DNA from: Burkholderia sp. BCC0506
Lineage (GTDB): Bacteria > Pseudomonadota > Gammaproteobacteria > Burkholderiales > Burkholderiaceae
Length of the DNA stretch: 64,000 nucleotides
Assembly: GCF_902833145.1 (NCBI RefSeq)
Contig: NZ_CADFEN010000003.1
Coordinates: forward strand, 310,001-374,000
Direction: 5' to 3'
Position 1 is the first letter of the stretch; every line of letters starts with the position of its first letter. The position numbers were made by a program, and so were the translations under genes. The notes below the pieces were generated by a model. The model had not been told where the DNA came from. It saw nothing but the letters and a program-made list of their open reading frames with translations, and ran no database searches. Shown here piece by piece: positions 1 through 64,000 of the stretch.

Positions 1-513
1 GGTCGCGATGCTGAGCGCGATCACGTCGGAGCTCGCGCCGATCGCCGCGCCCGTGACGGGCCCGACGATGTAGGTGACGGCGCCCGCGCCGATCGTCGTC
101 ATGCTGACCGCGTCGGTATAGCCGAACGCGCGCGCGACGCACGCGCCGACGATGAACGGCAGCACGGTGCCGAGCAGCAGCGACACGACGCCGACGAGCC
201 CGGCCTTGCGCGCCTCGGTCGGCTGCACTTCGAACGCGGTCGCGACGATCGCGAAATCGCGCAGCATCGCGCCGCCCATCAGGCCGATGCCGGCGAACAG
301 CTTGACGTCGGCCAGCCCCTTCTCGCCACCGGTGAAGGCGCCGCCGACGTAGGCGAGCACGAGGCCGATCACGATCGCGATCGCGGAGCCGTGCACGCGG
401 CCGAACGTGAGCTTGCGCGACGCGATCGACGACAGCCACATGATCAGGCCGACCAGTGCGAACGACGCGACGAGCCCGTTGTGGGCGACGGTTTTTTCGA
501 GCATCTGCAGCAT
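1..513 (-). CDS. madM: malonate transporter subunit MadM (partial, C-terminus beyond window)
   Basis: Integral membrane subunit of the two-component MadLM malonate importer. The 171 visible codons begin ATG at 513 (reading MLQMLEKTVAHNG) with a GGAG eight bases upstream, and show several long hydrophobic segments with glycine-rich stretches typical of MadM. The reading frame stays open to base 1, so the C-terminal third of the usual roughly 250-residue protein lies outside. It follows madL with an 11-base gap, so the two are one operon. The rest of a malonate decarboxylase (mdc) cluster, if present, would be to the left; none of it is visible here. Family assignment rests on the MadL-MadM pair and is firm; the substrate is inferred from the family. 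Confidence 0.85.
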   Translation of the reverse strand, partial: MLQMLEKTVAHNGLVASFALVGLIMWLSSIASRKLTFGRVHGSAIAIVIGLVLAYVGGAFTGGEKGLADVKLFAGIGLMGGAMLRDFAIVATAFEVQPTEARKAGLVGVVSLLLGTVLPFIVGACVARAFGYTDAVSMTTIGAGAVTYIVGPVTGAAIGASSDVIALSIAT

Positions 514-524
514 GGCGGCCTCCG

Positions 525-920
525 TCACTGTTCTTCGAATTGCGGCACGCCCGCGAAGGCCGTGTCGTCGCGCCCGGTACGGGCCAATACCGCGATGCAG
601 CATGCGCAGATCGCGACCGCGCCGACGGCGGCCAGCAGCGCGACCGGGCCGCCTTTCAGCGCGGCGACGACGTTCTGGTTCGCGGCCATCGCGACGACGA
701 CCGGGATGTACATCGCGCCCCAGAAACCGACGCCGGCCTCGGTCTCCTTCGGCAGCCAGCCGCGCCGATGCAGCCACAGGCGCAGGCAGATCAGCAGCAG
801 CATCGCGATGCCGACGCCGCCGACGTTGGTCTTCACGCCGATGGCTGCGCCGAGCAGGTCGCCGAGAAACAGTCCGGCCAGGTGGCAGAACGCCAGCAGC
901 GCGGTTCCGTAGATGATCAT
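525..920 (-). CDS. madL: malonate transporter subunit MadL
   Basis: Small membrane subunit (131 residues, the usual MadL length) of the MadLM malonate transporter. It starts MIIYGTALLAFCHLAGLFLG, which matches the MadL N-terminus, and contains the conserved glycine segment around VGGVGIAMLLL (residues 34-44) plus about four hydrophobic helices. An open frame extends upstream to 1250 but is rich in Arg and Pro and is not coding, so the ATG at 920 is chosen. It is the first gene of the madLM operon and lies divergent from a LysR regulator, the usual arrangement for a substrate-induced uptake operon. Confidence 0.87.
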   Translation of the reverse strand: MIIYGTALLAFCHLAGLFLGDLLGAAIGVKTNVGGVGIAMLLLICLRLWLHRRGWLPKETEAGVGFWGAMYIPVVVAMAANQNVVAALKGGPVALLAAVGAVAICACCIAVLARTGRDDTAFAGVPQFEEQ

Positions 921-1249
921 GAGTCGTCTCCAGTCTCTTCGTGACGGGCGCCTGACGCGTGCGGGAGCCAGGCCCGCACGCCGATCCCGGGCGGACTGTC
1001 TGTCTCCTGCGGCGGGGCGCCGCGGCCCGGCGGCTCGTCGTGCGAGCACGTTCTCGGGGTCGATGGGATGATGCGGTTTCGGGCCGGACGCCGGATGGCT
1101 TAGACTGACCGATGCAGCCGGCGGCGCGACACGGGCTACGCGTCCGGCGCCCCCCGTTCGCGGAGGCCGCACTGGCGCGTGATCCGATACTAGCGCCGCA
1201 CAATCCGGCCATTTATGAAGTTGTCGAAACCGATTCAGTGGATTTAGCA
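921..1249. promoter_or_regulatory. divergent intergenic region madL / LysR
   Basis: A 329-base stretch between madL and the LysR gene. It must hold both promoters and the LysR binding site. The left two thirds are very GC-rich and featureless; the last 60 bases next to the regulator are clearly richer in A and T, where the promoter is most likely. I could not identify a convincing -35/-10 pair or an inverted repeat. Confidence 0.4.
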
Positions 1250-2098
1250 ATGCGTCCGTTACCGCCCGAACTGCTGCGCAGCTTCGTCGCCGTCGCCCAG
1301 TCCGGCAGCTTCACCGCCGCGTCCGAGCGCGTGAACCTGTCGCAGTCGACCGTCAGCCAGCATATCCGCCGCCTCGAGGAGCTGCTCGACCGGCCGCTGT
1401 TCGAGCGCGACACGCGCAACGTGCACCTGTCGCAGCACGGCGACGCGCTGTTCCGCTACGCGGTGCGCATCCTCGAACTGATGGACGAGGCCGTCACGTC
1501 GGTCTGCGGGCCGCCGCTGTCGGGCAAGGTGCGGCTCGCGATGTCGGAGGATTTCGCGTCGGCGCACCTGACGGCCGCGCTCGCGAGCTTCGTGCAGCGC
1601 AACCCGGATGTCGAGCTCGCGATCTCGACCGGGCTGTCGGGCGACCTGTTCGATGCGCTCGACGAAGGCCGGCACGATCTCGTGTTCGCGAAACGCATCG
1701 CCGGCAGCCGGCGCGGCCGCGTGATCCGCAGCGAGCCGCTGTACTGGTGCACCGGCCCCGATTCGCGGATCACCGGCCACGAGGCCGTACTGCCGCTCGC
1801 GATGCATCCGGAGCCGAGCGTGTCGCGCCGCCGCGTGCTCGAATCGCTCGAGGCCGTCGGGCGCCCTTACCGGATCGCCGTCGTGAGCAGCAGCATCGCG
1901 GTGTTGCGCGCGGCGGCGAGCGCGGGGCTCGGCGTCAGCGCGTTCGCCGGCTACGTGATTCCGGCCGGGCTCGCGCGGCTCGACGCGGGGTTGCCCGAAC
2001 TCGGCGAACTCGAATACGTGATCGACCGGCCCGCGGCCGCGTCGCGCTCGACGCTCGCGCTCGAAGCGACGTTGATCGCGGCGGCGGCCGAGTTGTAA
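1250..2098 (+). CDS. LysR-family regulator, probable regulator of madLM
   Basis: A 282-residue LysR-type regulator. The N-terminal winged helix-turn-helix is clear (LRSFVAVAQSGSFTAASERV, then LSQSTVSQHIRRLEELL, residues about 9-50), followed by a periplasmic-binding-protein-like effector domain. An upstream in-frame ATG exists at 1112, but the peptide it would add is Arg/Pro-rich and not LysR-like; the ATG at 1250 gives the normal family N-terminus. Being divergent from madL, it probably controls malonate uptake (MdcR-like role). This role is inferred from position only. Confidence 0.85.
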   Translation: MRPLPPELLRSFVAVAQSGSFTAASERVNLSQSTVSQHIRRLEELLDRPLFERDTRNVHLSQHGDALFRYAVRILELMDEAVTSVCGPPLSGKVRLAMSEDFASAHLTAALASFVQRNPDVELAISTGLSGDLFDALDEGRHDLVFAKRIAGSRRGRVIRSEPLYWCTGPDSRITGHEAVLPLAMHPEPSVSRRRVLESLEAVGRPYRIAVVSSSIAVLRAAASAGLGVSAFAGYVIPAGLARLDAGLPELGELEYVIDRPAAASRSTLALEATLIAAAAEL

Positions 2099-2262
2099 CG
2101 GCACGGCGCGCCGCGCGCGGGGCGCGATCGCGCCCGCACCTGACAGCTTTGCCCGGAACGCGTCATCGTCCGCGCAGCACCCGTTTCCGACAATGCGACT
2201 CATCGGAACGCTCGGCACCTCGCCGCGCGCATCCGTACCCGTCCCGTTGACCGGAGCCCGCC

Positions 2263-2544
2263 ATGAAGAACATCCTGCGATTCGCCGTCGCGACCGCCGC
2301 AGCCGCCGCGCTGTCCCCCGCCCTTGCCCAGACCGACGCGTCGGCGCCCACGCAGGGCCTGACACGCGCGGAAGTCATCGAGCAGCTCAAGCAGGCCTAT
2401 CTCGACGGCGAACTGCCGACGAACGACGGCAACTACCCGCCGAACGCCGCGACGCGCGCGCGCAACCGCGAGCTCGTGCAGGCCGCGAGCCCGGCCTGGC
2501 TGGCCCACGTGCCGCCCGAGCGCCAAGCGGCGTCGCCGCAATGA
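2263..2544 (+). CDS. DUF4148 family secreted protein
   Basis: A 93-residue protein with a cleavable signal peptide (MKNILRFAVATAAAAALSPA, cleavage probably after ALAQ near residue 23) followed by a short domain with TRAEVIEQLKQAYLDGELP and NDGNYPP. These are hallmarks of DUF4148 proteins, small periplasmic proteins that occur in many copies in Burkholderia genomes. No biochemical function is known. It stands alone, convergent with the dehydrogenase gene on its right. Confidence 0.8.
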   Translation: MKNILRFAVATAAAAALSPALAQTDASAPTQGLTRAEVIEQLKQAYLDGELPTNDGNYPPNAATRARNRELVQAASPAWLAHVPPERQAASPQ

Positions 2545-2583
2545 CCGGCGCCGCCGCGGCGCGCGATCGGACCAGCATCGGGA

Positions 2584-3501
2584 TCAGGGCAGGAAGCTGC
2601 GACGCCGTGCGTCGATCAGTTCGACGAGCAGCCGGTCGCGCTCCGCCGCCAGTTCCTGCATCGAGCGCTCGCCCTGGATCGCGCGCAACGCGTCGTTCAG
2701 CTTGCGATCGACTTCGGGATCGAACGACGGCGTGCCGAGGTCGTCCCACCAGCTCGTGATCGGGCCCGACAGGTGCTCGAGGAAGTGCGCGATCCCGCCC
2801 GCGCCGCCGCCCAGGTGATAGGTCAGGCACTGCCCCATCAGCCCCCAGCGCAGGCCGGGGCCCCACGCGACGGCCTTGTCCGCATCGGCGACGCTCACGA
2901 CGCCTTCGCCGACGAGGTGATACACCTCGCGGAACAGCGCGGCCGCGAGCCGGTTCGCGACGTGGCCGGTCATCTCCTTGTTCAGCACGATCGTCTGCTT
3001 GCCGAGCGCATCGTAGAACTGCTTCACGCGCGCGATCACGTCCGGGCCGGTCGCGTCGCCGCCGACCAGCTCGACGAGCGGGATCAGGTGCGGCGGATTG
3101 AACGGATGCGCGATCAGGCAGCGTTCCGGATGCTTCGCGCATGCGGTCTGGATGTCGGACATCTTCAGGCCCGACGAGCTCGATGCGATCGGCACGTGCG
3201 CGGGCAGCACGTCGTCCATCTGACGATAGAGCGCGCGCTTCAGGTCGAGTCGCTCGGGACCGCTCTCCTGCACGAAGTCGACGCCGTCCAGCGCACGCAC
3301 GAGATCGGCGTCGAACCACAGCCGCGCGGAAAGTTCGGCGGCCCGTTCGCCGAGGAATGCGGTGAGCGCGTCGCGCAGCCGCGCGTCGGCCTGCGGCGCC
3401 GGGTCGGTCGCGACGACGTCGAAGCCCTGCGTCAGGTAGAAGGCGGCCCAGCTCGCGCCGATCACGCCGGTGCCGACGATCGCGATACGTCGAATGTCCA
3501 T
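2584..3501 (-). CDS. 3-hydroxyacyl-CoA dehydrogenase / L-carnitine dehydrogenase-type oxidoreductase
   Basis: A 305-residue NAD-dependent dehydrogenase. The Rossmann loop is IAIVGTGVIGASWAAF (residues 6-21), then the HAD-family landmarks ASSSSGL, AHPFNPPHLIPLVELVGG (catalytic His in the HPFNPP segment) and NKEMTGHVANRLAAALFREV. The single-domain length and the WGPGLRWGLMG segment resemble L-carnitine dehydrogenases and short 3-hydroxyacyl-CoA dehydrogenases more than FadB-type fusions. The longer frame up to 3561 adds an Arg/Pro-rich leader, so ATG 3501 is taken. No carnitine genes are adjacent, so the substrate is open. Confidence 0.8.
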   Translation of the reverse strand: MDIRRIAIVGTGVIGASWAAFYLTQGFDVVATDPAPQADARLRDALTAFLGERAAELSARLWFDADLVRALDGVDFVQESGPERLDLKRALYRQMDDVLPAHVPIASSSSGLKMSDIQTACAKHPERCLIAHPFNPPHLIPLVELVGGDATGPDVIARVKQFYDALGKQTIVLNKEMTGHVANRLAAALFREVYHLVGEGVVSVADADKAVAWGPGLRWGLMGQCLTYHLGGGAGGIAHFLEHLSGPITSWWDDLGTPSFDPEVDRKLNDALRAIQGERSMQELAAERDRLLVELIDARRRSFLP

Positions 3502-3592
3502 GGTTGTCCCGTGTGGTGGTCTGCGGATATGCCGCGGCGATTGTCGCATCGATTCCCGCATGCATGCGTCGACATGCGATTGCGAATGCCCT

Positions 3593-3621
3593 CTTGAAAT
3601 GCGCGGCGGCGGCCACTAATT
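3593..3621 (+). promoter_or_regulatory. candidate sigma-32 heat-shock promoter of the hsp20 pair
   Basis: CTTGAA at 3593-3598 matches the sigma-32 -35 box; 14 bases later CCACTAAT (3613-3620) is a weaker match to CCCCATnT. Position upstream of two small heat-shock genes fits, leaving a 5' leader of roughly 120 nt. The -10 match is partial, so this is a candidate only. Confidence 0.35.
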
Positions 3622-3746
3622 AAGCGTCGTCGGGCCGTGCCGCATGCCACGCACCGCCCCCGTATCGACCCCGTGGAGCCCCCCGTCGCGCCCGCCGCAG
3701 GCGACGCGCGGTCACGTCTCCCGCGTTCCCTGTTCAGGAGGACAAC

Positions 3747-4184
3747 ATGAGCGGTATCCATCACGGCTACGACCTGTTCGACGAATTCGCCCGCGTGCAA
3801 CGGCAGATGGCGAGCCTGCTCGGCGAACGCCCGTCGGGCATCCGCGCGGTGCGCCCCGGCGCGTTCCCCGCCCTCAACGTCGGCGCGACCGACGATGCGA
3901 TCGAGATCGTCGCGTTCGCGCCCGGCATGGCCGCGGCCGACTTCGACGTGTCGATCGACAAGGACCTGCTGACGATCAGCGGCGAGCGCAAGCCGGCGCC
4001 GCGCGAAGGCGACGACGTGCGCACCTATGCGCAGGAGCGCTTTCACGGCGCGTTCCGCCGCGTGGTCGAGCTGCCGCGCGACGCGGACCCCGACCAGGTC
4101 AGCGCCCGCTACGAAAACGGCTGCCTGCTGATTCGCGTCGGCCGGCGCGAAGCATCGAAGCCGCGTGCGATCACGATTCAGTAA
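3747..4184 (+). CDS. Hsp20/alpha-crystallin family small heat-shock protein (first of pair)
   Basis: A 145-residue small heat-shock protein, an ATP-independent holdase. The alpha-crystallin domain occupies about residues 40-135 (FPALNVGATDDAIEIVAFAPG through LLTISGERK to YENGCLLIRVGRR); the C-terminal ITIQ resembles the I-x-I tail that caps neighbouring dimers. A strong GGAGGA sits just before the ATG. The second hsp20 follows 16 bases later, so the two are cotranscribed. The N-terminal arm is short. Confidence 0.9.
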   Translation: MSGIHHGYDLFDEFARVQRQMASLLGERPSGIRAVRPGAFPALNVGATDDAIEIVAFAPGMAAADFDVSIDKDLLTISGERKPAPREGDDVRTYAQERFHGAFRRVVELPRDADPDQVSARYENGCLLIRVGRREASKPRAITIQ

Positions 4185-4200
4185 CCTTCAGGATACCGAC

Positions 4201-4611
4201 ATGAACACGAACCCGACCCTGGCCGAACGCCACCCGAGCACCGTTCACGCAGCCGCCGCCGAAGCCGCGCGCCGGCCGGCGATCACGCCGTCCGTCGACA
4301 TCGCCGAGGACGCACGCGGCGTCACGCTGCGGGCAGACCTGCCCGGCGTGCCGCGCGAGAACCTCGACGTGAAGGTGCACGACACGACGCTGACGATCGA
4401 GGCCGCGACGCACCTCGACACGCCGGCCGACCTGCGCGTGCGACACGCGGAAGTGCGTGCGACGCGCTATGCACGGTCCTTCGTGCTGAGCGCCGATCTC
4501 GACACGTCGCGGATCGACGCGAACCTGCGCGACGGCGTGCTGACGCTGACGATCCCGCGCCGCGAGGAAACGCGTCCGCGCCGCATCGACGTGACCGCCG
4601 GCAATGCCTGA
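4201..4611 (+). CDS. Hsp20/alpha-crystallin family small heat-shock protein (second of pair)
   Basis: A 136-residue Hsp20 paralogue. The alpha-crystallin domain runs from about residue 28 to 130 (TPSVDIAEDARGVTLRADLP, DLDTSRIDANLRDGVLTLTI with the conserved GVLTLTIP strand). The N-terminal arm is Ala-rich. It lies 16 bases behind the first hsp20 and is followed by a terminator, giving a two-gene chaperone operon. The two proteins are clearly diverged, as in other class A/B Hsp20 pairs that co-assemble; co-assembly here is inference. Confidence 0.9.
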   Translation: MNTNPTLAERHPSTVHAAAAEAARRPAITPSVDIAEDARGVTLRADLPGVPRENLDVKVHDTTLTIEAATHLDTPADLRVRHAEVRATRYARSFVLSADLDTSRIDANLRDGVLTLTIPRREETRPRRIDVTAGNA

Positions 4612-4647
4612 GTGCCGACGCGTGTCGTGACGTGACGCGACGCGCAT

Positions 4648-4686
4648 GAAAAAGCCCCGCCCCGGCGCGATGCCGGGCGGGGCTTT
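4648..4686 (+). terminator. intrinsic terminator of the hsp20 operon
   Basis: AAAAGCCCCGCCC on the left pairs with GGGCGGGGCTTTT on the right, extended by CGGC/GCCG with one bulged C, closing a small loop and ending in TTTT. The flanking A and T runs make it potentially bidirectional, so it may also stop the minus-strand zinc-ribbon transcript coming from the right. Confidence 0.85.
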
Positions 4687-4728
4687 TGTGCATCGGGCCG
4701 CCCGCGTTCAGACACGCGGGCTGCGGCT

Positions 4729-5031
4729 TCAATCGAAATCGAACAGGTCGAACACCGACTTCTTGCGACGCCGGCCGTCGTGCCGGTCGCGTTCGTCGTA
4801 CGAGCGGCCGTCGCGCCCCCAGCCGTCATCGCGGCCGCGCGGCATGTGCGCTGCGTGTTGCGCCGGCGCGGTGTCGCGGCGGGCCGGCACGTCGCCGGTG
4901 TCGCGGGCGATCAGCTTGTCGAGTTCGCCGCGATCGAGCCACACGCCGCGGCAGGTCGGACAGTAGTCGATCTCGATCGACTGGCGCTCGGCCATCAGCA
5001 GGTCGGGCGTCTTGCAGACAGGACATTTCAT
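4729..5031 (-). CDS. TFIIB-type zinc-ribbon protein
   Basis: A 100-residue protein with an N-terminal zinc ribbon: CPVC (residues 3-6) and CPTC (24-27) followed by RGVWLDRGELDKLI, the signature of the zf-TFIIB family of small bacterial proteins. The C-terminal half is highly charged, rich in Arg and Asp, and ends KKSVFDLFDFD, an acidic tail conserved in this family. ATG 5031 has AAAGGAG upstream. Function unknown; the zinc-binding fold and charged tail suggest a nucleic-acid- or protein-binding role. It lies just downstream of terC and may be cotranscribed. Confidence 0.8.
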   Translation of the reverse strand: MKCPVCKTPDLLMAERQSIEIDYCPTCRGVWLDRGELDKLIARDTGDVPARRDTAPAQHAAHMPRGRDDGWGRDGRSYDERDRHDGRRRKKSVFDLFDFD

Positions 5032-5121
5032 CGCGTTGCTCCTTTCCGTGCGGATTTCATCCGGATTCCATATGACACGCACGAGCCGGCCGCCGCAGCG
5101 GCCGGCGTCGCGCGCACCGGT

Positions 5122-5877
5122 TCAGTCGCGCGCCGCGTGCGTCGCCCGCTTCGCCTTCGCGCGCCGCGCCAGCATGTTCATGCCCTCGACGAACGCCGAG
5201 AACGCCATCGCCGCATAGATGTACCCCTTCGGCACGTGCGAACCGAACCCCTCGGCGATCAGCGTCATGCCGATCACGACCAGGAACGACAGCGCGAGCA
5301 TCACGATCGTCGGGTTGCGGTCGATGAAGCGTGCGAGCGGCTGCGCGGCGAACAGCATCACGGTCACCGCGACGATCACCGCGACGAACATGATCGGGAC
5401 GTGCTCGGTCATGCCGATCGCGGTCACGATGCTGTCGATCGAGAACACGATGTCGAGCATCACGATCTGGCCGATCGCGGCCCACATCGTCAGGCCGGCC
5501 GCGCCGGCGGCCCCGTTCGCGCCGTCGCCGTCGTGCGACACGTGGTGATGGATCTCGGTGGTCGCCTTCCACACGAGGAACAGGCCGCCCGACAGCAGGA
5601 TCATGTCGCGCCACGAGAACGCATGGCCGAACAGCGTGAACACGGGTTCGGTCAGGCTCGCGATCCACGCGACGCTGCCGAGCAGCGCGAGGCGCATCAC
5701 CAGCGCGAGCGCGATGCCGAGGCGCTGCGTGCGGGCGCGCTGCACTTCGGGCAGCTTGTTGCTGAGGATCGAGATGAAGATCAGGTTGTCGATGCCGAGC
5801 ACGACTTCCATCACGACGAGCGTCAGGAGCGCGGCCCAGACGGCGGGGTCGGCGGCAAGCGTCAGCAGGTAGTCCAT
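5122..5877 (-). CDS. TerC family integral membrane protein
   Basis: A 251-residue multi-pass membrane protein. The TerC signature [23 protein letters not shown] is at residues about 21-43, and a second acidic membrane motif [18 protein letters not shown] lies in the middle (about 140-157). TerC proteins are linked to tellurite resistance and to export or handling of metals such as manganese at the inner membrane. No Shine-Dalgarno is obvious upstream of the ATG. It is divergent from a NhaR-like regulator, which suggests control by ions or envelope state; that is inference. Confidence 0.88.
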
Positions 5878-5987
5878 GGGAGGGGCCGATACGAAAGTGG
5901 AAAACCTGATGATAGGATGCCCCGGACTTCGAAAAAATCAGAGAGAATCTGACTTTAGGTTCGGTTTTTACGATATATCGCTCGTCG

Positions 5988-6881
5988 ATGCTGAATTTCC
6001 GACATCTGTACTACTTCTGGGTCGTCGTGAAGGAAGGCGGCTTCGCGCGCGCGGCCGAGCGGCTCGACATGGCCGTGCAGACGATCAGCGCGCAGGTGCG
6101 CGAGCTGGAAAAATCGCTCGGGCACCAGTTGCTGCGCCCGGCCGGGCGCGGCGTCGCGATGACCGACGCCGGGCAGGCCGCGTTCGCGCGTGCGGAAATC
6201 ATCTTCGAGATGGGCCGGCTGATTCCCGACGACGTGCGCGCGGCGGCCAGCCAGCCGACCGTGCGGCTCGCGGTCGGCCTCGCGGACGGCATCTCCAAGC
6301 TCGCCGCGCACGCGATCCTGGCGCCGGTGCTCGATACGCCCACGCTGCGGCTGCTGTGCCACGAGGGCGAGCACGACGCGCTGCTCGCGGAGCTCGCGCT
6401 GCATCATCTGGATCTCGTGCTGGCCGGCCAGGGCGCGCCGTCGGGGTCGAACCTGCGCGTGACGAGCGAGCGGCTCGTCGCGTCGCCGGTCGACTGGTAC
6501 GGGCCCGCGGCGCTCGTCACGCCGGCCGCGCGGCAGCGCTTTCCGCAGTGCCTGGCCGGCCTGCCCGTGCTGCTGCCGACCGCGCATTCGGCATTGCGCG
6601 CGCGCCTCGACGTGTGGCTGGAAAGCGAACGGATCGTGCCGCGCGTGGCCGGCGAGTTCGAGGACAGCGCGCTGATGGCCGTGTTCGCGGCGCGCGGGCT
6701 CGGCGTGTTTCCGCTGAGCGAGCTCGGCGCGAACGATGCGTCGCTGTTGCGCGGGCTCAGGCGGCTCGGGCGCGCGGGCGACGTGACCGAGGAGATCCAC
6801 GCGATCCGCTCGCGGCGCGGCGAACATCATCCGCTGACGGCGCAATTGCTGGCCGCGGCGCGCGGCGCGCCGGCCGGCTGA
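5988..6881 (+). CDS. NhaR-like LysR-family transcriptional activator
   Basis: A 297-residue LysR-type regulator. Its start (MLNFRHLYYFWVVVKEGGFA) and the helix-turn-helix AVQTISAQVRELEKSLG are typical of the NhaR branch, which responds to sodium in enterobacteria. A C-terminal effector domain follows. There is no clear ribosome-binding site. It is divergent from terC with a 110-base gap, so terC is the likely target; no antiporter gene is adjacent. Confidence 0.82.
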   Translation: MLNFRHLYYFWVVVKEGGFARAAERLDMAVQTISAQVRELEKSLGHQLLRPAGRGVAMTDAGQAAFARAEIIFEMGRLIPDDVRAAASQPTVRLAVGLADGISKLAAHAILAPVLDTPTLRLLCHEGEHDALLAELALHHLDLVLAGQGAPSGSNLRVTSERLVASPVDWYGPAALVTPAARQRFPQCLAGLPVLLPTAHSALRARLDVWLESERIVPRVAGEFEDSALMAVFAARGLGVFPLSELGANDASLLRGLRRLGRAGDVTEEIHAIRSRRGEHHPLTAQLLAAARGAPAG

Positions 6882-6997
6882 AGCGAGCGCGACATCAAAC
6901 GAAACTATAATGTCGCCCCGGCCATACGAGATGCGTGCGCGCGCCTGTCCGGGCATTCCCGTTGCGCCGCCTCTCGCCGAGCCTTCTGAAAGACGCC

Positions 6998-8155
6998 ATG
7001 CACAACCGACTTCGCCTGTTTTCCGTTCCGTGCGCGCTCGCGGCCGCGACCGTGCTGGCGGCATGCTCGTCGCCGCCCAAGCCGATCTACCAGCAGGAAC
7101 AGTTCGACGCGACGAGCAGCCCGTATGCGCATACGTTCCACGCGAAATCCGACGCGGCGTGCGAGGCCGCGCGGCGCGCGCTGCTGAGCCAGGGCTACGT
7201 GGTGTCGTCGTCGCGCGACGACGCGGTCGACGGCAGCAAGAATTTCCAGCCGAGCAACGACATGCACGTCGTGATCGAGTTTCACGTCGTGTGCGCGGAC
7301 GCGAACGCGGACGGCTCGTCGAGCATCGCGTACGTGAACGCGGTGCAGGACCGCTATACGCTGAAGAAGTCGAATACGTCGGCCAGCGTCGGCCTGAGCG
7401 TGTTCGGCTCGCTGTCGCTGCCGATCGGGTCGAGCGACGATGCGCTCGTCAAGACCGCGAGCGAGACGATTCCCGCCGGCGTGTTCTACGAGCGCTTCTT
7501 CAATCTCGTCGACCATTTCCTGAAGATCGACCCGGCGCGCCGCGACCGCGCGACCGTGAAGGCCGCCGAGAAGGAGCCGGTCGCGCCGCTGCCCGAACCC
7601 GCGCCGACGCCGCAGGGCGAACCGATGAAGATGACCACGCCGGTCGTGCCGACGCCGCCCGCGGCGCCCGTGCCGCTTTCGGTGCCGGGCGTGGCGCCCG
7701 GATCGGGCGCGAATGCCGTGCCGGCCGCGGCATCGGCCGTCGCGGCGCCGGCCGCGATGCGCGCTGCCGCGCCGGCGGCGGCGTCCGGGTCGGCGCCGGC
7801 TTCGGGTGCGGCACCCGCGGCGGCGTCCGCCCCGGCGCCTGCGTCGACCCCTGCCCCCGCTTCGGCTGCCGCGCCCGCTTCGGCGCCTGTGCCGGCCTCC
7901 GGTCCGGCAATCACGCAGGCCCCTTCGTCGACTTCCGGTTCGACGGCCGCACCGGCTTCCGCGCCCAAGTCTGCTTCGACTCCGACAGCACCGCCGGCCG
8001 CCACCTCGCCGTCATCGGCCGCGCCCGCGCCTTCGTCCGCGGCATCCGCACCCGCATCGGCATCGGCGCCGTCGAGCGCAGCGCCTGCGCCGGCTGCCGC
8101 CAGCCCGGTGGCTTCGTCCGCGCCGTCCGGCGCGAGCACACCGGCCGCGAATTGA
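6998..8155 (+). CDS. DUF2242 family lipoprotein with long Ala/Pro/Ser-rich tail
   Basis: A 385-residue lipoprotein. The signal peptide ends in a lipobox VLAAC with Cys23 as the lipid-anchored residue. Residues about 30-190 form the DUF2242 domain (FDATSSPYAHTFHAKSDAACEAARRALLSQGY, then ASVGLSVFGSLSLPIGSSDDALVKTASETI). From about residue 215 to the end the sequence is low complexity, almost only Ala, Pro, Ser and Gly in loose repeats. An upstream in-frame codon at 6935 is ignored because it would hide the signal peptide. Function is unknown; the tail could span the periplasm or cell wall. Confidence 0.82.
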   Translation: MHNRLRLFSVPCALAAATVLAACSSPPKPIYQQEQFDATSSPYAHTFHAKSDAACEAARRALLSQGYVVSSSRDDAVDGSKNFQPSNDMHVVIEFHVVCADANADGSSSIAYVNAVQDRYTLKKSNTSASVGLSVFGSLSLPIGSSDDALVKTASETIPAGVFYERFFNLVDHFLKIDPARRDRATVKAAEKEPVAPLPEPAPTPQGEPMKMTTPVVPTPPAAPVPLSVPGVAPGSGANAVPAAASAVAAPAAMRAAAPAAASGSAPASGAAPAAASAPAPASTPAPASAAAPASAPVPASGPAITQAPSSTSGSTAAPASAPKSASTPTAPPAATSPSSAAPAPSSAASAPASASAPSSAAPAPAAASPVASSAPSGASTPAAN

Positions 8156-8401
8156 CCGCGCTCCCGTAGCGTCGCGTCTGCCCTCATGCGGCGCGACGGT
8201 ACGCCTCTCGTCCGCAGCATGCTCCGAGATCCTTCCCGCCCATCCGGCCATGTGCCGGCCGCGCATGGCCGTGCGGGATTTGACGCAAAGGGCAGCGCCG
8301 ATGCATCGCGGTCAGCCATGCGCGGCGCATGCCCGGTCGCCCCACGCGAAAATCGCCGGCAACCCGCCATCTCGCGTCGCGCGGCTTGCCCGTGCCCTCG
8401 C

Positions 8402-9322
8402 CTACCGCAACGTCGCGCGCAGCGTCTGCAGATGCTCGGCGGTCGTGGTCACGCCGCCGCAGACGATCACCGCGATGTCCGACGCCGACTCAAGCACCGG
8501 CACCGGCCGCTCCAGCGCGGCCAGTGCGGCGCCGCACGCCGGCTCGACGACGATCCGGTGTTCGTCGAGAAACCGCAGCGACGCAGCCACCGCGTCGGCA
8601 TCGGACACGACGACAGGGTGGATCGCGTGACGCGTCGCCCACTCGACCGCCGCGTCGCACGGCCGCTTCGCGCCGAGCGTCGTCGCGATGCTCGCGATGG
8701 CCGCCAGTTCGACCGGCCGCCCTTGCGCGACCGAGCGCGCATAGCAGTCGGCACCTTCCGTCTCGGCCGCGACGACCGGCACGTCGTGCCAGCCGTTGCG
8801 CGCGAGCCCTTCGAGCACGCCGCACAGCAAGCCACCGCCGCCGACCGCGAGCACGACCGCGTCGGGCTTCGGGCCGACCGCCGCGATCTCGTCGATCATC
8901 GTCGCGTGGCCCTGCCACAGCACGCGATCGTCGAACGGATGCACGAACGCATCGTGCTCGCCGAGCGTCGACTGAGCGAACGCATTGGCCTCGGCCCAGC
9001 TCGCGCCGTGCACGACGAGTTCCGCGCCTTCGACGCGGATCAGTTCCCGCGCGCGGGCCGATGCGCTTTCGGGCACGACGACGCGCACCGGCACGCCGAG
9101 TTCGCGCCCGCAATACGCGACCGCGATGCCCGCGTTGCCGCCCGACGACGACACGAAGCGCCGGGCCCCGGCCGCGTGGCGCGCCTCGCAGACGGCGCCG
9201 ATGCCGCGCAGCTTGAACGAGCCCGACGGCTGCAGCGCATCGAGCTTCAGCCGGATGGTCCTGCCGAGCCGGCGGGATGCGATGGGCGAGCGGATATAAG
9301 GCGTGGGGATATGAAGGGGCAT
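8402..9322 (-). CDS. PLP-dependent serine/threonine dehydratase-like enzyme
   Basis: A 306-residue fold-type II PLP enzyme. LQPSGSFKLRG carries the PLP lysine (K37), SSSGGNAGIAVAY (about 58-70) binds the substrate carboxylate, and AVGGGGLLCG is the glycine loop that holds the PLP phosphate. There is no C-terminal ACT domain, so it resembles catabolic L-serine/L-threonine ammonia-lyases rather than biosynthetic IlvA. Such enzymes turn serine or threonine into pyruvate or 2-oxobutyrate plus ammonia. A divergent LysR gene starts 162 bases away. The exact substrate is not decided by sequence. Confidence 0.83.
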   Translation of the reverse strand: MPLHIPTPYIRSPIASRRLGRTIRLKLDALQPSGSFKLRGIGAVCEARHAAGARRFVSSSGGNAGIAVAYCGRELGVPVRVVVPESASARARELIRVEGAELVVHGASWAEANAFAQSTLGEHDAFVHPFDDRVLWQGHATMIDEIAAVGPKPDAVVLAVGGGGLLCGVLEGLARNGWHDVPVVAAETEGADCYARSVAQGRPVELAAIASIATTLGAKRPCDAAVEWATRHAIHPVVVSDADAVAASLRFLDEHRIVVEPACGAALAALERPVPVLESASDIAVIVCGGVTTTAEHLQTLRATLR

Positions 9323-9484
9323 GGGACGGAGCGCAGTGGAAACGGGAGAAGCGCACGCGACGCGCGCGACAAGCGCATGCGGCAGTGACGGTCATCGTAC
9401 GGCAGGCCCGCCATGCTTTCCAATACCATCGAATGGCGTTTGCTATGCTTCACAGGCATATCGACGAACCGGAACGGACATCGC

Positions 9485-10396
9485 ATGCGCCACATCGAAC
9501 TGCGTCACCTGCGCTACTTCGTCGCCGTCGCCGAGGCCGGCAGCGTGATGGCGGGCGCCCGTGCGGCCGGCATCGTGCAGCCCGCGCTGTCGCGGCAGAT
9601 CCGCGAGCTCGAGGACGCGATCGGCACGCCGCTGCTGATCCGTCGCGCGACGGGCGTCACGCTCACGGCGGCCGGCACGAGCTTCCTGAAGGATGCGACC
9701 GGCCTGCTCGCCATGCTGCAGGACAGCCGCGAGCGCGCGTTGCGCAGCGCGGCCGGCCAGCTCGGCGAACTGCGGCTCGGCGCGCTGCCGAACTGCCTGC
9801 CGCTGCCGATCGTCGCGAACGTCCTCAAGACGTTTCGCGCTGCGTGCCCGGACGTGAAACTGTCGATCGCGCCGATGCTGTCGGCCGAACAGGCGGGCGC
9901 GTTGATGCGCGGCCAGCTCGACGCCGGGATCATGGCGTGGCGTCGCGAGGAAGCGCCGCACCTGACGGGCGTGCGGCTGCTGAGCGACCGCTTCGTGCTC
10001 GCGATGCCCGCGCCGCCGGGCGGCCGCTTCAGCGCGCCGCGCACGCTGGCCGACGTCGCGAACGAACCGTTCGTCTGGTTCGATGCGCAGCGCTCGGCCG
10101 CGCACCACCGGTTCCTGATGACGCAGTGCCGGCAGGCCGGCTTCACGCCGCGCATCGCGCAGGTCGGCAGCGACATCCCGACGCTGATCGGCCTCGTCGC
10201 GGCCGGCATGGGCTGCGCGTTCGTGCCGGAAAGCGCGTCGCCGACCTGCCCGCGCACGGTCCGGCTCGTCGCGCTCGACGAGCTCGCGAGCCGCTTCGAC
10301 ATCGAATTCGTGTTCGACGGCGCGGCGGCGGCCCCGTCGCCCGTCGTCGCGCGGTTTCTTGCGGCCGTCCGCGATGCGGCCGGCGAAGCGGGCTGA
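9485..10396 (+). CDS. LysR-family regulator next to the dehydratase gene
   Basis: A 303-residue LysR-type regulator with helix-turn-helix RYFVAVAEAGSVMAGARAAGIVQPALSRQIRELEDAIG split over residues about 9-45 and a typical effector domain. ATG 9485 gives the family-typical start (MRHIELRHLRYF); an earlier in-frame ATG at 9413 would add an atypical leader. It is divergent from the dehydratase gene and probably controls it. Confidence 0.83.
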   Translation: MRHIELRHLRYFVAVAEAGSVMAGARAAGIVQPALSRQIRELEDAIGTPLLIRRATGVTLTAAGTSFLKDATGLLAMLQDSRERALRSAAGQLGELRLGALPNCLPLPIVANVLKTFRAACPDVKLSIAPMLSAEQAGALMRGQLDAGIMAWRREEAPHLTGVRLLSDRFVLAMPAPPGGRFSAPRTLADVANEPFVWFDAQRSAAHHRFLMTQCRQAGFTPRIAQVGSDIPTLIGLVAAGMGCAFVPESASPTCPRTVRLVALDELASRFDIEFVFDGAAAAPSPVVARFLAAVRDAAGEAG

Positions 10397-10632
10397 ACGC
10401 ACGTTGGACGCATCGGCACGCGGTCGAACCATGCGACTTGCCCACCGCCGACCGACGTCCGGATTCCCCTTCCACGATCTCGTCGCTTTCGCCGTTTCTG
10501 CATACGAGACGACACCGTCGCGTCATCGAAAAATCCTTCAGAACGCCGACGAATGACGCGACGACACAGCAATGTCCAAATTGACACTAAAAACGGTCGT
10601 TTAACGCCGATTCGAATCGTCATGGCCCGAAA

Positions 10633-10718
10633 TATACTGCGCGCGCATCCAACCCTCGTGCCAAAGAGAGGATGCGTTTCCGCCCCGGCCACGGACCCCC
10701 TGTGGTCGGGGTTTTTTT
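10633..10718 (+). ncRNA. candidate small RNA with two hairpins
   Basis: Inside a 562-base gene-free stretch (10397-10958) there is a -10-like TATACT at 10633-10638, then a hairpin with arms GCATCC (10645-10650) and GGATGC (10670-10675), helped by CTC/GAG inside, then a strong terminator ending at 10718. A transcript of about 75 nt would begin near 10645. There is no open reading frame or ribosome-binding site. The -35 region is weak (TTCGAA, 16-base spacer). It might instead be a leader or attenuator for the MFS gene 240 bases downstream. The rest of the gap shows nothing else I can name. Confidence 0.45.
10683..10718 (+). terminator. intrinsic terminator in the gap before the MFS gene
   Basis: CCCCGGCCAC pairs with GTGGTCGGGG (one G-T pair) around a 9-base loop and is followed by TTTTTTT. 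It is too far from the LysR stop (10396) to be its obvious terminator, supporting a separate short transcript. Confidence 0.8.
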
Positions 10719-10958
10719 CCGTTGTGCCTCGCAGCGAAAGGCTTCTCAGCCATTGCGCAACGCCGGCCGCGGGCGATCGTCGATCGCCGGCCAATGCGTC
10801 CGGACCGCCCGGCCGCACGTCGCCGCGGGCCGCATTGTTGACATGAAATCAAGATAATTTCGTCCGAATGCGGCTTTTTCCGCAAAAGTAATGCAGGCAC
10901 ACTGCGCGCTGTCCCCGACGGTTTCGTGCCGTCGTCCCACGATGACAGGAGCCCCCGC

Positions 10959-12164
10959 GTGAACCCCACGACTTCCTCTGCTTCCCGCCCCGGCGGCAGC
11001 GCCACGCTGCCGCTGCTGGCGCTCGCCGCCGGCGCGTTCGGCATCGGCACGACCGAGTTCTCGCCGATGGGCCTGCTGCCCGTGATCGCCGAAGGCGTGC
11101 ACGTATCGATTCCGCAAGCCGGCATGCTGATCAGCGCGTATGCGATCGGCGTGATGGTCGGCGCGCCGCTGATGACGCTGCTGCTCGCGCGCTGGTCGCG
11201 CCGCTCCGCGCTGATCGCGCTGATGTCGATCTTCACGATCGGCAACCTGCTGTCGGCCGTCGCGCCGGACTACACGACGCTGCTGCTCGCGCGGCTCGTC
11301 ACGAGCCTCAACCACGGCGCGTTCTTCGGGCTCGGCTCGGTGGTCGCAGCCAGCCTCGTGCCGCGCGACAGGCAGGCCAGCGCGGTCGCGACGATGTTCA
11401 TGGGCCTGACGATCGCGAACGTCGGCGGCGTGCCGGCCGCGACCTGGCTCGGCCAGATCATCGGCTGGCGCATGTCGTTCGCGGCCACCGCGGGCCTCGG
11501 GCTGATCGCGATCGCCGGCCTGTTCGCCGCGCTGCCGAAGGGGCAAGCCGGCAAGATGCCCGACCTGCGCGCGGAACTGTCCGTGCTGACGCGCCCGGTC
11601 GTGCTCGGCGCGCTCGGGACGACGGTGCTCGGCGCCGGTGCGATGTTCACGCTCTATACGTACGTCGCGCCGACGCTCGACCACCTGACGGGCGCCACGC
11701 CCGGCTTCGTGACCGCGATGCTCGTGCTGATCGGCGTCGGCTTCTCGATCGGCAACATCGCGGGCGGCCGGCTGGCCGACCGCTCGCTCGACGGCACGCT
11801 GATCGGCTTCCTGTTGCTGCTGATCGCGACGATGGCCGCATTCCCGCTGCTCGCCGCCACCCACGCGGGCGCCGCCGTCACGCTGCTGGTCTGGGGAATC
11901 GCGACGTTCGCGGTCGTGCCGCCGCTGCAGATGCGCGTGATGCGCGCGGCCCACGAAGCGCCGGGGCTCGCATCGGCCGTGAACATCGGTGCGTTCAACC
12001 TCGGCAACGCGCTGGGCGCCGCTGCCGGCGGTGCGGCGATCTCGGCCGGGTTCGGCTACGCGGCGGTGCCGCTCGTCGGCGCGCTGATCGCCGCGGCCGG
12101 CCTCGCGCTCGTGATGCTGCAACTCGCGCAGCGCCGCCGCTCGCCGGCCGCCGCGCGTTCGTGA
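10959..12164 (+). CDS. MFS transporter, DHA1/AraJ-like exporter
   Basis: A roughly 401-residue, 12-helix major facilitator of the AraJ/NepI-type export group. The N-terminal half has LLALAAGAFGIGTTEFSPMGLLPVIA, the signature of these sugar, purine or drug exporters, and the first cytoplasmic loop has the basic RWSRRSAL segment. The start is taken as GTG 10959 because AGGAG lies seven bases upstream; the alternative GTG at 10926 is in frame. A terminator follows. Substrate unknown. Confidence 0.83.
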   Translation: MNPTTSSASRPGGSATLPLLALAAGAFGIGTTEFSPMGLLPVIAEGVHVSIPQAGMLISAYAIGVMVGAPLMTLLLARWSRRSALIALMSIFTIGNLLSAVAPDYTTLLLARLVTSLNHGAFFGLGSVVAASLVPRDRQASAVATMFMGLTIANVGGVPAATWLGQIIGWRMSFAATAGLGLIAIAGLFAALPKGQAGKMPDLRAELSVLTRPVVLGALGTTVLGAGAMFTLYTYVAPTLDHLTGATPGFVTAMLVLIGVGFSIGNIAGGRLADRSLDGTLIGFLLLLIATMAAFPLLAATHAGAAVTLLVWGIATFAVVPPLQMRVMRAAHEAPGLASAVNIGAFNLGNALGAAAGGAAISAGFGYAAVPLVGALIAAAGLALVMLQLAQRRRSPAAARS

Positions 12165-12204
12165 GCGCGGGCACCCGGGTTGCCCCGGGCGCCGTTCCGC
12201 ACGC

Positions 12205-12240
12205 ATTTTTACGGCCGCGCCATGCGGCCGTCTTCATTTT
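12205..12240 (+). terminator. terminator after the MFS gene
   Basis: ACGGCCGC (12211-12218) and GCGGCCGT (12224-12231) form a perfect 8-bp stem with a 5-base loop, followed by CTTCATTTT. It lies between convergent genes. Confidence 0.65.
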
Positions 12241-12276
12241 CAGCGTGCTGTCTGCTGTCCGGCGCCGCCGGCCCGC

Positions 12277-13299
12277 TCAGCGCGCCGCGGCAAACCCGCC
12301 GAAAAACGCGCGCGCGTTCGCCTCGAGACTCGCGAGGTGATAGCCGCCCTCCTGCACGATCACCGTCGGCAACCGCAGCGCGCCGATCGCGCCGCCGAGC
12401 CGCCCGAACCCGTCGGTCGTGACCGCGACCTGCGATTGCGGATCGTCCTTGTAGATGTCGAAACCGAGCGCGAGCACGAGCGCGTCGGGCTGGAACCGCG
12501 CCAGCGCGCGCAGCGCGTCGTCGAGCCGCTCGAAGAACGCCGACTCCGGCGCGCCGTGCGGCATCGGCAGGTTGAGGTTGAAGCCGTCGCCGGCGCCCGT
12601 CCCCGTCTCTTCCTCGTACCCCGCGACGACCGGGTAGAAGTTGGTCGGGTCGCCGTGGATCGACACGTACAGCACATCGTCGCGGCCGTAGAAGATCTCC
12701 TGCACGCCCTGCCCGTGGTGCATGTCGGTATCGAGAATCGCGACACGGCGATGGCGATCCCGCAGCGCCTGCGCGGCGATCGCCGCGTTGTTCAGGTAGC
12801 AGAAGCCGCCGGCCGCGTCGCGGCGCGCATGATGGCCGGGCGGCCGGCACAGCGCATACGCTTCGCGTGCGCCGTCGTTGACGTCGGCCGCGGCGGCCAG
12901 CGCACCCTGCGCGGACCAGTACGCCGCGCGCCACGTGTTGGCCCCCACCGGGCAGCTGCCGTCGGCGAGGTAGCGCGCGGCTTTCGCGAGCACGCCGCGC
13001 AGCGGGTTCGGGTCGCGCACGAACACGTTCGACATCACTTCGTCGCCCCAGTCGTCGGGCATCTGCTTCCAGTCGCGGTGCGCATCCTCGAGAAAGCGCA
13101 GGTAGTTCATGTCGTGCACGGCCGCGATCGGCGCGGTGCCGCGGTCGGCCGGCTCGCGCACGTCGAAGTCGAGCGAGCGGACGGCCGCGACGAGCCGCGC
13201 CGCGCGTTCGGGCACTTCCTGCGGCTCGCGCATCTGGCCGCGCGACAGGTAGCTGCGCGGATGGTGCAGCAGTTGTTCGGGATGGAAATAGGTTTTCAT
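12277..13299 (-). CDS. histone deacetylase family protein (acetylpolyamine amidohydrolase type)
   Basis: A 340-residue zinc amidohydrolase of the arginase/deacetylase fold. The catalytic pair is PPGHHA (His156, His157); zinc ligands are Asp192 and His194 in DTDMHHGQG and Asp281 in GFDIYKDDP; the transition-state Tyr is Y320 in EGGYH. The loop GFCYLNN is also typical. Bacterial members remove acetyl groups from acetylpolyamines or similar small amines, not histones. ATG 13299 gives MKTYFHPEQL, a typical start. It is the last gene of a three-gene operon with an amidase-type hydrolase and an importer, which suggests catabolism of an imported acylated amine or amide. Confidence 0.85.
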   Translation of the reverse strand: MKTYFHPEQLLHHPRSYLSRGQMREPQEVPERAARLVAAVRSLDFDVREPADRGTAPIAAVHDMNYLRFLEDAHRDWKQMPDDWGDEVMSNVFVRDPNPLRGVLAKAARYLADGSCPVGANTWRAAYWSAQGALAAAADVNDGAREAYALCRPPGHHARRDAAGGFCYLNNAAIAAQALRDRHRRVAILDTDMHHGQGVQEIFYGRDDVLYVSIHGDPTNFYPVVAGYEEETGTGAGDGFNLNLPMPHGAPESAFFERLDDALRALARFQPDALVLALGFDIYKDDPQSQVAVTTDGFGRLGGAIGALRLPTVIVQEGGYHLASLEANARAFFGGFAAAR

Positions 13300-13324
13300 T
13301 GCGAGTCCTCGTCGAGTCGCCGGA

Positions 13325-14596
13325 TCAGGCGCCGGGCGCGGCAGTCGCCGCATCGACGCGCGCCGCGATGCCCGCGCGCGCCAGCACCGCATGGAGCAGC
13401 ACGTTCGTGCCGCGCGTCACGTCGTCGGGCAACGCATCCTCGGCTTCGTTGTGCGACAGGCCGTCGACGCACGGAATGAACACCATCGCGGTCGGGAAGC
13501 GTCGCGCGAGCAGGATCGCGTCGTGGCCGGCGCCGCTCACGATCCGCTCGTTCGAATAGCCGAACGCGGCCGCCGCGCGCGCGACGAGTTCGACGCAATC
13601 CCGATCGAACGGCGTGGCGGGGCTGCGCCAGCAGGTTTCGATCGATACCTTCACCCCACGCGCGGCCGCCACGCGAGCGCATGCGTCGCGCAGGTCGCGC
13701 TCCATCGCGTCGACTTCGGCATCGTCGTGATGGCGCAGATCGACCGTGAACGTCACGTCGCCGGCAATCGTGTTGCGCGACGCGTGGCGGATGCCGACCT
13801 GCCCGATCGTCGCGAGCCCGCGCGGCGCGTAACCGGCGACGATCCGCTCGAGCTCCAGCGCGATCTGCGCGCTCGCGAAATACGCATCCTTGCGATACGG
13901 CATCGGCGTCGTGCCCGCGTGCGCGGCCACGCCCGTCACCGTCACGTCGAACCAGCGAATCGCCTGCCCGCCCGTGACGATACCGATCGTCGTGCCGTTC
14001 GCCTCGAGCACGGGCCCCTGTTCGATATGCGCCTCGAAATACGCGTCGACCGTGCCGCCCGTCGCGCGCGTGCCGCGATAGCCGCATGCGTCGAGCGCCG
14101 CGCCGAGCGTGACGCCGTCGGCGTCCTGCTTCGCGAGCGCGTCGTCGAGCGGCAACGCGCCCGTGAACACGGCCGAGCCGAGCATCGCGGGCGCGAAGCG
14201 CGCGCCTTCCTCGTTGGTCCACGACACGATCTCGAGCGGCTTGTCGGTCGCGATGCCCGCGTCGTTCAGCGTGCGCACGAGTTCGAGCGCCGCGAGCACG
14301 CCATAGACGCCGTCGAAGCGGCCGCCTTCGGGCTGCGTGTCCAGATGGCTGCCGATCAGCACCGGCGCGGCGTGCGCATCGGCGCCGTCGCGCCGGGCGA
14401 ACAGGTTGCCGACCGCATCGACGCTCACCGTCAGCCCCGCGTCGCGGCACCATTGCGCGAACAGGTCGCGCCCGCGCCGGTCGTCCTCGGTGAGCGCGAG
14501 GCGCCGCACGCCGCCGCGCGGCGTCGCGCCGACGCGTGCCATGTCGGCCAGGCTCTGCCACAGGCGGGCGCCGTCGATTTCCAGCAGGTGTTTCAT
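13325..14596 (-). CDS. Zn-dependent amidase, hydantoinase/carbamoylase (allantoate amidohydrolase) family
   Basis: A 423-residue M20-type hydrolase. Metal-site landmarks are IGSHLDTQPEGGRFDGVYGVLA (about 80-101), TNEEGARFAPAMLGS (Glu-Glu pair), HIEQGPVLE and the C-terminal GAGHDA with DGLSHNEAED. The AAHAGTTPMPYRKD segment lies at the dimerisation domain. The family cleaves N-carbamoyl-amino acids, ureidoglycolate/allantoate or 3-ureidopropionate. MPMKH two codons earlier is an alternative start. It lies 25 bases upstream of the deacetylase-type gene in the same operon. Substrate is not decided. Confidence 0.85.
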   Translation of the reverse strand: MKHLLEIDGARLWQSLADMARVGATPRGGVRRLALTEDDRRGRDLFAQWCRDAGLTVSVDAVGNLFARRDGADAHAAPVLIGSHLDTQPEGGRFDGVYGVLAALELVRTLNDAGIATDKPLEIVSWTNEEGARFAPAMLGSAVFTGALPLDDALAKQDADGVTLGAALDACGYRGTRATGGTVDAYFEAHIEQGPVLEANGTTIGIVTGGQAIRWFDVTVTGVAAHAGTTPMPYRKDAYFASAQIALELERIVAGYAPRGLATIGQVGIRHASRNTIAGDVTFTVDLRHHDDAEVDAMERDLRDACARVAAARGVKVSIETCWRSPATPFDRDCVELVARAAAAFGYSNERIVSGAGHDAILLARRFPTAMVFIPCVDGLSHNEAEDALPDDVTRGTNVLLHAVLARAGIAARVDAATAAPGA

Positions 14597-14627
14597 AGGC
14601 ATTCCGGATCGATTCGTTCGTTGAAGG

Positions 14628-15938
14628 TCAGTGCGAGCCGAGCGCTTCGGCGGCGGCCGGCTGCGCGGCACGGCGCGCGTCGAGCGCGACGATGCAAAGC
14701 AGTGAAATACCGGCGAGACACGTGTAGAACACCGCGAGCGGCCACCACTGGCCCGCGAAGCGATGCGCGAGCCACGTACCGACGAGCGGCGTCAGGCCGC
14801 CCGCGATCGCGCCGCAAATCTGATAGGCGAGCGAGATCGCCGAATAGCGCACGTGCGCGGGAAACACGTCGCTGACGAAGCCCGCGATCACCGAATAGAA
14901 GCCGGCCATGCACACCACGGCGAGCGCGATGCCGGCGATCAGCGACGCGGACGTGCCGCCCTGCACGAGCATGAACATCGGATACGGCGACAGCATCGCG
15001 AAGAGCGCCGCAAGCTTCAGGAAGCGCGCGCCGCCGATGCGCTCGGCGATCCACGCGGCGAGCGGCTGCGCGAAGAACTGGATGATCGCGACCGCGAACA
15101 GGCTGTCGAGAATCAGCGAGCGCGACACGCCGACGTACTGCGTCGTGTACGCGATCATGAACGTGTTCGTGAAATAGACGCCCGCGATGCCGATCGTGTT
15201 CGCGCCGATGCAGAGCAGCACGAGCCCCGACGCGGAACGGAACACTTCCGCGACCGGCAGCTTCACCGTGCGGTGGGTTTCCTTGATCCGCGCGAATTCC
15301 GGCGACTCGTTCACGCCGAGCCGGATCAGGATGCCGACCACGAGCAGCACCGAACTCGCGAGAAACGGCAGGCGCCAGCCCCATGCGAGGAAATCGGCCT
15401 TGTCCATCGACGTGACCGCGCGAAACGCGACGAGCGACAGGATCAGCCCGGCCGGGCTGCCGAGCTGCGCGAACGACGCGAAGAACGTGCGGCGCCCCTG
15501 CGGCGCATGCTCGCCCGCCATCAGCACCGCACCGCCCCATTCGCCGCCGACTGCGATCCCCTGCACGACGCGCAGCGCGACGAGCAGCACCGGCGCGAGG
15601 ATGCCGACCTTCGAATAATCGGGCAGCAGCCCGACGCACACGGTCGCGACGCCCATCATCATCAGCGTCGTCATCAGCGCCTTCTTGCGGCCGATGCGGT
15701 CGCCGAGATGGCCGAAGATCACGCCCCCGAGCGGCCGCGCGAAGAAGCCGACCGCGAACGTCGCGAACGACGCCATCGTGCTGACGAAGCGGTCGTGCGA
15801 CGGGAAATAGAGTTCGCCGAACACGAGCGCGGCGGCGGTCGCGTAGATGTAGAAGTCGTACCACTCGATCATCGTGCCGATGAACGCGGCCGTCGCGGCG
15901 CGCCCGGGCTGGCGGGCGGAAGGAAGGGACTGGGTCAT
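14628..15938 (-). CDS. MFS transporter, metabolite:H+ symporter (MHS) type
   Basis: A 436-residue, 12-helix symporter. Near the N-terminus FIGTMIEWYDFYIYATAAALVF is the MHS-family signature, and GHLGDRIGRKKAL between helices 2 and 3 is the MFS loop motif. MHS members import organic acids, betaines and similar compounds. GGAG lies before ATG 15938. First gene of the operon with the amidase and the deacetylase-type enzyme, so it probably brings in their substrate. Divergent from a LysR gene. Confidence 0.85.
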   Translation of the reverse strand: MTQSLPSARQPGRAATAAFIGTMIEWYDFYIYATAAALVFGELYFPSHDRFVSTMASFATFAVGFFARPLGGVIFGHLGDRIGRKKALMTTLMMMGVATVCVGLLPDYSKVGILAPVLLVALRVVQGIAVGGEWGGAVLMAGEHAPQGRRTFFASFAQLGSPAGLILSLVAFRAVTSMDKADFLAWGWRLPFLASSVLLVVGILIRLGVNESPEFARIKETHRTVKLPVAEVFRSASGLVLLCIGANTIGIAGVYFTNTFMIAYTTQYVGVSRSLILDSLFAVAIIQFFAQPLAAWIAERIGGARFLKLAALFAMLSPYPMFMLVQGGTSASLIAGIALAVVCMAGFYSVIAGFVSDVFPAHVRYSAISLAYQICGAIAGGLTPLVGTWLAHRFAGQWWPLAVFYTCLAGISLLCIVALDARRAAQPAAAEALGSH

Positions 15939-16053
15939 GGGGGCTCCTGACGCGCGTCGCGGCGGGGCGATGCGCAATATCGTGACGACGGCCGTCTGTC
16001 GCGGCCTCGCGCCGCACGCTGCGGCGCCCCTCCTTTATCGGCGACCGCAAATC

Positions 16054-16099
16054 ATTAGTCAAATTTCAAGTTATTATTCGCCGTATAAATTCAACTAAT
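16054..16099. promoter_or_regulatory. A/T-rich inverted repeat between importer operon and LysR gene
   Basis: ATTAGTCAAATTT (16054-16066) and AAATTCAACTAAT (16087-16099) form an imperfect inverted repeat in a short A/T-rich island within an otherwise very GC-rich region. It sits in the divergent promoter region, where a LysR binding site is expected. The exact contacts are not deducible. Confidence 0.45.
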
Positions 16100-16127
16100 G
16101 ACTTTCCGCCACCCGCCCGGAGACCCG

Positions 16128-17084
16128 ATGCGCGCCGACCTCGCCCCGTTCCTGAACGACCGCCTCGACTGGAACCTGCTGCGCACTTACCTGGTGATCA
16201 TGCAGGAGCGCAGCGTGAGCCGCGCGGCGGCCCGCCTGCACGTCACGCAGCCGGCCGTGAGCCAGGCGTTGCGGCGGCTCGAGGAGACGCTCGAGCGCCG
16301 GCTGATCGAGCGGCGCGGCGCGCACTTCGCGCCGACGCCGGCCGGCGAAGCCGTGTACCGGATCGCGAGCGACATCTACGGCGGCATCTCGCGCCTCGAA
16401 ACCGAAATCGACGACAGCACGGCCGACCTCACCGGTTCGATCCGGCTGCTGACGGTGAGCCGCATCGAATCGCCCGTCTACGACGAATTCCTCGCGGATT
16501 TCCATCGCGCGTATCCGCGTATCGATCTGCAGATCGAAGTGATGCGCTCGTCGGACATCCTCTCCTCGTTGCTGCAGAAGACGGCCACGGCCGGGCTCGG
16601 CCTGTGCCGCACGCCGCACGACAAGCTGGAGATGCGCTGCTTCCTGCGCCAGCGCTATGCGATCTACTGCGGCCGCCATCACCGGCTGTTCGGGCAGACG
16701 CAGTTGCGGATGGAAGACTTGCTCGCGGAGAATTTCGTGTCGTTTACGAGCGACCAGATCGGCGACAGCCTGTCGCCGCTCACCGTGTTTCGCGACCAGA
16801 AGGGCTTCACGGGGCGCATCGTCGCGTCGTCGCCGAGCCTCGAGGAAGTGCGGCGGCTGATCTTCGCGGGCTACGGGATCGGCTGCCTGCCCGAGCACAT
16901 CGTGCGCGACGATCTTGCGCAGCAACGACTGTGGCGGCTGCCGCCCGACGACGGGCTCGTCGATGTCGACGTGTTCCTGCTGTGGCATCGCGATCGCAAG
17001 ATGAACGCGGCCGAGCATGCGTTTCTCGACGCGATGGAGCGCTGCATGCAGCGCTACGCGCTCGCGGAGCGGCTCGGGAAATGA
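16128..17084 (+). CDS. LysR-family regulator of the amidase/deacetylase operon
   Basis: A 318-residue LysR-type regulator. Helix-turn-helix SVSRAAARLHVTQPAVSQALRRLEETL (about residues 28-54), then an effector domain. ATG 16128 has GGAG at the right distance; an in-frame ATG at 16098 overlaps the inverted repeat and is less likely. Divergent from the importer-amidase-deacetylase operon, so the likely regulator of it. Confidence 0.83.
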   Translation: MRADLAPFLNDRLDWNLLRTYLVIMQERSVSRAAARLHVTQPAVSQALRRLEETLERRLIERRGAHFAPTPAGEAVYRIASDIYGGISRLETEIDDSTADLTGSIRLLTVSRIESPVYDEFLADFHRAYPRIDLQIEVMRSSDILSSLLQKTATAGLGLCRTPHDKLEMRCFLRQRYAIYCGRHHRLFGQTQLRMEDLLAENFVSFTSDQIGDSLSPLTVFRDQKGFTGRIVASSPSLEEVRRLIFAGYGIGCLPEHIVRDDLAQQRLWRLPPDDGLVDVDVFLLWHRDRKMNAAEHAFLDAMERCMQRYALAERLGK

Positions 17085-17173
17085 CGGCGCGTGCTTGACA
17101 GCGCGCCGTGCAGGCCGCGCCCGGCTCGGCGCTCAGGCCGGCGGCGCGCCGGCCCGATGCGCAAGACGCAGCG

Positions 17174-18604
17174 TCAGTGGTGAACTTCGCCGCGTTCGAG
17201 CGGCAGGATCAGGCGCTCGGGAATGCTGCGTCGCGACGCGCGCGCGCCGACGTAATACAGCACGGCCGGCACGACGAGGCCGAGAATCCACGAGATGTCG
17301 GTGCCGCCGAGCGCATCGACGAGCGGCCCCGTGTAGAGGTGCGTCGACATGAACGGCAGTTGCACGAGGATGCCGACCACGTAGATCGCGATGGCCATCC
17401 CGTTCCAGCGGCCGTAACGGCCGTCCGGGTCGGACAGCGCCGGCACGTCGTAGCGCGAACGCGTGAAGCAGTAGTAGTCGACGAGGTTGATCGCGCTCCA
17501 CGGCGTGAAGAACGCGAGCAGGAACAGGATGAACGCGGTGAATTCCTTCAGGAACGAATGACGGCCCGCGAGCGCGATCAGCGTCGACACGCAGATCATC
17601 CCGAAGATGTATGCGAGGCGGCGCTTCGACGATACCGCACGCTTGCCGCGAAAGCCGCTGACGATCGTCGCCATCGACATGAAGCTGCCGTACGCGTTGA
17701 GCGCCGTCACCGTCACCTTGCCGAACGCGATGCTGAAATACAGCAGCGCGGCCACGGCGCCCGTCGAGCCCAGGCCGACGATGTACGACACTTCATGGTG
17801 CGCGAACCGGCTGCCCGCGAGCGCGGCCGCGAACACGCCGAACACCATCGCCGCCTGTGCGCCGATCACCGAGCCGAGGCCGACCGCGATAAACGTCGCG
17901 ACCGACGACGTCGAGCGCGGCAGGTAGCGCGAATAGTCGGCCACGTACGGGCCGAACGCGATCTGCCACGACGCGGACAGCGACATCGCGAGCAGGAAGC
18001 TCGCGAGCGAAAAATGCTTGTTCGCGAGCAACACGCCGACGTCGTGGTTCGCGAACAGTTGCGCGAACATGTAGACGAACGCGACGATGCCGACCACGCT
18101 CGCGATCCGGCCGACGAAGTGGATCGCGCGATAGCCGAACACCGTCAGCACGACGATCACGGCCGCGAACAGCAGGATGCCGGCCGCGTCGTCGACGTGC
18201 AGCAGTTGCGCGACGGCCTGCCCGGCCAGCACCGAGCCGCTGGCGGAAAAACCGATGTACATCAGGCACACGAGCACGATCGGGATCATCGCGCCATACA
18301 CGCCGAACTGCACGCGGCTCGAGATCATCTGCGGCAGCCCGAGCTGCGGCCCCTGCGCGCCGTGCAGCGCCATCACCGCGCCGCCGACGAGCTGGCCGAG
18401 CAGCAGCGCGACCAGCGACCAGAACACGTCGCCGCCGAGCACGACCGCCAGCGCCCCGGTGACGATGGCCGTGATCTGCATGTTGGCCGACAGCCACAGC
18501 GTGAACTGGCTCAGCAGGCCGCCGTGGCGCTCCGCGTCGGGAATGAAGTCGATCGAGCGTACCTCGATCAGTCCGCCGGCTTTTCCACTGGAATTCGTTG
18601 ACAC
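17174..18604 (-). CDS. NCS1-family permease (cytosine/purine/hydantoin type)
   Basis: A 476-residue, 12-helix permease. Landmarks are VRSIDFIPDAERHG at the N-terminus, LGQLVGGAVMALHGAQGPQLGLPQMISSRVQFGVYGA (about 70-106) and the WQIAFGPYVADYSRYLP segment, all typical of CodB-like NCS1 symporters. The start is GTG 18604, supported by GGAG eight bases upstream; no good ATG fits. It is a single gene with a palindromic operator 180 bp upstream that is almost the same as one before the amino-acid permease at the right end of the window. Substrate could be a nucleobase, hydantoin or urocanate; not decided. Confidence 0.83.
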   Translation of the reverse strand: MSTNSSGKAGGLIEVRSIDFIPDAERHGGLLSQFTLWLSANMQITAIVTGALAVVLGGDVFWSLVALLLGQLVGGAVMALHGAQGPQLGLPQMISSRVQFGVYGAMIPIVLVCLMYIGFSASGSVLAGQAVAQLLHVDDAAGILLFAAVIVVLTVFGYRAIHFVGRIASVVGIVAFVYMFAQLFANHDVGVLLANKHFSLASFLLAMSLSASWQIAFGPYVADYSRYLPRSTSSVATFIAVGLGSVIGAQAAMVFGVFAAALAGSRFAHHEVSYIVGLGSTGAVAALLYFSIAFGKVTVTALNAYGSFMSMATIVSGFRGKRAVSSKRRLAYIFGMICVSTLIALAGRHSFLKEFTAFILFLLAFFTPWSAINLVDYYCFTRSRYDVPALSDPDGRYGRWNGMAIAIYVVGILVQLPFMSTHLYTGPLVDALGGTDISWILGLVVPAVLYYVGARASRRSIPERLILPLERGEVHH

Positions 18605-18783
18605 GGGTCGATCTCCACAATACTCAGGACCACACAGGGTTTGCACGGGACGGAAAGCCGCGAGCCGCCCTTTCGGCTCCGCGGATGCGGGGCGGCGCCG
18701 TGGATCGCCGGCATACGCCACGCACGGTCCGCGCGCCGGCGCGCAACGGGCACGACGCGTGCCGACGTTGCCAGCGGATGGTC

Positions 18784-18799
18784 TTGTATATACAACTTG
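18784..18799 (-). promoter_or_regulatory. GntR/HutC-like operator upstream of the NCS1 permease
   Basis: On the minus strand this reads CAAGTTGTATATACAA; TTGTATATACAA inside it is a perfect 12-bp palindrome. The site at 62580-62595 differs at a single base and has the same orientation to its downstream permease gene. The pattern is of the kind bound by GntR-family repressors such as HutC. Regulator identity is inferred. The whole gap 18605-19008 also contains the HxlR operators; nothing else was seen in it. Confidence 0.55.
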
Positions 18800-18940
18800 A
18801 GAGATATTGGTGATTTACCCGATATCGAGCGAATTTTGAAATCGTCCGAGAAATCGGTGCAGGCCCGGGCAATTTCGCCGCACGTCGGGCGTGACGCAGG
18901 ACACGCCGTCGACTACGACCGAGGTGCAACGCCCGCTTGT

Positions 18941-18984
18941 TACTTGCATGATGAAAGTATATAGTTACTATCATTTTGAAAGTA
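18941..18984 (+). promoter_or_regulatory. two matched operators (TACT-N11-AGTA) before the HxlR gene
   Basis: Two copies of TACT-N11-AGTA, at 18941-18959 and 18966-18984, 25 bp apart. Both end in TGAAAGTA after a variable centre, and the second extends to GTTACT...AGTAAC. They overlie a possible promoter (TTGCAT 18944-18949, 16-base spacer, TACTAT 18966-18971). Paired sites of this kind fit dimeric HxlR regulators, so autoregulation is likely. Confidence 0.6.
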
Positions 18985-19008
18985 ACGATTCGCAAGAAGA
19001 GGCGCCGG

Positions 19009-19518
19009 ATGAAACGTACCGATCTCGGCGCATGGGCCTGCCCCATCGCTCGCAGCCTGAACCGCGTAGGAGAGTGGTGGAGCATCCTCATCCTGCGCGA
19101 TGCCATGTACGGCCTCACCCGCTTCGACGAATTCGAAGAGAGTCTGGGCATCGCACCGAACATGCTGACCCGACGGCTGACCGACCTGGTCGCGGCCGGA
19201 TTGCTGGAACGCGTCCAGTACAGCAGCAAGCCGCCGCGCTACGAGTACGTGCTGACCGAACTCGGCTGGTCGTTCCGTCCGGTGATGCTAGCGCTCATCG
19301 AATGGGGTGGCGAGCATCTGTCGCCGGAGGGGCGCGCCGTCCAGGTGCTCGACAAGGCATCGGGACGACCCGCGCGGATCGGGCTCATGGACATGGAAAC
19401 GGGACGCCCCATCACGCAAGACAGTCATGTCGTCGTGGCGGGCCCCGCCGCCGACGCGACGATCAAAGCGCGTTTTGCACAAATGGCGAAGAAACGCGAA
19501 GCGAAAGAACACGCATGA
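19009..19518 (+). CDS. HxlR-family transcriptional regulator
   Basis: A 169-residue winged-helix regulator. WACPIARSLNRVGEWWSILILRDAMYGLTRFDEF (split over residues about 8-41) with Cys near residue 10 is the HxlR signature, followed by NMLTRRLTDLVAAGLLER and the beta wing SSKPPRYEYVLTELG. Many HxlR proteins sense electrophiles or oxidants through this cysteine. ATG 19009 has AAGAGG upstream; the earlier in-frame ATG 18976 falls within the operator. It lies 101 bases before a lone ketoacyl synthase gene, which is its probable target. Confidence 0.87.
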   Translation: MKRTDLGAWACPIARSLNRVGEWWSILILRDAMYGLTRFDEFEESLGIAPNMLTRRLTDLVAAGLLERVQYSSKPPRYEYVLTELGWSFRPVMLALIEWGGEHLSPEGRAVQVLDKASGRPARIGLMDMETGRPITQDSHVVVAGPAADATIKARFAQMAKKREAKEHA

Positions 19519-19593
19519 AGTCAGTGCGTCAATCACGGCAGCCGGCACGGGAAGACGTTCGTCTCGAACAGGCGCTGCGGCCGGATGCCCGCC

Positions 19594-19612
19594 CGTTCCA
19601 GCGACTGGAACG
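19594..19612 (+). promoter_or_regulatory. hairpin directly before the ketoacyl synthase start codon
   Basis: CGTTCCAG and CTGGAACG form a perfect 8-bp stem with loop CGA, ending seven bases before ATG 19620. It occupies the place where a ribosome-binding site should be, and the gene has no other clear Shine-Dalgarno, so it may limit translation initiation. Confidence 0.45.
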
Positions 19613-19619
19613 AATCACC

Positions 19620-20909
19620 ATGAAAAATAATTCGATGGCCGCGAAAAGAATTGTCGTCACGGGAATGGGGATCGTCTCCCCGCTTGGGTGTGGACTGGAA
19701 CACGTATGGCGCAGGTTGCTTCGGGGCGATTCCGGTCTCGTCGCGCTGCCGGATGAAATCGTCGACGGCATACCCGCGAAAGTCGCGGGCCGGGTCCCTG
19801 ACCGCACGGCGGACTATCCGGCCGGCTTCGACGCGAATTCGGCCGCCGACGCCAAGGATCAGAAGAAGATGGATCGCTTCATCCTCTTCGCGCTCGCCGC
19901 GGCGAAGGAGGCCTTGAGCCAGGCAGGATGGTCGCCCGAGACCGAGGATCAGCGGATGCGGACCGCCACGGTCGTTGCGTCGGGTATCGGCGGATTTGGC
20001 GCGATTGCCGACGCGGTGCGCACGACCGAGACCAAAGGGCCTCGCCGGCTCTCCCCGTTCACCGTTCCCAGTTTCCTGGCCAACCTGGCCGCCGGGAACA
20101 TCGCGATCCGGCATGGCTTCAAGGGGCCGATCGGCGCACCGGTCACAGCGTGCGCGGCCAGCGTCCAGGCCATCGGCGACGCCGCGCGGCTGATTCGGGC
20201 GGGCGAGGCGGACATTGCACTGTGCGGCGGCGCCGAAGCATGCATCGACCGGGTCAGCATCGGCGCGTTTGCGGCAGCTCGCGCGCTGTCTACCGGCTTC
20301 GCCGATCGGCCCGAGCACGCGTCCCGCCCCTTCGACCAGGCACGCGATGGATTCGTGATCGGCGAAGGCGCCGGGCTGGTCGTCATCGAGGAACTCGAAC
20401 ACGCGCTGCGGCGGGGCGCCACGCCGATCGTCGAGTTGGTCGGCTATGGAACCAGTTCGGACGCCTATCATATGACGTCGACACCGGCCGACGGCGACGG
20501 CGCACGCCGGGCTATGGAGCTGGCGCTCGCACAGGCCGGCATCGCCCCCGCCGCGGTGCAGCACCTGAACGCGCATGCCACGTCCACCGAGCTGGGCGAC
20601 AGCAGCGAATTGAACGCCATCCGGGCCGTGTTCGGAACGGCCGGATGCCCGGCCGTCTCCGCGACGAAGTCGTCCACCGGACATTTGCTGGGCGCTGCCG
20701 GCGGCGTCGAGGCCATCTTCACGGCGCTGGCCATACGCGATCAAATCGCGCCGGCGACACGCAACCTGCAGACGCTGGACGACAGGGCTGCCGGAATGGA
20801 CATCGTGCACGGCGCCGCGCGGCGAATGGAAATCGACTACGCGATGTCGAACGGATTCGGCTTTGGTGGCGTGAACGCGAGTGTTCTGTTGCGTCGCTTC
20901 GACGTGTGA
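19620..20909 (+). CDS. beta-ketoacyl-ACP synthase II (FabF-like), stand-alone
   Basis: A 429-residue condensing enzyme, a little longer than FabF (about 412). The full catalytic set is present: Cys178 in VTACAAS, His319 in NAHATST, and Lys350/His355 in KSSTGHLLG; GFGFGGVNAS closes the active site near the C-terminus. Start ATG 19620 is followed by AT-rich codons (AAA AAT AAT), unlike the surrounding genes; ATG 19635 is an alternative. The frame is open far upstream but only this part is FabF-like. No ACP, reductase or acyltransferase gene is adjacent, so it is a secondary synthase, paired with an HxlR regulator. Its product is unknown. Confidence 0.88.
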   Translation: MKNNSMAAKRIVVTGMGIVSPLGCGLEHVWRRLLRGDSGLVALPDEIVDGIPAKVAGRVPDRTADYPAGFDANSAADAKDQKKMDRFILFALAAAKEALSQAGWSPETEDQRMRTATVVASGIGGFGAIADAVRTTETKGPRRLSPFTVPSFLANLAAGNIAIRHGFKGPIGAPVTACAASVQAIGDAARLIRAGEADIALCGGAEACIDRVSIGAFAAARALSTGFADRPEHASRPFDQARDGFVIGEGAGLVVIEELEHALRRGATPIVELVGYGTSSDAYHMTSTPADGDGARRAMELALAQAGIAPAAVQHLNAHATSTELGDSSELNAIRAVFGTAGCPAVSATKSSTGHLLGAAGGVEAIFTALAIRDQIAPATRNLQTLDDRAAGMDIVHGAARRMEIDYAMSNGFGFGGVNASVLLRRFDV

Positions 20910-21006
20910 CCGAAGCGACCGGCACGCGAGGGAAGCCCGCGATACCTTGTGTGATCGAGCGGTTGCCCGGACGGCGCAGACGCCATGCGCCGGACAACAC
21001 ATGCGC

Positions 21007-21471
21007 TTAATCGCGCTGCCCGACCTGAAACGTCAGGATCTCGTCCCCCGCGTCGTCGAGCTTCCCCGTCGGCGTCCAGCCGAGATGGCGATAGAAGCCA
21101 TACGAGCGCGACGCGGGATCGGTCGAGCAGCCGAGAAACAGCGACGTGAAGCCGCTCGCCGCGAAATCGTCGATCACGCGCCGCAGCAACGCCTTGCCGA
21201 TCCCTGCCCCTTCGTAGTCGGGCAGCATCGCGAGCACGACGATCTCGCCCGAACCGGTGTCGCCGAAGCAGTAGCCGACCATGCGTCCGCCCGCACGGCA
21301 GACGTGCCCCGAGAACCGGCCGTCGCGGATACCGGCGTCCCAGCTTTCCACGGTGATGCCGAGCACGCGCAATTGCGCTTCGGTGAACGCGTTCTCGCGC
21401 GTGCGCGCACGCAGCGCGATGCATTCGGCCGCGTCGCCGGGAACGGCCTTGCGCCAGGTGAGGTCATCCAT
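21007..21471 (-). CDS. GNAT family N-acetyltransferase
   Basis: A 154-residue GNAT enzyme. The acetyl-CoA binding motif is MLPDYEGAGIGKALLRRVIDDF (about residues 81-102; the G-x-G-I/A pyrophosphate loop is EGAGIG), followed by FLGCSTDPASRSYGFYRHLGW with the usual Tyr near the end. Its start overlaps the agmatinase stop by eight bases, so translation is coupled. A polyamine or related amine is an attractive substrate from the context, but this is inference. Confidence 0.85.
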   Translation of the reverse strand: MDDLTWRKAVPGDAAECIALRARTRENAFTEAQLRVLGITVESWDAGIRDGRFSGHVCRAGGRMVGYCFGDTGSGEIVVLAMLPDYEGAGIGKALLRRVIDDFAASGFTSLFLGCSTDPASRSYGFYRHLGWTPTGKLDDAGDEILTFQVGQRD

Positions 21472-22432
21472 CGATCGCGGCTTCCTTTTTCTGCCGCCGG
21501 CGCGACGCATGCAGGCAGATCAGTTCCAGCGCGATCGTCGCACCGGCCAGCGACGTGATTTCCGCATGATCGTACGGCGGCGACACTTCGACCACGTCCA
21601 TGCCGACGAGGTTGATGCCGTCGAGGTGGCGCAGGATCTCGAACGCCTGATGGCTCGACAGGCCGCCCGAGACCGGCGTCCCGGTGCCCGGCGCGAACGC
21701 CGGATCGAGACAGTCGATGTCAAACGTCAGGTACACCGGATGATCGCCGACACGCTCGCGAATGCGCGCGGCGACCGCGGCGGGCGTCGACGCATGCACG
21801 TGGCGCGCATCCTGGATGTCGAAGCCCATCGGCTCGTCGTTGGTCGTACGAATCCCGATCTGCGCCGACCGTTCGGGCACGATCCACCCTTCCCGCGCCG
21901 CGTGATAGAACATCGTCCCGTGATCGATGCGCTTCACGTCGCGATCGGGCCACGTGTCGGTGTGCGCGTCGAAATGCACGAGCGACAGCGGCCCGTGCAC
22001 CTTCGCATGCGCCTTCAGCAGCGGATACGTGATGAAGTGATCGCCGCCGAGCGTCAGCATCGCGCAGCCGCGCGCGAGGATCGCGTCGGCATGCCGCTCG
22101 ATCGCGCCCGGCACCGATTCGGGCTGCCCGAGATCGAATGCGCAATCGCCGTAGTCGACCGCGGCCAGCACGTCGAACGGATCGAACGACCACGGCCACG
22201 GGCGCGCCCACGCGATGCCCGTCGACGCGATCCGCAACCCGCGCGGACCGAAACGCGTACCGGGCCGGTGCGAGGCGGCGGAGTCGAACGGCACGCCGGT
22301 GATCGCGAGGTCGACGCCGTCGAGATCGCGGCTGAAACGCCGGCGCATGAAGCTCGTCGCGCCCGCGAAAGTCGGTTCGGCCCGGGTGCCGTAGAGGCTG
22401 TCGCGGGTGAACGCGAGATCGTTCTGACTCAT
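21464..22432 (-). CDS. speB: agmatinase / ureohydrolase
   Basis: A 322-residue arginase-fold enzyme that hydrolyses agmatine to putrescine and urea. Manganese ligands are visible in GGDHFITYP (His132), DAHTDTW (Asp155, His157, Asp159) and FDIDCLDPAFAPGTGTP. The DHGTMFYHAAREGWI and VQ/AQIGIRT segments match the SpeB branch closely; guanidinobutyrase is a less likely alternative. First gene of a two-gene unit with an acetyltransferase, divergent from a LysR gene, which suggests inducible use of agmatine as nitrogen source. Confidence 0.87.
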   Translation of the reverse strand: MSQNDLAFTRDSLYGTRAEPTFAGATSFMRRRFSRDLDGVDLAITGVPFDSAASHRPGTRFGPRGLRIASTGIAWARPWPWSFDPFDVLAAVDYGDCAFDLGQPESVPGAIERHADAILARGCAMLTLGGDHFITYPLLKAHAKVHGPLSLVHFDAHTDTWPDRDVKRIDHGTMFYHAAREGWIVPERSAQIGIRTTNDEPMGFDIQDARHVHASTPAAVAARIRERVGDHPVYLTFDIDCLDPAFAPGTGTPVSGGLSSHQAFEILRHLDGINLVGMDVVEVSPPYDHAEITSLAGATIALELICLHASRRRQKKEAAIDG

Positions 22433-22559
22433 CGTCGGATTCCTGTCTGAAAGGGCACGGCCGCGCTGCTGGCGACCTCGTGCCCGATTCTGCCTTCCTC
22501 GCATGCAACGAAAAATATGAACTAACATAAGTCAACTTCACGAAACGCGATGTATCGCC

Positions 22560-23477
22560 ATGCTGACCCGGCTCAGAGACATGGATGTGCAGTTGCTGCG
22601 GCTCTTTCTGACGATCGCCGAGAGCGGCGGCTTCAGCGCCGCGCAGGGCACGCTCGGCATGGCGCCGTCGACGATCAGCACGCAGATGGCCAAGCTCGAG
22701 ACCCGGCTCGGGTTCCGGCTGTGCGATCGCGGCAAGAGCGGCTTCCGGCTGACACCGAAGGGCGAACGCGTGCTGCAGTCGACACGCCGCCTGCTGCACG
22801 CGATGGACGTGTTCACGCGCGACACGCAGCACGTCCGCGGCACGTTGCTCGGCGAGTTGCGCATCGGCCTGTCCGAACGGCTCTCGCCCGACGTCGTCGA
22901 ATCGATCGCGGCGGCCGTCGGCCGCTTTCGCGAGCGCGCGCCGGACGTACTGATCGAGATGATCGCGGTGCCGCCCGACGAGCTGGAGCGCCGGCTGCTG
23001 AAAGGCGAACTGCAGCTCGCGATCGGCTATTTCTCCGGCCACCAGGCGGGGCTGCACTACGCACCGCTGTTCGTCGAGCACCAGTCGCTGTATTGCGGCG
23101 CCCGCCATCCGCTGTTCGCGAAGAAGACCGTGTCGGTCAACGACGTCTCACGCGCGAGCAACGTCGCGCGGCTGTACAAGACGAACACGTCGGGGGCGGC
23201 GCTGCGCGATGCGCAGCCGACCGCGTTCTCGGAAAACGTCGATGCCGACGTGATCTTCATCCTGTCGGGCGCGCACGTCGGTTTCCTGCCCGACCACGTC
23301 GCCGCGCCGTGGGTCGCCGCCAGGAAGATGCGCCGGCTGCTCGCGAGCAAGCTGAGCCACACGGTGACATTCCAGCTCGCGACGCCGAGGAATTCGGGCG
23401 GCAGCGAAGCGCTGGATGCGTTCGCGGCCGCGCTCGCCGAGCAGTTCGACGCGCTCGACGACAACGCAGACGAATAG
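22560..23477 (+). CDS. LysR-family regulator divergent from agmatinase
   Basis: A 305-residue LysR regulator with helix-turn-helix LFLTIAESGGFSAAQGTLG then APSTISTQMAKLETRLGFRLC (residues about 14-54). The effector domain includes ELRIGLSERLSPDVVESIAA. ATG 22560 is taken; Met8 (22581) is possible. A 127-base divergent gap separates it from speB; A/T-rich sequence around 22505-22545 is the likely operator region. Confidence 0.82.
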   Translation: MLTRLRDMDVQLLRLFLTIAESGGFSAAQGTLGMAPSTISTQMAKLETRLGFRLCDRGKSGFRLTPKGERVLQSTRRLLHAMDVFTRDTQHVRGTLLGELRIGLSERLSPDVVESIAAAVGRFRERAPDVLIEMIAVPPDELERRLLKGELQLAIGYFSGHQAGLHYAPLFVEHQSLYCGARHPLFAKKTVSVNDVSRASNVARLYKTNTSGAALRDAQPTAFSENVDADVIFILSGAHVGFLPDHVAAPWVAARKMRRLLASKLSHTVTFQLATPRNSGGSEALDAFAAALAEQFDALDDNADE

Positions 23478-23504
23478 CCGGGCGGGCGCGCGGCACGCGC
23501 CGCG

Positions 23505-24134
23505 TCAAACGAGCCGGTCGGAGGCGATGACCTGCACGCCCGGCCGCGCGTCGATCGCCGCGTCGAGCAACGCGCGCGCGATCCGCGACGCGGGGTTCAC
23601 GCGCCACTTCGCCGGCAGCACCGGCCCGGCGGCGCTCAGCGCGAACACCAACAGCCGCTCGCCGAAGCGGAACTCGTCGCGACTGCCGTCGATCAGGCCC
23701 GGTCGCACGTAGGTGAGCGATTCGAACCCGACACCGGCGAGCGCCTGTTCGAGCTCGCCCTTCACGCGGCTGTAGAAGATGCGCGACCCGGCATCCGCGC
23801 CGAGTGCGGAATTCAGCACGTAGGTCGGCGTGCCATGCCGGTGCGCAAGCCGCGCGACCGCGAGCGGATAGTCGTGATCGACGCGCCGGAAGGCCGCTTG
23901 CGAACCGGCGGCCCGCATCGTGGTGCCGAGCGTGCAGATCACCGCATCCGCGCACCACCAGTCGGCTGAATCGGGCAGATGATCGAAATCGACTTCCAGC
24001 GCGCGCATCTTCGGATGCGGCGACAACGGCCGGCGCGCGACGACGATCGCCTGATCGACGCGCGCATCGGCCAGCGCGGCTTCGAGAACGTGGCGCCCGA
24101 CGAGTCCGGTCGCGCCGACGAGCAGCAGTTTCAT
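23505..24134 (-). CDS. NAD(P)-binding oxidoreductase, atypical short-chain (HTATIP2-like)
   Basis: A 209-residue Rossmann protein. MKLLLVGATGLVGRHVLEAAL carries the GxxGxxG loop (GATGLVG, residues 7-13); VICTLGTT and YVLNSALGADAGS follow, and FYSRVKGELEQAL contains a YxxxK pair. The family includes HTATIP2/NmrA-like proteins, with redox-sensing or minor reductase roles. Convergent with the LysR gene. Substrate unknown. Confidence 0.78.
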   Translation of the reverse strand: MKLLLVGATGLVGRHVLEAALADARVDQAIVVARRPLSPHPKMRALEVDFDHLPDSADWWCADAVICTLGTTMRAAGSQAAFRRVDHDYPLAVARLAHRHGTPTYVLNSALGADAGSRIFYSRVKGELEQALAGVGFESLTYVRPGLIDGSRDEFRFGERLLVFALSAAGPVLPAKWRVNPASRIARALLDAAIDARPGVQVIASDRLV

Positions 24135-24430
24135 ATCGGGGTCTTCCCTGTGGTGCCTGCGTTGGCGGGCCCGAGGCGGCCCGGCTTCCGGCTATCCACA
24201 TGATCGTCGGCCGACGCGGCGCCGACAACCCTGCCCTCGTCTCGAAAAATTACGGGCTTGTCACGCAGGGCCCTGGGCCATCGAATTCGTCCCGGCTGGT
24301 GCGGCTGCGGGACGCGTTCCCGGCCCGACGTGCGGATGCGGGTACGGGCGACCCGACCGGACCGGCTTCGGAACCGGCGCACCGCCGATGCGTGCGTCGT
24401 GCACCGGCGGCGCCCTGTCAGGCTCGCCCG

Positions 24431-25822
24431 TCAGACATGCAGCGCGTGTCCGAGCGCGCGCAACGCCGCTTCCTGCAGCGCTTCGCCGAGCGTCGGATGC
24501 GCATGGATCGTGCCGCCGATGTCCTCCAGCCGCGCGCCCATCTCCAGCGATTGCGAGAACGCCGCGGCCAGCTCCGAGACACCGCGCCCGACCGCCTGCC
24601 AGCCGACGATCAGATGATTGTCGCGCCGCGCGACGACGCGCACGAACCCGTCGGTCGCCTGCAACGTCATCGCCCGCCCGTTCGCGGCGAACGGGAACGA
24701 CGCGCTCAGGCAATCGACGCCGGCCGCGTGCGCATCGTCCGGCGACCAGCCGGCCGTCACGATCTCGGGATCCGTGAAGCACACGGCCGGAATCGCCGCG
24801 GGCGTGAATGCGCGACGCCGGCCGGCGATCAGCTCGGCCACCATCTCGCCTTGCGCCATCGCGCGATGCGCGAGCATCGGCTCGCCCGCGACGTCACCGA
24901 TCGCCCAGACGTTGCGCATCGAGGTCCGGCATTCGTCGTCGATCCGCAGCGCGCGGCCGTTGCGATCGAGCATCAGCGTCTCGAGCCCGAACCCGTCGAC
25001 GCGCGGCCGGCGGCCCACGGCGATCAGCACGCGATCGGCCGGCAGCGTCTGCTCGGCGCCATCGGCCGCCTGCACGCGCACCGCGCCGTGCTCGTCCAGC
25101 CCGAGCACCTTGTGGCCGAGCCATAGCCGCACGCCGAGGCGCGCGAGCGAATCGGCCACCGGCCGCACGAGTTCGGCATCGTACGCAGGCAGCACGCGCT
25201 CGGCCGCTTCGACGACGCTGACGTCGACGCCCAGCTTGCGATAAACGATCCCGAGTTCGAGCCCGATATAGCCGGCCCCGACGACGACGAGCCGCTTCGG
25301 CAGCGTCGCGGGCGACAACGCCTCGGTGGACGACACGACGTGCCCGCCGAACGGCATCGACGGCAGCTCGACCGGTTCGGAACCGGTCGCGAGCAGCAGG
25401 TGTTCGCAACCGATCCGCACCGTATGGCCGCCGCCGACGACCTCGACGGTCTTGCCGTCGATCACGCGCGCGTCGCCGTGCAGCACGCGCACGCCGTTCT
25501 TCTTCAGCAGCGCGCCGACGCCGCGCGTCAGACGATCGACGATGCCGTCCTTCCACGCGACGCTTTTCGCGATGTCGATCTCGGGCGTGCGCACGCGGAT
25601 CCCGAGCGCCGCCTCGCCGGCATGGCCGCACGCCTGCTCGAACGCGTCGGCCACGTGGATCAGCGCCTTCGACGGAATGCAGCCGATGTTCAGGCAGGTG
25701 CCGCCGAGCCGGTCGCGTTCGACGAGCACGGTCGGAATGCCGAGCTGGCCGGCGCGGATCGCGGCGACGTAGCCGCCCGGCCCGCCGCCGATGACGAGCA
25801 GTGTGGTGTGTTCGTTCTTCAT
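24431..25822 (-). CDS. lpdA: dihydrolipoyl dehydrogenase (E3) of the branched-chain 2-oxo acid dehydrogenase operon
   Basis: A 463-residue flavoprotein disulfide reductase that reoxidises lipoamide with NAD. FAD loop GGGPGG (residues 12-17), redox pair Cys43/Cys48 in [16 protein letters not shown] loop [15 protein letters not shown]-binding [16 protein letters not shown] and the C-terminal catalytic His-Glu segment [13 protein letters not shown] are all present. It is the last gene of the bkd operon, four bases after E2, so it is the dedicated E3 (LpdV-like). Confidence 0.92.
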
Positions 25823-25826
25823 CGGC

Positions 25827-27140
25827 TCACTCCACGAACAGCAGTGCCGGGCGTTCGAGCACCGCGCGCACGGCCTGGATGAATTCGGCCGCATCCGCAC
25901 CGTCGACCACGCGATGGTCGAACGACGACGACAGGTTCATCATCTTGCGCGCGACGACCGCGCCGTCGCGGATCATCGGCCGCTCGACGATCCGGTTCAC
26001 GCCGACGATGCCCACTTCCGGATGATTGATCACCGGCGTCGACACGATGCCGCCGAGCGCGCCGAGGCTCGAGATCGTGATCGTCGAGCCGCTCAGTTCG
26101 TCGCGCTGCGCGCGATTCGCACGCACCGCGTCGGCGAGCCGCGCGATTTCCGCCGAGATCGACCACACGTCGCGCGCTTCCGCATGGCGCAGCACGGGCA
26201 CCGTGAGGCCGCCGTCCGTCTGCGTCGCGACACCCATGTGCACCGCGCCGTAGCGCGTGACGACGCCCGCTTCGTCGTCGAACCGCGCGTTGATCTGCGG
26301 GAAGTCGCGCAGCGCGATCACCAGCGCGCGGATCAACAGCGGCAGCGGCGTGAGCTTGCCGCGCGTGTCGCCGTGGCGGCGGTTCAGTTCCGCGCGCAAC
26401 GATTCGAGCTCGGTCACGTCGATCTCCTCGACGTAGCTGAAATGCGGGATGCGGCGCTTCGCTTCCTGCATCTTGCGCGCGATCGCGCGCCGCAGGCCGA
26501 TCACCGGCACGTCGGTTTCGTCGTGGCGTTCGTGGTAGCCGCGCGGTTGCGATGCGTGCGCCGCGCCGCCGCCGGTGCGCGCATACGCATCGAGGTCCGC
26601 ATGCACGATCCGCCCCGCTTCGCCCGTGCCGCGCACGTAGCGCAGCTCGATGCCCATGTCCCATGCACGCTGGCGCACGGCCGGCGACGCGAGCGGACGT
26701 TCGCCCGGCGCGAGCGCCGCGCGCGGCGGCGCGACCGGTTCGTCGCGGCGCGGTTTCGCCGGTGCGCGAGGCGCCTCAGGCTGCGCAGGCGGCTCGGCCG
26801 GCGCGTCGGCCACCGGCTTCGACGGCGCCGCCGCCGCGACCGGTGCGGTTGCCACCTTTGTTTCTCGCACCGGTGCCGCGGCCTTCAGGTTGCCGTCGCC
26901 TTCGACTTCCAGCCGGATCAGCTCGCTGCCGACCGCCATCATCTCGCCGATCCGGCCGCCCAGTTCGAGCACCTTGCCCGCCACCGGCGACGGAATCTCG
27001 ACCGCCGCCTTGTCGGTCATCACGTCGGCGAGCGGCTGGTCTTCCTTGATCGTCTGCCCGACTTCCACATGCCAGGCCACCAGCTCGACCTCGGCGATCC
27101 CTTCGCCGATATCCGGCATCTTGATGACATGAATCCCCAT
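25827..27140 (-). CDS. bkdB: branched-chain 2-oxo acid dehydrogenase E2 (dihydrolipoyl acyltransferase)
   Basis: A 437-residue E2. The lipoyl domain (1-80) carries the lipoylated Lys44 in [14 protein letters not shown] Pro/Ala-rich linker follows, then the peripheral-subunit binding domain (about 150-190, [23 protein letters not shown]) and the acyltransferase domain ending in [17 protein letters not shown] with the catalytic His and Asp. One lipoyl domain is normal for BCKDH E2. It follows E1-beta after one base. Confidence 0.92.
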
Positions 27141-27141
27141 C

Positions 27142-28182
27142 TCACGCCTCCATCACGCGTCGCAACGCTTCGCCGACCCGGGCCGGCCCCGGAAAGTACG
27201 CCCACTCCTGCGCATGCGGATAGGGCGTGTCCCAGCCCGTCGTGCGCTCGACCGGCGCTTCGAGGTGGTAGAAGCAGTGTTCCTGGACCAGCGACACGAG
27301 CTCCGCGCCATAGCCGCAGGTGCGCGTCGCCTCGTGCACCACGACGCAGCGCCCGGTCTTGCGCACCGACGCGACGACCGTGTCGAGATCGAGCGGCCAC
27401 AGCGTGCGCAGGTCGATCACTTCCGCGTCGATGCCCGTCTCCTCGGCCGCAGCCAGCGACACGTGCACCGTCGTGCCGTACGTGAGCACCGTCACGTCGT
27501 TGCCGGGCCGCACGACCGCGGCCGTATCGAGCGGCACCGTGTAGTAGCCTTCGGGCACCGCGCTCGCCGGATGCTTGAGCCACGACGTGACGGGCCGTTC
27601 GTGATGGCCGTCGAACGGCCCGTTGTACAGCCGTTTCGGTTCGAGGAAGATCACCGGATCGTCGTTCTCGATCGACGCGATCAGGAGCCCTTTCGCGTCG
27701 TACGGATTCGACGGCATCACCGTGCGCAGCCCGCACACCTGCGTGAACATCGCCTCCGGGCTCTGGCTGTGCGTCTGTCCGCCGTAGATGCCGCCGCCGC
27801 ACGGCATCCGGATCGTCATCGGCGCGGTGAACTGGCCGGCCGAGCGATAGCGCAGCCGCGCGCCTTCCGACACGATCTGGTCGGAGGCCGGGTAGAAATA
27901 ATCGGCGAACTGGATCTCGCAGACGGGCCGCAACCCGTACGCGCCCATCCCCACCGCCGCGCCGACGATCCCGCCTTCGGAGATCGGCGCATCGAACACG
28001 CGCGACTTGCCGTATTTGTTCTGCAGTCCTTCGGTACAGCGGAACACGCCGCCGAAGTAGCCGACGTCCTGCCCGAACACGACCACGTCGCTGTCGCGCC
28101 CGAGCATCACGTCCATCGCGGAGCGCAGCGCCTGGATCATCGTCATCGGCTGCGTCGCCGTCCCTGTCTCGTGTTGCGCCAT
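27142..28182 (-). CDS. bkdA2: branched-chain 2-oxo acid dehydrogenase E1 beta
   Basis: A 346-residue E1-beta transketolase-like subunit. FGQDVGYFGGVFRCTEGLQNKYG, FDAPISEGGIVGAAVGMGAYG and PCGGGIYGGQTHSQSPEA are typical, as is the C-terminal half with VLTYGTTVHVSL and EVIDLRTLWPLD. Start ATG 28182 (MAQHETG). Separated from E1-alpha by two bases. The frame is open further upstream, across the E1-alpha gene, but only this part is coding in this frame. Confidence 0.92.
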   Translation of the reverse strand: MAQHETGTATQPMTMIQALRSAMDVMLGRDSDVVVFGQDVGYFGGVFRCTEGLQNKYGKSRVFDAPISEGGIVGAAVGMGAYGLRPVCEIQFADYFYPASDQIVSEGARLRYRSAGQFTAPMTIRMPCGGGIYGGQTHSQSPEAMFTQVCGLRTVMPSNPYDAKGLLIASIENDDPVIFLEPKRLYNGPFDGHHERPVTSWLKHPASAVPEGYYTVPLDTAAVVRPGNDVTVLTYGTTVHVSLAAAEETGIDAEVIDLRTLWPLDLDTVVASVRKTGRCVVVHEATRTCGYGAELVSLVQEHCFYHLEAPVERTTGWDTPYPHAQEWAYFPGPARVGEALRRVMEA

Positions 28183-28184
28183 GA

Positions 28185-29736
<1,552 letters not shown>

Positions 29737-29776
29737 AAAAGACCCCGCGGAGATCATGGATCCCGGCAGGGTCTTT
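29737..29776 (-). terminator. terminator after the flavin reductase gene
   Basis: AAAGACCC (29738-29745) pairs with GGGTCTTT (29769-29776). Read on the minus strand the stem ends in GGGTCTTTTG, directly downstream of the flavin reductase stop. Confidence 0.65.
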
Positions 29777-29832
29777 CGTCGGGTTCGGGCGCCGGCGCGC
29801 CCGATTGCCGGCTTACTGCGGCGCGCGATCGA

Positions 29833-30459
29833 TCATGCGTCGGGACGGAAGATGTCGAAGCGGCTGTCGGGCTTCACGTGCACGTAGGCCGACGGGCCGC
29901 CCGCGCGAAGAATGATGCCTGCACCGAAGGTATCGAAGATACCGTCCTTCAGCAGGTCGTGGCGGATGTGGACCGCGATGACCTCGCCCAGCACCAGCGT
30001 GGCCGGCGTCTCGACGCCGTGATGATCGCGCAAGCGGATCACGTCGGTCACCTTGCATTCGAAGTTCACGCCGCTTTCCGCGACGCGCGGCACGTCGACG
30101 AGGCGCGACGGCACCGCGGTCAAGCCGCCGAGTTCGAACTCGTTCACGTCGTACGGCACGGCGGCACAGGTCTGGTTCATCCGCTCGGCGAGATCGCGCG
30201 TTGCGAGGTTCCACACGAACTCGCCGGTTTCCTGCACGTTGCGCACGCTGTCCTTCGCGGTGGTGCTCGAAAAGCCGATGATCGGCGGGCGATAGTTGAA
30301 CGCGTTGAAGAAGCTGTACGGCGCGAGGTTCAGCGTGCCGTCGCTGCCGCGGGATGAAATCCAGCCGATCGGGCGCGGGCCGATGATCGCGTTCAACGGA
30401 TCGTGCGGCAGGCCGTGGCCTTGCGACGGTTCGTAATAGTGATGGGTCGAGTCGGTCAT
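29833..30459 (-). CDS. flavin reductase-like (DIM6/NTAB) family protein
   Basis: A 208-residue FMN-binding split-barrel protein. PHDPLNAIIGPRPIGWISS (residues about 19-37) and NLAPYSFFNAFNYRPPIIGFSS are the family signature that binds flavin phosphate. GEFVWNLATRDLAERMNQT follows. Such proteins reduce flavins for monooxygenases or act as small flavoenzymes. Single gene with its own terminator; no monooxygenase neighbour. Confidence 0.85.
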   Translation of the reverse strand: MTDSTHHYYEPSQGHGLPHDPLNAIIGPRPIGWISSRGSDGTLNLAPYSFFNAFNYRPPIIGFSSTTAKDSVRNVQETGEFVWNLATRDLAERMNQTCAAVPYDVNEFELGGLTAVPSRLVDVPRVAESGVNFECKVTDVIRLRDHHGVETPATLVLGEVIAVHIRHDLLKDGIFDTFGAGIILRAGGPSAYVHVKPDSRFDIFRPDA

Positions 30460-30635
30460 GACGGGTGGTCAGGCGAAAGGCAAACGATATGGAGGCTGTC
30501 GGCGGGACGCATTTGCCGATGGCGACGCAAGCGTCCGGTGCGACGTGCGTGCCAGTATCACATGGCGTGGTTTTCGGTGCAGCGGCGTGCGTTGCGAGCC
30601 TCGCTGACGTGCCGCTGCATAGGTCTGCGCCAAAT

Positions 30636-30673
30636 AAAAAACCCGCGAGCGCTTCATTTCTCGCGGGTTTTTT
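30636..30673 (-). terminator. terminator of the split tRNA-Leu transcript
   Basis: AAAAAACCCGCGAG (30636-30649) and CTCGCGGGTTTTTT (30660-30673) make a 14-bp perfect stem with a 10-base loop. It lies 32 bases beyond the tRNA 3' end on the minus strand and is symmetric enough to act on both strands. Confidence 0.85.
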
Positions 30674-30705
30674 ACACCTTCATCGAATCGCGTCAACGCA
30701 ATCGA

Positions 30706-31039
30706 TGGTGCCGGGGACCGGACTCGAACCGGCAAGCCAGTTAAGGCGGCGGATTTTCGTCACACTGCTTCTTTCAAAGCCGGCGTCGCGTGCGCGAACC
30801 GTTCGTGCGCTGGACTATGCCTTCACCGTCGCGTGCGGGCGTGACCGCTGCCCATGCGCCTTAGGTGCCCCCCGTCTAGTCTCTACACCTTCCTCGCGGA
30901 TGCCGCGAGGCTTGGCTCGGCGTTGCCTCGATGCGCGCATCAGGGGTTTCGCCGAATTTGAAGGGTTCTGCACCGACCGTTTCCGGCCGGGCACTCAATC
31001 GTTTAAGTCCGCTATGTTTACCAATTTCATCACCCCGGC
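30706..31039 (-). tRNA. tRNA-Leu(UAA), interrupted by a group I intron
   Basis: Exon 1 is 31039-31005 (35 nt) and exon 2 is 30757-30706 (52 nt, CCA encoded). Joined they give an 87-nt tRNA: acceptor GCCGGGG/CCCCGGC with discriminator A, D-arm with pairs ATG/CAT around AAATTGGTAAA, anticodon stem GCGGA/TCCGC with loop CTTAAAA (anticodon UAA), a long variable arm as in tRNA-Leu, and T-arm GCCGG-TTCGAGT-CCGGT. The gene is cut after U34, the first anticodon base, exactly where cyanobacterial and plastid tRNA-Leu(UAA) genes carry their intron. Without splicing the tRNA cannot fold its anticodon arm. A terminator follows. Confidence 0.92.
30758..31004 (-). ncRNA. group I self-splicing intron (247 nt) in tRNA-Leu(UAA)
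   Basis: Numbered 1-247 from 31004 down to 30758. It begins AAACGATTGAG; GAG at 9-11 pairs with exon CUU, giving the U-G pair that marks the 5' splice site (P1). P4 is TCGGCG (50-55) with CGCCGA (83-88). A perfect stem CCTCGCGG/CCGCGAGG (95-102/106-113) fits P6. The R core GTGTAGAGACTAGACGG starts at 118 and the S core GAAGGCATAGTCC at 181; GACTA (124-128) pairs with TAGTC (188-192) as P7. CGAAC/GTTCG forms P9. The last base is G247, as required. It closely resembles the cyanobacterial tRNA-Leu introns. No homing-endonuclease ORF. Confidence 0.92.
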
Positions 31040-31054
31040 AAGAGGGCGGACGCG

Positions 31055-31060
31055 ATTCTA
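31055..31060 (-). promoter_or_regulatory. probable -10 box of the tRNA-Leu gene
   Basis: Minus strand TAGAAT followed by a GC-rich discriminator (CGCGTCCGCCC) 16 bases before the tRNA 5' end, as in stable-RNA promoters. No good -35 box is visible. Confidence 0.45.
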
Positions 31061-31304
31061 CCACTGCTGGCGCATGCGTTCCCTTATTCCGCGCGCGCCC
31101 TATCGTGCCCCAGCCATCGTCGCACCGCTTCGTCCTGCGCATTCGGCACCGATACGACACCGATGCCACACGGCCGACGATTTCGTCCCGCGCCGCACCC
31201 TGCCCCGATACAATCGACCGCGCGTCGTCCGACGGCCCCAACCGTCTGACGTTTGTGTCGTGCTTTTCACGAAACAAGCGTCGCGTGCGTCATCGCGAAG
31301 TCAC

Positions 31305-31339
31305 AAACGTTTTCGATAATTTCCCGGCCGAAAACGTTT
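31305..31339 (+). promoter_or_regulatory. two LacI-family operators upstream of the LacI gene
   Basis: AAACGTTTTCG (31305-31315) and CGAAAACGTTT (31329-31339) are an exact inverted repeat. Each contains the palindrome AAACGTTT with a central CG, the classic core of LacI/PurR-type operators; core centres are 27 bp apart. They lie 16-50 bases before the LacI start codon, so the regulator probably represses itself and perhaps the transport operon behind it. Confidence 0.7.
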
Positions 31340-31354
31340 ACATCGCGTTATTTC

Positions 31355-32380
31355 ATGACCTCGACCATCAAGGACGTCGCCGCCCTCGCGGGCTTCTCGA
31401 TCGCCACCGTTTCGCGTGCGATCAACGCACCGCATACCGTCAGCCCCGCCACGCTGCAGACGATCCGCACCGCGATCGACACGCTGCAATTCCGCCCGAG
31501 CCCGCTCGGCCGGCAACTGCGCGGCGAGCGCACGCGGCTCGTCGGCGTCGTCGTGCCGACGCTGTCGAACCCGGTGTTCGCCGACTGCCTGCAAGGCATC
31601 GACGCGCTCGCGACCGCGGCCGGTTTCAAGCTGATCCTGATGACGACCGAATACGACGCGGCGCGCGAGCGTCATGCGATCGAGACGCTGCGCGAGCAGC
31701 GCGTCGAAGGGCTGATCCTCACCGTCGCCGATGCGGATACGCACCCGCTGCTCGACATGCTCGATCGCGACGGCCCGCATTACGTGCTGATGCACAACGA
31801 CACGCAGCGCCGTCCGTCGGTGTCGGTCGACAACCGCCGCGCCGCCTATGACGGCGTGCGGCTGCTGACCGCGCGCGGCCACCGCCGCGTGCTGATGCTG
31901 GCCGGTTCGCTCGCCGCGTCGGATCGCGCACGCCAGCGTCATCTCGGTTATGCGCAAGCGCTCGACGAAGCCGGCGTCGCCCCGCTGCCGCCCGTCGAAG
32001 TCGACTTCACCGCGCCCGAGCTGCCCGACGCAGTGCTCGCGCATCTCACCGCGCAGGCCACGCGTCCGACCGCCCTCTTCTGCAGCAACGACCTGCTCGC
32101 GATGGTCGTGATGCGCGGCCTGCGCCGCGCGGGTTTCTCGATCCCCGACGACCTGTCGGTGCTCGGCTTCGACGGGATCGCGATCGGCGAGCTGCTCGCG
32201 CCGCCGCTCGCGAGCGTCGCGACGCCGAACCGCGACATCGGCCGTCACGCGTGGCAGCGTCTCGTCGAATGCATCGGCGGCGCAGCGATCGAGCGCACGT
32301 CGATGATCCTGCCGCATGCGGTGCGCGATGGTGCGACGGTCGCACCGCCGGCCGCCGACCTGCAACTGCGCGAGGCCTGA
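31355..32380 (+). CDS. LacI-family transcriptional repressor
   Basis: A 341-residue LacI-type regulator. The N-terminal helix-turn-helix plus hinge is TIKDVAALAGFSIATVSRAI (residues 3-22) and LGRQLRGERTRLVGVVVPTLSNPVF. The effector domain has FCSNDLLAMVVMRGL and VLGFDGI as usual. ATG 31355 gives the family-normal start; the longer frame from 31253 would run through the operators. It precedes an ABC importer operon by 79 bases on the same strand, so it probably senses that system's substrate. Confidence 0.88.
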   Translation: MTSTIKDVAALAGFSIATVSRAINAPHTVSPATLQTIRTAIDTLQFRPSPLGRQLRGERTRLVGVVVPTLSNPVFADCLQGIDALATAAGFKLILMTTEYDAARERHAIETLREQRVEGLILTVADADTHPLLDMLDRDGPHYVLMHNDTQRRPSVSVDNRRAAYDGVRLLTARGHRRVLMLAGSLAASDRARQRHLGYAQALDEAGVAPLPPVEVDFTAPELPDAVLAHLTAQATRPTALFCSNDLLAMVVMRGLRRAGFSIPDDLSVLGFDGIAIGELLAPPLASVATPNRDIGRHAWQRLVECIGGAAIERTSMILPHAVRDGATVAPPAADLQLREA

Positions 32381-32459
32381 GCGCAACACGCACGCGGCAC
32401 GTACACCGATCACCACACCCCGTTACCCCAGCGTCACCCCACTCGCCCGGAGACCCACC

Positions 32460-33488
32460 GTGTCCTTTCGCCTGACCTCGCTGCTGCGCGCGCTTGCCGC
32501 GCCGCTCGCCTTCGCCGCGCTCGTCGCCGGCGCCCCCGCGGCCCACGCCGACGAAACGGCGATCTGCTACAACTGCCCGCCCGAATGGGCCGACTGGGCC
32601 GCGCAGATCGCGGCGATCAAGCAGAAGACCGGCATCCGCGTGCCGTTCGACAACAAGAACTCGGGCCAGTCGATCGCACAGTTGATCGCCGAGCAGAAGA
32701 GCCCGGTGGCCGACGTCGTCTACCTGGGCGTATCGTCGGCATTCCAGGCGAAGGACAAGGGCGTGATCGCGCCGTACAAGCCCGCGCACTGGAACGACAT
32801 TCCCGCGAACCTGAAGGACCCGCAAGGCTACTGGTTCGCGATCCACTCGGGCACGCTCGGCTTCTTCGTGAACAAGGACGCGCTCGACGGCAAGCCGGTG
32901 CCGCGTTCGTGGGCCGATCTGCTGAAGCCCGAATACAAGGGCATGGTCGGCTATCTCGATCCGTCGAGCGCGTTCGTCGGCTATGCGGGTGCGGTCGCCG
33001 TCAACCAGGCGCTCGGCGGCAGCCTCGACGACTTCAAGCCGGGCCTCGAGTGGTTCCGCAAGCTGAAGGCGAACGCGCCGATCGTGCCGAAGCAGACGGC
33101 CTACGCACGCGTGCTGTCCGGCGAGATTCCGATCCTGCTCGACTACGACTTCGACGCGTATCGCGCGAAATACAAGGACAACGCGAACGTCGAGTTCGTG
33201 ATCCCGAAGGAAGGCACGATCGCGGTGCCGTACGTGATGAGCCTCGTGAAGGGCGCGCCGCACGATGCGAACGGCAAGAAGGTGCTCGATTTCGTGCTGT
33301 CGGACGAAGGCCAGAAGCTGTGGGCCAATGCGTACCTGCGCCCGGTGCGCGCGCAGGCGCTCGGCGCCGACGTTGCCGCGAAGTTCCTGCCGGCGAGCGA
33401 ATACGCGCGGGCGAGGTCGGTCGATTTCGGCAAGATGGCGGCCGGCCAGCAAGCGTTCGGCCAGCAATACCTGCAGGTGATGCAGTAA
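32460..33488 (+). CDS. ABC importer periplasmic substrate-binding protein
   Basis: A 342-residue solute-binding protein of the iron(III)/polyamine/phosphonate-binding (type II) group. The signal peptide is residues 1-30 (ends APAAHADE). The mature part starts TAICYNCPPEWADWAAQIAA and contains NSGQSIAQLIAEQKSPVADVVY and IHSGTLGFFVNKDAL. The start is GTG 32460 with GGAG upstream. Followed by two permeases, the ATPase and a phosphodiesterase, so the ligand could be a phosphodiester or organophosphate; this is inferred from the operon. Confidence 0.85.
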   Translation: MSFRLTSLLRALAAPLAFAALVAGAPAAHADETAICYNCPPEWADWAAQIAAIKQKTGIRVPFDNKNSGQSIAQLIAEQKSPVADVVYLGVSSAFQAKDKGVIAPYKPAHWNDIPANLKDPQGYWFAIHSGTLGFFVNKDALDGKPVPRSWADLLKPEYKGMVGYLDPSSAFVGYAGAVAVNQALGGSLDDFKPGLEWFRKLKANAPIVPKQTAYARVLSGEIPILLDYDFDAYRAKYKDNANVEFVIPKEGTIAVPYVMSLVKGAPHDANGKKVLDFVLSDEGQKLWANAYLRPVRAQALGADVAAKFLPASEYARARSVDFGKMAAGQQAFGQQYLQVMQ

Positions 33489-33505
33489 GCGGCCGGCCCC
33501 ACGTC

Positions 33506-34330
33506 ATGCTCGACCTGACTTTTCCACTGCGCTGGCGCGTCGCGCTCGTCGCGCCGGCGCTGGCGGTATTCGCCGCGTTCTGGCTGCTGCCGATGGCGTC
33601 GCTCGTGCGCGTGTCCGCCGACGGCGCGTTCTTCTCGCACTACGCGGCGCTGCTCGGCAATGCGCGCTACATGAAGAGCCTCGGCGAGACGGTCGCGCTG
33701 TCCGCCGGCGTCACGCTCGCGACGCTCGCGCTGTCGACGATCTCGGGCCTGCTGCTCGCGCGCCGCGAATTCGCCGGCAAGCGCGTGCTGCTCGCGCTGC
33801 TGACGTTTCCGCTCGCGTTCCCGGGCGTCGTCGTCGGGTTCATGGTGATCATGCTCGCCGGGCGCCAGGGGTTGATCGGCATGCTGTCGGCGAAGCTCAC
33901 GGGCGACAAGTGGGTCTTCGCGTATTCGGTCGCCGGCCTGTTCGTCGGCTACCTGTACTTCTCGATTCCGCGCGTGATCGTCACCGTGATCGCGGCCGCG
34001 TCGAAGCTCGACGCGTCGCTCGAGGAAGCCGCGCGTTCGCTCGGCGCATCGCCGTGGCGCATCTTCGTCGACATCGTGCTGCCCGCGCTCGCGCCGGGGC
34101 TGATCGCGGCCGGCGCGATCTGCTTCGCGACCGCGATGGGCGCGTTCGGTACCGCGTTCACGCTCGCCACCGACCTGAACGTGCTGCCGATGACGATCTA
34201 TACCGAGTTCACGCTGAACGCGAACATCGCGACCGCGGCCGGCCTGTCGATCGTGCTCGGCATCGTCACCTGGGCCGTGCTCGCGCTCGCGCGCCGCTTC
34301 ACCGGCCACACCGCCGCCGCCGCGGCCTGA
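33506..34330 (+). CDS. ABC importer permease 1
   Basis: A 274-residue inner-membrane permease of the CysW/PotB type with about six helices. The EAA loop that contacts the ATPase is LEEAARSLGASPWRIFVDIVLPALAPG (split, about residues 172-198). It follows the binding protein by 17 bases. Ribosome-binding site is weak, suggesting translational coupling. Confidence 0.87.
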   Translation: MLDLTFPLRWRVALVAPALAVFAAFWLLPMASLVRVSADGAFFSHYAALLGNARYMKSLGETVALSAGVTLATLALSTISGLLLARREFAGKRVLLALLTFPLAFPGVVVGFMVIMLAGRQGLIGMLSAKLTGDKWVFAYSVAGLFVGYLYFSIPRVIVTVIAAASKLDASLEEAARSLGASPWRIFVDIVLPALAPGLIAAGAICFATAMGAFGTAFTLATDLNVLPMTIYTEFTLNANIATAAGLSIVLGIVTWAVLALARRFTGHTAAAAA

Positions 34331-34340
34331 GGATTCCAGT

Positions 34341-35243
34341 ATGCAATCGCTTTCCGGCTCTTCCGCGCCGTCGCCGGCGCCCGCTACGGCTCCGTTGCCA
34401 GCGAAGCGTGCCGCGCGGCGTGCGCCGCGCGCCGCCGGGGCGCGGGCGATCGCCGCGCTGCAATGGGGCGTCACGCTACTGCTGTGCGCGTTCCTGATCG
34501 TGCCCGTCGTGATGTCGGTGCTCGCGGGGCTGACCGTCAATTATTTCCGCGGCCTGTCGAGCGGCCTCACGCTGCGCTGGCTCGAACAGGTGTGGCAGCA
34601 GTATCACGGCTCGGTCGCGCTGTCGCTCTATGTCGCGTCCGCGACGCTCGCGATCGTGCTCGTCGTCGGCGTGCCGGCCGGCTATGCGCTCGCGCGCAGC
34701 AAGAGTCGCATCGCGCGCGCGATCGAGGAAGCGCTCGTGCTGCCGGTCGCGCTGCCGGGGCTGGCTTCGGCGCTCGCGCTGCTGGTCGTGTACGGCGGCT
34801 TCACCGCGTTCCGGATGAGCCTGTGGTTCATCGTCGTCGGCCACGTCGTGTTCACGCTGCCGTTCATGGTGCGCGCGGTGGCGGCCGTCGCGGCGGGCGC
34901 CGACCTGCGCACGCTCGAGGAAGGCGCGGCGAGCCTCGGCGCGTCGTTCGTCACGCGCTTCGTCACGATCGTGCTGCCGAACCTGCGGCCCGGCATCGTC
35001 GCCGGTGCGCTCGCGGTGCTCACGCTGTCGATCGGCGAATTCAACCTCACATGGATGCTGCATACGCCCGACACCAAGACGCTGCCGGTCGGGCTCGCCG
35101 ATACCTACGCGTCGCTGCGCCTCGAAGTCGGCAGCGCGTACACCATCCTGTTCCTGCTGATGACGCTGCCGCTGCTCGTCGCGATGCAGTGGCTCGGCGT
35201 CGATCCGTCCGGTACGCGCGCGCTGAAGAAGCGCCCGCGCTGA
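34341..35243 (+). CDS. ABC importer permease 2
   Basis: A 300-residue permease of the PotC type. The N-terminal 35 residues are Ala/Pro/Arg-rich and cytoplasmic; six helices follow. The EAA loop is LEEGAASLGASFVTRFVTIVLPNLRPG (split, about 193-219). GAGG lies eight bases before ATG 34341, overlapping the end of permease 1. Together with permease 1 it forms the translocation channel. Confidence 0.87.
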   Translation: MQSLSGSSAPSPAPATAPLPAKRAARRAPRAAGARAIAALQWGVTLLLCAFLIVPVVMSVLAGLTVNYFRGLSSGLTLRWLEQVWQQYHGSVALSLYVASATLAIVLVVGVPAGYALARSKSRIARAIEEALVLPVALPGLASALALLVVYGGFTAFRMSLWFIVVGHVVFTLPFMVRAVAAVAAGADLRTLEEGAASLGASFVTRFVTIVLPNLRPGIVAGALAVLTLSIGEFNLTWMLHTPDTKTLPVGLADTYASLRLEVGSAYTILFLLMTLPLLVAMQWLGVDPSGTRALKKRPR

Positions 35244-35257
35244 CTTTTCCTGCAGAC

Positions 35258-36289
35258 ATGAAGCTCGATTCCACTCCCATCACCCTGACCGGCTGCGCGA
35301 AGACGTTCCGCGGCACCCGCGTGCTCGAACCGCTGGATCTATCGATCGGCGCCGGGGAAACGCTCGTGCTGCTCGGGCCGTCGGGCTGCGGCAAGACGAC
35401 CACGCTGCGCCTGATCGCGGGCCTCGACACGCCGGACGCCGGCGGCACGATCGCGTTCGGCGACGACGACGTCACCGCACTGCCGATCGAGCGCCGGCAG
35501 GTCGGCATGGTCTTCCAGAACTACGCGCTGTTTCCGAACCTGACGGTGCGCGGCAACGTCGGCTACGGGCTGAAGATCCGCAAGACGGAGCCGCGCGCGT
35601 TGCGCGAACGCGTCGACGAACTGCTCGCGATGATGCGGCTCGACGCGCATGCGGACAAGCCGGTCGATCAGCTGTCGGGCGGCCAGCGTCAGCGCGTCGC
35701 GCTGGCGCGCGCGCTCGCGGTGCGGCCGCGCGTGCTGCTGCTCGACGAACCGCTGACCGCGCTCGACGCGAAGCTGCGCGACGTGTTGCGCCGCGACATG
35801 AACGCGCTGCTGCGCGCGCTCGGCGTGACGACCGTCTACGTGACGCACGACCAGGCCGAAGCGATGGAGCTCGGCGACCGCATCGTCGTGATGGGCGCGG
35901 GCCGCATCGAGCAGATCGGCACGCCGCGCGAGATCTACTACCACCCGGCGAACCGCACGGTCGCGCAGTTCATCGGCACGCTGAACCGGCTGGCGGGCCG
36001 GTGGCGCGACGGTGCGCTCGAAACGACGGGCGGCGCGATCGTCACGCCGCACGCGGCGGACGAATGGTTCTTCCGCCCCGAGGACGCGCAGCTCGCCGAT
36101 CCCGCGCATGCGCCGCTGCGCGGCGCGGTCGGCGCGTGCGCGTTCCTCGGCGAGCGCACGCGGCTCACGATCGAGCACGCGGCGCCCGACGCGCTCGTGA
36201 TCGACGTGCCGGGCCGCATCGCCCTCGCGCGCGGCACGGCGGTCGGCCTCACGATCGCGCCGGAAGGCCTGATCGCGCTCGGCGCGTAA
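35258..36289 (+). CDS. ABC importer ATP-binding protein
   Basis: A 343-residue ATPase of the PotA/FbpC type. Walker A GPSGCGKTT (about 39-47), Q-loop VFQNYALFPN, signature LSGGQRQRVALARAL, Walker B LLLDEPLTALD and switch HDQAEAME are all present. A C-terminal TOBE-like regulatory domain (about 240-340) follows. It starts at ATG 35258, 14 bases after permease 2. Confidence 0.9.
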   Translation: MKLDSTPITLTGCAKTFRGTRVLEPLDLSIGAGETLVLLGPSGCGKTTTLRLIAGLDTPDAGGTIAFGDDDVTALPIERRQVGMVFQNYALFPNLTVRGNVGYGLKIRKTEPRALRERVDELLAMMRLDAHADKPVDQLSGGQRQRVALARALAVRPRVLLLDEPLTALDAKLRDVLRRDMNALLRALGVTTVYVTHDQAEAMELGDRIVVMGAGRIEQIGTPREIYYHPANRTVAQFIGTLNRLAGRWRDGALETTGGAIVTPHAADEWFFRPEDAQLADPAHAPLRGAVGACAFLGERTRLTIEHAAPDALVIDVPGRIALARGTAVGLTIAPEGLIALGA

Positions 36290-36324
36290 GCCGTCGATCG
36301 GGCATCATCCGTGCAGCACCCCAC

Positions 36325-36340
36325 GGCGGCGCACGCCGCC
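36325..36340 (+). other. intercistronic hairpin before the phosphodiesterase gene
   Basis: GGCGGC and GCCGCC form a 6-bp stem with loop GCAC in the 83-base gap between the ATPase and the phosphodiesterase. There is no U run, so it is more likely an mRNA-stabilising or processing element than a terminator. Confidence 0.3.
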
Positions 36341-36372
36341 GCACAACAACCAGACGATTCCGAGGAACGACG

Positions 36373-37197
36373 ATGCTGCTTGCTCAAATCAGCGATCTCC
36401 ACATCAAGCGTCCGGGCCAGCTCGCGTACCGGCGCGTCGACACGGCGGCCGCGCTCGCGCGCTGCGTCGCGAAACTGAACGCACTCGTGCCGCGCCCCGA
36501 CGCGGTGCTCGTCACCGGCGACCTGACCGACTTCGGCCACGACGAAGAGTACGGCAACCTGCGCGGGCTGCTCGCGGCGCTCGAGATTCCGTATTACCTG
36601 ATGATCGGCAATCACGACGACCGCGCCGGGCTGCGCCGCGCGTTCGCCGATCGCGCCGAGTGGCAGGACGGCGAATTCGTGCAGTACGCGTTCGACGTCG
36701 GCGCGGTGCGCGTGCTCGCGCTCGATTCGCAGGTGCCGGGCGCGAGCCACGGCGACCTGTGCGACGCACGGCTCGCGTGGCTCGCCGCGCAGCTCGACGC
36801 CGCGCGCGCGCAGCCGGTGATCGTCGCGCTGCATCACCCGCCGTTCGTGTCGGGCATCGGCCATATGGACAAGCTGCGTCTCGCGCCCGCCGCCGCCGCG
36901 AAACTCGACGCGCTGCTACGCGATCATCCGAACGTCGAGCGCGTGCTGTGCGGTCACGTGCATCGCACGATGTTCACGCGCTTCGGCGGCACGCTCGCGT
37001 GCGCGGTACCGTCGCCCGCGCACCAGGTCGCCTTCGACCTGCGGACCGACGCGCCGTCCGCCTTCCGGCTCGAACCGCCGGCGTTCGCGGTCCATCGTCA
37101 TGCGCCCGACACGGGGATGACGTCGCATCACGTCTATATGGACGAAGGCGCGGGGCCGTATCCGTTCTACGAGCCGACGGGCGAGCTGGTCGACTGA
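36373..37197 (+). CDS. GpdQ/CpdA-like metallophosphodiesterase
   Basis: A 274-residue calcineurin-type metallophosphoesterase. All metal-site motifs are visible: DLH (Asp8, His10), TGDLTD, GNHDD, HHPPF and CGHVHR. The order and length match GpdQ, a glycerophosphodiesterase, and CpdA, a cyclic-AMP phosphodiesterase. As last gene of an importer operon it would act on the imported compound in the cytoplasm, which favours a phosphodiester nutrient over a second messenger. No signal peptide. Substrate remains to be shown. Confidence 0.82.
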   Translation: MLLAQISDLHIKRPGQLAYRRVDTAAALARCVAKLNALVPRPDAVLVTGDLTDFGHDEEYGNLRGLLAALEIPYYLMIGNHDDRAGLRRAFADRAEWQDGEFVQYAFDVGAVRVLALDSQVPGASHGDLCDARLAWLAAQLDAARAQPVIVALHHPPFVSGIGHMDKLRLAPAAAAKLDALLRDHPNVERVLCGHVHRTMFTRFGGTLACAVPSPAHQVAFDLRTDAPSAFRLEPPAFAVHRHAPDTGMTSHHVYMDEGAGPYPFYEPTGELVD

Positions 37198-37366
37198 CCG
37201 CGTGAAGCGCGTGCAGTGACGGGCGGCCACCGGCCGGCGATGCAGGCGTGCCGCCGGCAGGATTCGCGTCGCTCCGGTATGATCGGCAGCCTCGACCGGC
37301 GCCCGCCTGCCTGCGCACCCGACGCGTGCGCCGCCCGCCGCGCCGCCCCACTCCGTGCCCGCTGCC

Positions 37367-38566
37367 ATGTCCACCGCCTCCACCGACCGCCCGACCGACG
37401 CCGCCTCGCCCCACTACTCGCGCAGCCTGCTGTTGCTGCTCGCGACGATCGCGGGCGTCTCGGTCGCGAACATCTACTACAACCAGCCGCTGCTCGACAG
37501 CTTCCGCGCGTCCTTTCCGGGCAGTGCGTCGTGGATCGGCGCGGTCCCGACCGCCACGCAGCTCGGCTATGCGGCCGGGATGTTCCTGCTCGCGCCGCTC
37601 GGCGACCGGTTCGATCGCCGCCGGCTGATCCTGCTGCAGATCGCGGGGCTGTCGATCGCGCTGATCGTGGCGGCCGCCGCACCGTCGCTGGCCGTGCTCG
37701 CGGTTGCCAGCCTCGCGATCGGCATCCTCGCGACCATCGCGCAGCAGGCCGTGCCGTTCGCCGCCGAAATCGCACCGCCGGCCGAACGCGGCCACGCCGT
37801 CGGCACCGTGATGAGCGGCCTGCTGCTCGGCATCCTGCTCGCGCGCACGGCCGCCGGCTTCGTCGCCGAATATTTCGGCTGGCGCGCGGTGTTCGCCGCA
37901 TCGGTCGCGGCGCTCGCGGCGCTCGCCGTCGTGATCGTGCTGCGGCTGCCGCGCAGCTCGCCGACGTCGGCGCTGTCGTACGGCAAGCTGCTCGGCTCGA
38001 TGTGGCATCTGGCCGTCGAACTGCGCGGGCTGCGCGAGGCATCGCTGACGGGCGCCGCGCTGTTCGCCGCGTTCAGCGCCTTCTGGCCGGTGCTCACGCT
38101 GCTGCTCGCCGGCGCACCGTTCCATCTCGGCCCGCAGGCAGCCGGCCTGTTCGGGATCGTCGGGGCCGCGGGCGCGCTCGCCGCGCCGTATGCGGGCCGC
38201 TCCGCGGACACGCGCGGCCCGCGCGCGGTCATCTCGCTCGCGATCGCGTTGCTGGCACTGTCGTTCGTGATCTTCGCGCTGTCGGGTTCGAGCCTCGTCG
38301 GGCTCGTGATCGGCGTGATCGTGCTCGACGTGGGCGTACAGGCCGCGCAGATCTCGAACCAGTCGCGCATCTATGCGCTGAAGCCAGAAGCACGCAGCCG
38401 CGTCAATACGGTGTACATGGTGTGCTACTTCATCGGCGGCGCGCTCGGCTCGTCGGCCGGCGTCGCCACATGGCACGCGTTCGGCTGGACCGGCATGTGC
38501 GCGGCCGGCCTGCTGTTTACCGCGCTGGCCGGCTGGTTCCACCACCGCGGCGGCCGGCGCGACTGA
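37367..38566 (+). CDS. MFS transporter
   Basis: A 399-residue, 12-helix major facilitator. VANIYYNQPLLDSF near residue 40 and APLGDRFDRRRL between helices 2 and 3 are typical of the YgaY/YcaD-like MFS exporters. ATG 37367 is taken; GTG 37355 is in frame. Single gene, convergent with the DMT exporter. Substrate unknown. Confidence 0.83.
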   Translation: MSTASTDRPTDAASPHYSRSLLLLLATIAGVSVANIYYNQPLLDSFRASFPGSASWIGAVPTATQLGYAAGMFLLAPLGDRFDRRRLILLQIAGLSIALIVAAAAPSLAVLAVASLAIGILATIAQQAVPFAAEIAPPAERGHAVGTVMSGLLLGILLARTAAGFVAEYFGWRAVFAASVAALAALAVVIVLRLPRSSPTSALSYGKLLGSMWHLAVELRGLREASLTGAALFAAFSAFWPVLTLLLAGAPFHLGPQAAGLFGIVGAAGALAAPYAGRSADTRGPRAVISLAIALLALSFVIFALSGSSLVGLVIGVIVLDVGVQAAQISNQSRIYALKPEARSRVNTVYMVCYFIGGALGSSAGVATWHAFGWTGMCAAGLLFTALAGWFHHRGGRRD

Positions 38567-38587
38567 GCGCGACCGGCTACCGCCGCG

Positions 38588-39763
38588 TCACGCGTCGGTG
38601 CGCGAGGCGGCGGCCGGCTCGGCGGCGGGCGGCGACGCGAACGCCGGGGCCGGGTCGATCACCGCGCCGGGATCCATCACCGCCGCGGGCGTCGGCACCG
38701 CGAGCGGGACGGCGGAAGGCGCGAGAATGGGCGCCGCATCCGGCGTCGCGAGCGGCTCGGCGACGGGCGCAACGTCCGCCGCCGGCGCCTGCTCGGCCGC
38801 CACGGCCGGTGAACTGGTCGCCGCAGCCGCCGGTCGGCGCGCCGGGTCGAACACGAACGACAACCCGACGCTGCCGAGGATCGCGACGGTCGCGACCACG
38901 GTCGCCATCGTCACCGGTTCGCCGAGCAGCAGCGCACCGAGCGCGACCGCGACGATCGGGTTCACGTACATGCAGCTGCTCGCGATGATCGGGCTCGTGT
39001 GGCGGATCAGGTAGCCGTACGCGACGTACGCGGCCATCGTGCAGAACACCATCAGGTACACGAACGCGAACACGGACCCGACGGCCAGCTGTTCGATGCG
39101 TTCGCCGAGCAGCCAGGCGACGATCGTCGACATCAGCCCGCCGAGGCCGATCTGCAGCGACGTCGACAGGAACAGGTCGGACGGCAGCCTGAGCCGCGTC
39201 GCGAGATGCGCGCCGCCCGCCCAGAACAGCGCGCCGGCCAGCACGCAGATCGTGCCGAGCGCCGAGTTCGCGGCGGCCGCGCCGCCCGAATTCAGCACGA
39301 CGATGCCGACCATCCCGAGCGCGACGGCCGCCCATTCGCCCTTCGCCACCGGCCGCCCGGCGACCGCCGCGATCACGGTCGCGAACAGCGGCACCGTGGC
39401 CACCATCACCGCGGCCGACCCGCTGCTGACCGTGCGCATGCCGAGCGCGATCGTGCCGGACGACAGTGCGACGAGCATCGTGCCGACGATCGCCGAGTTG
39501 CGGATTTCCAGCAGCGTCGGCCACTCGGGCTTGCGCCGCAGCGCGAAGATGAACAGGCCGATCCCGCCGAGCAGGTTGCGCAGTCCCGACAGCAGCAGCG
39601 GCGGGAACGACTGCAGCGCGAAATGCAGCCCGCTGTAGGTCGAACCCCAGACGAAATAGATGAACACGAGCGCGAGCGCCACGCGGCCGCCGCGGCTTTG
39701 CGGCAGGCGGATGCGGAACGAGAAGCGGGTGAGGAAATCGAGGAGGCGGTCGAGCGGAGTCAT
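38588..39763 (-). CDS. EamA/DMT-family exporter with long Ala/Pro-rich tail
   Basis: A 391-residue drug/metabolite transporter. Ten hydrophobic segments in two EamA repeats occupy residues about 25-310 (first: ALVFIYFVWGSTYSGLHFAL; the VWGSTY motif is typical of RhaT/YedA types). About 80 residues after the last helix are almost only Ala, Pro, Val and acidic residues, unusual for the family. ATG 39763 fits; the frame upstream is non-coding. Confidence 0.83.
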   Translation of the reverse strand: MTPLDRLLDFLTRFSFRIRLPQSRGGRVALALVFIYFVWGSTYSGLHFALQSFPPLLLSGLRNLLGGIGLFIFALRRKPEWPTLLEIRNSAIVGTMLVALSSGTIALGMRTVSSGSAAVMVATVPLFATVIAAVAGRPVAKGEWAAVALGMVGIVVLNSGGAAAANSALGTICVLAGALFWAGGAHLATRLRLPSDLFLSTSLQIGLGGLMSTIVAWLLGERIEQLAVGSVFAFVYLMVFCTMAAYVAYGYLIRHTSPIIASSCMYVNPIVAVALGALLLGEPVTMATVVATVAILGSVGLSFVFDPARRPAAAATSSPAVAAEQAPAADVAPVAEPLATPDAAPILAPSAVPLAVPTPAAVMDPGAVIDPAPAFASPPAAEPAAASRTDA

Positions 39764-39936
39764 CGTTCGAGCCCCCGGACACCCCGCCGCGGGCGCGAGC
39801 GGGAAAGACGGGAAATACCGGCGAGGCCGGCACGTGCGCCGGCCGGGACCGGAACGGCGAACAAAGACATGCGGAACGACATGACGGTGCGAACGGCAAC
39901 GATAAGCGGGCCCGGGCAATCCGGCCACGGACGGGC

Positions 39937-39971
39937 AAAAAAAAGCGTGCGCGGCCATTCGGCCACGCACG
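39937..39971 (-). terminator. terminator of the metzincin lipoprotein gene
   Basis: On the minus strand CGTGCGTGGCC pairs with GGCCGCGCACG around GAAT with one mismatch and is followed by eight T. It ends the transcript coming from 41858. The remaining gap 39764-40103 shows nothing else. Confidence 0.75.
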
Positions 39972-40103
39972 TCAGGCATTATGCATCAAGGATTAGAAAG
40001 GCAACCGGAGACCTTGCTGAAAGGATCCCGACTGACGTTTCGGCGCGACACCGGGCTGCCGAGCGCGAACCGCCGCGCGTCGCGGAACCCGGCGCGCGCG
40101 CCG

Positions 40104-41858
40104 CTACGGCGCCAACTCGACCCGCACGACCGCGCCGCTCGCGTCGGCCGACAGCACGGTGATTCGCCGTCCGGATACCGTATCGACGAGCGACTTGCCC
40201 GGCATCAGCGGTGCGTCCTTCATGCCGGCGGCGCTGCCCGGCGTTGCGTCGATGAGCGTGTTCCTGATGCTCGCGTTGCTCAGATAACGCGTGATTCGCA
40301 CGGTCACGCCATTGACGAACGGCGATGTGTCCGGCCAATCCTCGTACGAGCCGGGTTTGCCTTGCGGACGGCGGAATTCGAGTATCAATGCCGTGCCGTC
40401 GCCTCGCGGCAGCCGATAGCCCTGCTTGCCCGGCAGCGTGCTCCACAGCGGCGCGAGGCGATACGTGCCGGGCTTGACGATCGCCGGCACGTCGTCCTCG
40501 GAGAGCCAGCCGGTGAACAGTTGATAATTGACCGGATACATTCGCCGGCCGCCACCGCCCACCGTATCGGTCGGATCGTCGATGCCACCCGTCACGCAAT
40601 CCGGGCCGACCGTGACGGCCCCATCCTTGACCGGGCAATTCCGCAACGAATCGGGATGGTCCGCGCCGATCGAGTGACCGAATTCGTGCGTCCACATCCA
40701 GTACCCTTTACCGGAACCGTTCGACAAGATCCAGTTGCCGGGACTCCCCGCCACACCGGCAAACTTGCACGCGCTGACCGACGGGAAATCGATGAGCAGT
40801 AAATTGAACTTGCTGGCGTCGACGCCACGCGCCAGCGCAGCAGCCTTCGCCTGCGCCCGAATGTCCGCCGTACGGCAACCGGCCGGGACGTCGCCGAGAT
40901 AGACGTCGGTCAGTACCGTGCCATCGAGCGCGTAATTGCCGTGCGATGCCTGTTTGAGGTAGTCCGCGAACGACGAGGAACCCGTGCCGTCACCGAATAC
41001 CGCGTTGCGGATCGGTTCGGCGGGATTCGCCGCGGCCTGGCCCGTGAAGTAACCCGTTATCAGCAGCGCACTGTCGACGCCGGTCACCCTGCGCATCAGG
41101 CTAGGCACCTCGCCCTCGTAAATCCAGCGCGCCTCGGGCTGGTCGCCTGCGGGCAGCATCGCGAGCGTGTTCCCCGTCGCTTGCAGCGACGCGCCACGAC
41201 CCAGATCTCTCCAGTGCTTGTTGAGCATCGTGAACGCGCCGTTCTGGTCGAGCGTCGGCACACGCCAGAGCCGCGTCGTCGGGTAATCGCTGCCGTCGCA
41301 CGGTGCCAGGGTCGCCGCGCCCGGTGCAGCAGGCGCCACGCGCAAGCAGACGTTTCGACCTTGCGCTTCGGCGAGCACGTTCTTCACCCTGAAGTAATAG
41401 TTGCTGGCCCTGTCCATCCGCCAGCGCTGCGCATCCGCTCCCGAACAGGCCTGGAAATCGACATCCACGCCATTGGCAGTCGACATCGCGAGGCAACGCT
41501 CATCACCTTGCGCGAGGTTGCGGAGGGTGAAGCTCAGGTCGAGCGGCGCAGGCGGCTCGGGCGGCGGTGCCGGAGGTTCCGGGGGCGGTGCCGGAGGTTC
41601 CGGCGGTGGCGCAGGCGGCTCCGGTGGTGGCGGCACGGACGGCTCAACCGGCGCGGGAGGCGCGGGAGGCTCGGGCGTCGTCGGCGGATGCGGATCGGCC
41701 GGCTCGATATCCTCCGGCGCCGGCCGCGGGACCGTTTCTTCATTCGTCACGACCACGGACGTATCGTCGTCACCCCCGCCGCAGGCCGACAACGTCAGCC
41801 CCGCGACCAGGCAAAATACCCCCAACGGCATACCATGCCGGAAAAATACAAAGCTCAT
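40104..41858 (-). CDS. putative secreted zinc metalloprotease lipoprotein (metzincin-like) with ricin-type domain
   Basis: A 584-residue protein. Signal peptide with lipobox LSAC (Cys26). Residues about 30-105 are Pro/Glu-rich with four PPPEPPA repeats. Residues about 108-240 look like a beta-trefoil carbohydrate-binding domain (NLAQGDERCLAMST, then ADAQRW, a QxW motif). Residues 391-401 are HEFGHSIGADH, the HExxHxxGxxH zinc site of metzincins, with a possible Met-turn RRMYPVN downstream. It resembles gametolysin-like (M11) peptidases. ATG 41858 is preferred over the upstream TTG. Single gene with its own terminator; likely surface-exposed or exported. Confidence 0.72.
   Translation of the reverse strand: MSFVFFRHGMPLGVFCLVAGLTLSACGGGDDDTSVVVTNEETVPRPAPEDIEPADPHPPTTPEPPAPPAPVEPSVPPPPEPPAPPPEPPAPPPEPPAPPPEPPAPLDLSFTLRNLAQGDERCLAMSTANGVDVDFQACSGADAQRWRMDRASNYYFRVKNVLAEAQGRNVCLRVAPAAPGAATLAPCDGSDYPTTRLWRVPTLDQNGAFTMLNKHWRDLGRGASLQATGNTLAMLPAGDQPEARWIYEGEVPSLMRRVTGVDSALLITGYFTGQAAANPAEPIRNAVFGDGTGSSSFADYLKQASHGNYALDGTVLTDVYLGDVPAGCRTADIRAQAKAAALARGVDASKFNLLLIDFPSVSACKFAGVAGSPGNWILSNGSGKGYWMWTHEFGHSIGADHPDSLRNCPVKDGAVTVGPDCVTGGIDDPTDTVGGGGRRMYPVNYQLFTGWLSEDDVPAIVKPGTYRLAPLWSTLPGKQGYRLPRGDGTALILEFRRPQGKPGSYEDWPDTSPFVNGVTVRITRYLSNASIRNTLIDATPGSAAGMKDAPLMPGKSLVDTVSGRRITVLSADASGAVVRVELAP
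41551..41634 (-). repeat. four 21-bp tandem repeats in the metzincin gene
   Basis: Units at 41551-41571, 41572-41592, 41593-41613 and 41614-41634 each encode PPPEPPA on the minus strand; units 2 and 3 are nearly identical in sequence. Gain or loss of units would keep the frame and change linker length. Confidence 0.7.
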
Positions 41859-42182
41859 GTTCAATTGACCTCAACCGCGAATGAGAGAAAGGAGGACGTA
41901 GCCGTGCACGCATCGACAGGCCGTGCGGCCAGCGTGACTCGACAAGTCGCTTACGATTCGGATAACGAATGGATGAAATCCGGCTGAAGCCGGATGCGGA
42001 CCCCATCAATCGACGCGGAAATGACAACGTCGCGAGCACTGAATACTCGGGGATGGGCGACCTTCACGAGAAAGGAAATTATAAAAAATCGCGACTAAAC
42101 CAAACAATCGGACAAGTCCGAAATGAAGTGGCTGTCCGATTTGGAAATCAATGGTGTTTCCACCTGTTGCCGCGCTGAAACC
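41859..42182. other. gene-free, A/T-rich region
   Basis: About 320 bases with visibly lower GC than the surroundings, especially 42060-42170. It holds the promoter of the metzincin gene on the minus strand. No coding ORF, tRNA or clear repeat was seen; GGACAAGTCC at 42111-42120 is a short palindrome. Confidence 0.3.
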
Positions 42183-42210
42183 GCCGCGCGACGCCGATGC
42201 ATCGCGCGGC
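42183..42210 (-). terminator. hairpin after the molybdopterin oxidoreductase gene
   Basis: GCCGCGCGA (42183-42191) and TCGCGCGGC (42202-42210) form a perfect 9-bp stem with a 10-base loop, six bases past the stop codon. Only three T follow on the minus strand, so termination may be partial. Confidence 0.5.
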
Positions 42211-42215
42211 CCGTT

Positions 42216-43004
42216 TCACGATCCGCCGAACCAGTTGTAGCCCTGATCGACCCAGTAGCCGCCCGGGAACGTATCGGTCACGAAGATTTCCATGATGTGC
42301 TTCGGGTTCTTGTAGCCGAGCTTGGTCGGCATCCGCAGCTTCATCGGGAAGCCGTACTCCGGTGGCAGCGGGCGCCCGTCGTACTCGAACGCGAGCAGCG
42401 TCTGCGGATGCAGCGCGGTCGGCATGTCGATGCTTTCGTAGTAGTCGTCCGCGCACTTGAAGCCGACGTATTTCGCCCGCGTGTCGGCGCCGGCACGCGC
42501 GAGGAATGCGCCGAACGGCGTGCCGCCCCAGCGGCCGATCGCACTCCACCCTTCGACGCAAATATGCCGCGTGATCTGTTCCGCGTACGGCAGCGCGCGA
42601 AGCGCGTCGAGCGTCCACACGCGCTGCCCCGTCACGCGGCCCGACAGCACGAGCCGATACGTCGATTCGTCGACGTGCGGCACGTCGTCGATCCCGTAGT
42701 ACGCGTTGAACGGGAACGGCCGCGTGATGTCGGCCTCGGTGTAGGTCGGCGCAAGCCGGTTCGGGTCGAACAGCCACGCCTGCACGCGATCGTTCATGCG
42801 CGACACTTGCTCGAGGAACGTGTTGACCGACGCGTCGTCCTGCAGCGTGCAGCCGGTCAGCATCGCGAGGCCGCCGAGCGTCAGCACGCGCCGGTTGAAC
42901 AGCCGCCGCGACGGCATCTCGAGTTCGCGGCGCACGTCGAGTTCGAGCGACTTCCGGTCGAGTGTCCAGTGCTGCACGCCGCGGTTTTCTTCGGATTCCG
43001 ACAT
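42216..43004 (-). CDS. molybdopterin-dependent oxidoreductase (sulfite-oxidase fold), Tat lipoprotein
   Basis: A 262-residue protein of the sulfite oxidase/MsrP fold. RHICVEGWSAIGRWGG (Cys149 as Mo ligand), KCADDYYESIDM and FPMKLRMPTKLGYKNPKHI are family landmarks. The N-terminus has a twin-arginine segment SRRLFNRRVLTLGG followed by lipobox LTGC (Cys52), but preceded by a 30-residue extension. ATG 43004 has AAGGAAAT upstream; Met30 is an alternative start that would place the Tat signal at the very N-terminus. Probable partner of the cytochrome b encoded just before it. Substrate unknown. Confidence 0.8.
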   Translation of the reverse strand: MSESEENRGVQHWTLDRKSLELDVRRELEMPSRRLFNRRVLTLGGLAMLTGCTLQDDASVNTFLEQVSRMNDRVQAWLFDPNRLAPTYTEADITRPFPFNAYYGIDDVPHVDESTYRLVLSGRVTGQRVWTLDALRALPYAEQITRHICVEGWSAIGRWGGTPFGAFLARAGADTRAKYVGFKCADDYYESIDMPTALHPQTLLAFEYDGRPLPPEYGFPMKLRMPTKLGYKNPKHIMEIFVTDTFPGGYWVDQGYNWFGGS

Positions 43005-43031
43005 GATGATTTCCTTCGCCCGCGAAGCGGG

Positions 43032-43664
43032 TCAGCGGCCGCGCAGCATCGCGAGCAGCGAGCGCGGCACCAGCAACGCCATCGCGACATGGACGACGAC
43101 GAATGCGACCAGCAGCGCCATCGCCCAGAAGTGCACGATGCGCGCGTTGTCGTAACCGCCGAACAGCTCGCGCAGCAGCGGGAACTGCACCGATTTCCAG
43201 ATCGTGAGCCCCGACAGCACCAGGACGACGAGATCGACGATCGCGGTCAGGTACGCGGCACGCTGCACCGCGTTGTAGACGCTCAGGTCGTCGTGCGACA
43301 GCCGCCCGCCGAGCGCGGCGCGCACGTCGCGCCACACCGACGCAGGTGCCACAGGCAGCAGCTTGCGCGCGAAGCGCCCCGTCGCGATCGACATCGCGAG
43401 GTAGAACAGCCCGTTGCCGACCAGCAGCCACATCGCCGCGAAATGCCATTGCAGCGCGCCGCCGAGCCAGCCGCCGAGCGTGATGCCGTGCGCGAACGTG
43501 AACGACGGATAGATCGGCGACGCGTCGTAGATGCGCCAGCCGGACAGCGCCATCAGGATCGCCGCGAGCGCGTTGAGCCAGTGGCTCGCGCGCACCCACC
43601 GCGGATGGATCGTCGGCGCGGGTGGCGGCGCGCTCGCACGATCCGTGACAGGAACCGTTTGCAT
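43032..43664 (-). CDS. cytochrome b561-type membrane protein
   Basis: A 210-residue, four- to five-helix protein. Histidines placed for haem b binding are seen in HPRWVRASHWLNALAA (helix 1), FAHGITLGGWLGGALQWHFAAMW, and RIVHFWAMALLVAFVVVHVAMALLV. This matches the di-haem b561 subunits that pass electrons between quinol and periplasmic molybdoenzymes. It lies 27 bases before the molybdopterin oxidoreductase gene in the same operon. Confidence 0.83.
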   Translation of the reverse strand: MQTVPVTDRASAPPPAPTIHPRWVRASHWLNALAAILMALSGWRIYDASPIYPSFTFAHGITLGGWLGGALQWHFAAMWLLVGNGLFYLAMSIATGRFARKLLPVAPASVWRDVRAALGGRLSHDDLSVYNAVQRAAYLTAIVDLVVLVLSGLTIWKSVQFPLLRELFGGYDNARIVHFWAMALLVAFVVVHVAMALLVPRSLLAMLRGR

Positions 43665-43739
43665 GATGAAGCCTCCCGGGATGAAGCGACGGGGCGCGAT
43701 GCGCAGCGGTAGCCGGCGGCCGCGCCCCGCCCGCATTCG

Positions 43740-44000
43740 TCAGTTCGACGGGCTCATGGCGTCGTCCTTCTTCATCGCGTCGCCCTTCTTCATCGCATCG
43801 TGGCCCATTGCATCCTTCTTCATCGCGTGCTTCTTCATGCCGTCCTTCTTCATCGCGCCATCCTTGGCCATCGCGTCGTGGCCCATCGCGTCCTTCGACA
43901 TCGACATGCCGTCCTTCGACATCGCGTCGTTCTGCGCATGGGCGCCCGTTGCGATCGTGGCGAGTGCCGCGACACAGGCGGCGAGGAATACGTTTTTCAT
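43740..44000 (-). CDS. pentapeptide MXKDX repeat protein
   Basis: An 86-residue exported protein. Signal peptide MKNVFLAACVAALATIATGA (cut after AHA), then a run of M-x-K-D-x units (AMSKDGMSMSKDAMGHDAMA and so on) to the end. It is rich in Met, Lys, Asp and His, so metal or oxidant binding is plausible. First gene of a unit with cytochrome b and the molybdopterin lipoprotein; the 75-base gap to the next gene has no terminator. Function unknown. Confidence 0.85.
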   Translation of the reverse strand: MKNVFLAACVAALATIATGAHAQNDAMSKDGMSMSKDAMGHDAMAKDGAMKKDGMKKHAMKKDAMGHDAMKKGDAMKKDDAMSPSN

Positions 44001-44034
44001 GACATCTCTCCGATACATGGGTTGGGGAGCCGAA

Positions 44035-44062
44035 TAGACGGAGCACACCGCCGGAAATGACA
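44035..44062 (-). promoter_or_regulatory. ECF-sigma-type promoter for the MXKDX operon
   Basis: On the minus strand TGTCAT (44062-44057), a 16-base spacer and CGTCTA (44040-44035). CGTCTA is a common -10 for extracytoplasmic-function sigma factors, and the 16-base spacing fits. It lies 35 bases upstream of the MXKDX start. Confidence 0.45.
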
Positions 44063-44234
44063 GCGATGGCGAAAAATTTTTGAGGGCGCAGACAAGGAAA
44101 GGACATGCTGCACTGCTCGTCCGTGCCATCCCGGACCACGAGGCGGCTCGACGGCGGCGCTTGCTGCGGCGCACCGTGCGCGCGTCGGCGGCCGCGGCGC
44201 GCCTGCCGTCCGGCGCCATCGGCTTCGCACCCGG

Positions 44235-44263
44235 TTGAAACCGCCGCCGAGCCGGTGTATCGT
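44235..44263 (+). promoter_or_regulatory. sigma-70 promoter of thiC
   Basis: TTGAAA (44235-44240), a 17-base spacer and TATCGT (44258-44263). Transcription would start near 44270, just where the TPP riboswitch begins. Confidence 0.6.
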
Positions 44264-44274
44264 GTGCCCTTGCT

Positions 44275-44374
44275 AACGCGGGGGTCCTGCAATGCGCTCG
44301 GTCAAACAGCCGGCATTGCGGGTGAGAAATACCCTTTGAACCTGATCTGGATAATGCCAGCGCAGGGAAGCGTA
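44275..44374 (+). ncRNA. TPP riboswitch (THI element)
   Basis: Thiamine-pyrophosphate aptamer in the thiC leader. ACGC (44276-44279) pairs with GCGT (44370-44373) as P1; GGGGTCCTGC opens the pyrimidine arm; GGTGAGAAATACCC and CCTGATCTGGATAATGCCAG are the conserved aminopyrimidine- and pyrophosphate-binding segments, ending CGCAGGGAAGCG. The 135 bases from aptamer to start codon show no clear intrinsic terminator, so control may be translational or Rho-dependent. Confidence 0.95.
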
Positions 44375-44398
44375 CGGATTTCGCCGCCATCCTTCTGA

Positions 44399-46441
<2,043 letters not shown>

Positions 46442-46482
46442 GCGTGCGCGACGAGCTGCGCCGGCTCGCATCGCGCTGCACG

Positions 46483-46508
46483 AAGCCCGCTTTCGAGCGG
46501 GCTTTTTT
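46483..46508 (+). terminator. intrinsic terminator of thiC
   Basis: AGCCCGC and GCGGGCT form the stem around TTTCGA, followed by TTTTT. It lies about 45 bases past the thiC stop. Confidence 0.9.
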
Positions 46509-46673
46509 GCGCACGTCGCGTGCCTGCGGCCCCAAGCGAAACAATTGATTACGAAACCGCGCGAGCCTTAACAAGTCCTTACAGCAGCGTCGGGGGACGG
46601 CGCGTAGATTGGGGACATGCGCGGCCGCCAGCCGGTCGTGCGCCTTCCGTTCACTACCACAAGGACAACGATC

Positions 46674-46886
46674 ATGAATTCGATTCGGCGTTTTGGGGTA
46701 TGCGCGCTTATCGTCGCGACAGTCGCCAGCCTGTCGGCCTGCGATTCGATGTCACGGCGCCAGCGCGATACGGCAATCGGTGCGGGTGTCGGCGGCGTCG
46801 CCGGCGCGGCGATCGGCGGCAACGCGTTGTCGACGCTCGGCGGCGCGGCGGCCGGCGGCATCATCGGTAACCAGGTCGGCAAGTAA
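46674..46886 (+). CDS. glycine-zipper lipoprotein (OsmB-like)
   Basis: A 70-residue outer-membrane lipoprotein. Lipobox LSAC with Cys23, then RRQRDTAIGAGVGGVAGAAIGG and AAAGGIIGNQVGK, a glycine-zipper pair that can form a transmembrane or oligomerising hairpin, as in OsmB and SlyB. AAGGA lies before ATG 46674. Single gene with its own terminator. Envelope-stress role is likely but inferred. Confidence 0.83.
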   Translation: MNSIRRFGVCALIVATVASLSACDSMSRRQRDTAIGAGVGGVAGAAIGGNALSTLGGAAAGGIIGNQVGK

Positions 46887-46943
46887 GCAACCCGGCATCG
46901 GCCGGCTGGGCGTCGCCCGGCCGCCATCGGCCAGTCGGCCCGA

Positions 46944-46974
46944 CGGCGTTTCCGCAGTGCGGAAACGCCGTTTT
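46944..46974 (+). terminator. intrinsic terminator of the glycine-zipper gene
   Basis: CGGCGTTTCCGC and GCGGAAACGCCG form a perfect 12-bp stem with loop AGT, followed by TTTT. Confidence 0.9.
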
Positions 46975-47102
46975 CGCATGCGGCGGTGCAATCGGTGCGC
47001 CACCGTCCGGAAATGATCGGTTACCGTTTTTCATCCCGTGTCATCGGTACACGGCCTAAGCTGAAAGCATCTGCCGATGGCCGGCTCCGCCGGAGACACA
47101 TC

Positions 47103-47357
47103 ATGAACAGGACCTTCGCCGCCGCGGCGCTCGCCTGCACGACGCTCGCCGGCTGCTATTACCCGTACGGCTACTATCCGGGCGGCTATTACACGGCGGC
47201 GCCGGTGGCGGTACAGCCCGCGCCCGTGTATGTCGACCCGGCGCCCGCCTACTACTACCCGGCGCCGGCGTATGCGCCCGCGTGGGGCGGTTATTGGGGC
47301 CCGGCGCTGTCGCTCAATTTCGGCTTCGGCGGACGCGGCGGCTGGCGCCATCACTGA
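47103..47357 (+). CDS. small Tyr/Pro-rich lipoprotein
   Basis: An 84-residue lipoprotein. Lipobox LAGC (Cys18), then a mature part made almost only of Tyr, Pro, Ala and Gly (YYPYGYYPGGYYTAAP, then AYYYPAPAYAPAWGGYWGP) and a C-terminal GFGGRGGWRHH. Similar short proteins are common in Burkholderia and have no known function. The composition suggests a surface or matrix protein. Confidence 0.72.
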   Translation: MNRTFAAAALACTTLAGCYYPYGYYPGGYYTAAPVAVQPAPVYVDPAPAYYYPAPAYAPAWGGYWGPALSLNFGFGGRGGWRHH

Positions 47358-47477
47358 CTGGCCGCGCCGGCGCAACCGGCGACATGCCCGTTTCTTGTCG
47401 TTTCATCCGATCGTGAAACGATGGCGCGGTAACGCGGTGTAAGATTCCTCGCATCCCGTCCCCACCCTCGCCGATCG

Positions 47478-48404
47478 ATGTCGCCCAAGAACGCTTTCCT
47501 GCTGACCGTGCTCGCCGCCCTGTGGGGCGCCTCCTTCCTGTTCATCCGGGTCGGCGTCGTCGATTTCGGCGTCGCGCCGCTGATGGCGCTGCGCGTGGGC
47601 ATCGGCGCGCTGTTTCTCGCGGGCTTCGCGCTGACGCGCTTCAAGCCGGCCGATCTCGGCACCCGGTTGCGCCGTCATGCGTGGCCGCTGTTCGTCGTCG
47701 GCGCGCTCAATTCCGGCATCCCGTTCTGCCTGTTCGCGTTCGCCGAGCTCACGCTGTCGGCCGGCGTGACGTCGGTGATCAACGCGACCACGCCGCTGTG
47801 GGGCGCGCTCGTCGCTTACCTGTGGCTGAAGGACAAGCTGTCGCTGCCGCGCGCGCTCGGCCTCGTCATCGGGTTCGCCGGCGTGCTCACGCTCGTGTGG
47901 AACCAGATCGCGACGGCGCACGGCGACACGGGCGCCAGCGCGACCGCACTCGCCGCGGCGGCCGCACTCGGCGCGACGCTGCTGTACGGCATCGCGGCCA
48001 ACTATACGAAACGCAAGCTCGGCGGCGTCGATCCGCTCGTCAACGCAGCGGGCAGCATGATCGGCTCGACCGTCCTGCTGCTGCCGTTCGCGATCGCGAC
48101 GTGGCCGGCCACGCCGGTCGGCGTGCATGCATGGGGGGCGGTGCTCGCGCTCGGCGTCGCGTGCACGGGCATCGCGTATTTCATCTTCTTTCACCTGATC
48201 GCGCATATCGGGCCCGCCCGCGCGATCACCGTGACGTTCGTGATCCCCGTGTTCGGGCTGCTGTGGGGCGCGCTGTTCCTCGGCGAACACGTGTCGGCCG
48301 TGATGATCGAAGGCTGCGCGATCGTGCTCGTCGGCACCGCGCTCGCCACCGGCGTGATCAAGCGGATCCCCGGCGTCAGGCCGCGCGGCGGCGAAGCGGC
48401 CTGA
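47478..48404 (+). CDS. EamA/DMT-family exporter
   Basis: A 308-residue, ten-helix drug/metabolite transporter with two EamA repeats. LTVLAALWGASFLFIRVGV at residues 9-27 carries the typical WGASF, and AGVTSVINATTPLWGALVAYLWL ends the first repeat. No long tail, unlike the DMT gene at 38588. Single gene. Substrate unknown. Confidence 0.85.
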   Translation: MSPKNAFLLTVLAALWGASFLFIRVGVVDFGVAPLMALRVGIGALFLAGFALTRFKPADLGTRLRRHAWPLFVVGALNSGIPFCLFAFAELTLSAGVTSVINATTPLWGALVAYLWLKDKLSLPRALGLVIGFAGVLTLVWNQIATAHGDTGASATALAAAAALGATLLYGIAANYTKRKLGGVDPLVNAAGSMIGSTVLLLPFAIATWPATPVGVHAWGAVLALGVACTGIAYFIFFHLIAHIGPARAITVTFVIPVFGLLWGALFLGEHVSAVMIEGCAIVLVGTALATGVIKRIPGVRPRGGEAA

Positions 48405-48798
48405 TGATCCGGCACGCCGCGGCGCACGGGTCGGCGTCCGTCGCGCGGTAGTGCAGACGGCGGACTTGCCGAGGTACGGCCGATCGCGGCGCGGTGCGCG
48501 GGCATGCGTGTCATTCGTCTGACAGCGGCAGCCGTGCGCCGCTGCGACGCCCTTCGTTTCGCGGCGGCCCTGCATCGTCCGCCTGCGGCGCCGCTGCCCG
48601 CGGGCCGGAGTCGCGGTGTACCGTTTGCGTCTGGAGTTACCCTGATACGCGCGGCGCGGCAATCCCGTTACACTCGAAATACCTATCCGCAGAAGGCGGT
48701 CTCGATGCCCCACGTTCTTTCGCGTCCGCCTGCGCATGCGGCTGCATCGGCGTGGTGGCGCGCCGCCGCCCCACCGCCCGTTGCCGGGCTCCGCTGAC
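48405..48798. other. gene-free region before the EAL gene
   Basis: 394 bases, GC-rich on the left and slightly less so after 48640. It should carry the promoter of the EAL gene; TACACT at 48669-48674 is a possible -10 without a good -35. Short ORFs here have Arg/Pro-rich, non-coding character. Confidence 0.3.
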
Positions 48799-50079
48799 AT
48801 GAAGCCCGCCCGCGACCTGTCGCTCGACGCGCTGCTCGAACGCCTCACGCCGACACCCCACGGCTGGCTCGCCACCTATCGCACCACGACATTGCGCAGC
48901 GTGTTCCAGCCCGTGCTGTCGATCACGCACAAGCGCGTCGTCGGCTACGAAGCGCTGCTGCGCGTCGTCGACGGGAACGGCGCGCTGGTGTCGCCCACCG
49001 CCCTGTTCGACAAGACGCGCGGCGACGCCGACGCGCTGCTGCTCGACCGGCTCGCGCGCTGCCTGCACACGGCCAATTTCGTCGCGCAAGGCATCGGCGA
49101 CGGCTGGCTGTTCCTGAACGTGACGCCGCGCGTACTCGATACGGGCCTCGTGCAGCGCGAGTTCGTCGAGGCGCTGTGCCGGCATTTCGCGCTGCCGCCG
49201 AATCGCATCGTGCTGGAAGTGGTCGAACAGCCGGCGCGCGACGAAGCCGCGCTCGCCCGCACGATCGACATGATCCAGCATCGCGATTTCCTGATCGCGA
49301 TCGACGATTTCGGCACCGGCTTCTCGAACTTCGACCGCGTGTGGCGGGCGCGGCCCGACATCGTGAAGCTCGACCGCTCGCTCGTCGAGCGTTCGACCGG
49401 CTCGGCCGACGATCGCCGCATCATGCATCACCTCGTGTCGATGCTGCACCAGGCCGGCGCGATGGTGCTGGCCGAAGGCGTCGAGAGCGACGACGCGCTG
49501 CAGGCGCTGATGGAAGCCGACATCGATTTCGTGCAGGGTTTCCAGTTCGGCCAGCCCGACGCATCGATCGCGCACGCGAGCGCGGCGGCGCCCGCGATGC
49601 TCGACGCCGCGTGGCGGCGCTTCCTCGCCCGCCGGCACACGCCGGTGGCCGCCGAACAGCCCGGCTTCGACGCGATCGAACGGCTCGTGCTCGGCGGCGC
49701 GGCGGCGTTTTCGGCGAGCGGCAACCTGCAGGACGCCGCGCAGCGCGTGTTCGCGGTGCCGGCCGCGCGTCGCGTGTTCGTCACGGACGAGACCGGCGAA
49801 CAGTTCCTGCCGTCGATCGGCGCGCCGCCCGACGACAGCCAGGCGAGCGCGACCCGCCTCGCGCCGCTGTTCCCCGAGACCCACAGCAACTGGTCGCGAC
49901 GCCCGTACTTCCAGCGCGCGATCGCCGCCCCCGGGCGCGTCGCGCTGATGGGCCCGCACTTCTCGCTGACGGAAGGCCGCGACTGCTATACGGCCGCCGT
50001 CGCAATGCGCGCGCAGAGCCGGCTCGTCGTGTTCTGCGTCGACTTCGTGCTCGACAGCGCGGGCACCGTGATGCGCTAG
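48799..50079 (+). CDS. EAL-domain cyclic-di-GMP phosphodiesterase with YkuI-type C-terminal sensor
   Basis: A 426-residue soluble protein. The EAL domain spans about residues 30-260: YEALLR (Glu51), FLNVTPR, IVLEVVEQ, IDDFGTGFSNFDR and LAEGVES, so the metal-binding and catalytic residues seem intact. The C-terminal part (about 280-426) has THSNWSRRPYFQRAI and GPHFSLTEGRDCYTAAVAM, like the Cache-type domain found after EAL in YkuI. No GGDEF domain and no membrane segment. Likely degrades c-di-GMP in response to a cytoplasmic signal. Confidence 0.85.
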   Translation: MKPARDLSLDALLERLTPTPHGWLATYRTTTLRSVFQPVLSITHKRVVGYEALLRVVDGNGALVSPTALFDKTRGDADALLLDRLARCLHTANFVAQGIGDGWLFLNVTPRVLDTGLVQREFVEALCRHFALPPNRIVLEVVEQPARDEAALARTIDMIQHRDFLIAIDDFGTGFSNFDRVWRARPDIVKLDRSLVERSTGSADDRRIMHHLVSMLHQAGAMVLAEGVESDDALQALMEADIDFVQGFQFGQPDASIAHASAAAPAMLDAAWRRFLARRHTPVAAEQPGFDAIERLVLGGAAAFSASGNLQDAAQRVFAVPAARRVFVTDETGEQFLPSIGAPPDDSQASATRLAPLFPETHSNWSRRPYFQRAIAAPGRVALMGPHFSLTEGRDCYTAAVAMRAQSRLVVFCVDFVLDSAGTVMR

Positions 50080-50120
50080 CCGGTGCGCGCGGCGGACGTT
50101 CGCCTTCGGCGCGCACCGGC
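50079..50120. terminator. long hairpin between convergent EAL and arfB genes
   Basis: GCCGGTGCGCGC (50079-50090) and GCGCGCACCGGC (50109-50120) form a perfect 12-bp stem; the loop contains a second small stem (GGCG/CGCC). It fills nearly the whole 51-base gap between two convergent genes but lacks a U run on either strand, so it may block both transcripts or act as a 3'-end stabiliser. Confidence 0.45.
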
Positions 50121-50130
50121 GCGTCGCTCG

Positions 50131-50535
50131 TCAGTCGACCACTTTCCCGCGCCCCGACTTCACCGCGCTGCGGCGCGACTTGTGCTCGAGCCGCCGCTCC
50201 TTCGACGCGCGCGTCGGCCGCGTCGCGACCCGGGCACGCGGCGTGTACGCGACGCTGCCGATCAGCGCGTCGAGCCGTGCCAGCGCGGCCTCGCGGTTCT
50301 TCTCCTGCGTCCGATATTCCTGCGACTTGATCACGACGATGCCGTCGCGCGTGATGCGCTGGTCGGACAGCGCGAGAAGCCGCTCCTTGAGGACCGGCGG
50401 CAGCGACGACGCACGAATGTCGAAGCGCAGATGAATCGCGCTCGACACCTTGTTCACGTTCTGCCCGCCCGCGCCCTGTGCGCGCACGGCCGTCCATTCG
50501 ACCTCGGCCGGATCGAGCGTGTAGCGGATCATCAT
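50131..50535 (-). CDS. arfB: alternative ribosome-rescue factor ArfB (peptidyl-tRNA hydrolase)
   Basis: A 134-residue release-factor-like protein. [10 protein letters not shown] holds the catalytic GGQ (residues 23-25) that hydrolyses peptidyl-tRNA on stalled ribosomes. The C-terminal tail is basic ([21 protein letters not shown]), as needed to enter the empty mRNA channel. ATG 50535 is chosen because it overlaps the recD stop as ATGA and has GGAGG upstream. Last gene of the recCBD operon, an unusual partner. Confidence 0.9.
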
Positions 50536-52853
50536 CGCGAAGCCTCCGTGCGGCGCCGGGCCAGCGCCTCGTCGACGCGGGCCGCGAGCCCCGAATCGCG
50601 CTGCGTGCGCGTCGCGACCGCCTGCGCCAGCACGCGCCGCGGCCCGATCACCTGCACGCGCGTGCGGGCGCGCGTGACGGCCGTGTAGACCAGCTCGCGC
50701 GTGAGCACCCGGCCGAACGACGCGGGCAGCACGAGCGCCGCCTCGTCGAACTCCGAGCCCTGTGACTTGTGCACCGTCAGCGCGAATGCCGTTTCGTGCG
50801 GCGGCAGCGCCGCCGGCGACACCGCACGCGCGGTACCGTCCGCGCGCCGGAACCACACGCGCAGCACACCGTGCGCGTCGGGCAGCGCAATGCCGATGTC
50901 GCCGTTGAACAGCCCCAGCGCATAGTCGTTGCGCGTGACCATGATCGGCCGCCCGGTGAACCAGTGCGCACCGACCGCGAGCGGCACGCGCGCCGCCTGC
51001 CGCACATGCGCGGCCACCAGCGCATTGACGTGTTCCGCGCCGCGCGCGCCGCTGCGGGTCGCGCACAGGATCCGGAACCGGTTGAGCGCGTCGAACAGCG
51101 GCAGCGGATCGGGTACCGGCGCGGCCAGCGCGTCGCGCAATGCGTCGAGGTAGGCGCCGAAACGGTGTGCGAGCCGCGCGACCGTCGACGACGCCAGCGT
51201 GTCGCCCGCATCGTCGTGAAACGAGGCGGCGGCCGTGTCGTCGGCCGGCAGCGCGTCGAGCGCCGCCTGCACGTCGCCGCGGCGGATCGCGAGCGACAGC
51301 CGCCCGATCGGCGAATCGAGACCGAAGCGGTAATTGCGTTCGAGCCACACGACGCAGTCCGCGAGCGGCGCCGGAGCCGGCGTGCCGGCGGACGCGGCCG
51401 CGGCCGCGGCCGCGGCCGCGGCTTCGCCGGCCAACGGCGATGCGTCCGCCGTCATCGAGGCAAGCGCCGCGTCGCCGGCGTCGAACGGCGGCAGCTCGAC
51501 GGCATCGAGCCATGCGAGTTCGTCCGCCTCGATCCAGGCGGGCGCATTGTCCGGTGCGCCGGCGTCGGCCGGTGCCGACTCGGTGAGCGGTGACGATGCG
51601 ATACCGGTCGACGGCACCTCGTCATCCTGCGGTTCGTCGTCGAAAAGCGACGCCTGTCGCGCATCGGCTGTCGGCCGACGCGCCGATTTGCGCGAAACAG
51701 GCGCCGATGCCGATGGCGGCGCCGGAACCCGTGCGGCGGCGGACACCGGATTCGCGACCGTAACCGCTGCCGGCGCGGGCTCGTCGGGCACCGGCAACGC
51801 CGCGACGAACGTCGCCTCGTCGATACCCAGCGCCTGCGCGATGCGCGCGCGCGCCGCGGCGGTGAATGCCGGCCGCGCGCTCAGCTCCGCGAATACGGCA
51901 CCGGCCTCGACCGCGGCCAATTGGTCCTTGTCGCCCAGCAACACGAGCCGCGCACCCGGCGCGAGCGCGTCGAGCAGATGCGCGGCGAGCGCGACGTCGA
52001 TCATCGACGCCTCGTCGACGACGATCAGATCGTACGGCAACGGATTGTCGCGATGATGCCGGAAGCCGGCCGCCCCGCCGCCGCCCAGCAGCCGGTGCAA
52101 CGTGTACGACGTGTCGGGCAGGCGTGCCGCGAGTTCGGGCGGCAGATCGCCGGCGCGCGCGTGCAGCGCTTCCTGCATCCGCTGCGCGGCCTTGCCGGTC
52201 GGCGCGGCCAGCGCGATGCGCAGCCCCGGGTGCGCGTCGAGCAGACAGGCCAGCACGCCGACGACGGTCGTCGTCTTGCCCGTGCCCGGCCCGCCGCTGA
52301 CGATCGTCACGCGGCCCGTCAGCGCGACGATCGCCGCGACGCGCTGCCAGTCGACTTCGCCGGTAGCCGGCCCGAAGTAGCGGGCGAGACTGTCGCGCAA
52401 CCGCTCGGGCGACAGGCCGTCGTCCGGCGCGGCGACGCCGGCCTGCGCGACGAGCGCATCGGCGAGCCGCCGCTCGTAATCGAAATAGCGCGACAGGTAC
52501 AGGTGATCGTGCCGGTCGACGATCAGCGGCCGTTCGTCGCCGCGCGCGAGCGTGCCGAACGCGACCACGCCGCTCGCGGCCAGCGCCGCGCGGACCTCGT
52601 CGAGCGGCGCTTCGTAACGCTGTGCAAGTGCACCCAACGCGACGCACACGTGACCGCCCGCGGTCGCGCGGCTCGTCGCGAACGCGGCGCGCGCCGCCCA
52701 GCGTGCCGACGCAGACGGCGCACCGGCACGCCGCGCGAGATCGCCGATGCGGCGCGCGAAACCTTCCGCGAGCGCGATGCCGAAATCGGCCGGCTCGGGC
52801 AGCCGCGCGACGAGGCCACCGGTGAATTCGAGCATGTCGTCGGACGCGGTCAT
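50532..52853 (-). CDS. recD: exodeoxyribonuclease V alpha subunit RecD
   Basis: A 773-residue SF1B helicase, longer than E. coli RecD (608). Walker [12 protein letters not shown] (about 186-196), DEASMID (280-286), [14 protein letters not shown] and [11 protein letters not shown] are present. Residues about 353-497 are an Ala/Asp/Pro-rich insertion with a poly-Ala run and a QASLF motif (400-404) that resembles a beta-clamp binding site. Starts by ATGA overlap with recB and ends by ATGA overlap with arfB. It is the 5'-3' motor of RecBCD. Confidence 0.92.
51394..51422 (-). repeat. GCGGCC hexanucleotide repeat inside recD
   Basis: 29 bases of GCGGCC repeated 4.8 times, encoding part of a poly-Ala run in the RecD insertion. 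Slippage by whole units would add or remove two alanines without a frameshift. Confidence 0.75.
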
Positions 52854-55800
52854 GCGCGGCCCCCTTCCATCATCCGGTCGAGTGCGTCGACGAGCGCGCG
52901 CGCGGGCCGCCGCGCATGCACGCCGGCCGGCTCGCCGCCGCTGCGCCAGCCGGGCCGCACGCCGCGCACGAACAGATACAGGTAACCCGCGATGTGCGTG
53001 TCGTAGTCGTAATCGGGCAGCCGGCCGCGCAGGTAGCGATGCAGCGCGACCGTATACAGCAGCGCCTGCAGGTGATACGCGTGATCGGCCATCGCGACGT
53101 CGAGCGCGCGCGGGCCGTAGGCATCCGGCGTCGTGCCGAGGTGGTTCGACTTCCAGTCGACGATCCAGAAACAGCCGTCGTGTTCGACGATCATGTCGAT
53201 GAAACCCTTGATGAAACCGGCGAGCGTGCCGGCCTCCAGTGCAACGTCCGGATAGCCGTGCGCGACCAGCAGCCGGCGCAGTGCCGTCAGGTCGAGCGAC
53301 GGCGCCGGAAACAGGAAACCCATTTCGTCGAGCCGCTTCGCCGGATCGAGATCGACGAGCCGCATGCCCGGCACCAGTTCGGTGTGCACGACATCGTCGA
53401 CGAGCCGCACCATCATCGCCGGCAGGCGCGCCGCGAGCGCCGGCTCGGCCTCCACCGGCCGGTCGTGCAGCGCGCCGAGCGCGGCCTTGTGCCACGATTC
53501 GGGCTCCGTGAACCGGCTGAGCTCGAACAGGCGGTGCAGGCATTCGCCGGCCGCCGCGCCGCGCGGGAACACGAGGATGTCGTCGTCCGGCGGCTCGGCC
53601 GCGATCGTATCGGCGAATATCGGTTCGCCGTCCGGCGTCACCGCGGCGAGCGCATCGTGATCGGGCCGCAGCTCGTCGTCGGGCACGGCTGCGACGCCCG
53701 CCTCCTCGCGCGCCATCGACGCGGTCAGCGAGCTGAAGCTCGCCATCCGCCACGCATCGCGCAGCACGCGCGTCGCATGGCGCGCCGCGAGCGTCTGCGA
53801 CGCGTCGTGGCCGGCCGCGAGACGCTCGCGACGCGCAGGCACGGGCAGCGGCGCGACGCTCACGGGGCCGCCCGCGAGCGCGCGCCATGCCGCATCGAGC
53901 ACGGCTTCGTCGGGCGGCTCGTCGAGCCACGCATCGAACGCATGGCCGGCGCCCGCGACGAGCCAGTTGAGCACGCTGCGCCGCGCCTCGCGCGTCGAAC
54001 GCGACGACAGATACGGCCCGGCGACGACATAGCAGCGATACACCGCGCGCGTGAGCGCCACGTAGACGAGCCGCGCACGTTCCGCGGCCTGCTCGCGCAG
54101 CGCCTGCCGCGCCGCGTGCGCGGTCGCTTCGTCGTCGCATCCGTAATGCAGCACCGCATCGCCCGCCTCGTCGTGATACTCGCGCGCATCGGGCAGCGCG
54201 GACGACGGCGGCTCGCGCAGCCCGCCGTCGTTCAGGAACGGACAGAACACGATCGCGTACTCGAGCCCCTTCGACTTGTGCACCGTGACGATCTGTACGA
54301 GGTTGCGGTCGGATTCGAGCCGCAGTTGCGCTTCCTCGCCGCCGCCGTCGAGCCGTTGCGCGGCGAGCCAGCGCAGCGTCGGCGCGATACCCGGCTGCGC
54401 GGATGCACGCGCCTGCGTCAACTCGGCCAGATGATTGATGTCGGTCACGCGGCGCTCGCCGTTCTCCCCGGCCATCAGCCGTTCGGCGATCCGCAGCTCG
54501 CGCGTGAACGTACGCCACATCACCGCGAAGCCGCGTTCGCGCCACAGCAGCCGATACCGCGAGAAGCGCTCGACCCAGCTCATCGCATCGACGCTGTCGG
54601 CCGCCGACGCGGCGGGTGGCGCTCCGCCGTCGCCCTGCTCCATGCGCCACAGCGCGCCGGCATCGAGCCCGAACCAGTCGGACGCGAGCGCCGCGCGCAA
54701 ACGCCGCAGATCGCCCGGCGCGTCGATCGCCGCCAGCACGCGTTCGAGCTGTTCGGCGTCGCCGGTCGAGAACACCGACGCCTGCGCCAGTTCGACGCTG
54801 CCGATACCCCACGTCGCGAGCACGCGCTTCACGAGGCTGCCTTGCCGGTGCGTCTGCACGAGCACCGCGATGTCGCCCGGCGACAACGGCGTGCCGCCCA
54901 ACCGCACGCGCCCTTCACGCGCGCCGCGCATCAGCCGCGCGATCTCGGCCGCGCAGGCCTGCGCAGCCTGCGCCTGCGCATCGCGCTTGAGCAGCGTGTC
55001 TTCGCCGCCCGGCAGCGTCCACACGCGGAAATCGCCGGCCGGGCCCGGATCGGTTTCGTCGACGAACGGCGCCCGCACGCGCGTGCCGGCGCGCACCGCG
55101 TAATAGTCGAGCCCGTCGAGCACGAACGCGCGCGGATTCGACAGGAAGAAGCGGTTGCACGCGTCGACGATCGCGGGCGTCGAGCGCTGGTTGACCGCGA
55201 GCGTATAGCACGCGCTCGCCCGCGCACGCGCGGCGAGATAGGTATGCAGGTCGGCCGCGCGGAAACTGTAGATCGCCTGCTTCGGATCGCCGACGAGGAA
55301 CAGCGGGCCGCCCGGCGCGAAGATCCGGTCGAAGATCGCGAACTGCAGCGGATCGGTGTCCTGGAATTCGTCGATCAGCGCGGCCGGATAGCGTGCGCGC
55401 AGTGTCTCCGCAAGCCACGGATGCGCATGCAGTGCGTGATACAGGTTCGCGAGCAGATCGTCGAACGACACGACGCGACGCGTGCGCTTGCGCTCCGCCA
55501 GCTCGCCCGGCGCCCGGTCGAGCCATTCGGCGATCAGCGCGAGCCAGCGCGCGCGCTGCGTGGCCTCGGCGGCTGCAACGGCCGCCTCGAGCGCGTCGGC
55601 CACCTCGAAGAACGCGTGAGCGGGCGTCGCGCCGCCTTTTTTCGTCGCCTTCGTCAGCGCCGTTTGCGTGAGCTTCAGCGCGGCCTTCGGCAGCGCGGCC
55701 GTCGCGTCGCCCTGCCCGAAATGCGCGGCCCACGCGGCGAGCGCGTCAGCCACCGCGTCGGGCTTGTGCGAGCGCTGATTGAGCGCGGGCTGCGCGGCGT

Positions 55801-56557
55801 GCAACAGCGCGGCGATCGCGTCGCGCTCGGCCGCCCACATCCGAGCGGCCTCCGCGAAGCATTCGGCCGCGGCCGCTTCGGCCGCTTCGTCCGGCTCGGT
55901 CACGCCGTCCCAGCGCAGCGCGGCGAGGGGCTTCTTCAGCCGGCGTGCGAGCTGCGCATCGAGCGCGGCCGGCCCGGCCCCCGATTCGACAAGCCAGGTC
56001 GCGAAGCCCGGCCAGCGCGCGGCCGCCGGTTCGACACGCGTGCGCCAGAAATCCGCCGCGAGTTCGAAACGCAGCGACGCATCGTCGGCCTCCATGTCGA
56101 ACGCGAACGGCATCGCCGCCGCGAACGGCGCTTCCTGCAGTGCGCGCTGGCAGAACGCGTGGATCGTGTGGATCGCAGCCTGGTCGAACGCGCGCAGCGC
56201 GCGGCGGATCCGCTTCGCGGCCGTGTCGGGATCGAGCGCGCCGTCTTCGCCGAGCGTGGTCTCCAGCAGGCGCTCGATGAACGGATCGCCGCCGTCGTCG
56301 CCCGTGTCGAGCGCATGCGCGAGCTGCGCGAGCCGGCCGCGAATCCGCTCGTGCAGCTCGGCCGTCGCCGCCTTCGTGAAGGTCACGACGAGGATCTCGT
56401 CCGCGCCGAGATCCTTTTCCAGCAGCAAGCGCACGTACAGCGCGCAGATGTTCCAGGTCTTGCCGGTACCGGCCGACGCCTCGATCTGGTTGACGCCGTC
56501 GAGCGGGCATGCGAACACGTCGAGCTCGAGCGCCTGCTGCGGCGATGCGGCGCTCAT
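52850..56557 (-). CDS. recB: exodeoxyribonuclease V beta subunit RecB
   Basis: A 1235-residue helicase-nuclease. Walker A ASAGTGKT (about 28-35), FDDLLANLYHAL, DEFQDTDPLQF, VGDPKQAIYSFRAADL, VTVHKSKGLEY and VALTRAVYRCYV are UvrD-family motifs. The C-terminal nuclease has GFIDMIVEHDGCFWIVDWKSN with the D...DWK active site. Start ATG 56557 overlaps the recC stop as ATGA; its stop overlaps the recD start the same way. Loads RecA and degrades DNA ends. Confidence 0.94.
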   Translation of the reverse strand: MSAASPQQALELDVFACPLDGVNQIEASAGTGKTWNICALYVRLLLEKDLGADEILVVTFTKAATAELHERIRGRLAQLAHALDTGDDGGDPFIERLLETTLGEDGALDPDTAAKRIRRALRAFDQAAIHTIHAFCQRALQEAPFAAAMPFAFDMEADDASLRFELAADFWRTRVEPAAARWPGFATWLVESGAGPAALDAQLARRLKKPLAALRWDGVTEPDEAAEAAAAECFAEAARMWAAERDAIAALLHAAQPALNQRSHKPDAVADALAAWAAHFGQGDATAALPKAALKLTQTALTKATKKGGATPAHAFFEVADALEAAVAAAEATQRARWLALIAEWLDRAPGELAERKRTRRVVSFDDLLANLYHALHAHPWLAETLRARYPAALIDEFQDTDPLQFAIFDRIFAPGGPLFLVGDPKQAIYSFRAADLHTYLAARARASACYTLAVNQRSTPAIVDACNRFFLSNPRAFVLDGLDYYAVRAGTRVRAPFVDETDPGPAGDFRVWTLPGGEDTLLKRDAQAQAAQACAAEIARLMRGAREGRVRLGGTPLSPGDIAVLVQTHRQGSLVKRVLATWGIGSVELAQASVFSTGDAEQLERVLAAIDAPGDLRRLRAALASDWFGLDAGALWRMEQGDGGAPPAASAADSVDAMSWVERFSRYRLLWRERGFAVMWRTFTRELRIAERLMAGENGERRVTDINHLAELTQARASAQPGIAPTLRWLAAQRLDGGGEEAQLRLESDRNLVQIVTVHKSKGLEYAIVFCPFLNDGGLREPPSSALPDAREYHDEAGDAVLHYGCDDEATAHAARQALREQAAERARLVYVALTRAVYRCYVVAGPYLSSRSTREARRSVLNWLVAGAGHAFDAWLDEPPDEAVLDAAWRALAGGPVSVAPLPVPARRERLAAGHDASQTLAARHATRVLRDAWRMASFSSLTASMAREEAGVAAVPDDELRPDHDALAAVTPDGEPIFADTIAAEPPDDDILVFPRGAAAGECLHRLFELSRFTEPESWHKAALGALHDRPVEAEPALAARLPAMMVRLVDDVVHTELVPGMRLVDLDPAKRLDEMGFLFPAPSLDLTALRRLLVAHGYPDVALEAGTLAGFIKGFIDMIVEHDGCFWIVDWKSNHLGTTPDAYGPRALDVAMADHAYHLQALLYTVALHRYLRGRLPDYDYDTHIAGYLYLFVRGVRPGWRSGGEPAGVHARRPARALVDALDRMMEGGRA

Positions 56558-59500
56558 GCGACCTCCTTCAGATGCGCGACGAGCGGCTCGAACACGAGCC
56601 GCGCGAGCGTGCCGAACGGCTCGTCGAGCGACGGATGCGCGCCGCGCCACGCGATCGCGATGGCCGGATCGTCGGCCTCGCTCACGACCCGCTCGTTGAT
56701 CCACACGCTCGCGGCCTTGGTCTCGCCGTCCGACACGCAAGCCCACGCGCTGCGCGGGAAAAACCGCAGCGGCATGCGCCGCCCCGCGCGGAACAGCGCG
56801 GCGAGCGGCGCGAGCCGCTCGAGCGGCGCCGCGACGGGCGTCAGCTCGAACGCACCGCCGCTGCCGAACCACAACGTGCGGCGCGGGCCGCCGGGCTCGA
56901 TCGCGCAATAGACGAGATGCGCGAGCCACGCGGACAGGTAGTCGCGCGCGCTCGGCCGCGCATAGCGGTAGATGACCTGCCCCGCCGGCGTCAGCCGGTT
57001 CAGCGTGCCGTGCAATTCGAGCGGCGCGCTCACCGCGTCGGCCGCGAGCATCGCGTCGTCGGCGCCGAACAGCGCCTGTTCGGTGTCGGGCCATGCCGGC
57101 ACGACGGTGAGCGAGAACGGCCGCCGCTCGATGCCGTCGGCCAGCGCACGGCGCACGTTCGACGCAAGCTGCGTCATCGAGCCGAGCGCCTGGTCGCGCC
57201 ACACCGCGCCCGTCGCGCCGCCGGGCAGTTCGGGGCTCGCGTCCGCGATGCGCAGCGCGTGATCGTGCACGGCGCCCTCGCCCGCTTCGATCAGCAGCGG
57301 CAGCACGCGCTCGGCCAGCGCGTCGCTGCCGGCGAAGTCGAGCGCGAACGGCTCGGTATCGAGCAGTTCGGCCTGCGCGTCGGCCAGCACGATGCCGAGC
57401 CGGCCGCGCAGCAATGCACGCGCGGGATGCCGCCAGAAACGTTCGAATTCGCTGAACGCGACGGGCTCGACCGGCTCGGCCGGCAGCGGCTGCGCGAAGA
57501 ACGGCTGCTCGCGCGGCCCGTCGCGCGACGCTTCGGCGGCCAGCAGCGACGCGAGCGTCGCCCGCTCGGCGTCGTACGAAACGAGGTCGCTGCCCGGCTG
57601 GAAATAGGCGGCCGCGAACGGCTGCAACGGATGCTCGACGATGAACGCGCGCCGCGCGGCATCGACCGCATCCGGCGCGGCGTCGGGCCCGGCCGTGACG
57701 ATCGCCAGATGATCGAGCAGTTCGTCGACGAGTGCCGCGGGCGGCAACGGCGCGTTGTCGCGAATGCTGCGGCCCGTATAGGCGATCAGCAACCGGTCGC
57801 GGGCGGCCAGCAGCAGGTCGAGGAACAGATTGCGCTCGTCGTCGCGGCGCTGCCGGTCGCCCAGCTTCGGCATCACGGCCATCAGGTCGAATTCGTCCGC
57901 GCGCGCAAGGCTCGGCAGCACGCCGTCGTCCATCCCGAGCAGGCAGACGACGCGATACGGCAGCCCGCGCAAGCTCGTCAGCGACGAGAACGTGACGCCG
58001 CCCCACGGCACCCCGCCGCGAGCCGGATCGTCGAGCGCCGCGGTAAGCCCCGCGCGGATCACTGCGGCCGGCAACGCCTCGTCGGGCGCGCCTTCCGTCA
58101 TCGCGGCCAGCATCGCGTCGAGCGCGTCGCGCACGCCGGCCAGCGCGTCGGCATACGCCGCGCCCGAATCGAAGAAGCGCGCGAGCGTGTCGGCAAACAG
58201 TTCGCTCCAGCCGCGCGGCGTATGCGACTCCGCGAGCCGTCGCGCGAAGCCGTCGAGATCGTCGGTAAACCGTGCGAGCCGGCCGAGCAGTTCGGCCTCG
58301 CTGCCCGTGGCCGCCTCGATCGGCAGCCACGCGCCGATCGGGGCCGCGCCTTCGGGCATCGCATAGCCGAGAAAGAGCCGCGCGAGCGCATCGGAGAACG
58401 TATGGCGCGGTGCGGGCACGGCCGCGTCGTCGCTCGCGAGTGGCGACAGCCCGCGCCGCGCGCCGGCGGCCGCGAGCCAGGTCTGCACCGTTTCAAGTGC
58501 GGCCGCATCGATGTCGTAGCGCGCGGCCACCGCATCCACGCGCAGCCATTCGACCAGCTCCGGCGCGCCGACCTGCCGTTGCGGCAACGCGAGCCAGTCG
58601 AGCAGCACGCGCGCGACCGGGTTCGCCTGCGACGGCGGCAAGCCGGTGATCCGGTAAGGCACCCGCGCGCCGCCGGCGCCTGCCGTGCCGAATACCGCGT
58701 CGATCAGCGGCCCGGCCGCGGCGAGATCGGCCACTGCAACGAGCACGTCGGACGGCTGCAGGCTCGGGTCGGCGTCGAACCACGCGAGCAGCCGGTCATG
58801 CAGCACCTCGAGCTGGCGCGCGAGGCTGTGGCACACGTGTACCTCGATCCCGCGCTCGACCGGCGCATCGCCGATTTCGGCTTCCGGTTGCAATGCGAGG
58901 ATCGCGTTCTGCACGCGCGCAAGCCAGGTAGGCGCCGGATTCTCGACGAAACGCGACGCATCGCCCGACGCCGCGCTTTCAGTCAGTTCGTGCAGCATGT
59001 GCAGTTGCGCCTGCGTCTGCCTGCCCCATTCGGCGAGCAGCGGATGGCCGACTTCCTGGTAGTCGAGCCGCCCGGCCGCATCGAGCGCCTCGGCATGCGC
59101 GGCGGTCACGATGTCGAACCAGAATTCGCGGCACGGGTTCAGCGCGTAGACCCGCACGTCGATCCAGCGCGACAGTTCGCGCAACAGCGCGACGTGCAGC
59201 GGCGGCATCGTCGGCAGTGCGAACACGCTGACCGATTCGGGCCAGTCGGCGCGCGCGATCGCATCGGCATCGAGATGGCGCGCCTCGACGAGGAAGCGGT
59301 GCGCCGGCGGCGTGCCGCTGTCGCTCAGCTCGGCAAGCAGCGCGCGCCACAGCGCGGCCTGCCAGCGCTCGTCGTCGCGCGCGGCGTCGCTGACGCCACG
59401 CGGCGCGCCATCGCCCGCGAGCACCGATTCGCCGGCCTGCCACGCGGCCAGCCACTCGGGGCGATAAGTCAGATAGTGATCGAGCACGGCCGCGACGCGA

Positions 59501-59892
59501 TGGGCCAGTTCGTAACGCATCGCATCGTCGGCGGCCGACAGATACGCGGCGAGCCGCGGCGACGCGCGCCACGGCGCGCCGTCGGCCGCCTGCGCGAACA
59601 GCCGGTAGCAGCGCCACACGAGCCGGTCGGGCGCGAACGGCGAGCGCGCGGGCACCGGCAGCACACGGCCGATCTGCGCCCACAGCCACTGCGCGAGATA
59701 CGTGAACTCGACGTTCGCGCACACGCCATTGCGCGCGGCGATGTCGAGCTCGAGGCGGCGGCGCAGCGCCGCGCTCGGCACGATGACCTGTTGCGGCGCC
59801 CACGGACCGTTGCGGGCCGGGAACGCGGCCAGATCCTCGAGCAGTGCGTCGGCCAGCGTTTCGTGACGGTTCGAATAGAAGAGATGGAGCAT
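56554..59892 (-). CDS. recC: exodeoxyribonuclease V gamma subunit RecC
   Basis: A 1112-residue RecC, the Chi-scanning subunit of RecBCD. MLHLFYSNRHETLADALLEDL is the conserved start, followed by VIVPSAALRRRLELDIAA. It has a helicase-like fold without a working Walker A, as expected. Later RGLPYRVVCLLGMDDGVLP is a family hallmark. ATG 59892 fits; a longer frame to 59916 adds eight residues. First gene of recC-recB-recD-arfB. Confidence 0.93.
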   Translation of the reverse strand: MLHLFYSNRHETLADALLEDLAAFPARNGPWAPQQVIVPSAALRRRLELDIAARNGVCANVEFTYLAQWLWAQIGRVLPVPARSPFAPDRLVWRCYRLFAQAADGAPWRASPRLAAYLSAADDAMRYELAHRVAAVLDHYLTYRPEWLAAWQAGESVLAGDGAPRGVSDAARDDERWQAALWRALLAELSDSGTPPAHRFLVEARHLDADAIARADWPESVSVFALPTMPPLHVALLRELSRWIDVRVYALNPCREFWFDIVTAAHAEALDAAGRLDYQEVGHPLLAEWGRQTQAQLHMLHELTESAASGDASRFVENPAPTWLARVQNAILALQPEAEIGDAPVERGIEVHVCHSLARQLEVLHDRLLAWFDADPSLQPSDVLVAVADLAAAGPLIDAVFGTAGAGGARVPYRITGLPPSQANPVARVLLDWLALPQRQVGAPELVEWLRVDAVAARYDIDAAALETVQTWLAAAGARRGLSPLASDDAAVPAPRHTFSDALARLFLGYAMPEGAAPIGAWLPIEAATGSEAELLGRLARFTDDLDGFARRLAESHTPRGWSELFADTLARFFDSGAAYADALAGVRDALDAMLAAMTEGAPDEALPAAVIRAGLTAALDDPARGGVPWGGVTFSSLTSLRGLPYRVVCLLGMDDGVLPSLARADEFDLMAVMPKLGDRQRRDDERNLFLDLLLAARDRLLIAYTGRSIRDNAPLPPAALVDELLDHLAIVTAGPDAAPDAVDAARRAFIVEHPLQPFAAAYFQPGSDLVSYDAERATLASLLAAEASRDGPREQPFFAQPLPAEPVEPVAFSEFERFWRHPARALLRGRLGIVLADAQAELLDTEPFALDFAGSDALAERVLPLLIEAGEGAVHDHALRIADASPELPGGATGAVWRDQALGSMTQLASNVRRALADGIERRPFSLTVVPAWPDTEQALFGADDAMLAADAVSAPLELHGTLNRLTPAGQVIYRYARPSARDYLSAWLAHLVYCAIEPGGPRRTLWFGSGGAFELTPVAAPLERLAPLAALFRAGRRMPLRFFPRSAWACVSDGETKAASVWINERVVSEADDPAIAIAWRGAHPSLDEPFGTLARLVFEPLVAHLKEVA

Positions 59893-60073
59893 GAGGCGGG
59901 CGTCGGAACCTCGCACCGACGGGGCCGGGCGAACAGGATGACCAAGGATAGCAAAGGGCCGCAGCCGCGGCCATCGTCCGGAAAGCCAGCTTTTGCGCGC
60001 CGCGAAATACGATAGACTCGTCGCCAGTCAACACGCCGCCTCCGGGCGTCTTCGTCTGCCATTCAGCCCATCG

Positions 60074-62365
60074 ATGCGCTATTCGGTCGAAATCAGAAAG
60101 TTTTTCTACAGCCAGTACTTTTTCGGCGGCCTGCGGATCGCGGTCGGCGTGTCGCTGCCGGCCGTGTTGTGCCTGATCGTGTTTCACAACCGGGAGCTCG
60201 GCTTCACGATCTCGACGGGTGCGCTCGGCGCGTGCGTCGTCGACATGCCGGGCCCGCTCAAGTACAAACACAACGAAATGCTCGCGTGCAGCGTGATCGG
60301 CTTCCTGGCCGCGCTCGCCACCGGCCTCGCGACACCAAATATCTTCGCGCTGTGGCTCACGATCGTGCCGCTCACGTTCGTGCTGTCGCTGATCGTCGTC
60401 TACGGCAACCGCTGGCCGCAGATCAGCTTCGCGACGCTGTTCATGATGGTGATGACGCTCGAGGAGAAGTTCACGCCGCTGCAGGCGTTCGTCAACGCCG
60501 GCTGGATTCTCGCGGGCGGCCTCTGGTACACGTACTGGGCCACGCTCGTGTCGCAATGGCAGGCGCGCCGGATCGAGCAGCAGGCACTGGCCGAAAGCCT
60601 GTTCGCGTGCGCCGACTACCTGCTCGCGCGCGCGCAGTTCTACGATCTCGACGCCGATCTCGACGAGTGCTACCGCAATCTCGTCGCCCGGCAGATCACC
60701 GCGGTCGAAACGCAGGAAACCGCGCGCGACATCGTGCTGCGCAACCTGCCGAAGCTGCGGCGCGGCAAGCTCGATCCCGGCCGCACGACGATGTACAACC
60801 TGTTCATCAACAGCGTCGACCTGCACGAGCTGTTCGTCGGCGCACATACCGATTACCCGCTCGTGCGCAACACGTTCGGCGGCTCGGACCTGATCATTTT
60901 CTACCGCGACCTGATCCGCAAGGCCGCCGCCGATCTCGAGGAGATCGGCCTCGCGGTGCTCGAGAACCGCGCGCCGCATTCGCGCATCAGCGTGAAGGCC
61001 GAACTGCGCGCGATCGAGTACGAGATCGAGCTGATGCGCAAGAAGAACTTCGCGGCCACCCACGCGGAAGCGTACGCGGCCGTGCTCGCGACGTTCCGGC
61101 GCATCTGGAGCGCAACGCGCCTGATCGACCGGATGCGTCGCAACCTGTCGGGCCGCGCCGATCCGCAGCAGACCGAACTGAAGATCGACAAGGCGCTCAC
61201 GCGCTTCCTGCAGCGCCGCCGCATGTCGCCGCTGCTGATCTTCTCGAACCTGAACATACGCTCGCCGAGCTTTCGCCATGCGCTGCGCGTGACGATCGCC
61301 GTGGCGGTCGGCTTCTGGATCGGCCGGCTGCTGCCGCTCACGAACGCCTACTGGATCGTGATGACCATCATCATCATCCTGAAGCCCGGCTACTCGCTGA
61401 CCAAGCAGCGCAACGCGGCGCGTATCGTCGGTACGCTGATCGGCTGCGCGGCGAGCGTCGCGCTGATCTACACGGTCAAGGATACGCACCTGCTGATCGC
61501 GATCATGTTCGGGTCGATGGTGATGAGCTACAGCCTGCTGCTGTTCAACTATGCGGCGAGCGTCGTGTTCACGTCGTCGTACGTGCTGCTGATGTTCCAC
61601 CTGCTCGCGCCGGGCAGCATGCGGATCATCGGCGAGCGCGCGATCGACACGGTGGTCGGCTGCATGATCGCGATCGCCGCGAGCCGGCTGTTCCCGTACT
61701 GGGAATACCGGCTGATGGGCAAGCTCGTCACCGACATGCTGACGTCCACGCGCAAGTATTTCGAGGCCGTGTGGCGCGCCGGGCGCGGCATGTCGCCGCC
61801 GCCGGTGCCGGCCGCCGATGGCGCCGCCGTCGTCGCGGGCGTCGCCGCGGCAATCGAGTCCCCGGCGGCCAGCCTCGACGACGACTACCGCTACCGCCTC
61901 GCGCGCAAGGACGTGCACATCGCGTTCGCGAACCTCGGGCAGGCAATTCAGCGGATGATGATCGAGCCGAAGGCGCACCAGCGCTTCGTGCCGGAACTGA
62001 ACGACCTGCTCGTGCAGACGCACGTGCTCGGCGCGCAGATCACGGCTGCCGCGCCGCTGATCCGCAGCGCCTGCGCGGCCGACGGCGGCCTCGCGCACGA
62101 CGACGCGCTGCAGCGCGGTCTCGCCGCCGTGCTCGACAATCTCGAGAAGGCCGAAGCCGGCGAGCCGCCGCCTGCGGACCACCTCGAAGCGTCGAAGCAG
62201 ATCACGCGCGATCTCGATGCGATGGTCGTGTCCGCGGAACAATCCGATGCGGTCGGCGCCGAGCTCACGCACGACCTGAAGGTGCTCGCGCACCAGTGCA
62301 AGCAGATGCTCGCGTCGTCGCTGCTGATCCGCAAGGATGCGAGCGTGATCCGCCTGCCCGCCTGA
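60074..62365 (+). CDS. FUSC-family membrane protein (YccS/fusaric-acid-resistance-like)
   Basis: A 763-residue protein with two blocks of about five to six transmembrane helices (roughly residues 15-165 and 390-540) separated and followed by long cytoplasmic helical parts, the layout of YccS/FUSC proteins. FTISTGALGACVVDMPGP and YWIVMTIIIILKPGYSLTKQRNAARIVGTLIG are typical. ATG 60074 gives MRYSVEIRKFFYSQ; the longer frame is non-coding. Probably an efflux component for aromatic acids or similar; divergent from recC. Confidence 0.85.
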   Translation: MRYSVEIRKFFYSQYFFGGLRIAVGVSLPAVLCLIVFHNRELGFTISTGALGACVVDMPGPLKYKHNEMLACSVIGFLAALATGLATPNIFALWLTIVPLTFVLSLIVVYGNRWPQISFATLFMMVMTLEEKFTPLQAFVNAGWILAGGLWYTYWATLVSQWQARRIEQQALAESLFACADYLLARAQFYDLDADLDECYRNLVARQITAVETQETARDIVLRNLPKLRRGKLDPGRTTMYNLFINSVDLHELFVGAHTDYPLVRNTFGGSDLIIFYRDLIRKAAADLEEIGLAVLENRAPHSRISVKAELRAIEYEIELMRKKNFAATHAEAYAAVLATFRRIWSATRLIDRMRRNLSGRADPQQTELKIDKALTRFLQRRRMSPLLIFSNLNIRSPSFRHALRVTIAVAVGFWIGRLLPLTNAYWIVMTIIIILKPGYSLTKQRNAARIVGTLIGCAASVALIYTVKDTHLLIAIMFGSMVMSYSLLLFNYAASVVFTSSYVLLMFHLLAPGSMRIIGERAIDTVVGCMIAIAASRLFPYWEYRLMGKLVTDMLTSTRKYFEAVWRAGRGMSPPPVPAADGAAVVAGVAAAIESPAASLDDDYRYRLARKDVHIAFANLGQAIQRMMIEPKAHQRFVPELNDLLVQTHVLGAQITAAAPLIRSACAADGGLAHDDALQRGLAAVLDNLEKAEAGEPPPADHLEASKQITRDLDAMVVSAEQSDAVGAELTHDLKVLAHQCKQMLASSLLIRKDASVIRLPA

Positions 62366-62579
62366 GCCCGAATGTCCGCGCCGGCAGGCCGGCCCGCGCA
62401 CGCCGCGGATCGGCCACCGGCGCGCGCCGATTCAACGATCCCCGAAGCATGCGTCACCCGTTCCGCACGGCCCGCGCCTCCCGCGCCCAGCCGCCCCACG
62501 CCCCATTCCGCTTGCCGCGCCAGTCAGGGAATACCCGATTCCGGTCACCGCGTCCGGCTTGCTATCATGCGTTCACATT

Positions 62580-62598
62580 CAAGTTGTATAGACAACTT
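62580..62598 (+). promoter_or_regulatory. GntR/HutC-like operator upstream of the amino-acid permease
   Basis: AAGTTGT and ACAACTT (62581-62587, 62592-62598) are a perfect 7-bp inverted repeat around ATAG. CAAGTTGTATAGACAA (62580-62595) differs by one base from the site before the NCS1 permease. A -10-like TATCAT lies just upstream (62563-62568), so a bound repressor would block transcription. Confidence 0.6.
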
Positions 62599-62656
62599 GG
62601 GGCAATCGAACCGGCCCCGCTCACCCGGTTCGTCGCATAACGATATCGGAGACTCG

Positions 62657-64000
62657 ATGAAAAACTTGCAGCGCCACCTGAGCGCGCGGCACATCCGCTT
62701 TCTCGCGCTCGGCTCGGCGATCGGCACGGGCCTGTTCTACGGTTCCGCGTCCGCAATCCAGCTCGCGGGCCCGGCCGTGATCCTTGCGTACATCCTGGGC
62801 GGCGCGGCCGTCTACATGGTGATGCGCGCGCTCGGCGAGATGGCCGTGCGCGAGCCCGTCGCGGGCTCGTTCGGCCACTACGCGACCGAGAACCTCGGCC
62901 CGTTCGCGGGTTTCGTCACGGGCTGGACCTACACGCTCGAAATGGTGATCGTCGCGATCGCCGACATCACCGCGTTCGGCATCTACATGGGCTTCTGGTT
63001 TCCGGATGTTCCGCAATGGATCTGGGTGCTCGGCGTCGTCGCGATCATCTGCGGGCTCAATCTGTGCCACGTGAAGGTGTTCGGCGAGCTCGAATTCTGG
63101 CTGTCGATCATCAAGGTCGGCGCGATCGTCGCGATGATCGGCGGCGGCGTCGCGATCCTGCTGACCGGCATGCACTTCGGTCATTCGGCCGACGTGCCGA
63201 CGTTCGCGAACCTGTGGAACCACGGTGGCTTCCTGCCGAACGGTGTCGGCGGGCTGATCGCGTCGCTGTCGGTCGTGATCTTCGCGTACGGCGGGATCGA
63301 GGTGATCGGGATGAGCGCCGGCGAGGCGAAGGACCCGGAGCGCGTGATTCCGCGCGCGATCAACGCGGTACCTGCCCGGATCCTGCTGTTCTACGTGCTG
63401 ACGATGGTCGTGCTGATGTCGATCAGCCCATGGACCGGCGTGGGCAGCGACGGCAGCCCGTTCGTGCAGATCTTCTCGGCGCTCGGCGTGAAATCGGCCG
63501 CGACGATCCTGAACCTCGTCGTGATCAGTGCGGCGATCTCGGCGATCAACAGCGACATCTTCGGCGCGGGCCGGATGATGTTCGGAATGGCGCGGCAGGG
63601 CCAGGCGCCGCGCGTGCTGACGACGACGTCGCGCCACGGCGTGCCGTGGGTCACGGTGCTCGTGATGGCCGGCGCGCTGCTGGTGGGCGTGCTGCTCAAT
63701 TACCTGATGCCGAAGGACGTGTTCCTGATGGTCGCCGCGATCGCGACGTTCGCGACCGTGTGGGTGTGGCTGATGATCCTGCTGTCGCAGGTGGCGATGC
63801 GTCGCCGCCTGTCGAGCGCCGAAGTCGCCGCGCTGAAGTTCAAGGTGCCGCTGTGGCCCGTCGCGCCGGCGCTGACGATCGCCTTCATGGGCTTCGTGAT
63901 CGTGATGCTCGGCTGGTTCGAGGATACGCGCGTTGCGCTGTATGTCGGCGCGGCGTGGCTCGCGCTGCTCGCGGCCGTGTTCTACGCGCGGATCCGCCCG
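62657..64000 (+). CDS. APC-superfamily amino-acid permease (ProY/HutT-like), partial at right edge
   Basis: 448 codons visible and still open at the window end; the family is usually about 460-470 residues, so nearly complete. [30 protein letters not shown] is the classic N-terminus of amino-acid permeases, followed by [29 protein letters not shown]. The [26 protein letters not shown] segment fits the ProY branch, which carries proline or histidine. GGAG lies before ATG 62657. The HutC-like operator upstream suggests histidine; downstream genes are outside the window. Confidence 0.85.

What the first reader, a model, noticed from the sequence alone, without database searches (positions are those of the whole stretch)
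30706..31039. Group I intron splitting tRNA-Leu(UAA), of the cyanobacterial/plastid type, in a Burkholderia-like genome
Seen directly: two tRNA halves 247 nt apart that join into a perfect 87-nt tRNA-Leu(UAA); a break after U34; intron start AAACGATTGAG with GAG pairing to exon CUU; R and S core sequences (GTGTAGAGACTAGACGG and GAAGGCATAGTCC) with P7 pairing GACTA/TAGTC; terminal G. Established: tRNA-Leu(UAA) introns at this very position are known from cyanobacteria and plastids, while tRNA introns in proteobacteria are best known from tRNA-Ile of Azoarcus and tRNA-Arg of Agrobacterium. Inference: shared site and core sequence mean common descent or transfer between phyla. A standard tRNA scan may miss this gene, making the genome look as if it lacks tRNA-Leu(UAA).
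Basis: partly seen in the sequence, partly recalled or inferred. Interest (0 to 1): 0.88.

Follow-up and report, generated by a model that had tools for sequence, protein, structure and literature searches.

The report
Self-splicing intron in Burkholderia leucine tRNA
A Burkholderia genome carries its only gene for one rare leucine transfer RNA split by a small RNA that should cut itself out; the split is shared across the genus, belongs to a proteobacterial intron family rather than being a recent gift from cyanobacteria, and is missed by a default tRNA scan.

Summary
Window 31039..30706 (minus) is a tRNA-Leu(UAA) gene split after U34 by a 247-nt group I intron. Spliced, it is a perfect 87-nt tRNA-Leu(UAA). 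Rfam's group I model matches (38.6 bits, E 1.8e-8) but below its cut-off of 50, so default Rfam and default ARAGORN scans both miss it. Of 65 pairs of the group I fold, 25 show changes on both sides in 43 related introns. The genome (7.29 Mb, 100% complete) shows no uninterrupted tRNA-Leu(UAA). 61 of 61 sampled Burkholderia genomes have the intron (49 opened and confirmed), and its divergence follows a flanking gene (rho 0.88): vertical inheritance. Sister genera have filled and empty sites; gamma- and alphaproteobacteria have it sporadically. 'Cyanobacterial/plastid type' is half right: the site is shared, but the core is about 52% identical to cyanobacterial tRNA-Leu introns against 59-67% to proteobacterial tRNA-Ile introns, and cyanobacterial introns form a distant clade (100/100). 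No sign of recent transfer between phyla; deeper kinship is unresolved. Known kind, apparently undescribed member. By-product: a similar split tRNA gene lies in 624 of 5,426 complete E. coli genomes, mostly on plasmids, unannotated in the five rows seen.

The parts
31005..31039 (-). 5' exon of tRNA-Leu(UAA), 35 nt, ends with U34
30758..31004 (-). 247-nt group I intron, AAACGATTGAG...GTGTGACG, terminal (omega) G at 30758
30706..30757 (-). 3' exon of tRNA-Leu(UAA), 52 nt, with encoded CCA
30993..31008 (-). P1: exon ACUU (31008-31005) pairs with intron GAGU (30996-30993), U.G at the splice site; A-U extension of two pairs; internal guide GAG
   Evidence: 98.4% of cells paired in 43 sequences
30973..30990 (-). 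P2 hairpin with GAAA loop
   Evidence: 6 of 7 pairs with changes on both sides; GAAA invariant in 43 rows
30960..30965 (-). P3 5' strand (pairs with 30873-30868)
30916..30956 (-). P4 (30956-30950 with 30922-30916), P5 and P5a between
30888..30915 (-). P6 and P6a
   Evidence: 8 of 8 P6a pairs with changes on both sides, 81% of cells paired
30877..30881 (-). P7 5' strand GACTA (R element)
30868..30873 (-). P3 3' strand
30824..30867 (-). P8 (base 30867-30864 with 30827-30824)
30813..30817 (-). P7 3' strand TAGTC (S element)
30761..30809 (-). P9.0 (30809-30805 with 30765-30761), P9.1, and P9 with GAAA loop
30632..30667 (-). likely intrinsic terminator of the tRNA gene: stem CCCGCGAG/CTCGCGGG, 10-nt loop, T-run
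   Evidence: read by eye (loops of 3-8 only) did not list it
29833..30459 (-). neighbour: flavin-reductase-like protein (PF01613)
31253..32380 (+). neighbour: LacI-family regulator (PF00356), used as syntenic marker

Best explanation
[quoted passage not shown] Shown by sequence: the two exons join into a perfect tRNA; the intron has P1 with the U.G splice-site pair, P3 to P9, the G-binding P7 and a terminal G; the fold is under selection; the genus keeps it by descent. Inferred: the transcript folds, a free guanosine bound in P7 attacks after U34, the freed U34 attacks after the terminal G, the exons join and the intron leaves. The intron has no room for an endonuclease gene, so it is now inherited with the chromosome rather than moving by homing. 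Its likely effect on the cell is neutral: a persistent, well-spliced insertion that also hides the gene from default tRNA finders.
For: Spliced tRNA and intron call; RF00028 E 1.8e-8 over the full model; every pair of the 13 helices kept is standard in the window; covariation 0 of 500 shuffles, 25 of 65 pairs with double changes in 43 introns, and double changes across 83 introns of seven groups; no uninterrupted tRNA-Leu(UAA) found in the 100% complete genome, nearest is tRNA-Leu(CAA) at 80%; 61 of 61 genomes of the genus match the intron at 77-100%, 49 of these opened and all 49 confirmed as split tRNA-Leu(taa) by ARAGORN, the other 12 by DNA match only; intron divergence follows that of the neighbouring LacI gene, Spearman 0.88, 0 of 999 permutations, 41 loci; same LacI neighbour beside uninterrupted genes in a sister genus.
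Against: Splicing was not observed; no RNA data could be searched. The Rfam score is below the curated cut-off (38.6 against 50). No promoter-like site was found by the simple scan. 12 of the 61 genus genomes rest on the DNA match alone. The LacI marker was found within 1.5 kb in 22 of 30 genus loci, not in the other 8.
Confidence: 0.9

Rival explanations
1. The intron came to Burkholderia from cyanobacteria or plastids by a fairly recent transfer.
For: Same insertion site after U34. In the 101-row tree, a grouping of cyanobacterial with Burkholderiaceae introns is not rejected (p-AU 0.54), because the place where the long cyanobacterial branch joins is not resolved.
Against: Core identity about 52% to cyanobacterial introns, the lowest of any group compared; cyanobacterial clade 100/100 on a long branch; different P7 pair; related introns in many proteobacteria, and vertical inheritance in the genus.
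Confidence: 0.03
2. Dead gene: the split copy is silent and another tRNA reads UUA.
For: UUA is almost unused: 3 of 13,561 codons in 38 window genes chosen by GC3, so a loss might be tolerated.
Against: Intron kept in 61 of 61 genomes, exons intact in the 49 of them opened, covarying fold; no other tRNA-Leu(UAA) found; a CAA anticodon would not be expected to read UUA (established decoding rules).
Confidence: 0.02
3. The intron splices only with protein help or poorly, i.e. it is group I by descent but not an efficient self-splicer.
For: Group I introns often use host proteins (review PMC3984707, passages seen); the score is under the Rfam cut-off.
Against: Small, GC-rich, with L2 and L9 GAAA loops and all core helices, as in the self-splicing Azoarcus intron (that comparison from recall); pairing kept at 96.5%.
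Confidence: 0.12
4. Intron-gated rare tRNA: splicing needs free guanosine or GTP, so supply of the tRNA for the rarest leucine codon could follow GTP level, giving a switch for the few UUA-containing genes, much as bldA controls UUA genes in Streptomyces.
For: UUA is extremely rare here; the intron sits in this tRNA throughout the genus sample; bldA precedent (PMC2000904, abstract start seen in the listing).
Against: No data on splicing rates or on UUA genes; 52 of 200 genomes of the family have a near-identical uninterrupted gene; neutral persistence explains the same facts.
Confidence: 0.05

Closest known systems
Azoarcus BH72 pre-tRNA-Ile group I intron (IC3)
   Same: Proteobacterial host lineage, size of 200-250 nt, P2 with GAAA loop, R/S core, anticodon-loop site (sequence, site and GTDB order of Azoarcus itself recalled, not fetched; five Azoarcus-like tRNA-Ile introns inserted after CAU were fetched and compared)
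   Different: Host tRNA is Leu(UAA) not Ile(CAU); break after U34, not after the anticodon; guide GAG instead of GUG; core identity to the five 58.8-66.7%
Cyanobacterial and plastid tRNA-Leu(UAA) intron
   Same: Same host tRNA, same break after U34, same guide GAG, same overall fold (plastid introns not fetched)
   Different: Core only about 52% identical; P7 pair C-G instead of A-U, a P4 pair A-U instead of G-C; separate clade
tRNA-Leu(UAA) intron of a gammaproteobacterium from the deep subsurface (Vepritskiy et al. 2002, recalled; not held)
   Same: Proteobacterial tRNA-Leu(UAA) intron; 15 gammaproteobacterial genomes outside Burkholderiales in the class sample have one at this site
tRNA-Ile2 group I introns of Acidovorax and Burkholderia (tRNAscan-SE 2.0 paper, PMC8450103, passage seen)
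   Same: Same genus, group I intron in a tRNA missed by a standard scan
   Different: Different tRNA. Of 7 genus genomes with a second, weaker intron match I opened 5: tRNA-Ile(CAU) in 2 (G055, G029), a Thr-like and an Arg tRNA in one each, no split tRNA in one

Membership tests
Group I introns (Rfam RF00028) | match to the family covariance model | tested here: inconclusive
   38.6 bits, E 1.8e-8, whole model, but under the curated cut-off of 50
Group I introns (Rfam RF00028) | core helices P3-P8 with the P3/P7 pseudoknot | tested here: met
   all pairs standard in the window; changes on both sides in P3, P4, P6, P7, P8 over 83 introns; paired in 98-100% of cells per core helix in 43 close ones
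Group I introns (Rfam RF00028) | U.G pair at the 5' splice site in P1 and terminal G | tested here: met
   U-1.G in 42 of 43, U-A in 1; terminal G invariant in 43 rows
Group I introns (Rfam RF00028) | guanosine-initiated self-splicing | not testable with these tools
   needs RNA work
Subgroup IC3 (tRNA introns) | GAAA loops on P2 and P9, small P5 without P5abc, site in the anticodon loop (criteria recalled) | tested here: met
   L2 GAAA invariant in 43 rows; L9 GAAA in the window, its A's invariant and its G in at least 90% of rows; site. No IC3-specific model was available
Proteobacterial tRNA-intron lineage | groups with proteobacterial introns apart from cyanobacterial ones | tested here: met
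   100/100 split of 9 cyanobacterial-type rows from 71 others and from 92 others. In the first, 83-row tree a very long Asp row (L071) sat among the cyanobacterial rows; it was then dropped
Cyanobacterial/plastid tRNA-Leu(UAA) intron | same insertion site after U34 | tested here: met
Cyanobacterial/plastid tRNA-Leu(UAA) intron | closest kinship of the intron core to cyanobacterial introns | tested here: not met
   identity about 52%, lowest of the groups; separate clade; P7 pair differs. Attachment point of that clade unresolved
Functional tRNA-Leu(UAA) gene | spliced product folds as tRNA-Leu with anticodon UAA and is the sole such gene | tested here: met

The most novel reading that the evidence does not exclude
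The U34 site of tRNA-Leu(UAA) is the ancestral home of bacterial IC3 introns: one very old tRNA-Leu intron, older than the split of cyanobacteria and proteobacteria or spread between them long ago, has been kept or lost lineage by lineage, became fixed in Burkholderia, and gave rise within proteobacteria to the introns in tRNA-Ile (including the Azoarcus type), Arg, Ser and Thr by moving to new anticodon loops.
Probability: 0.3. Interest if true: 0.65.

Novelty: new member of a known kind. Interest (0 to 1): 0.5.

Why it matters
It shows that the only tRNA-Leu(UAA) gene of a much-sequenced genus is split by a ribozyme and escapes a default scan, so a genome can wrongly look as if it lacked this tRNA. 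It turns the textbook picture of a few scattered proteobacterial tRNA introns into a large, testable lineage with filled and empty sites in sister genera, which is what is needed to measure gain, loss and switching of host tRNA. Ten full-text searches gave no paper, among those whose listing or passages I saw, that describes this Burkholderia intron; only open-licence PMC papers were searched and most hits were seen as listings. The similar split tRNA in E. coli and related plasmids is an unplanned second reason to look.

Tried and rejected
RF00028 as a survey tool was weak under its stricter filters (36 of 349 genomes of the order matched; both same-genus genomes listed, G000 and G017, did); junction patterns worked better. 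The pattern ended in a purine and therefore missed the window's own gene and other introns followed by T; I use it only as a list of uninterrupted genes and a lower bound for introns. One hit (L256) is an uninterrupted gene and a chance match.

Tree results that disagree: in the 80-row set, holding all tRNA-Leu introns together is rejected (p-AU 0.002) and so is holding the non-cyanobacterial ones together (0.0024); after adding 14 gamma, 6 alpha and 1 beta rows the first test gives 0.094, and all beta tRNA-Leu together 0.079. Cyanobacteria plus Burkholderiaceae as one side of a branch is not rejected (0.54), cyanobacteria plus Burkholderia neither (0.46). So only the distinctness and distance of the cyanobacterial clade is claimed. 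Rows dropped or never used: three long rows (L071, L075, L129) left the second and third trees, and L071 had sat among the cyanobacterial rows in the first; L070, L074, L076, L077, L080, L082, L084, L098 and L131 never entered a tree (boundaries, host tRNA or length unclear, or near-copies); of 16 cyanobacterial-type split genes confirmed I used 9; the 690-nt gamma introns L238 and L242 were left out.

Considered and rejected: chance resemblance, pseudogene, archaeal-type or group II intron (the group I fold is complete). A covariance model of my own was not built, since the pair counts settled the structure. A guessed P8 extension did not pair in the window and was dropped. The first pair count failed on a string two characters short, redone.

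Full report
What is there. On the minus strand, window 31039..30706, lies a tRNA-Leu(UAA) gene in two pieces: a 35-nt 5' exon ending in U34, a 247-nt insert, and a 52-nt 3' exon with CCA. Joined, they are an 87-nt tRNA that ARAGORN calls tRNA-Leu(taa) with all arms paired; with introns allowed ARAGORN finds the split gene at the same place. By default it finds no tRNA in the window. Rfam's group I model is silent at its cut-off but matches the insert over the whole model at 38.6 bits, E 1.8e-8, when asked by E-value.

Structure. I wrote out the group I fold from the sequence (P1, P2, P3, P4, P5/P5a, P6/P6a, P7, P8, P9.0, P9.1, P9; 65 pairs). All are standard pairs in the window (one guessed P8 extension was not and was dropped). 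On 43 tRNA-Leu introns of Burkholderia and relatives, 96.5% of 2,779 cells pair, 25 pairs change on both sides, and 0 of 500 shuffles reach the observed value on any measure; partners slid by 1 to 3 columns give 32-44%. The weakest helix is the distal P6a, 81% paired. P7 never varies in that set, but across 83 introns of wider origin its last pair is A-U in 40 of 44 beta tRNA-Leu introns, C-G in 9 of 9 cyanobacterial-type ones and G-C in 10 of 10 tRNA-Ile introns of a second kind. P1 has the U.G pair at the splice site in 42 of 43 rows. At 247 nt the intron leaves no room for a homing endonuclease gene.

Sole copy. The genome (G000, 7,291,782 bases, 45 contigs, 100% complete) has one RF00028 match at E up to 0.001. 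A search with the joined tRNA at E up to 10 finds the two halves and, next best over most of its length, tRNA-Leu(CAA) at 80%; no uninterrupted tRNA-Leu(UAA). UUA is 3 of 13,561 codons in 38 window genes picked by GC3, against 725 CUG.

Organism. Named relatives place the window near Burkholderia cenocepacia and other members of the B. cepacia complex: 95.2% over 4,600 aligned bases to B. cenocepacia NCTC13227.

Genus. 61 of 61 sampled genomes of the genus, own included, match the intron with E of 1e-53 or better, identity 77-100% (the sample is drawn from a larger group). I opened the locus in 49 of these 61 and in one genus genome outside the sample; all 50 give split tRNA-Leu(taa); the other 12 rest on the DNA match. 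In a family survey with the joined tRNA at E up to 1e-13, the best match in each of the 23 same-genus genomes listed is the broken one (query 36-87), while 52 of 200 genomes show an uninterrupted match of at least 89% identity over nearly the whole tRNA, none of them in the genus (the place list was cut at about 2e-14, below these). A LacI-family gene flanks the tRNA within 1.5 kb in 22 of 30 genus loci and not in the other 8. Of 12 loci opened in other genera, 5 have it, all of genus code g20: three with the uninterrupted gene and two with the intron; one of the g20 genomes has the contig length of P. kururiensis. So one neighbourhood exists with empty and with filled site. Over 41 Burkholderia, Paraburkholderia and Trinickia loci with a usable LacI gene (loci without one and exact duplicates dropped), intron distance and LacI distance correlate at 0.88, 0 of 999 permutations. 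I take this as vertical inheritance.

Wider spread. In the family, a junction pattern with up to one mismatch hit 94 of 249 genomes, noise included; of its hits in other genera I fetched 20 likely ones and all 20 are split leucine tRNAs, 19 with anticodon UAA and one CAA. In the order, most tRNA-Leu(UAA) genes that a 5'-exon pattern found in 132 of 300 genomes are uninterrupted, with introns scattered; that pattern misses many introns. In the class, 16 of 258 genomes including the own match a strict junction pattern, and the 15 others are all split tRNAs by ARAGORN, one with a shifted boundary and the label Ser. In the phylum sample 10 of 279 match: own, one of the same order, one of the same class, six from outside the class, which are split tRNAs (three with shifted boundary and the label Phe), and one false hit. 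A named scan gave 83 stretches: 63 are split tRNA-Leu by ARAGORN, 5 more are recognisable but cut by an end, and in 15 no split tRNA was found. Among the 68 are Burkholderia, Paraburkholderia, Trinickia, Niveibacterium, Gallionellaceae, Kiloniella, Bradyrhizobium, Methylocystis, Rhodobacterales, Nostoc and other cyanobacteria, one Acidobacteriota MAG, and one MAG labelled Gracilibacteria whose intron is cyanobacterial in the trees.

Kinship. The trees use 168-171 core columns, P1 and 3' end left out so that the site cannot drive them. The nine cyanobacterial-type introns are one clade at 100/100 on a long branch, with all proteobacterial rows in the tree, whatever their tRNA, on the other side (80 rows; 101 rows). 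The first tree, with three very long rows in it, had a 99/99 branch setting 73 non-cyanobacterial rows apart but placed the Asp row L071 among the cyanobacterial ones. Identity to the window core: cyanobacteria 49.7-52.8%, tRNA-Ile after CAU 58.8-66.7%, tRNA-Ile before C34 59.3-65.5%, alpha tRNA-Leu 62.5-77.3%, beta tRNA-Leu outside Burkholderia 61.4-85.1%. A single tRNA-Leu clade was rejected in the 80-row set (p 0.002) but not in the 101-row set (p 0.094), and where the cyanobacterial branch joins is unresolved. I conclude: no sign of recent exchange with cyanobacteria; old common descent of the site is possible and not settled.

How it works. Shown: anatomy, conservation, sole copy. Inferred from the known chemistry of group I introns: guanosine binds in P7, attacks after U34, U34 attacks after the terminal G, the exons join. 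P10 may form between the first exon bases AA after the splice and the UU before the guide.

Place in what is known. It is a group I intron of the tRNA (IC3) kind. A review seen in passages names cyanobacteria and a few alpha- and betaproteobacteria as hosts of tRNA group I introns (PMC4033280), and the tRNAscan-SE 2.0 paper, in a passage seen, names tRNA-Ile2 introns in Acidovorax and Burkholderia but not this one (PMC8450103). A gammaproteobacterial tRNA-Leu(UAA) intron was published in 2002 (recalled; not held), so the combination of tRNA and phylum is not new. What appears undescribed, as far as the ten searches go, is its fixation across the Burkholderia sample, the empty and filled sites in sister genera, and its place in the proteobacterial lineage.

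By-products are listed under Noticed in passing; the most striking is a split leucine-type tRNA gene in 1,257 of 72,556 plasmid records and 624 of 5,426 complete E. coli genomes.

Noticed in passing
L262:2458-2756 (NZ_CP072528.1), L263 and L261: Plasmids of Escherichia, Klebsiella, Salmonella, Acinetobacter and others carry a leucine-type tRNA gene (type read by eye) split by a roughly 220-nt group I intron (RF00028 36.8 bits, E 1.2e-6, under the cut-off of 50), with a break after ACTT as in the window; ARAGORN misreads its boundary and anticodon. At least 80% of the 331-nt stretch is in 1,257 of 72,556 plasmid records and in 624 of 5,426 complete E. coli genomes (670 places: 589 on plasmids, 81 on chromosomes). 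No feature is annotated under it in the 5 E. coli rows seen; the plasmid gene table lists no RNA genes, so it cannot tell. In 2 of 3 records opened it lies beside aac(3)-IId; in the third an IS6 transposase stands there. No paper held both 'tmrB' and 'group I intron'.
   Followed up: partly
L260:1378-1689 (Gordonia phage Daredevil, NC_048021.1): A phage tRNA-Lys(UUU) gene split by a 238-nt insert with a group I-like core (ARAGORN; no Rfam match at 0.01). The 2014 review (PMC3984707, passage) says phage introns known then were all in protein genes. Two records of this one phage, plus three partial matches in other phage records.
   Followed up: partly
   Followed up: partly
L106:328-646: A leucine tRNA with anticodon CAA split at the same position in a Burkholderiaceae relative with a 1.2-Mb genome, which suggests movement between leucine tRNAs.
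   Followed up: no
L238:1610-2074 (-), L242:867-1421 (+): Two gammaproteobacterial tRNA-Leu introns of about 690 nt hold an HNH-type ORF on the strand opposite to the tRNA (Pfam HNH_3, E 5e-4, under the cut-off, and 2e-5, at the cut-off), a possible homing endonuclease.
   Followed up: partly
L092, L096, L097, L121, L122, L134-L138: A second kind of intron in Burkholderiales, apparently in tRNA-Ile(CAU) before C34 (boundaries read by eye; ARAGORN labels vary), forming its own clade (100/100) with P7 pair G-C.
   Followed up: partly
L119, L120, L130, L132, L071, L075, L080: Further Burkholderiales split tRNAs, labelled Thr, Arg, Ser, Asp and Asn by ARAGORN.
   Followed up: no
L222:3061-3145 and about 11004-11053: In G206 an uninterrupted tRNA-Leu(UAA) and, 8 kb away, a copy of its 3' half only: looks like the scar of an element integrated in the tRNA.
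   Followed up: no
window 44270-44386 (+): TPP riboswitch, 64.7 bits.
   Followed up: no
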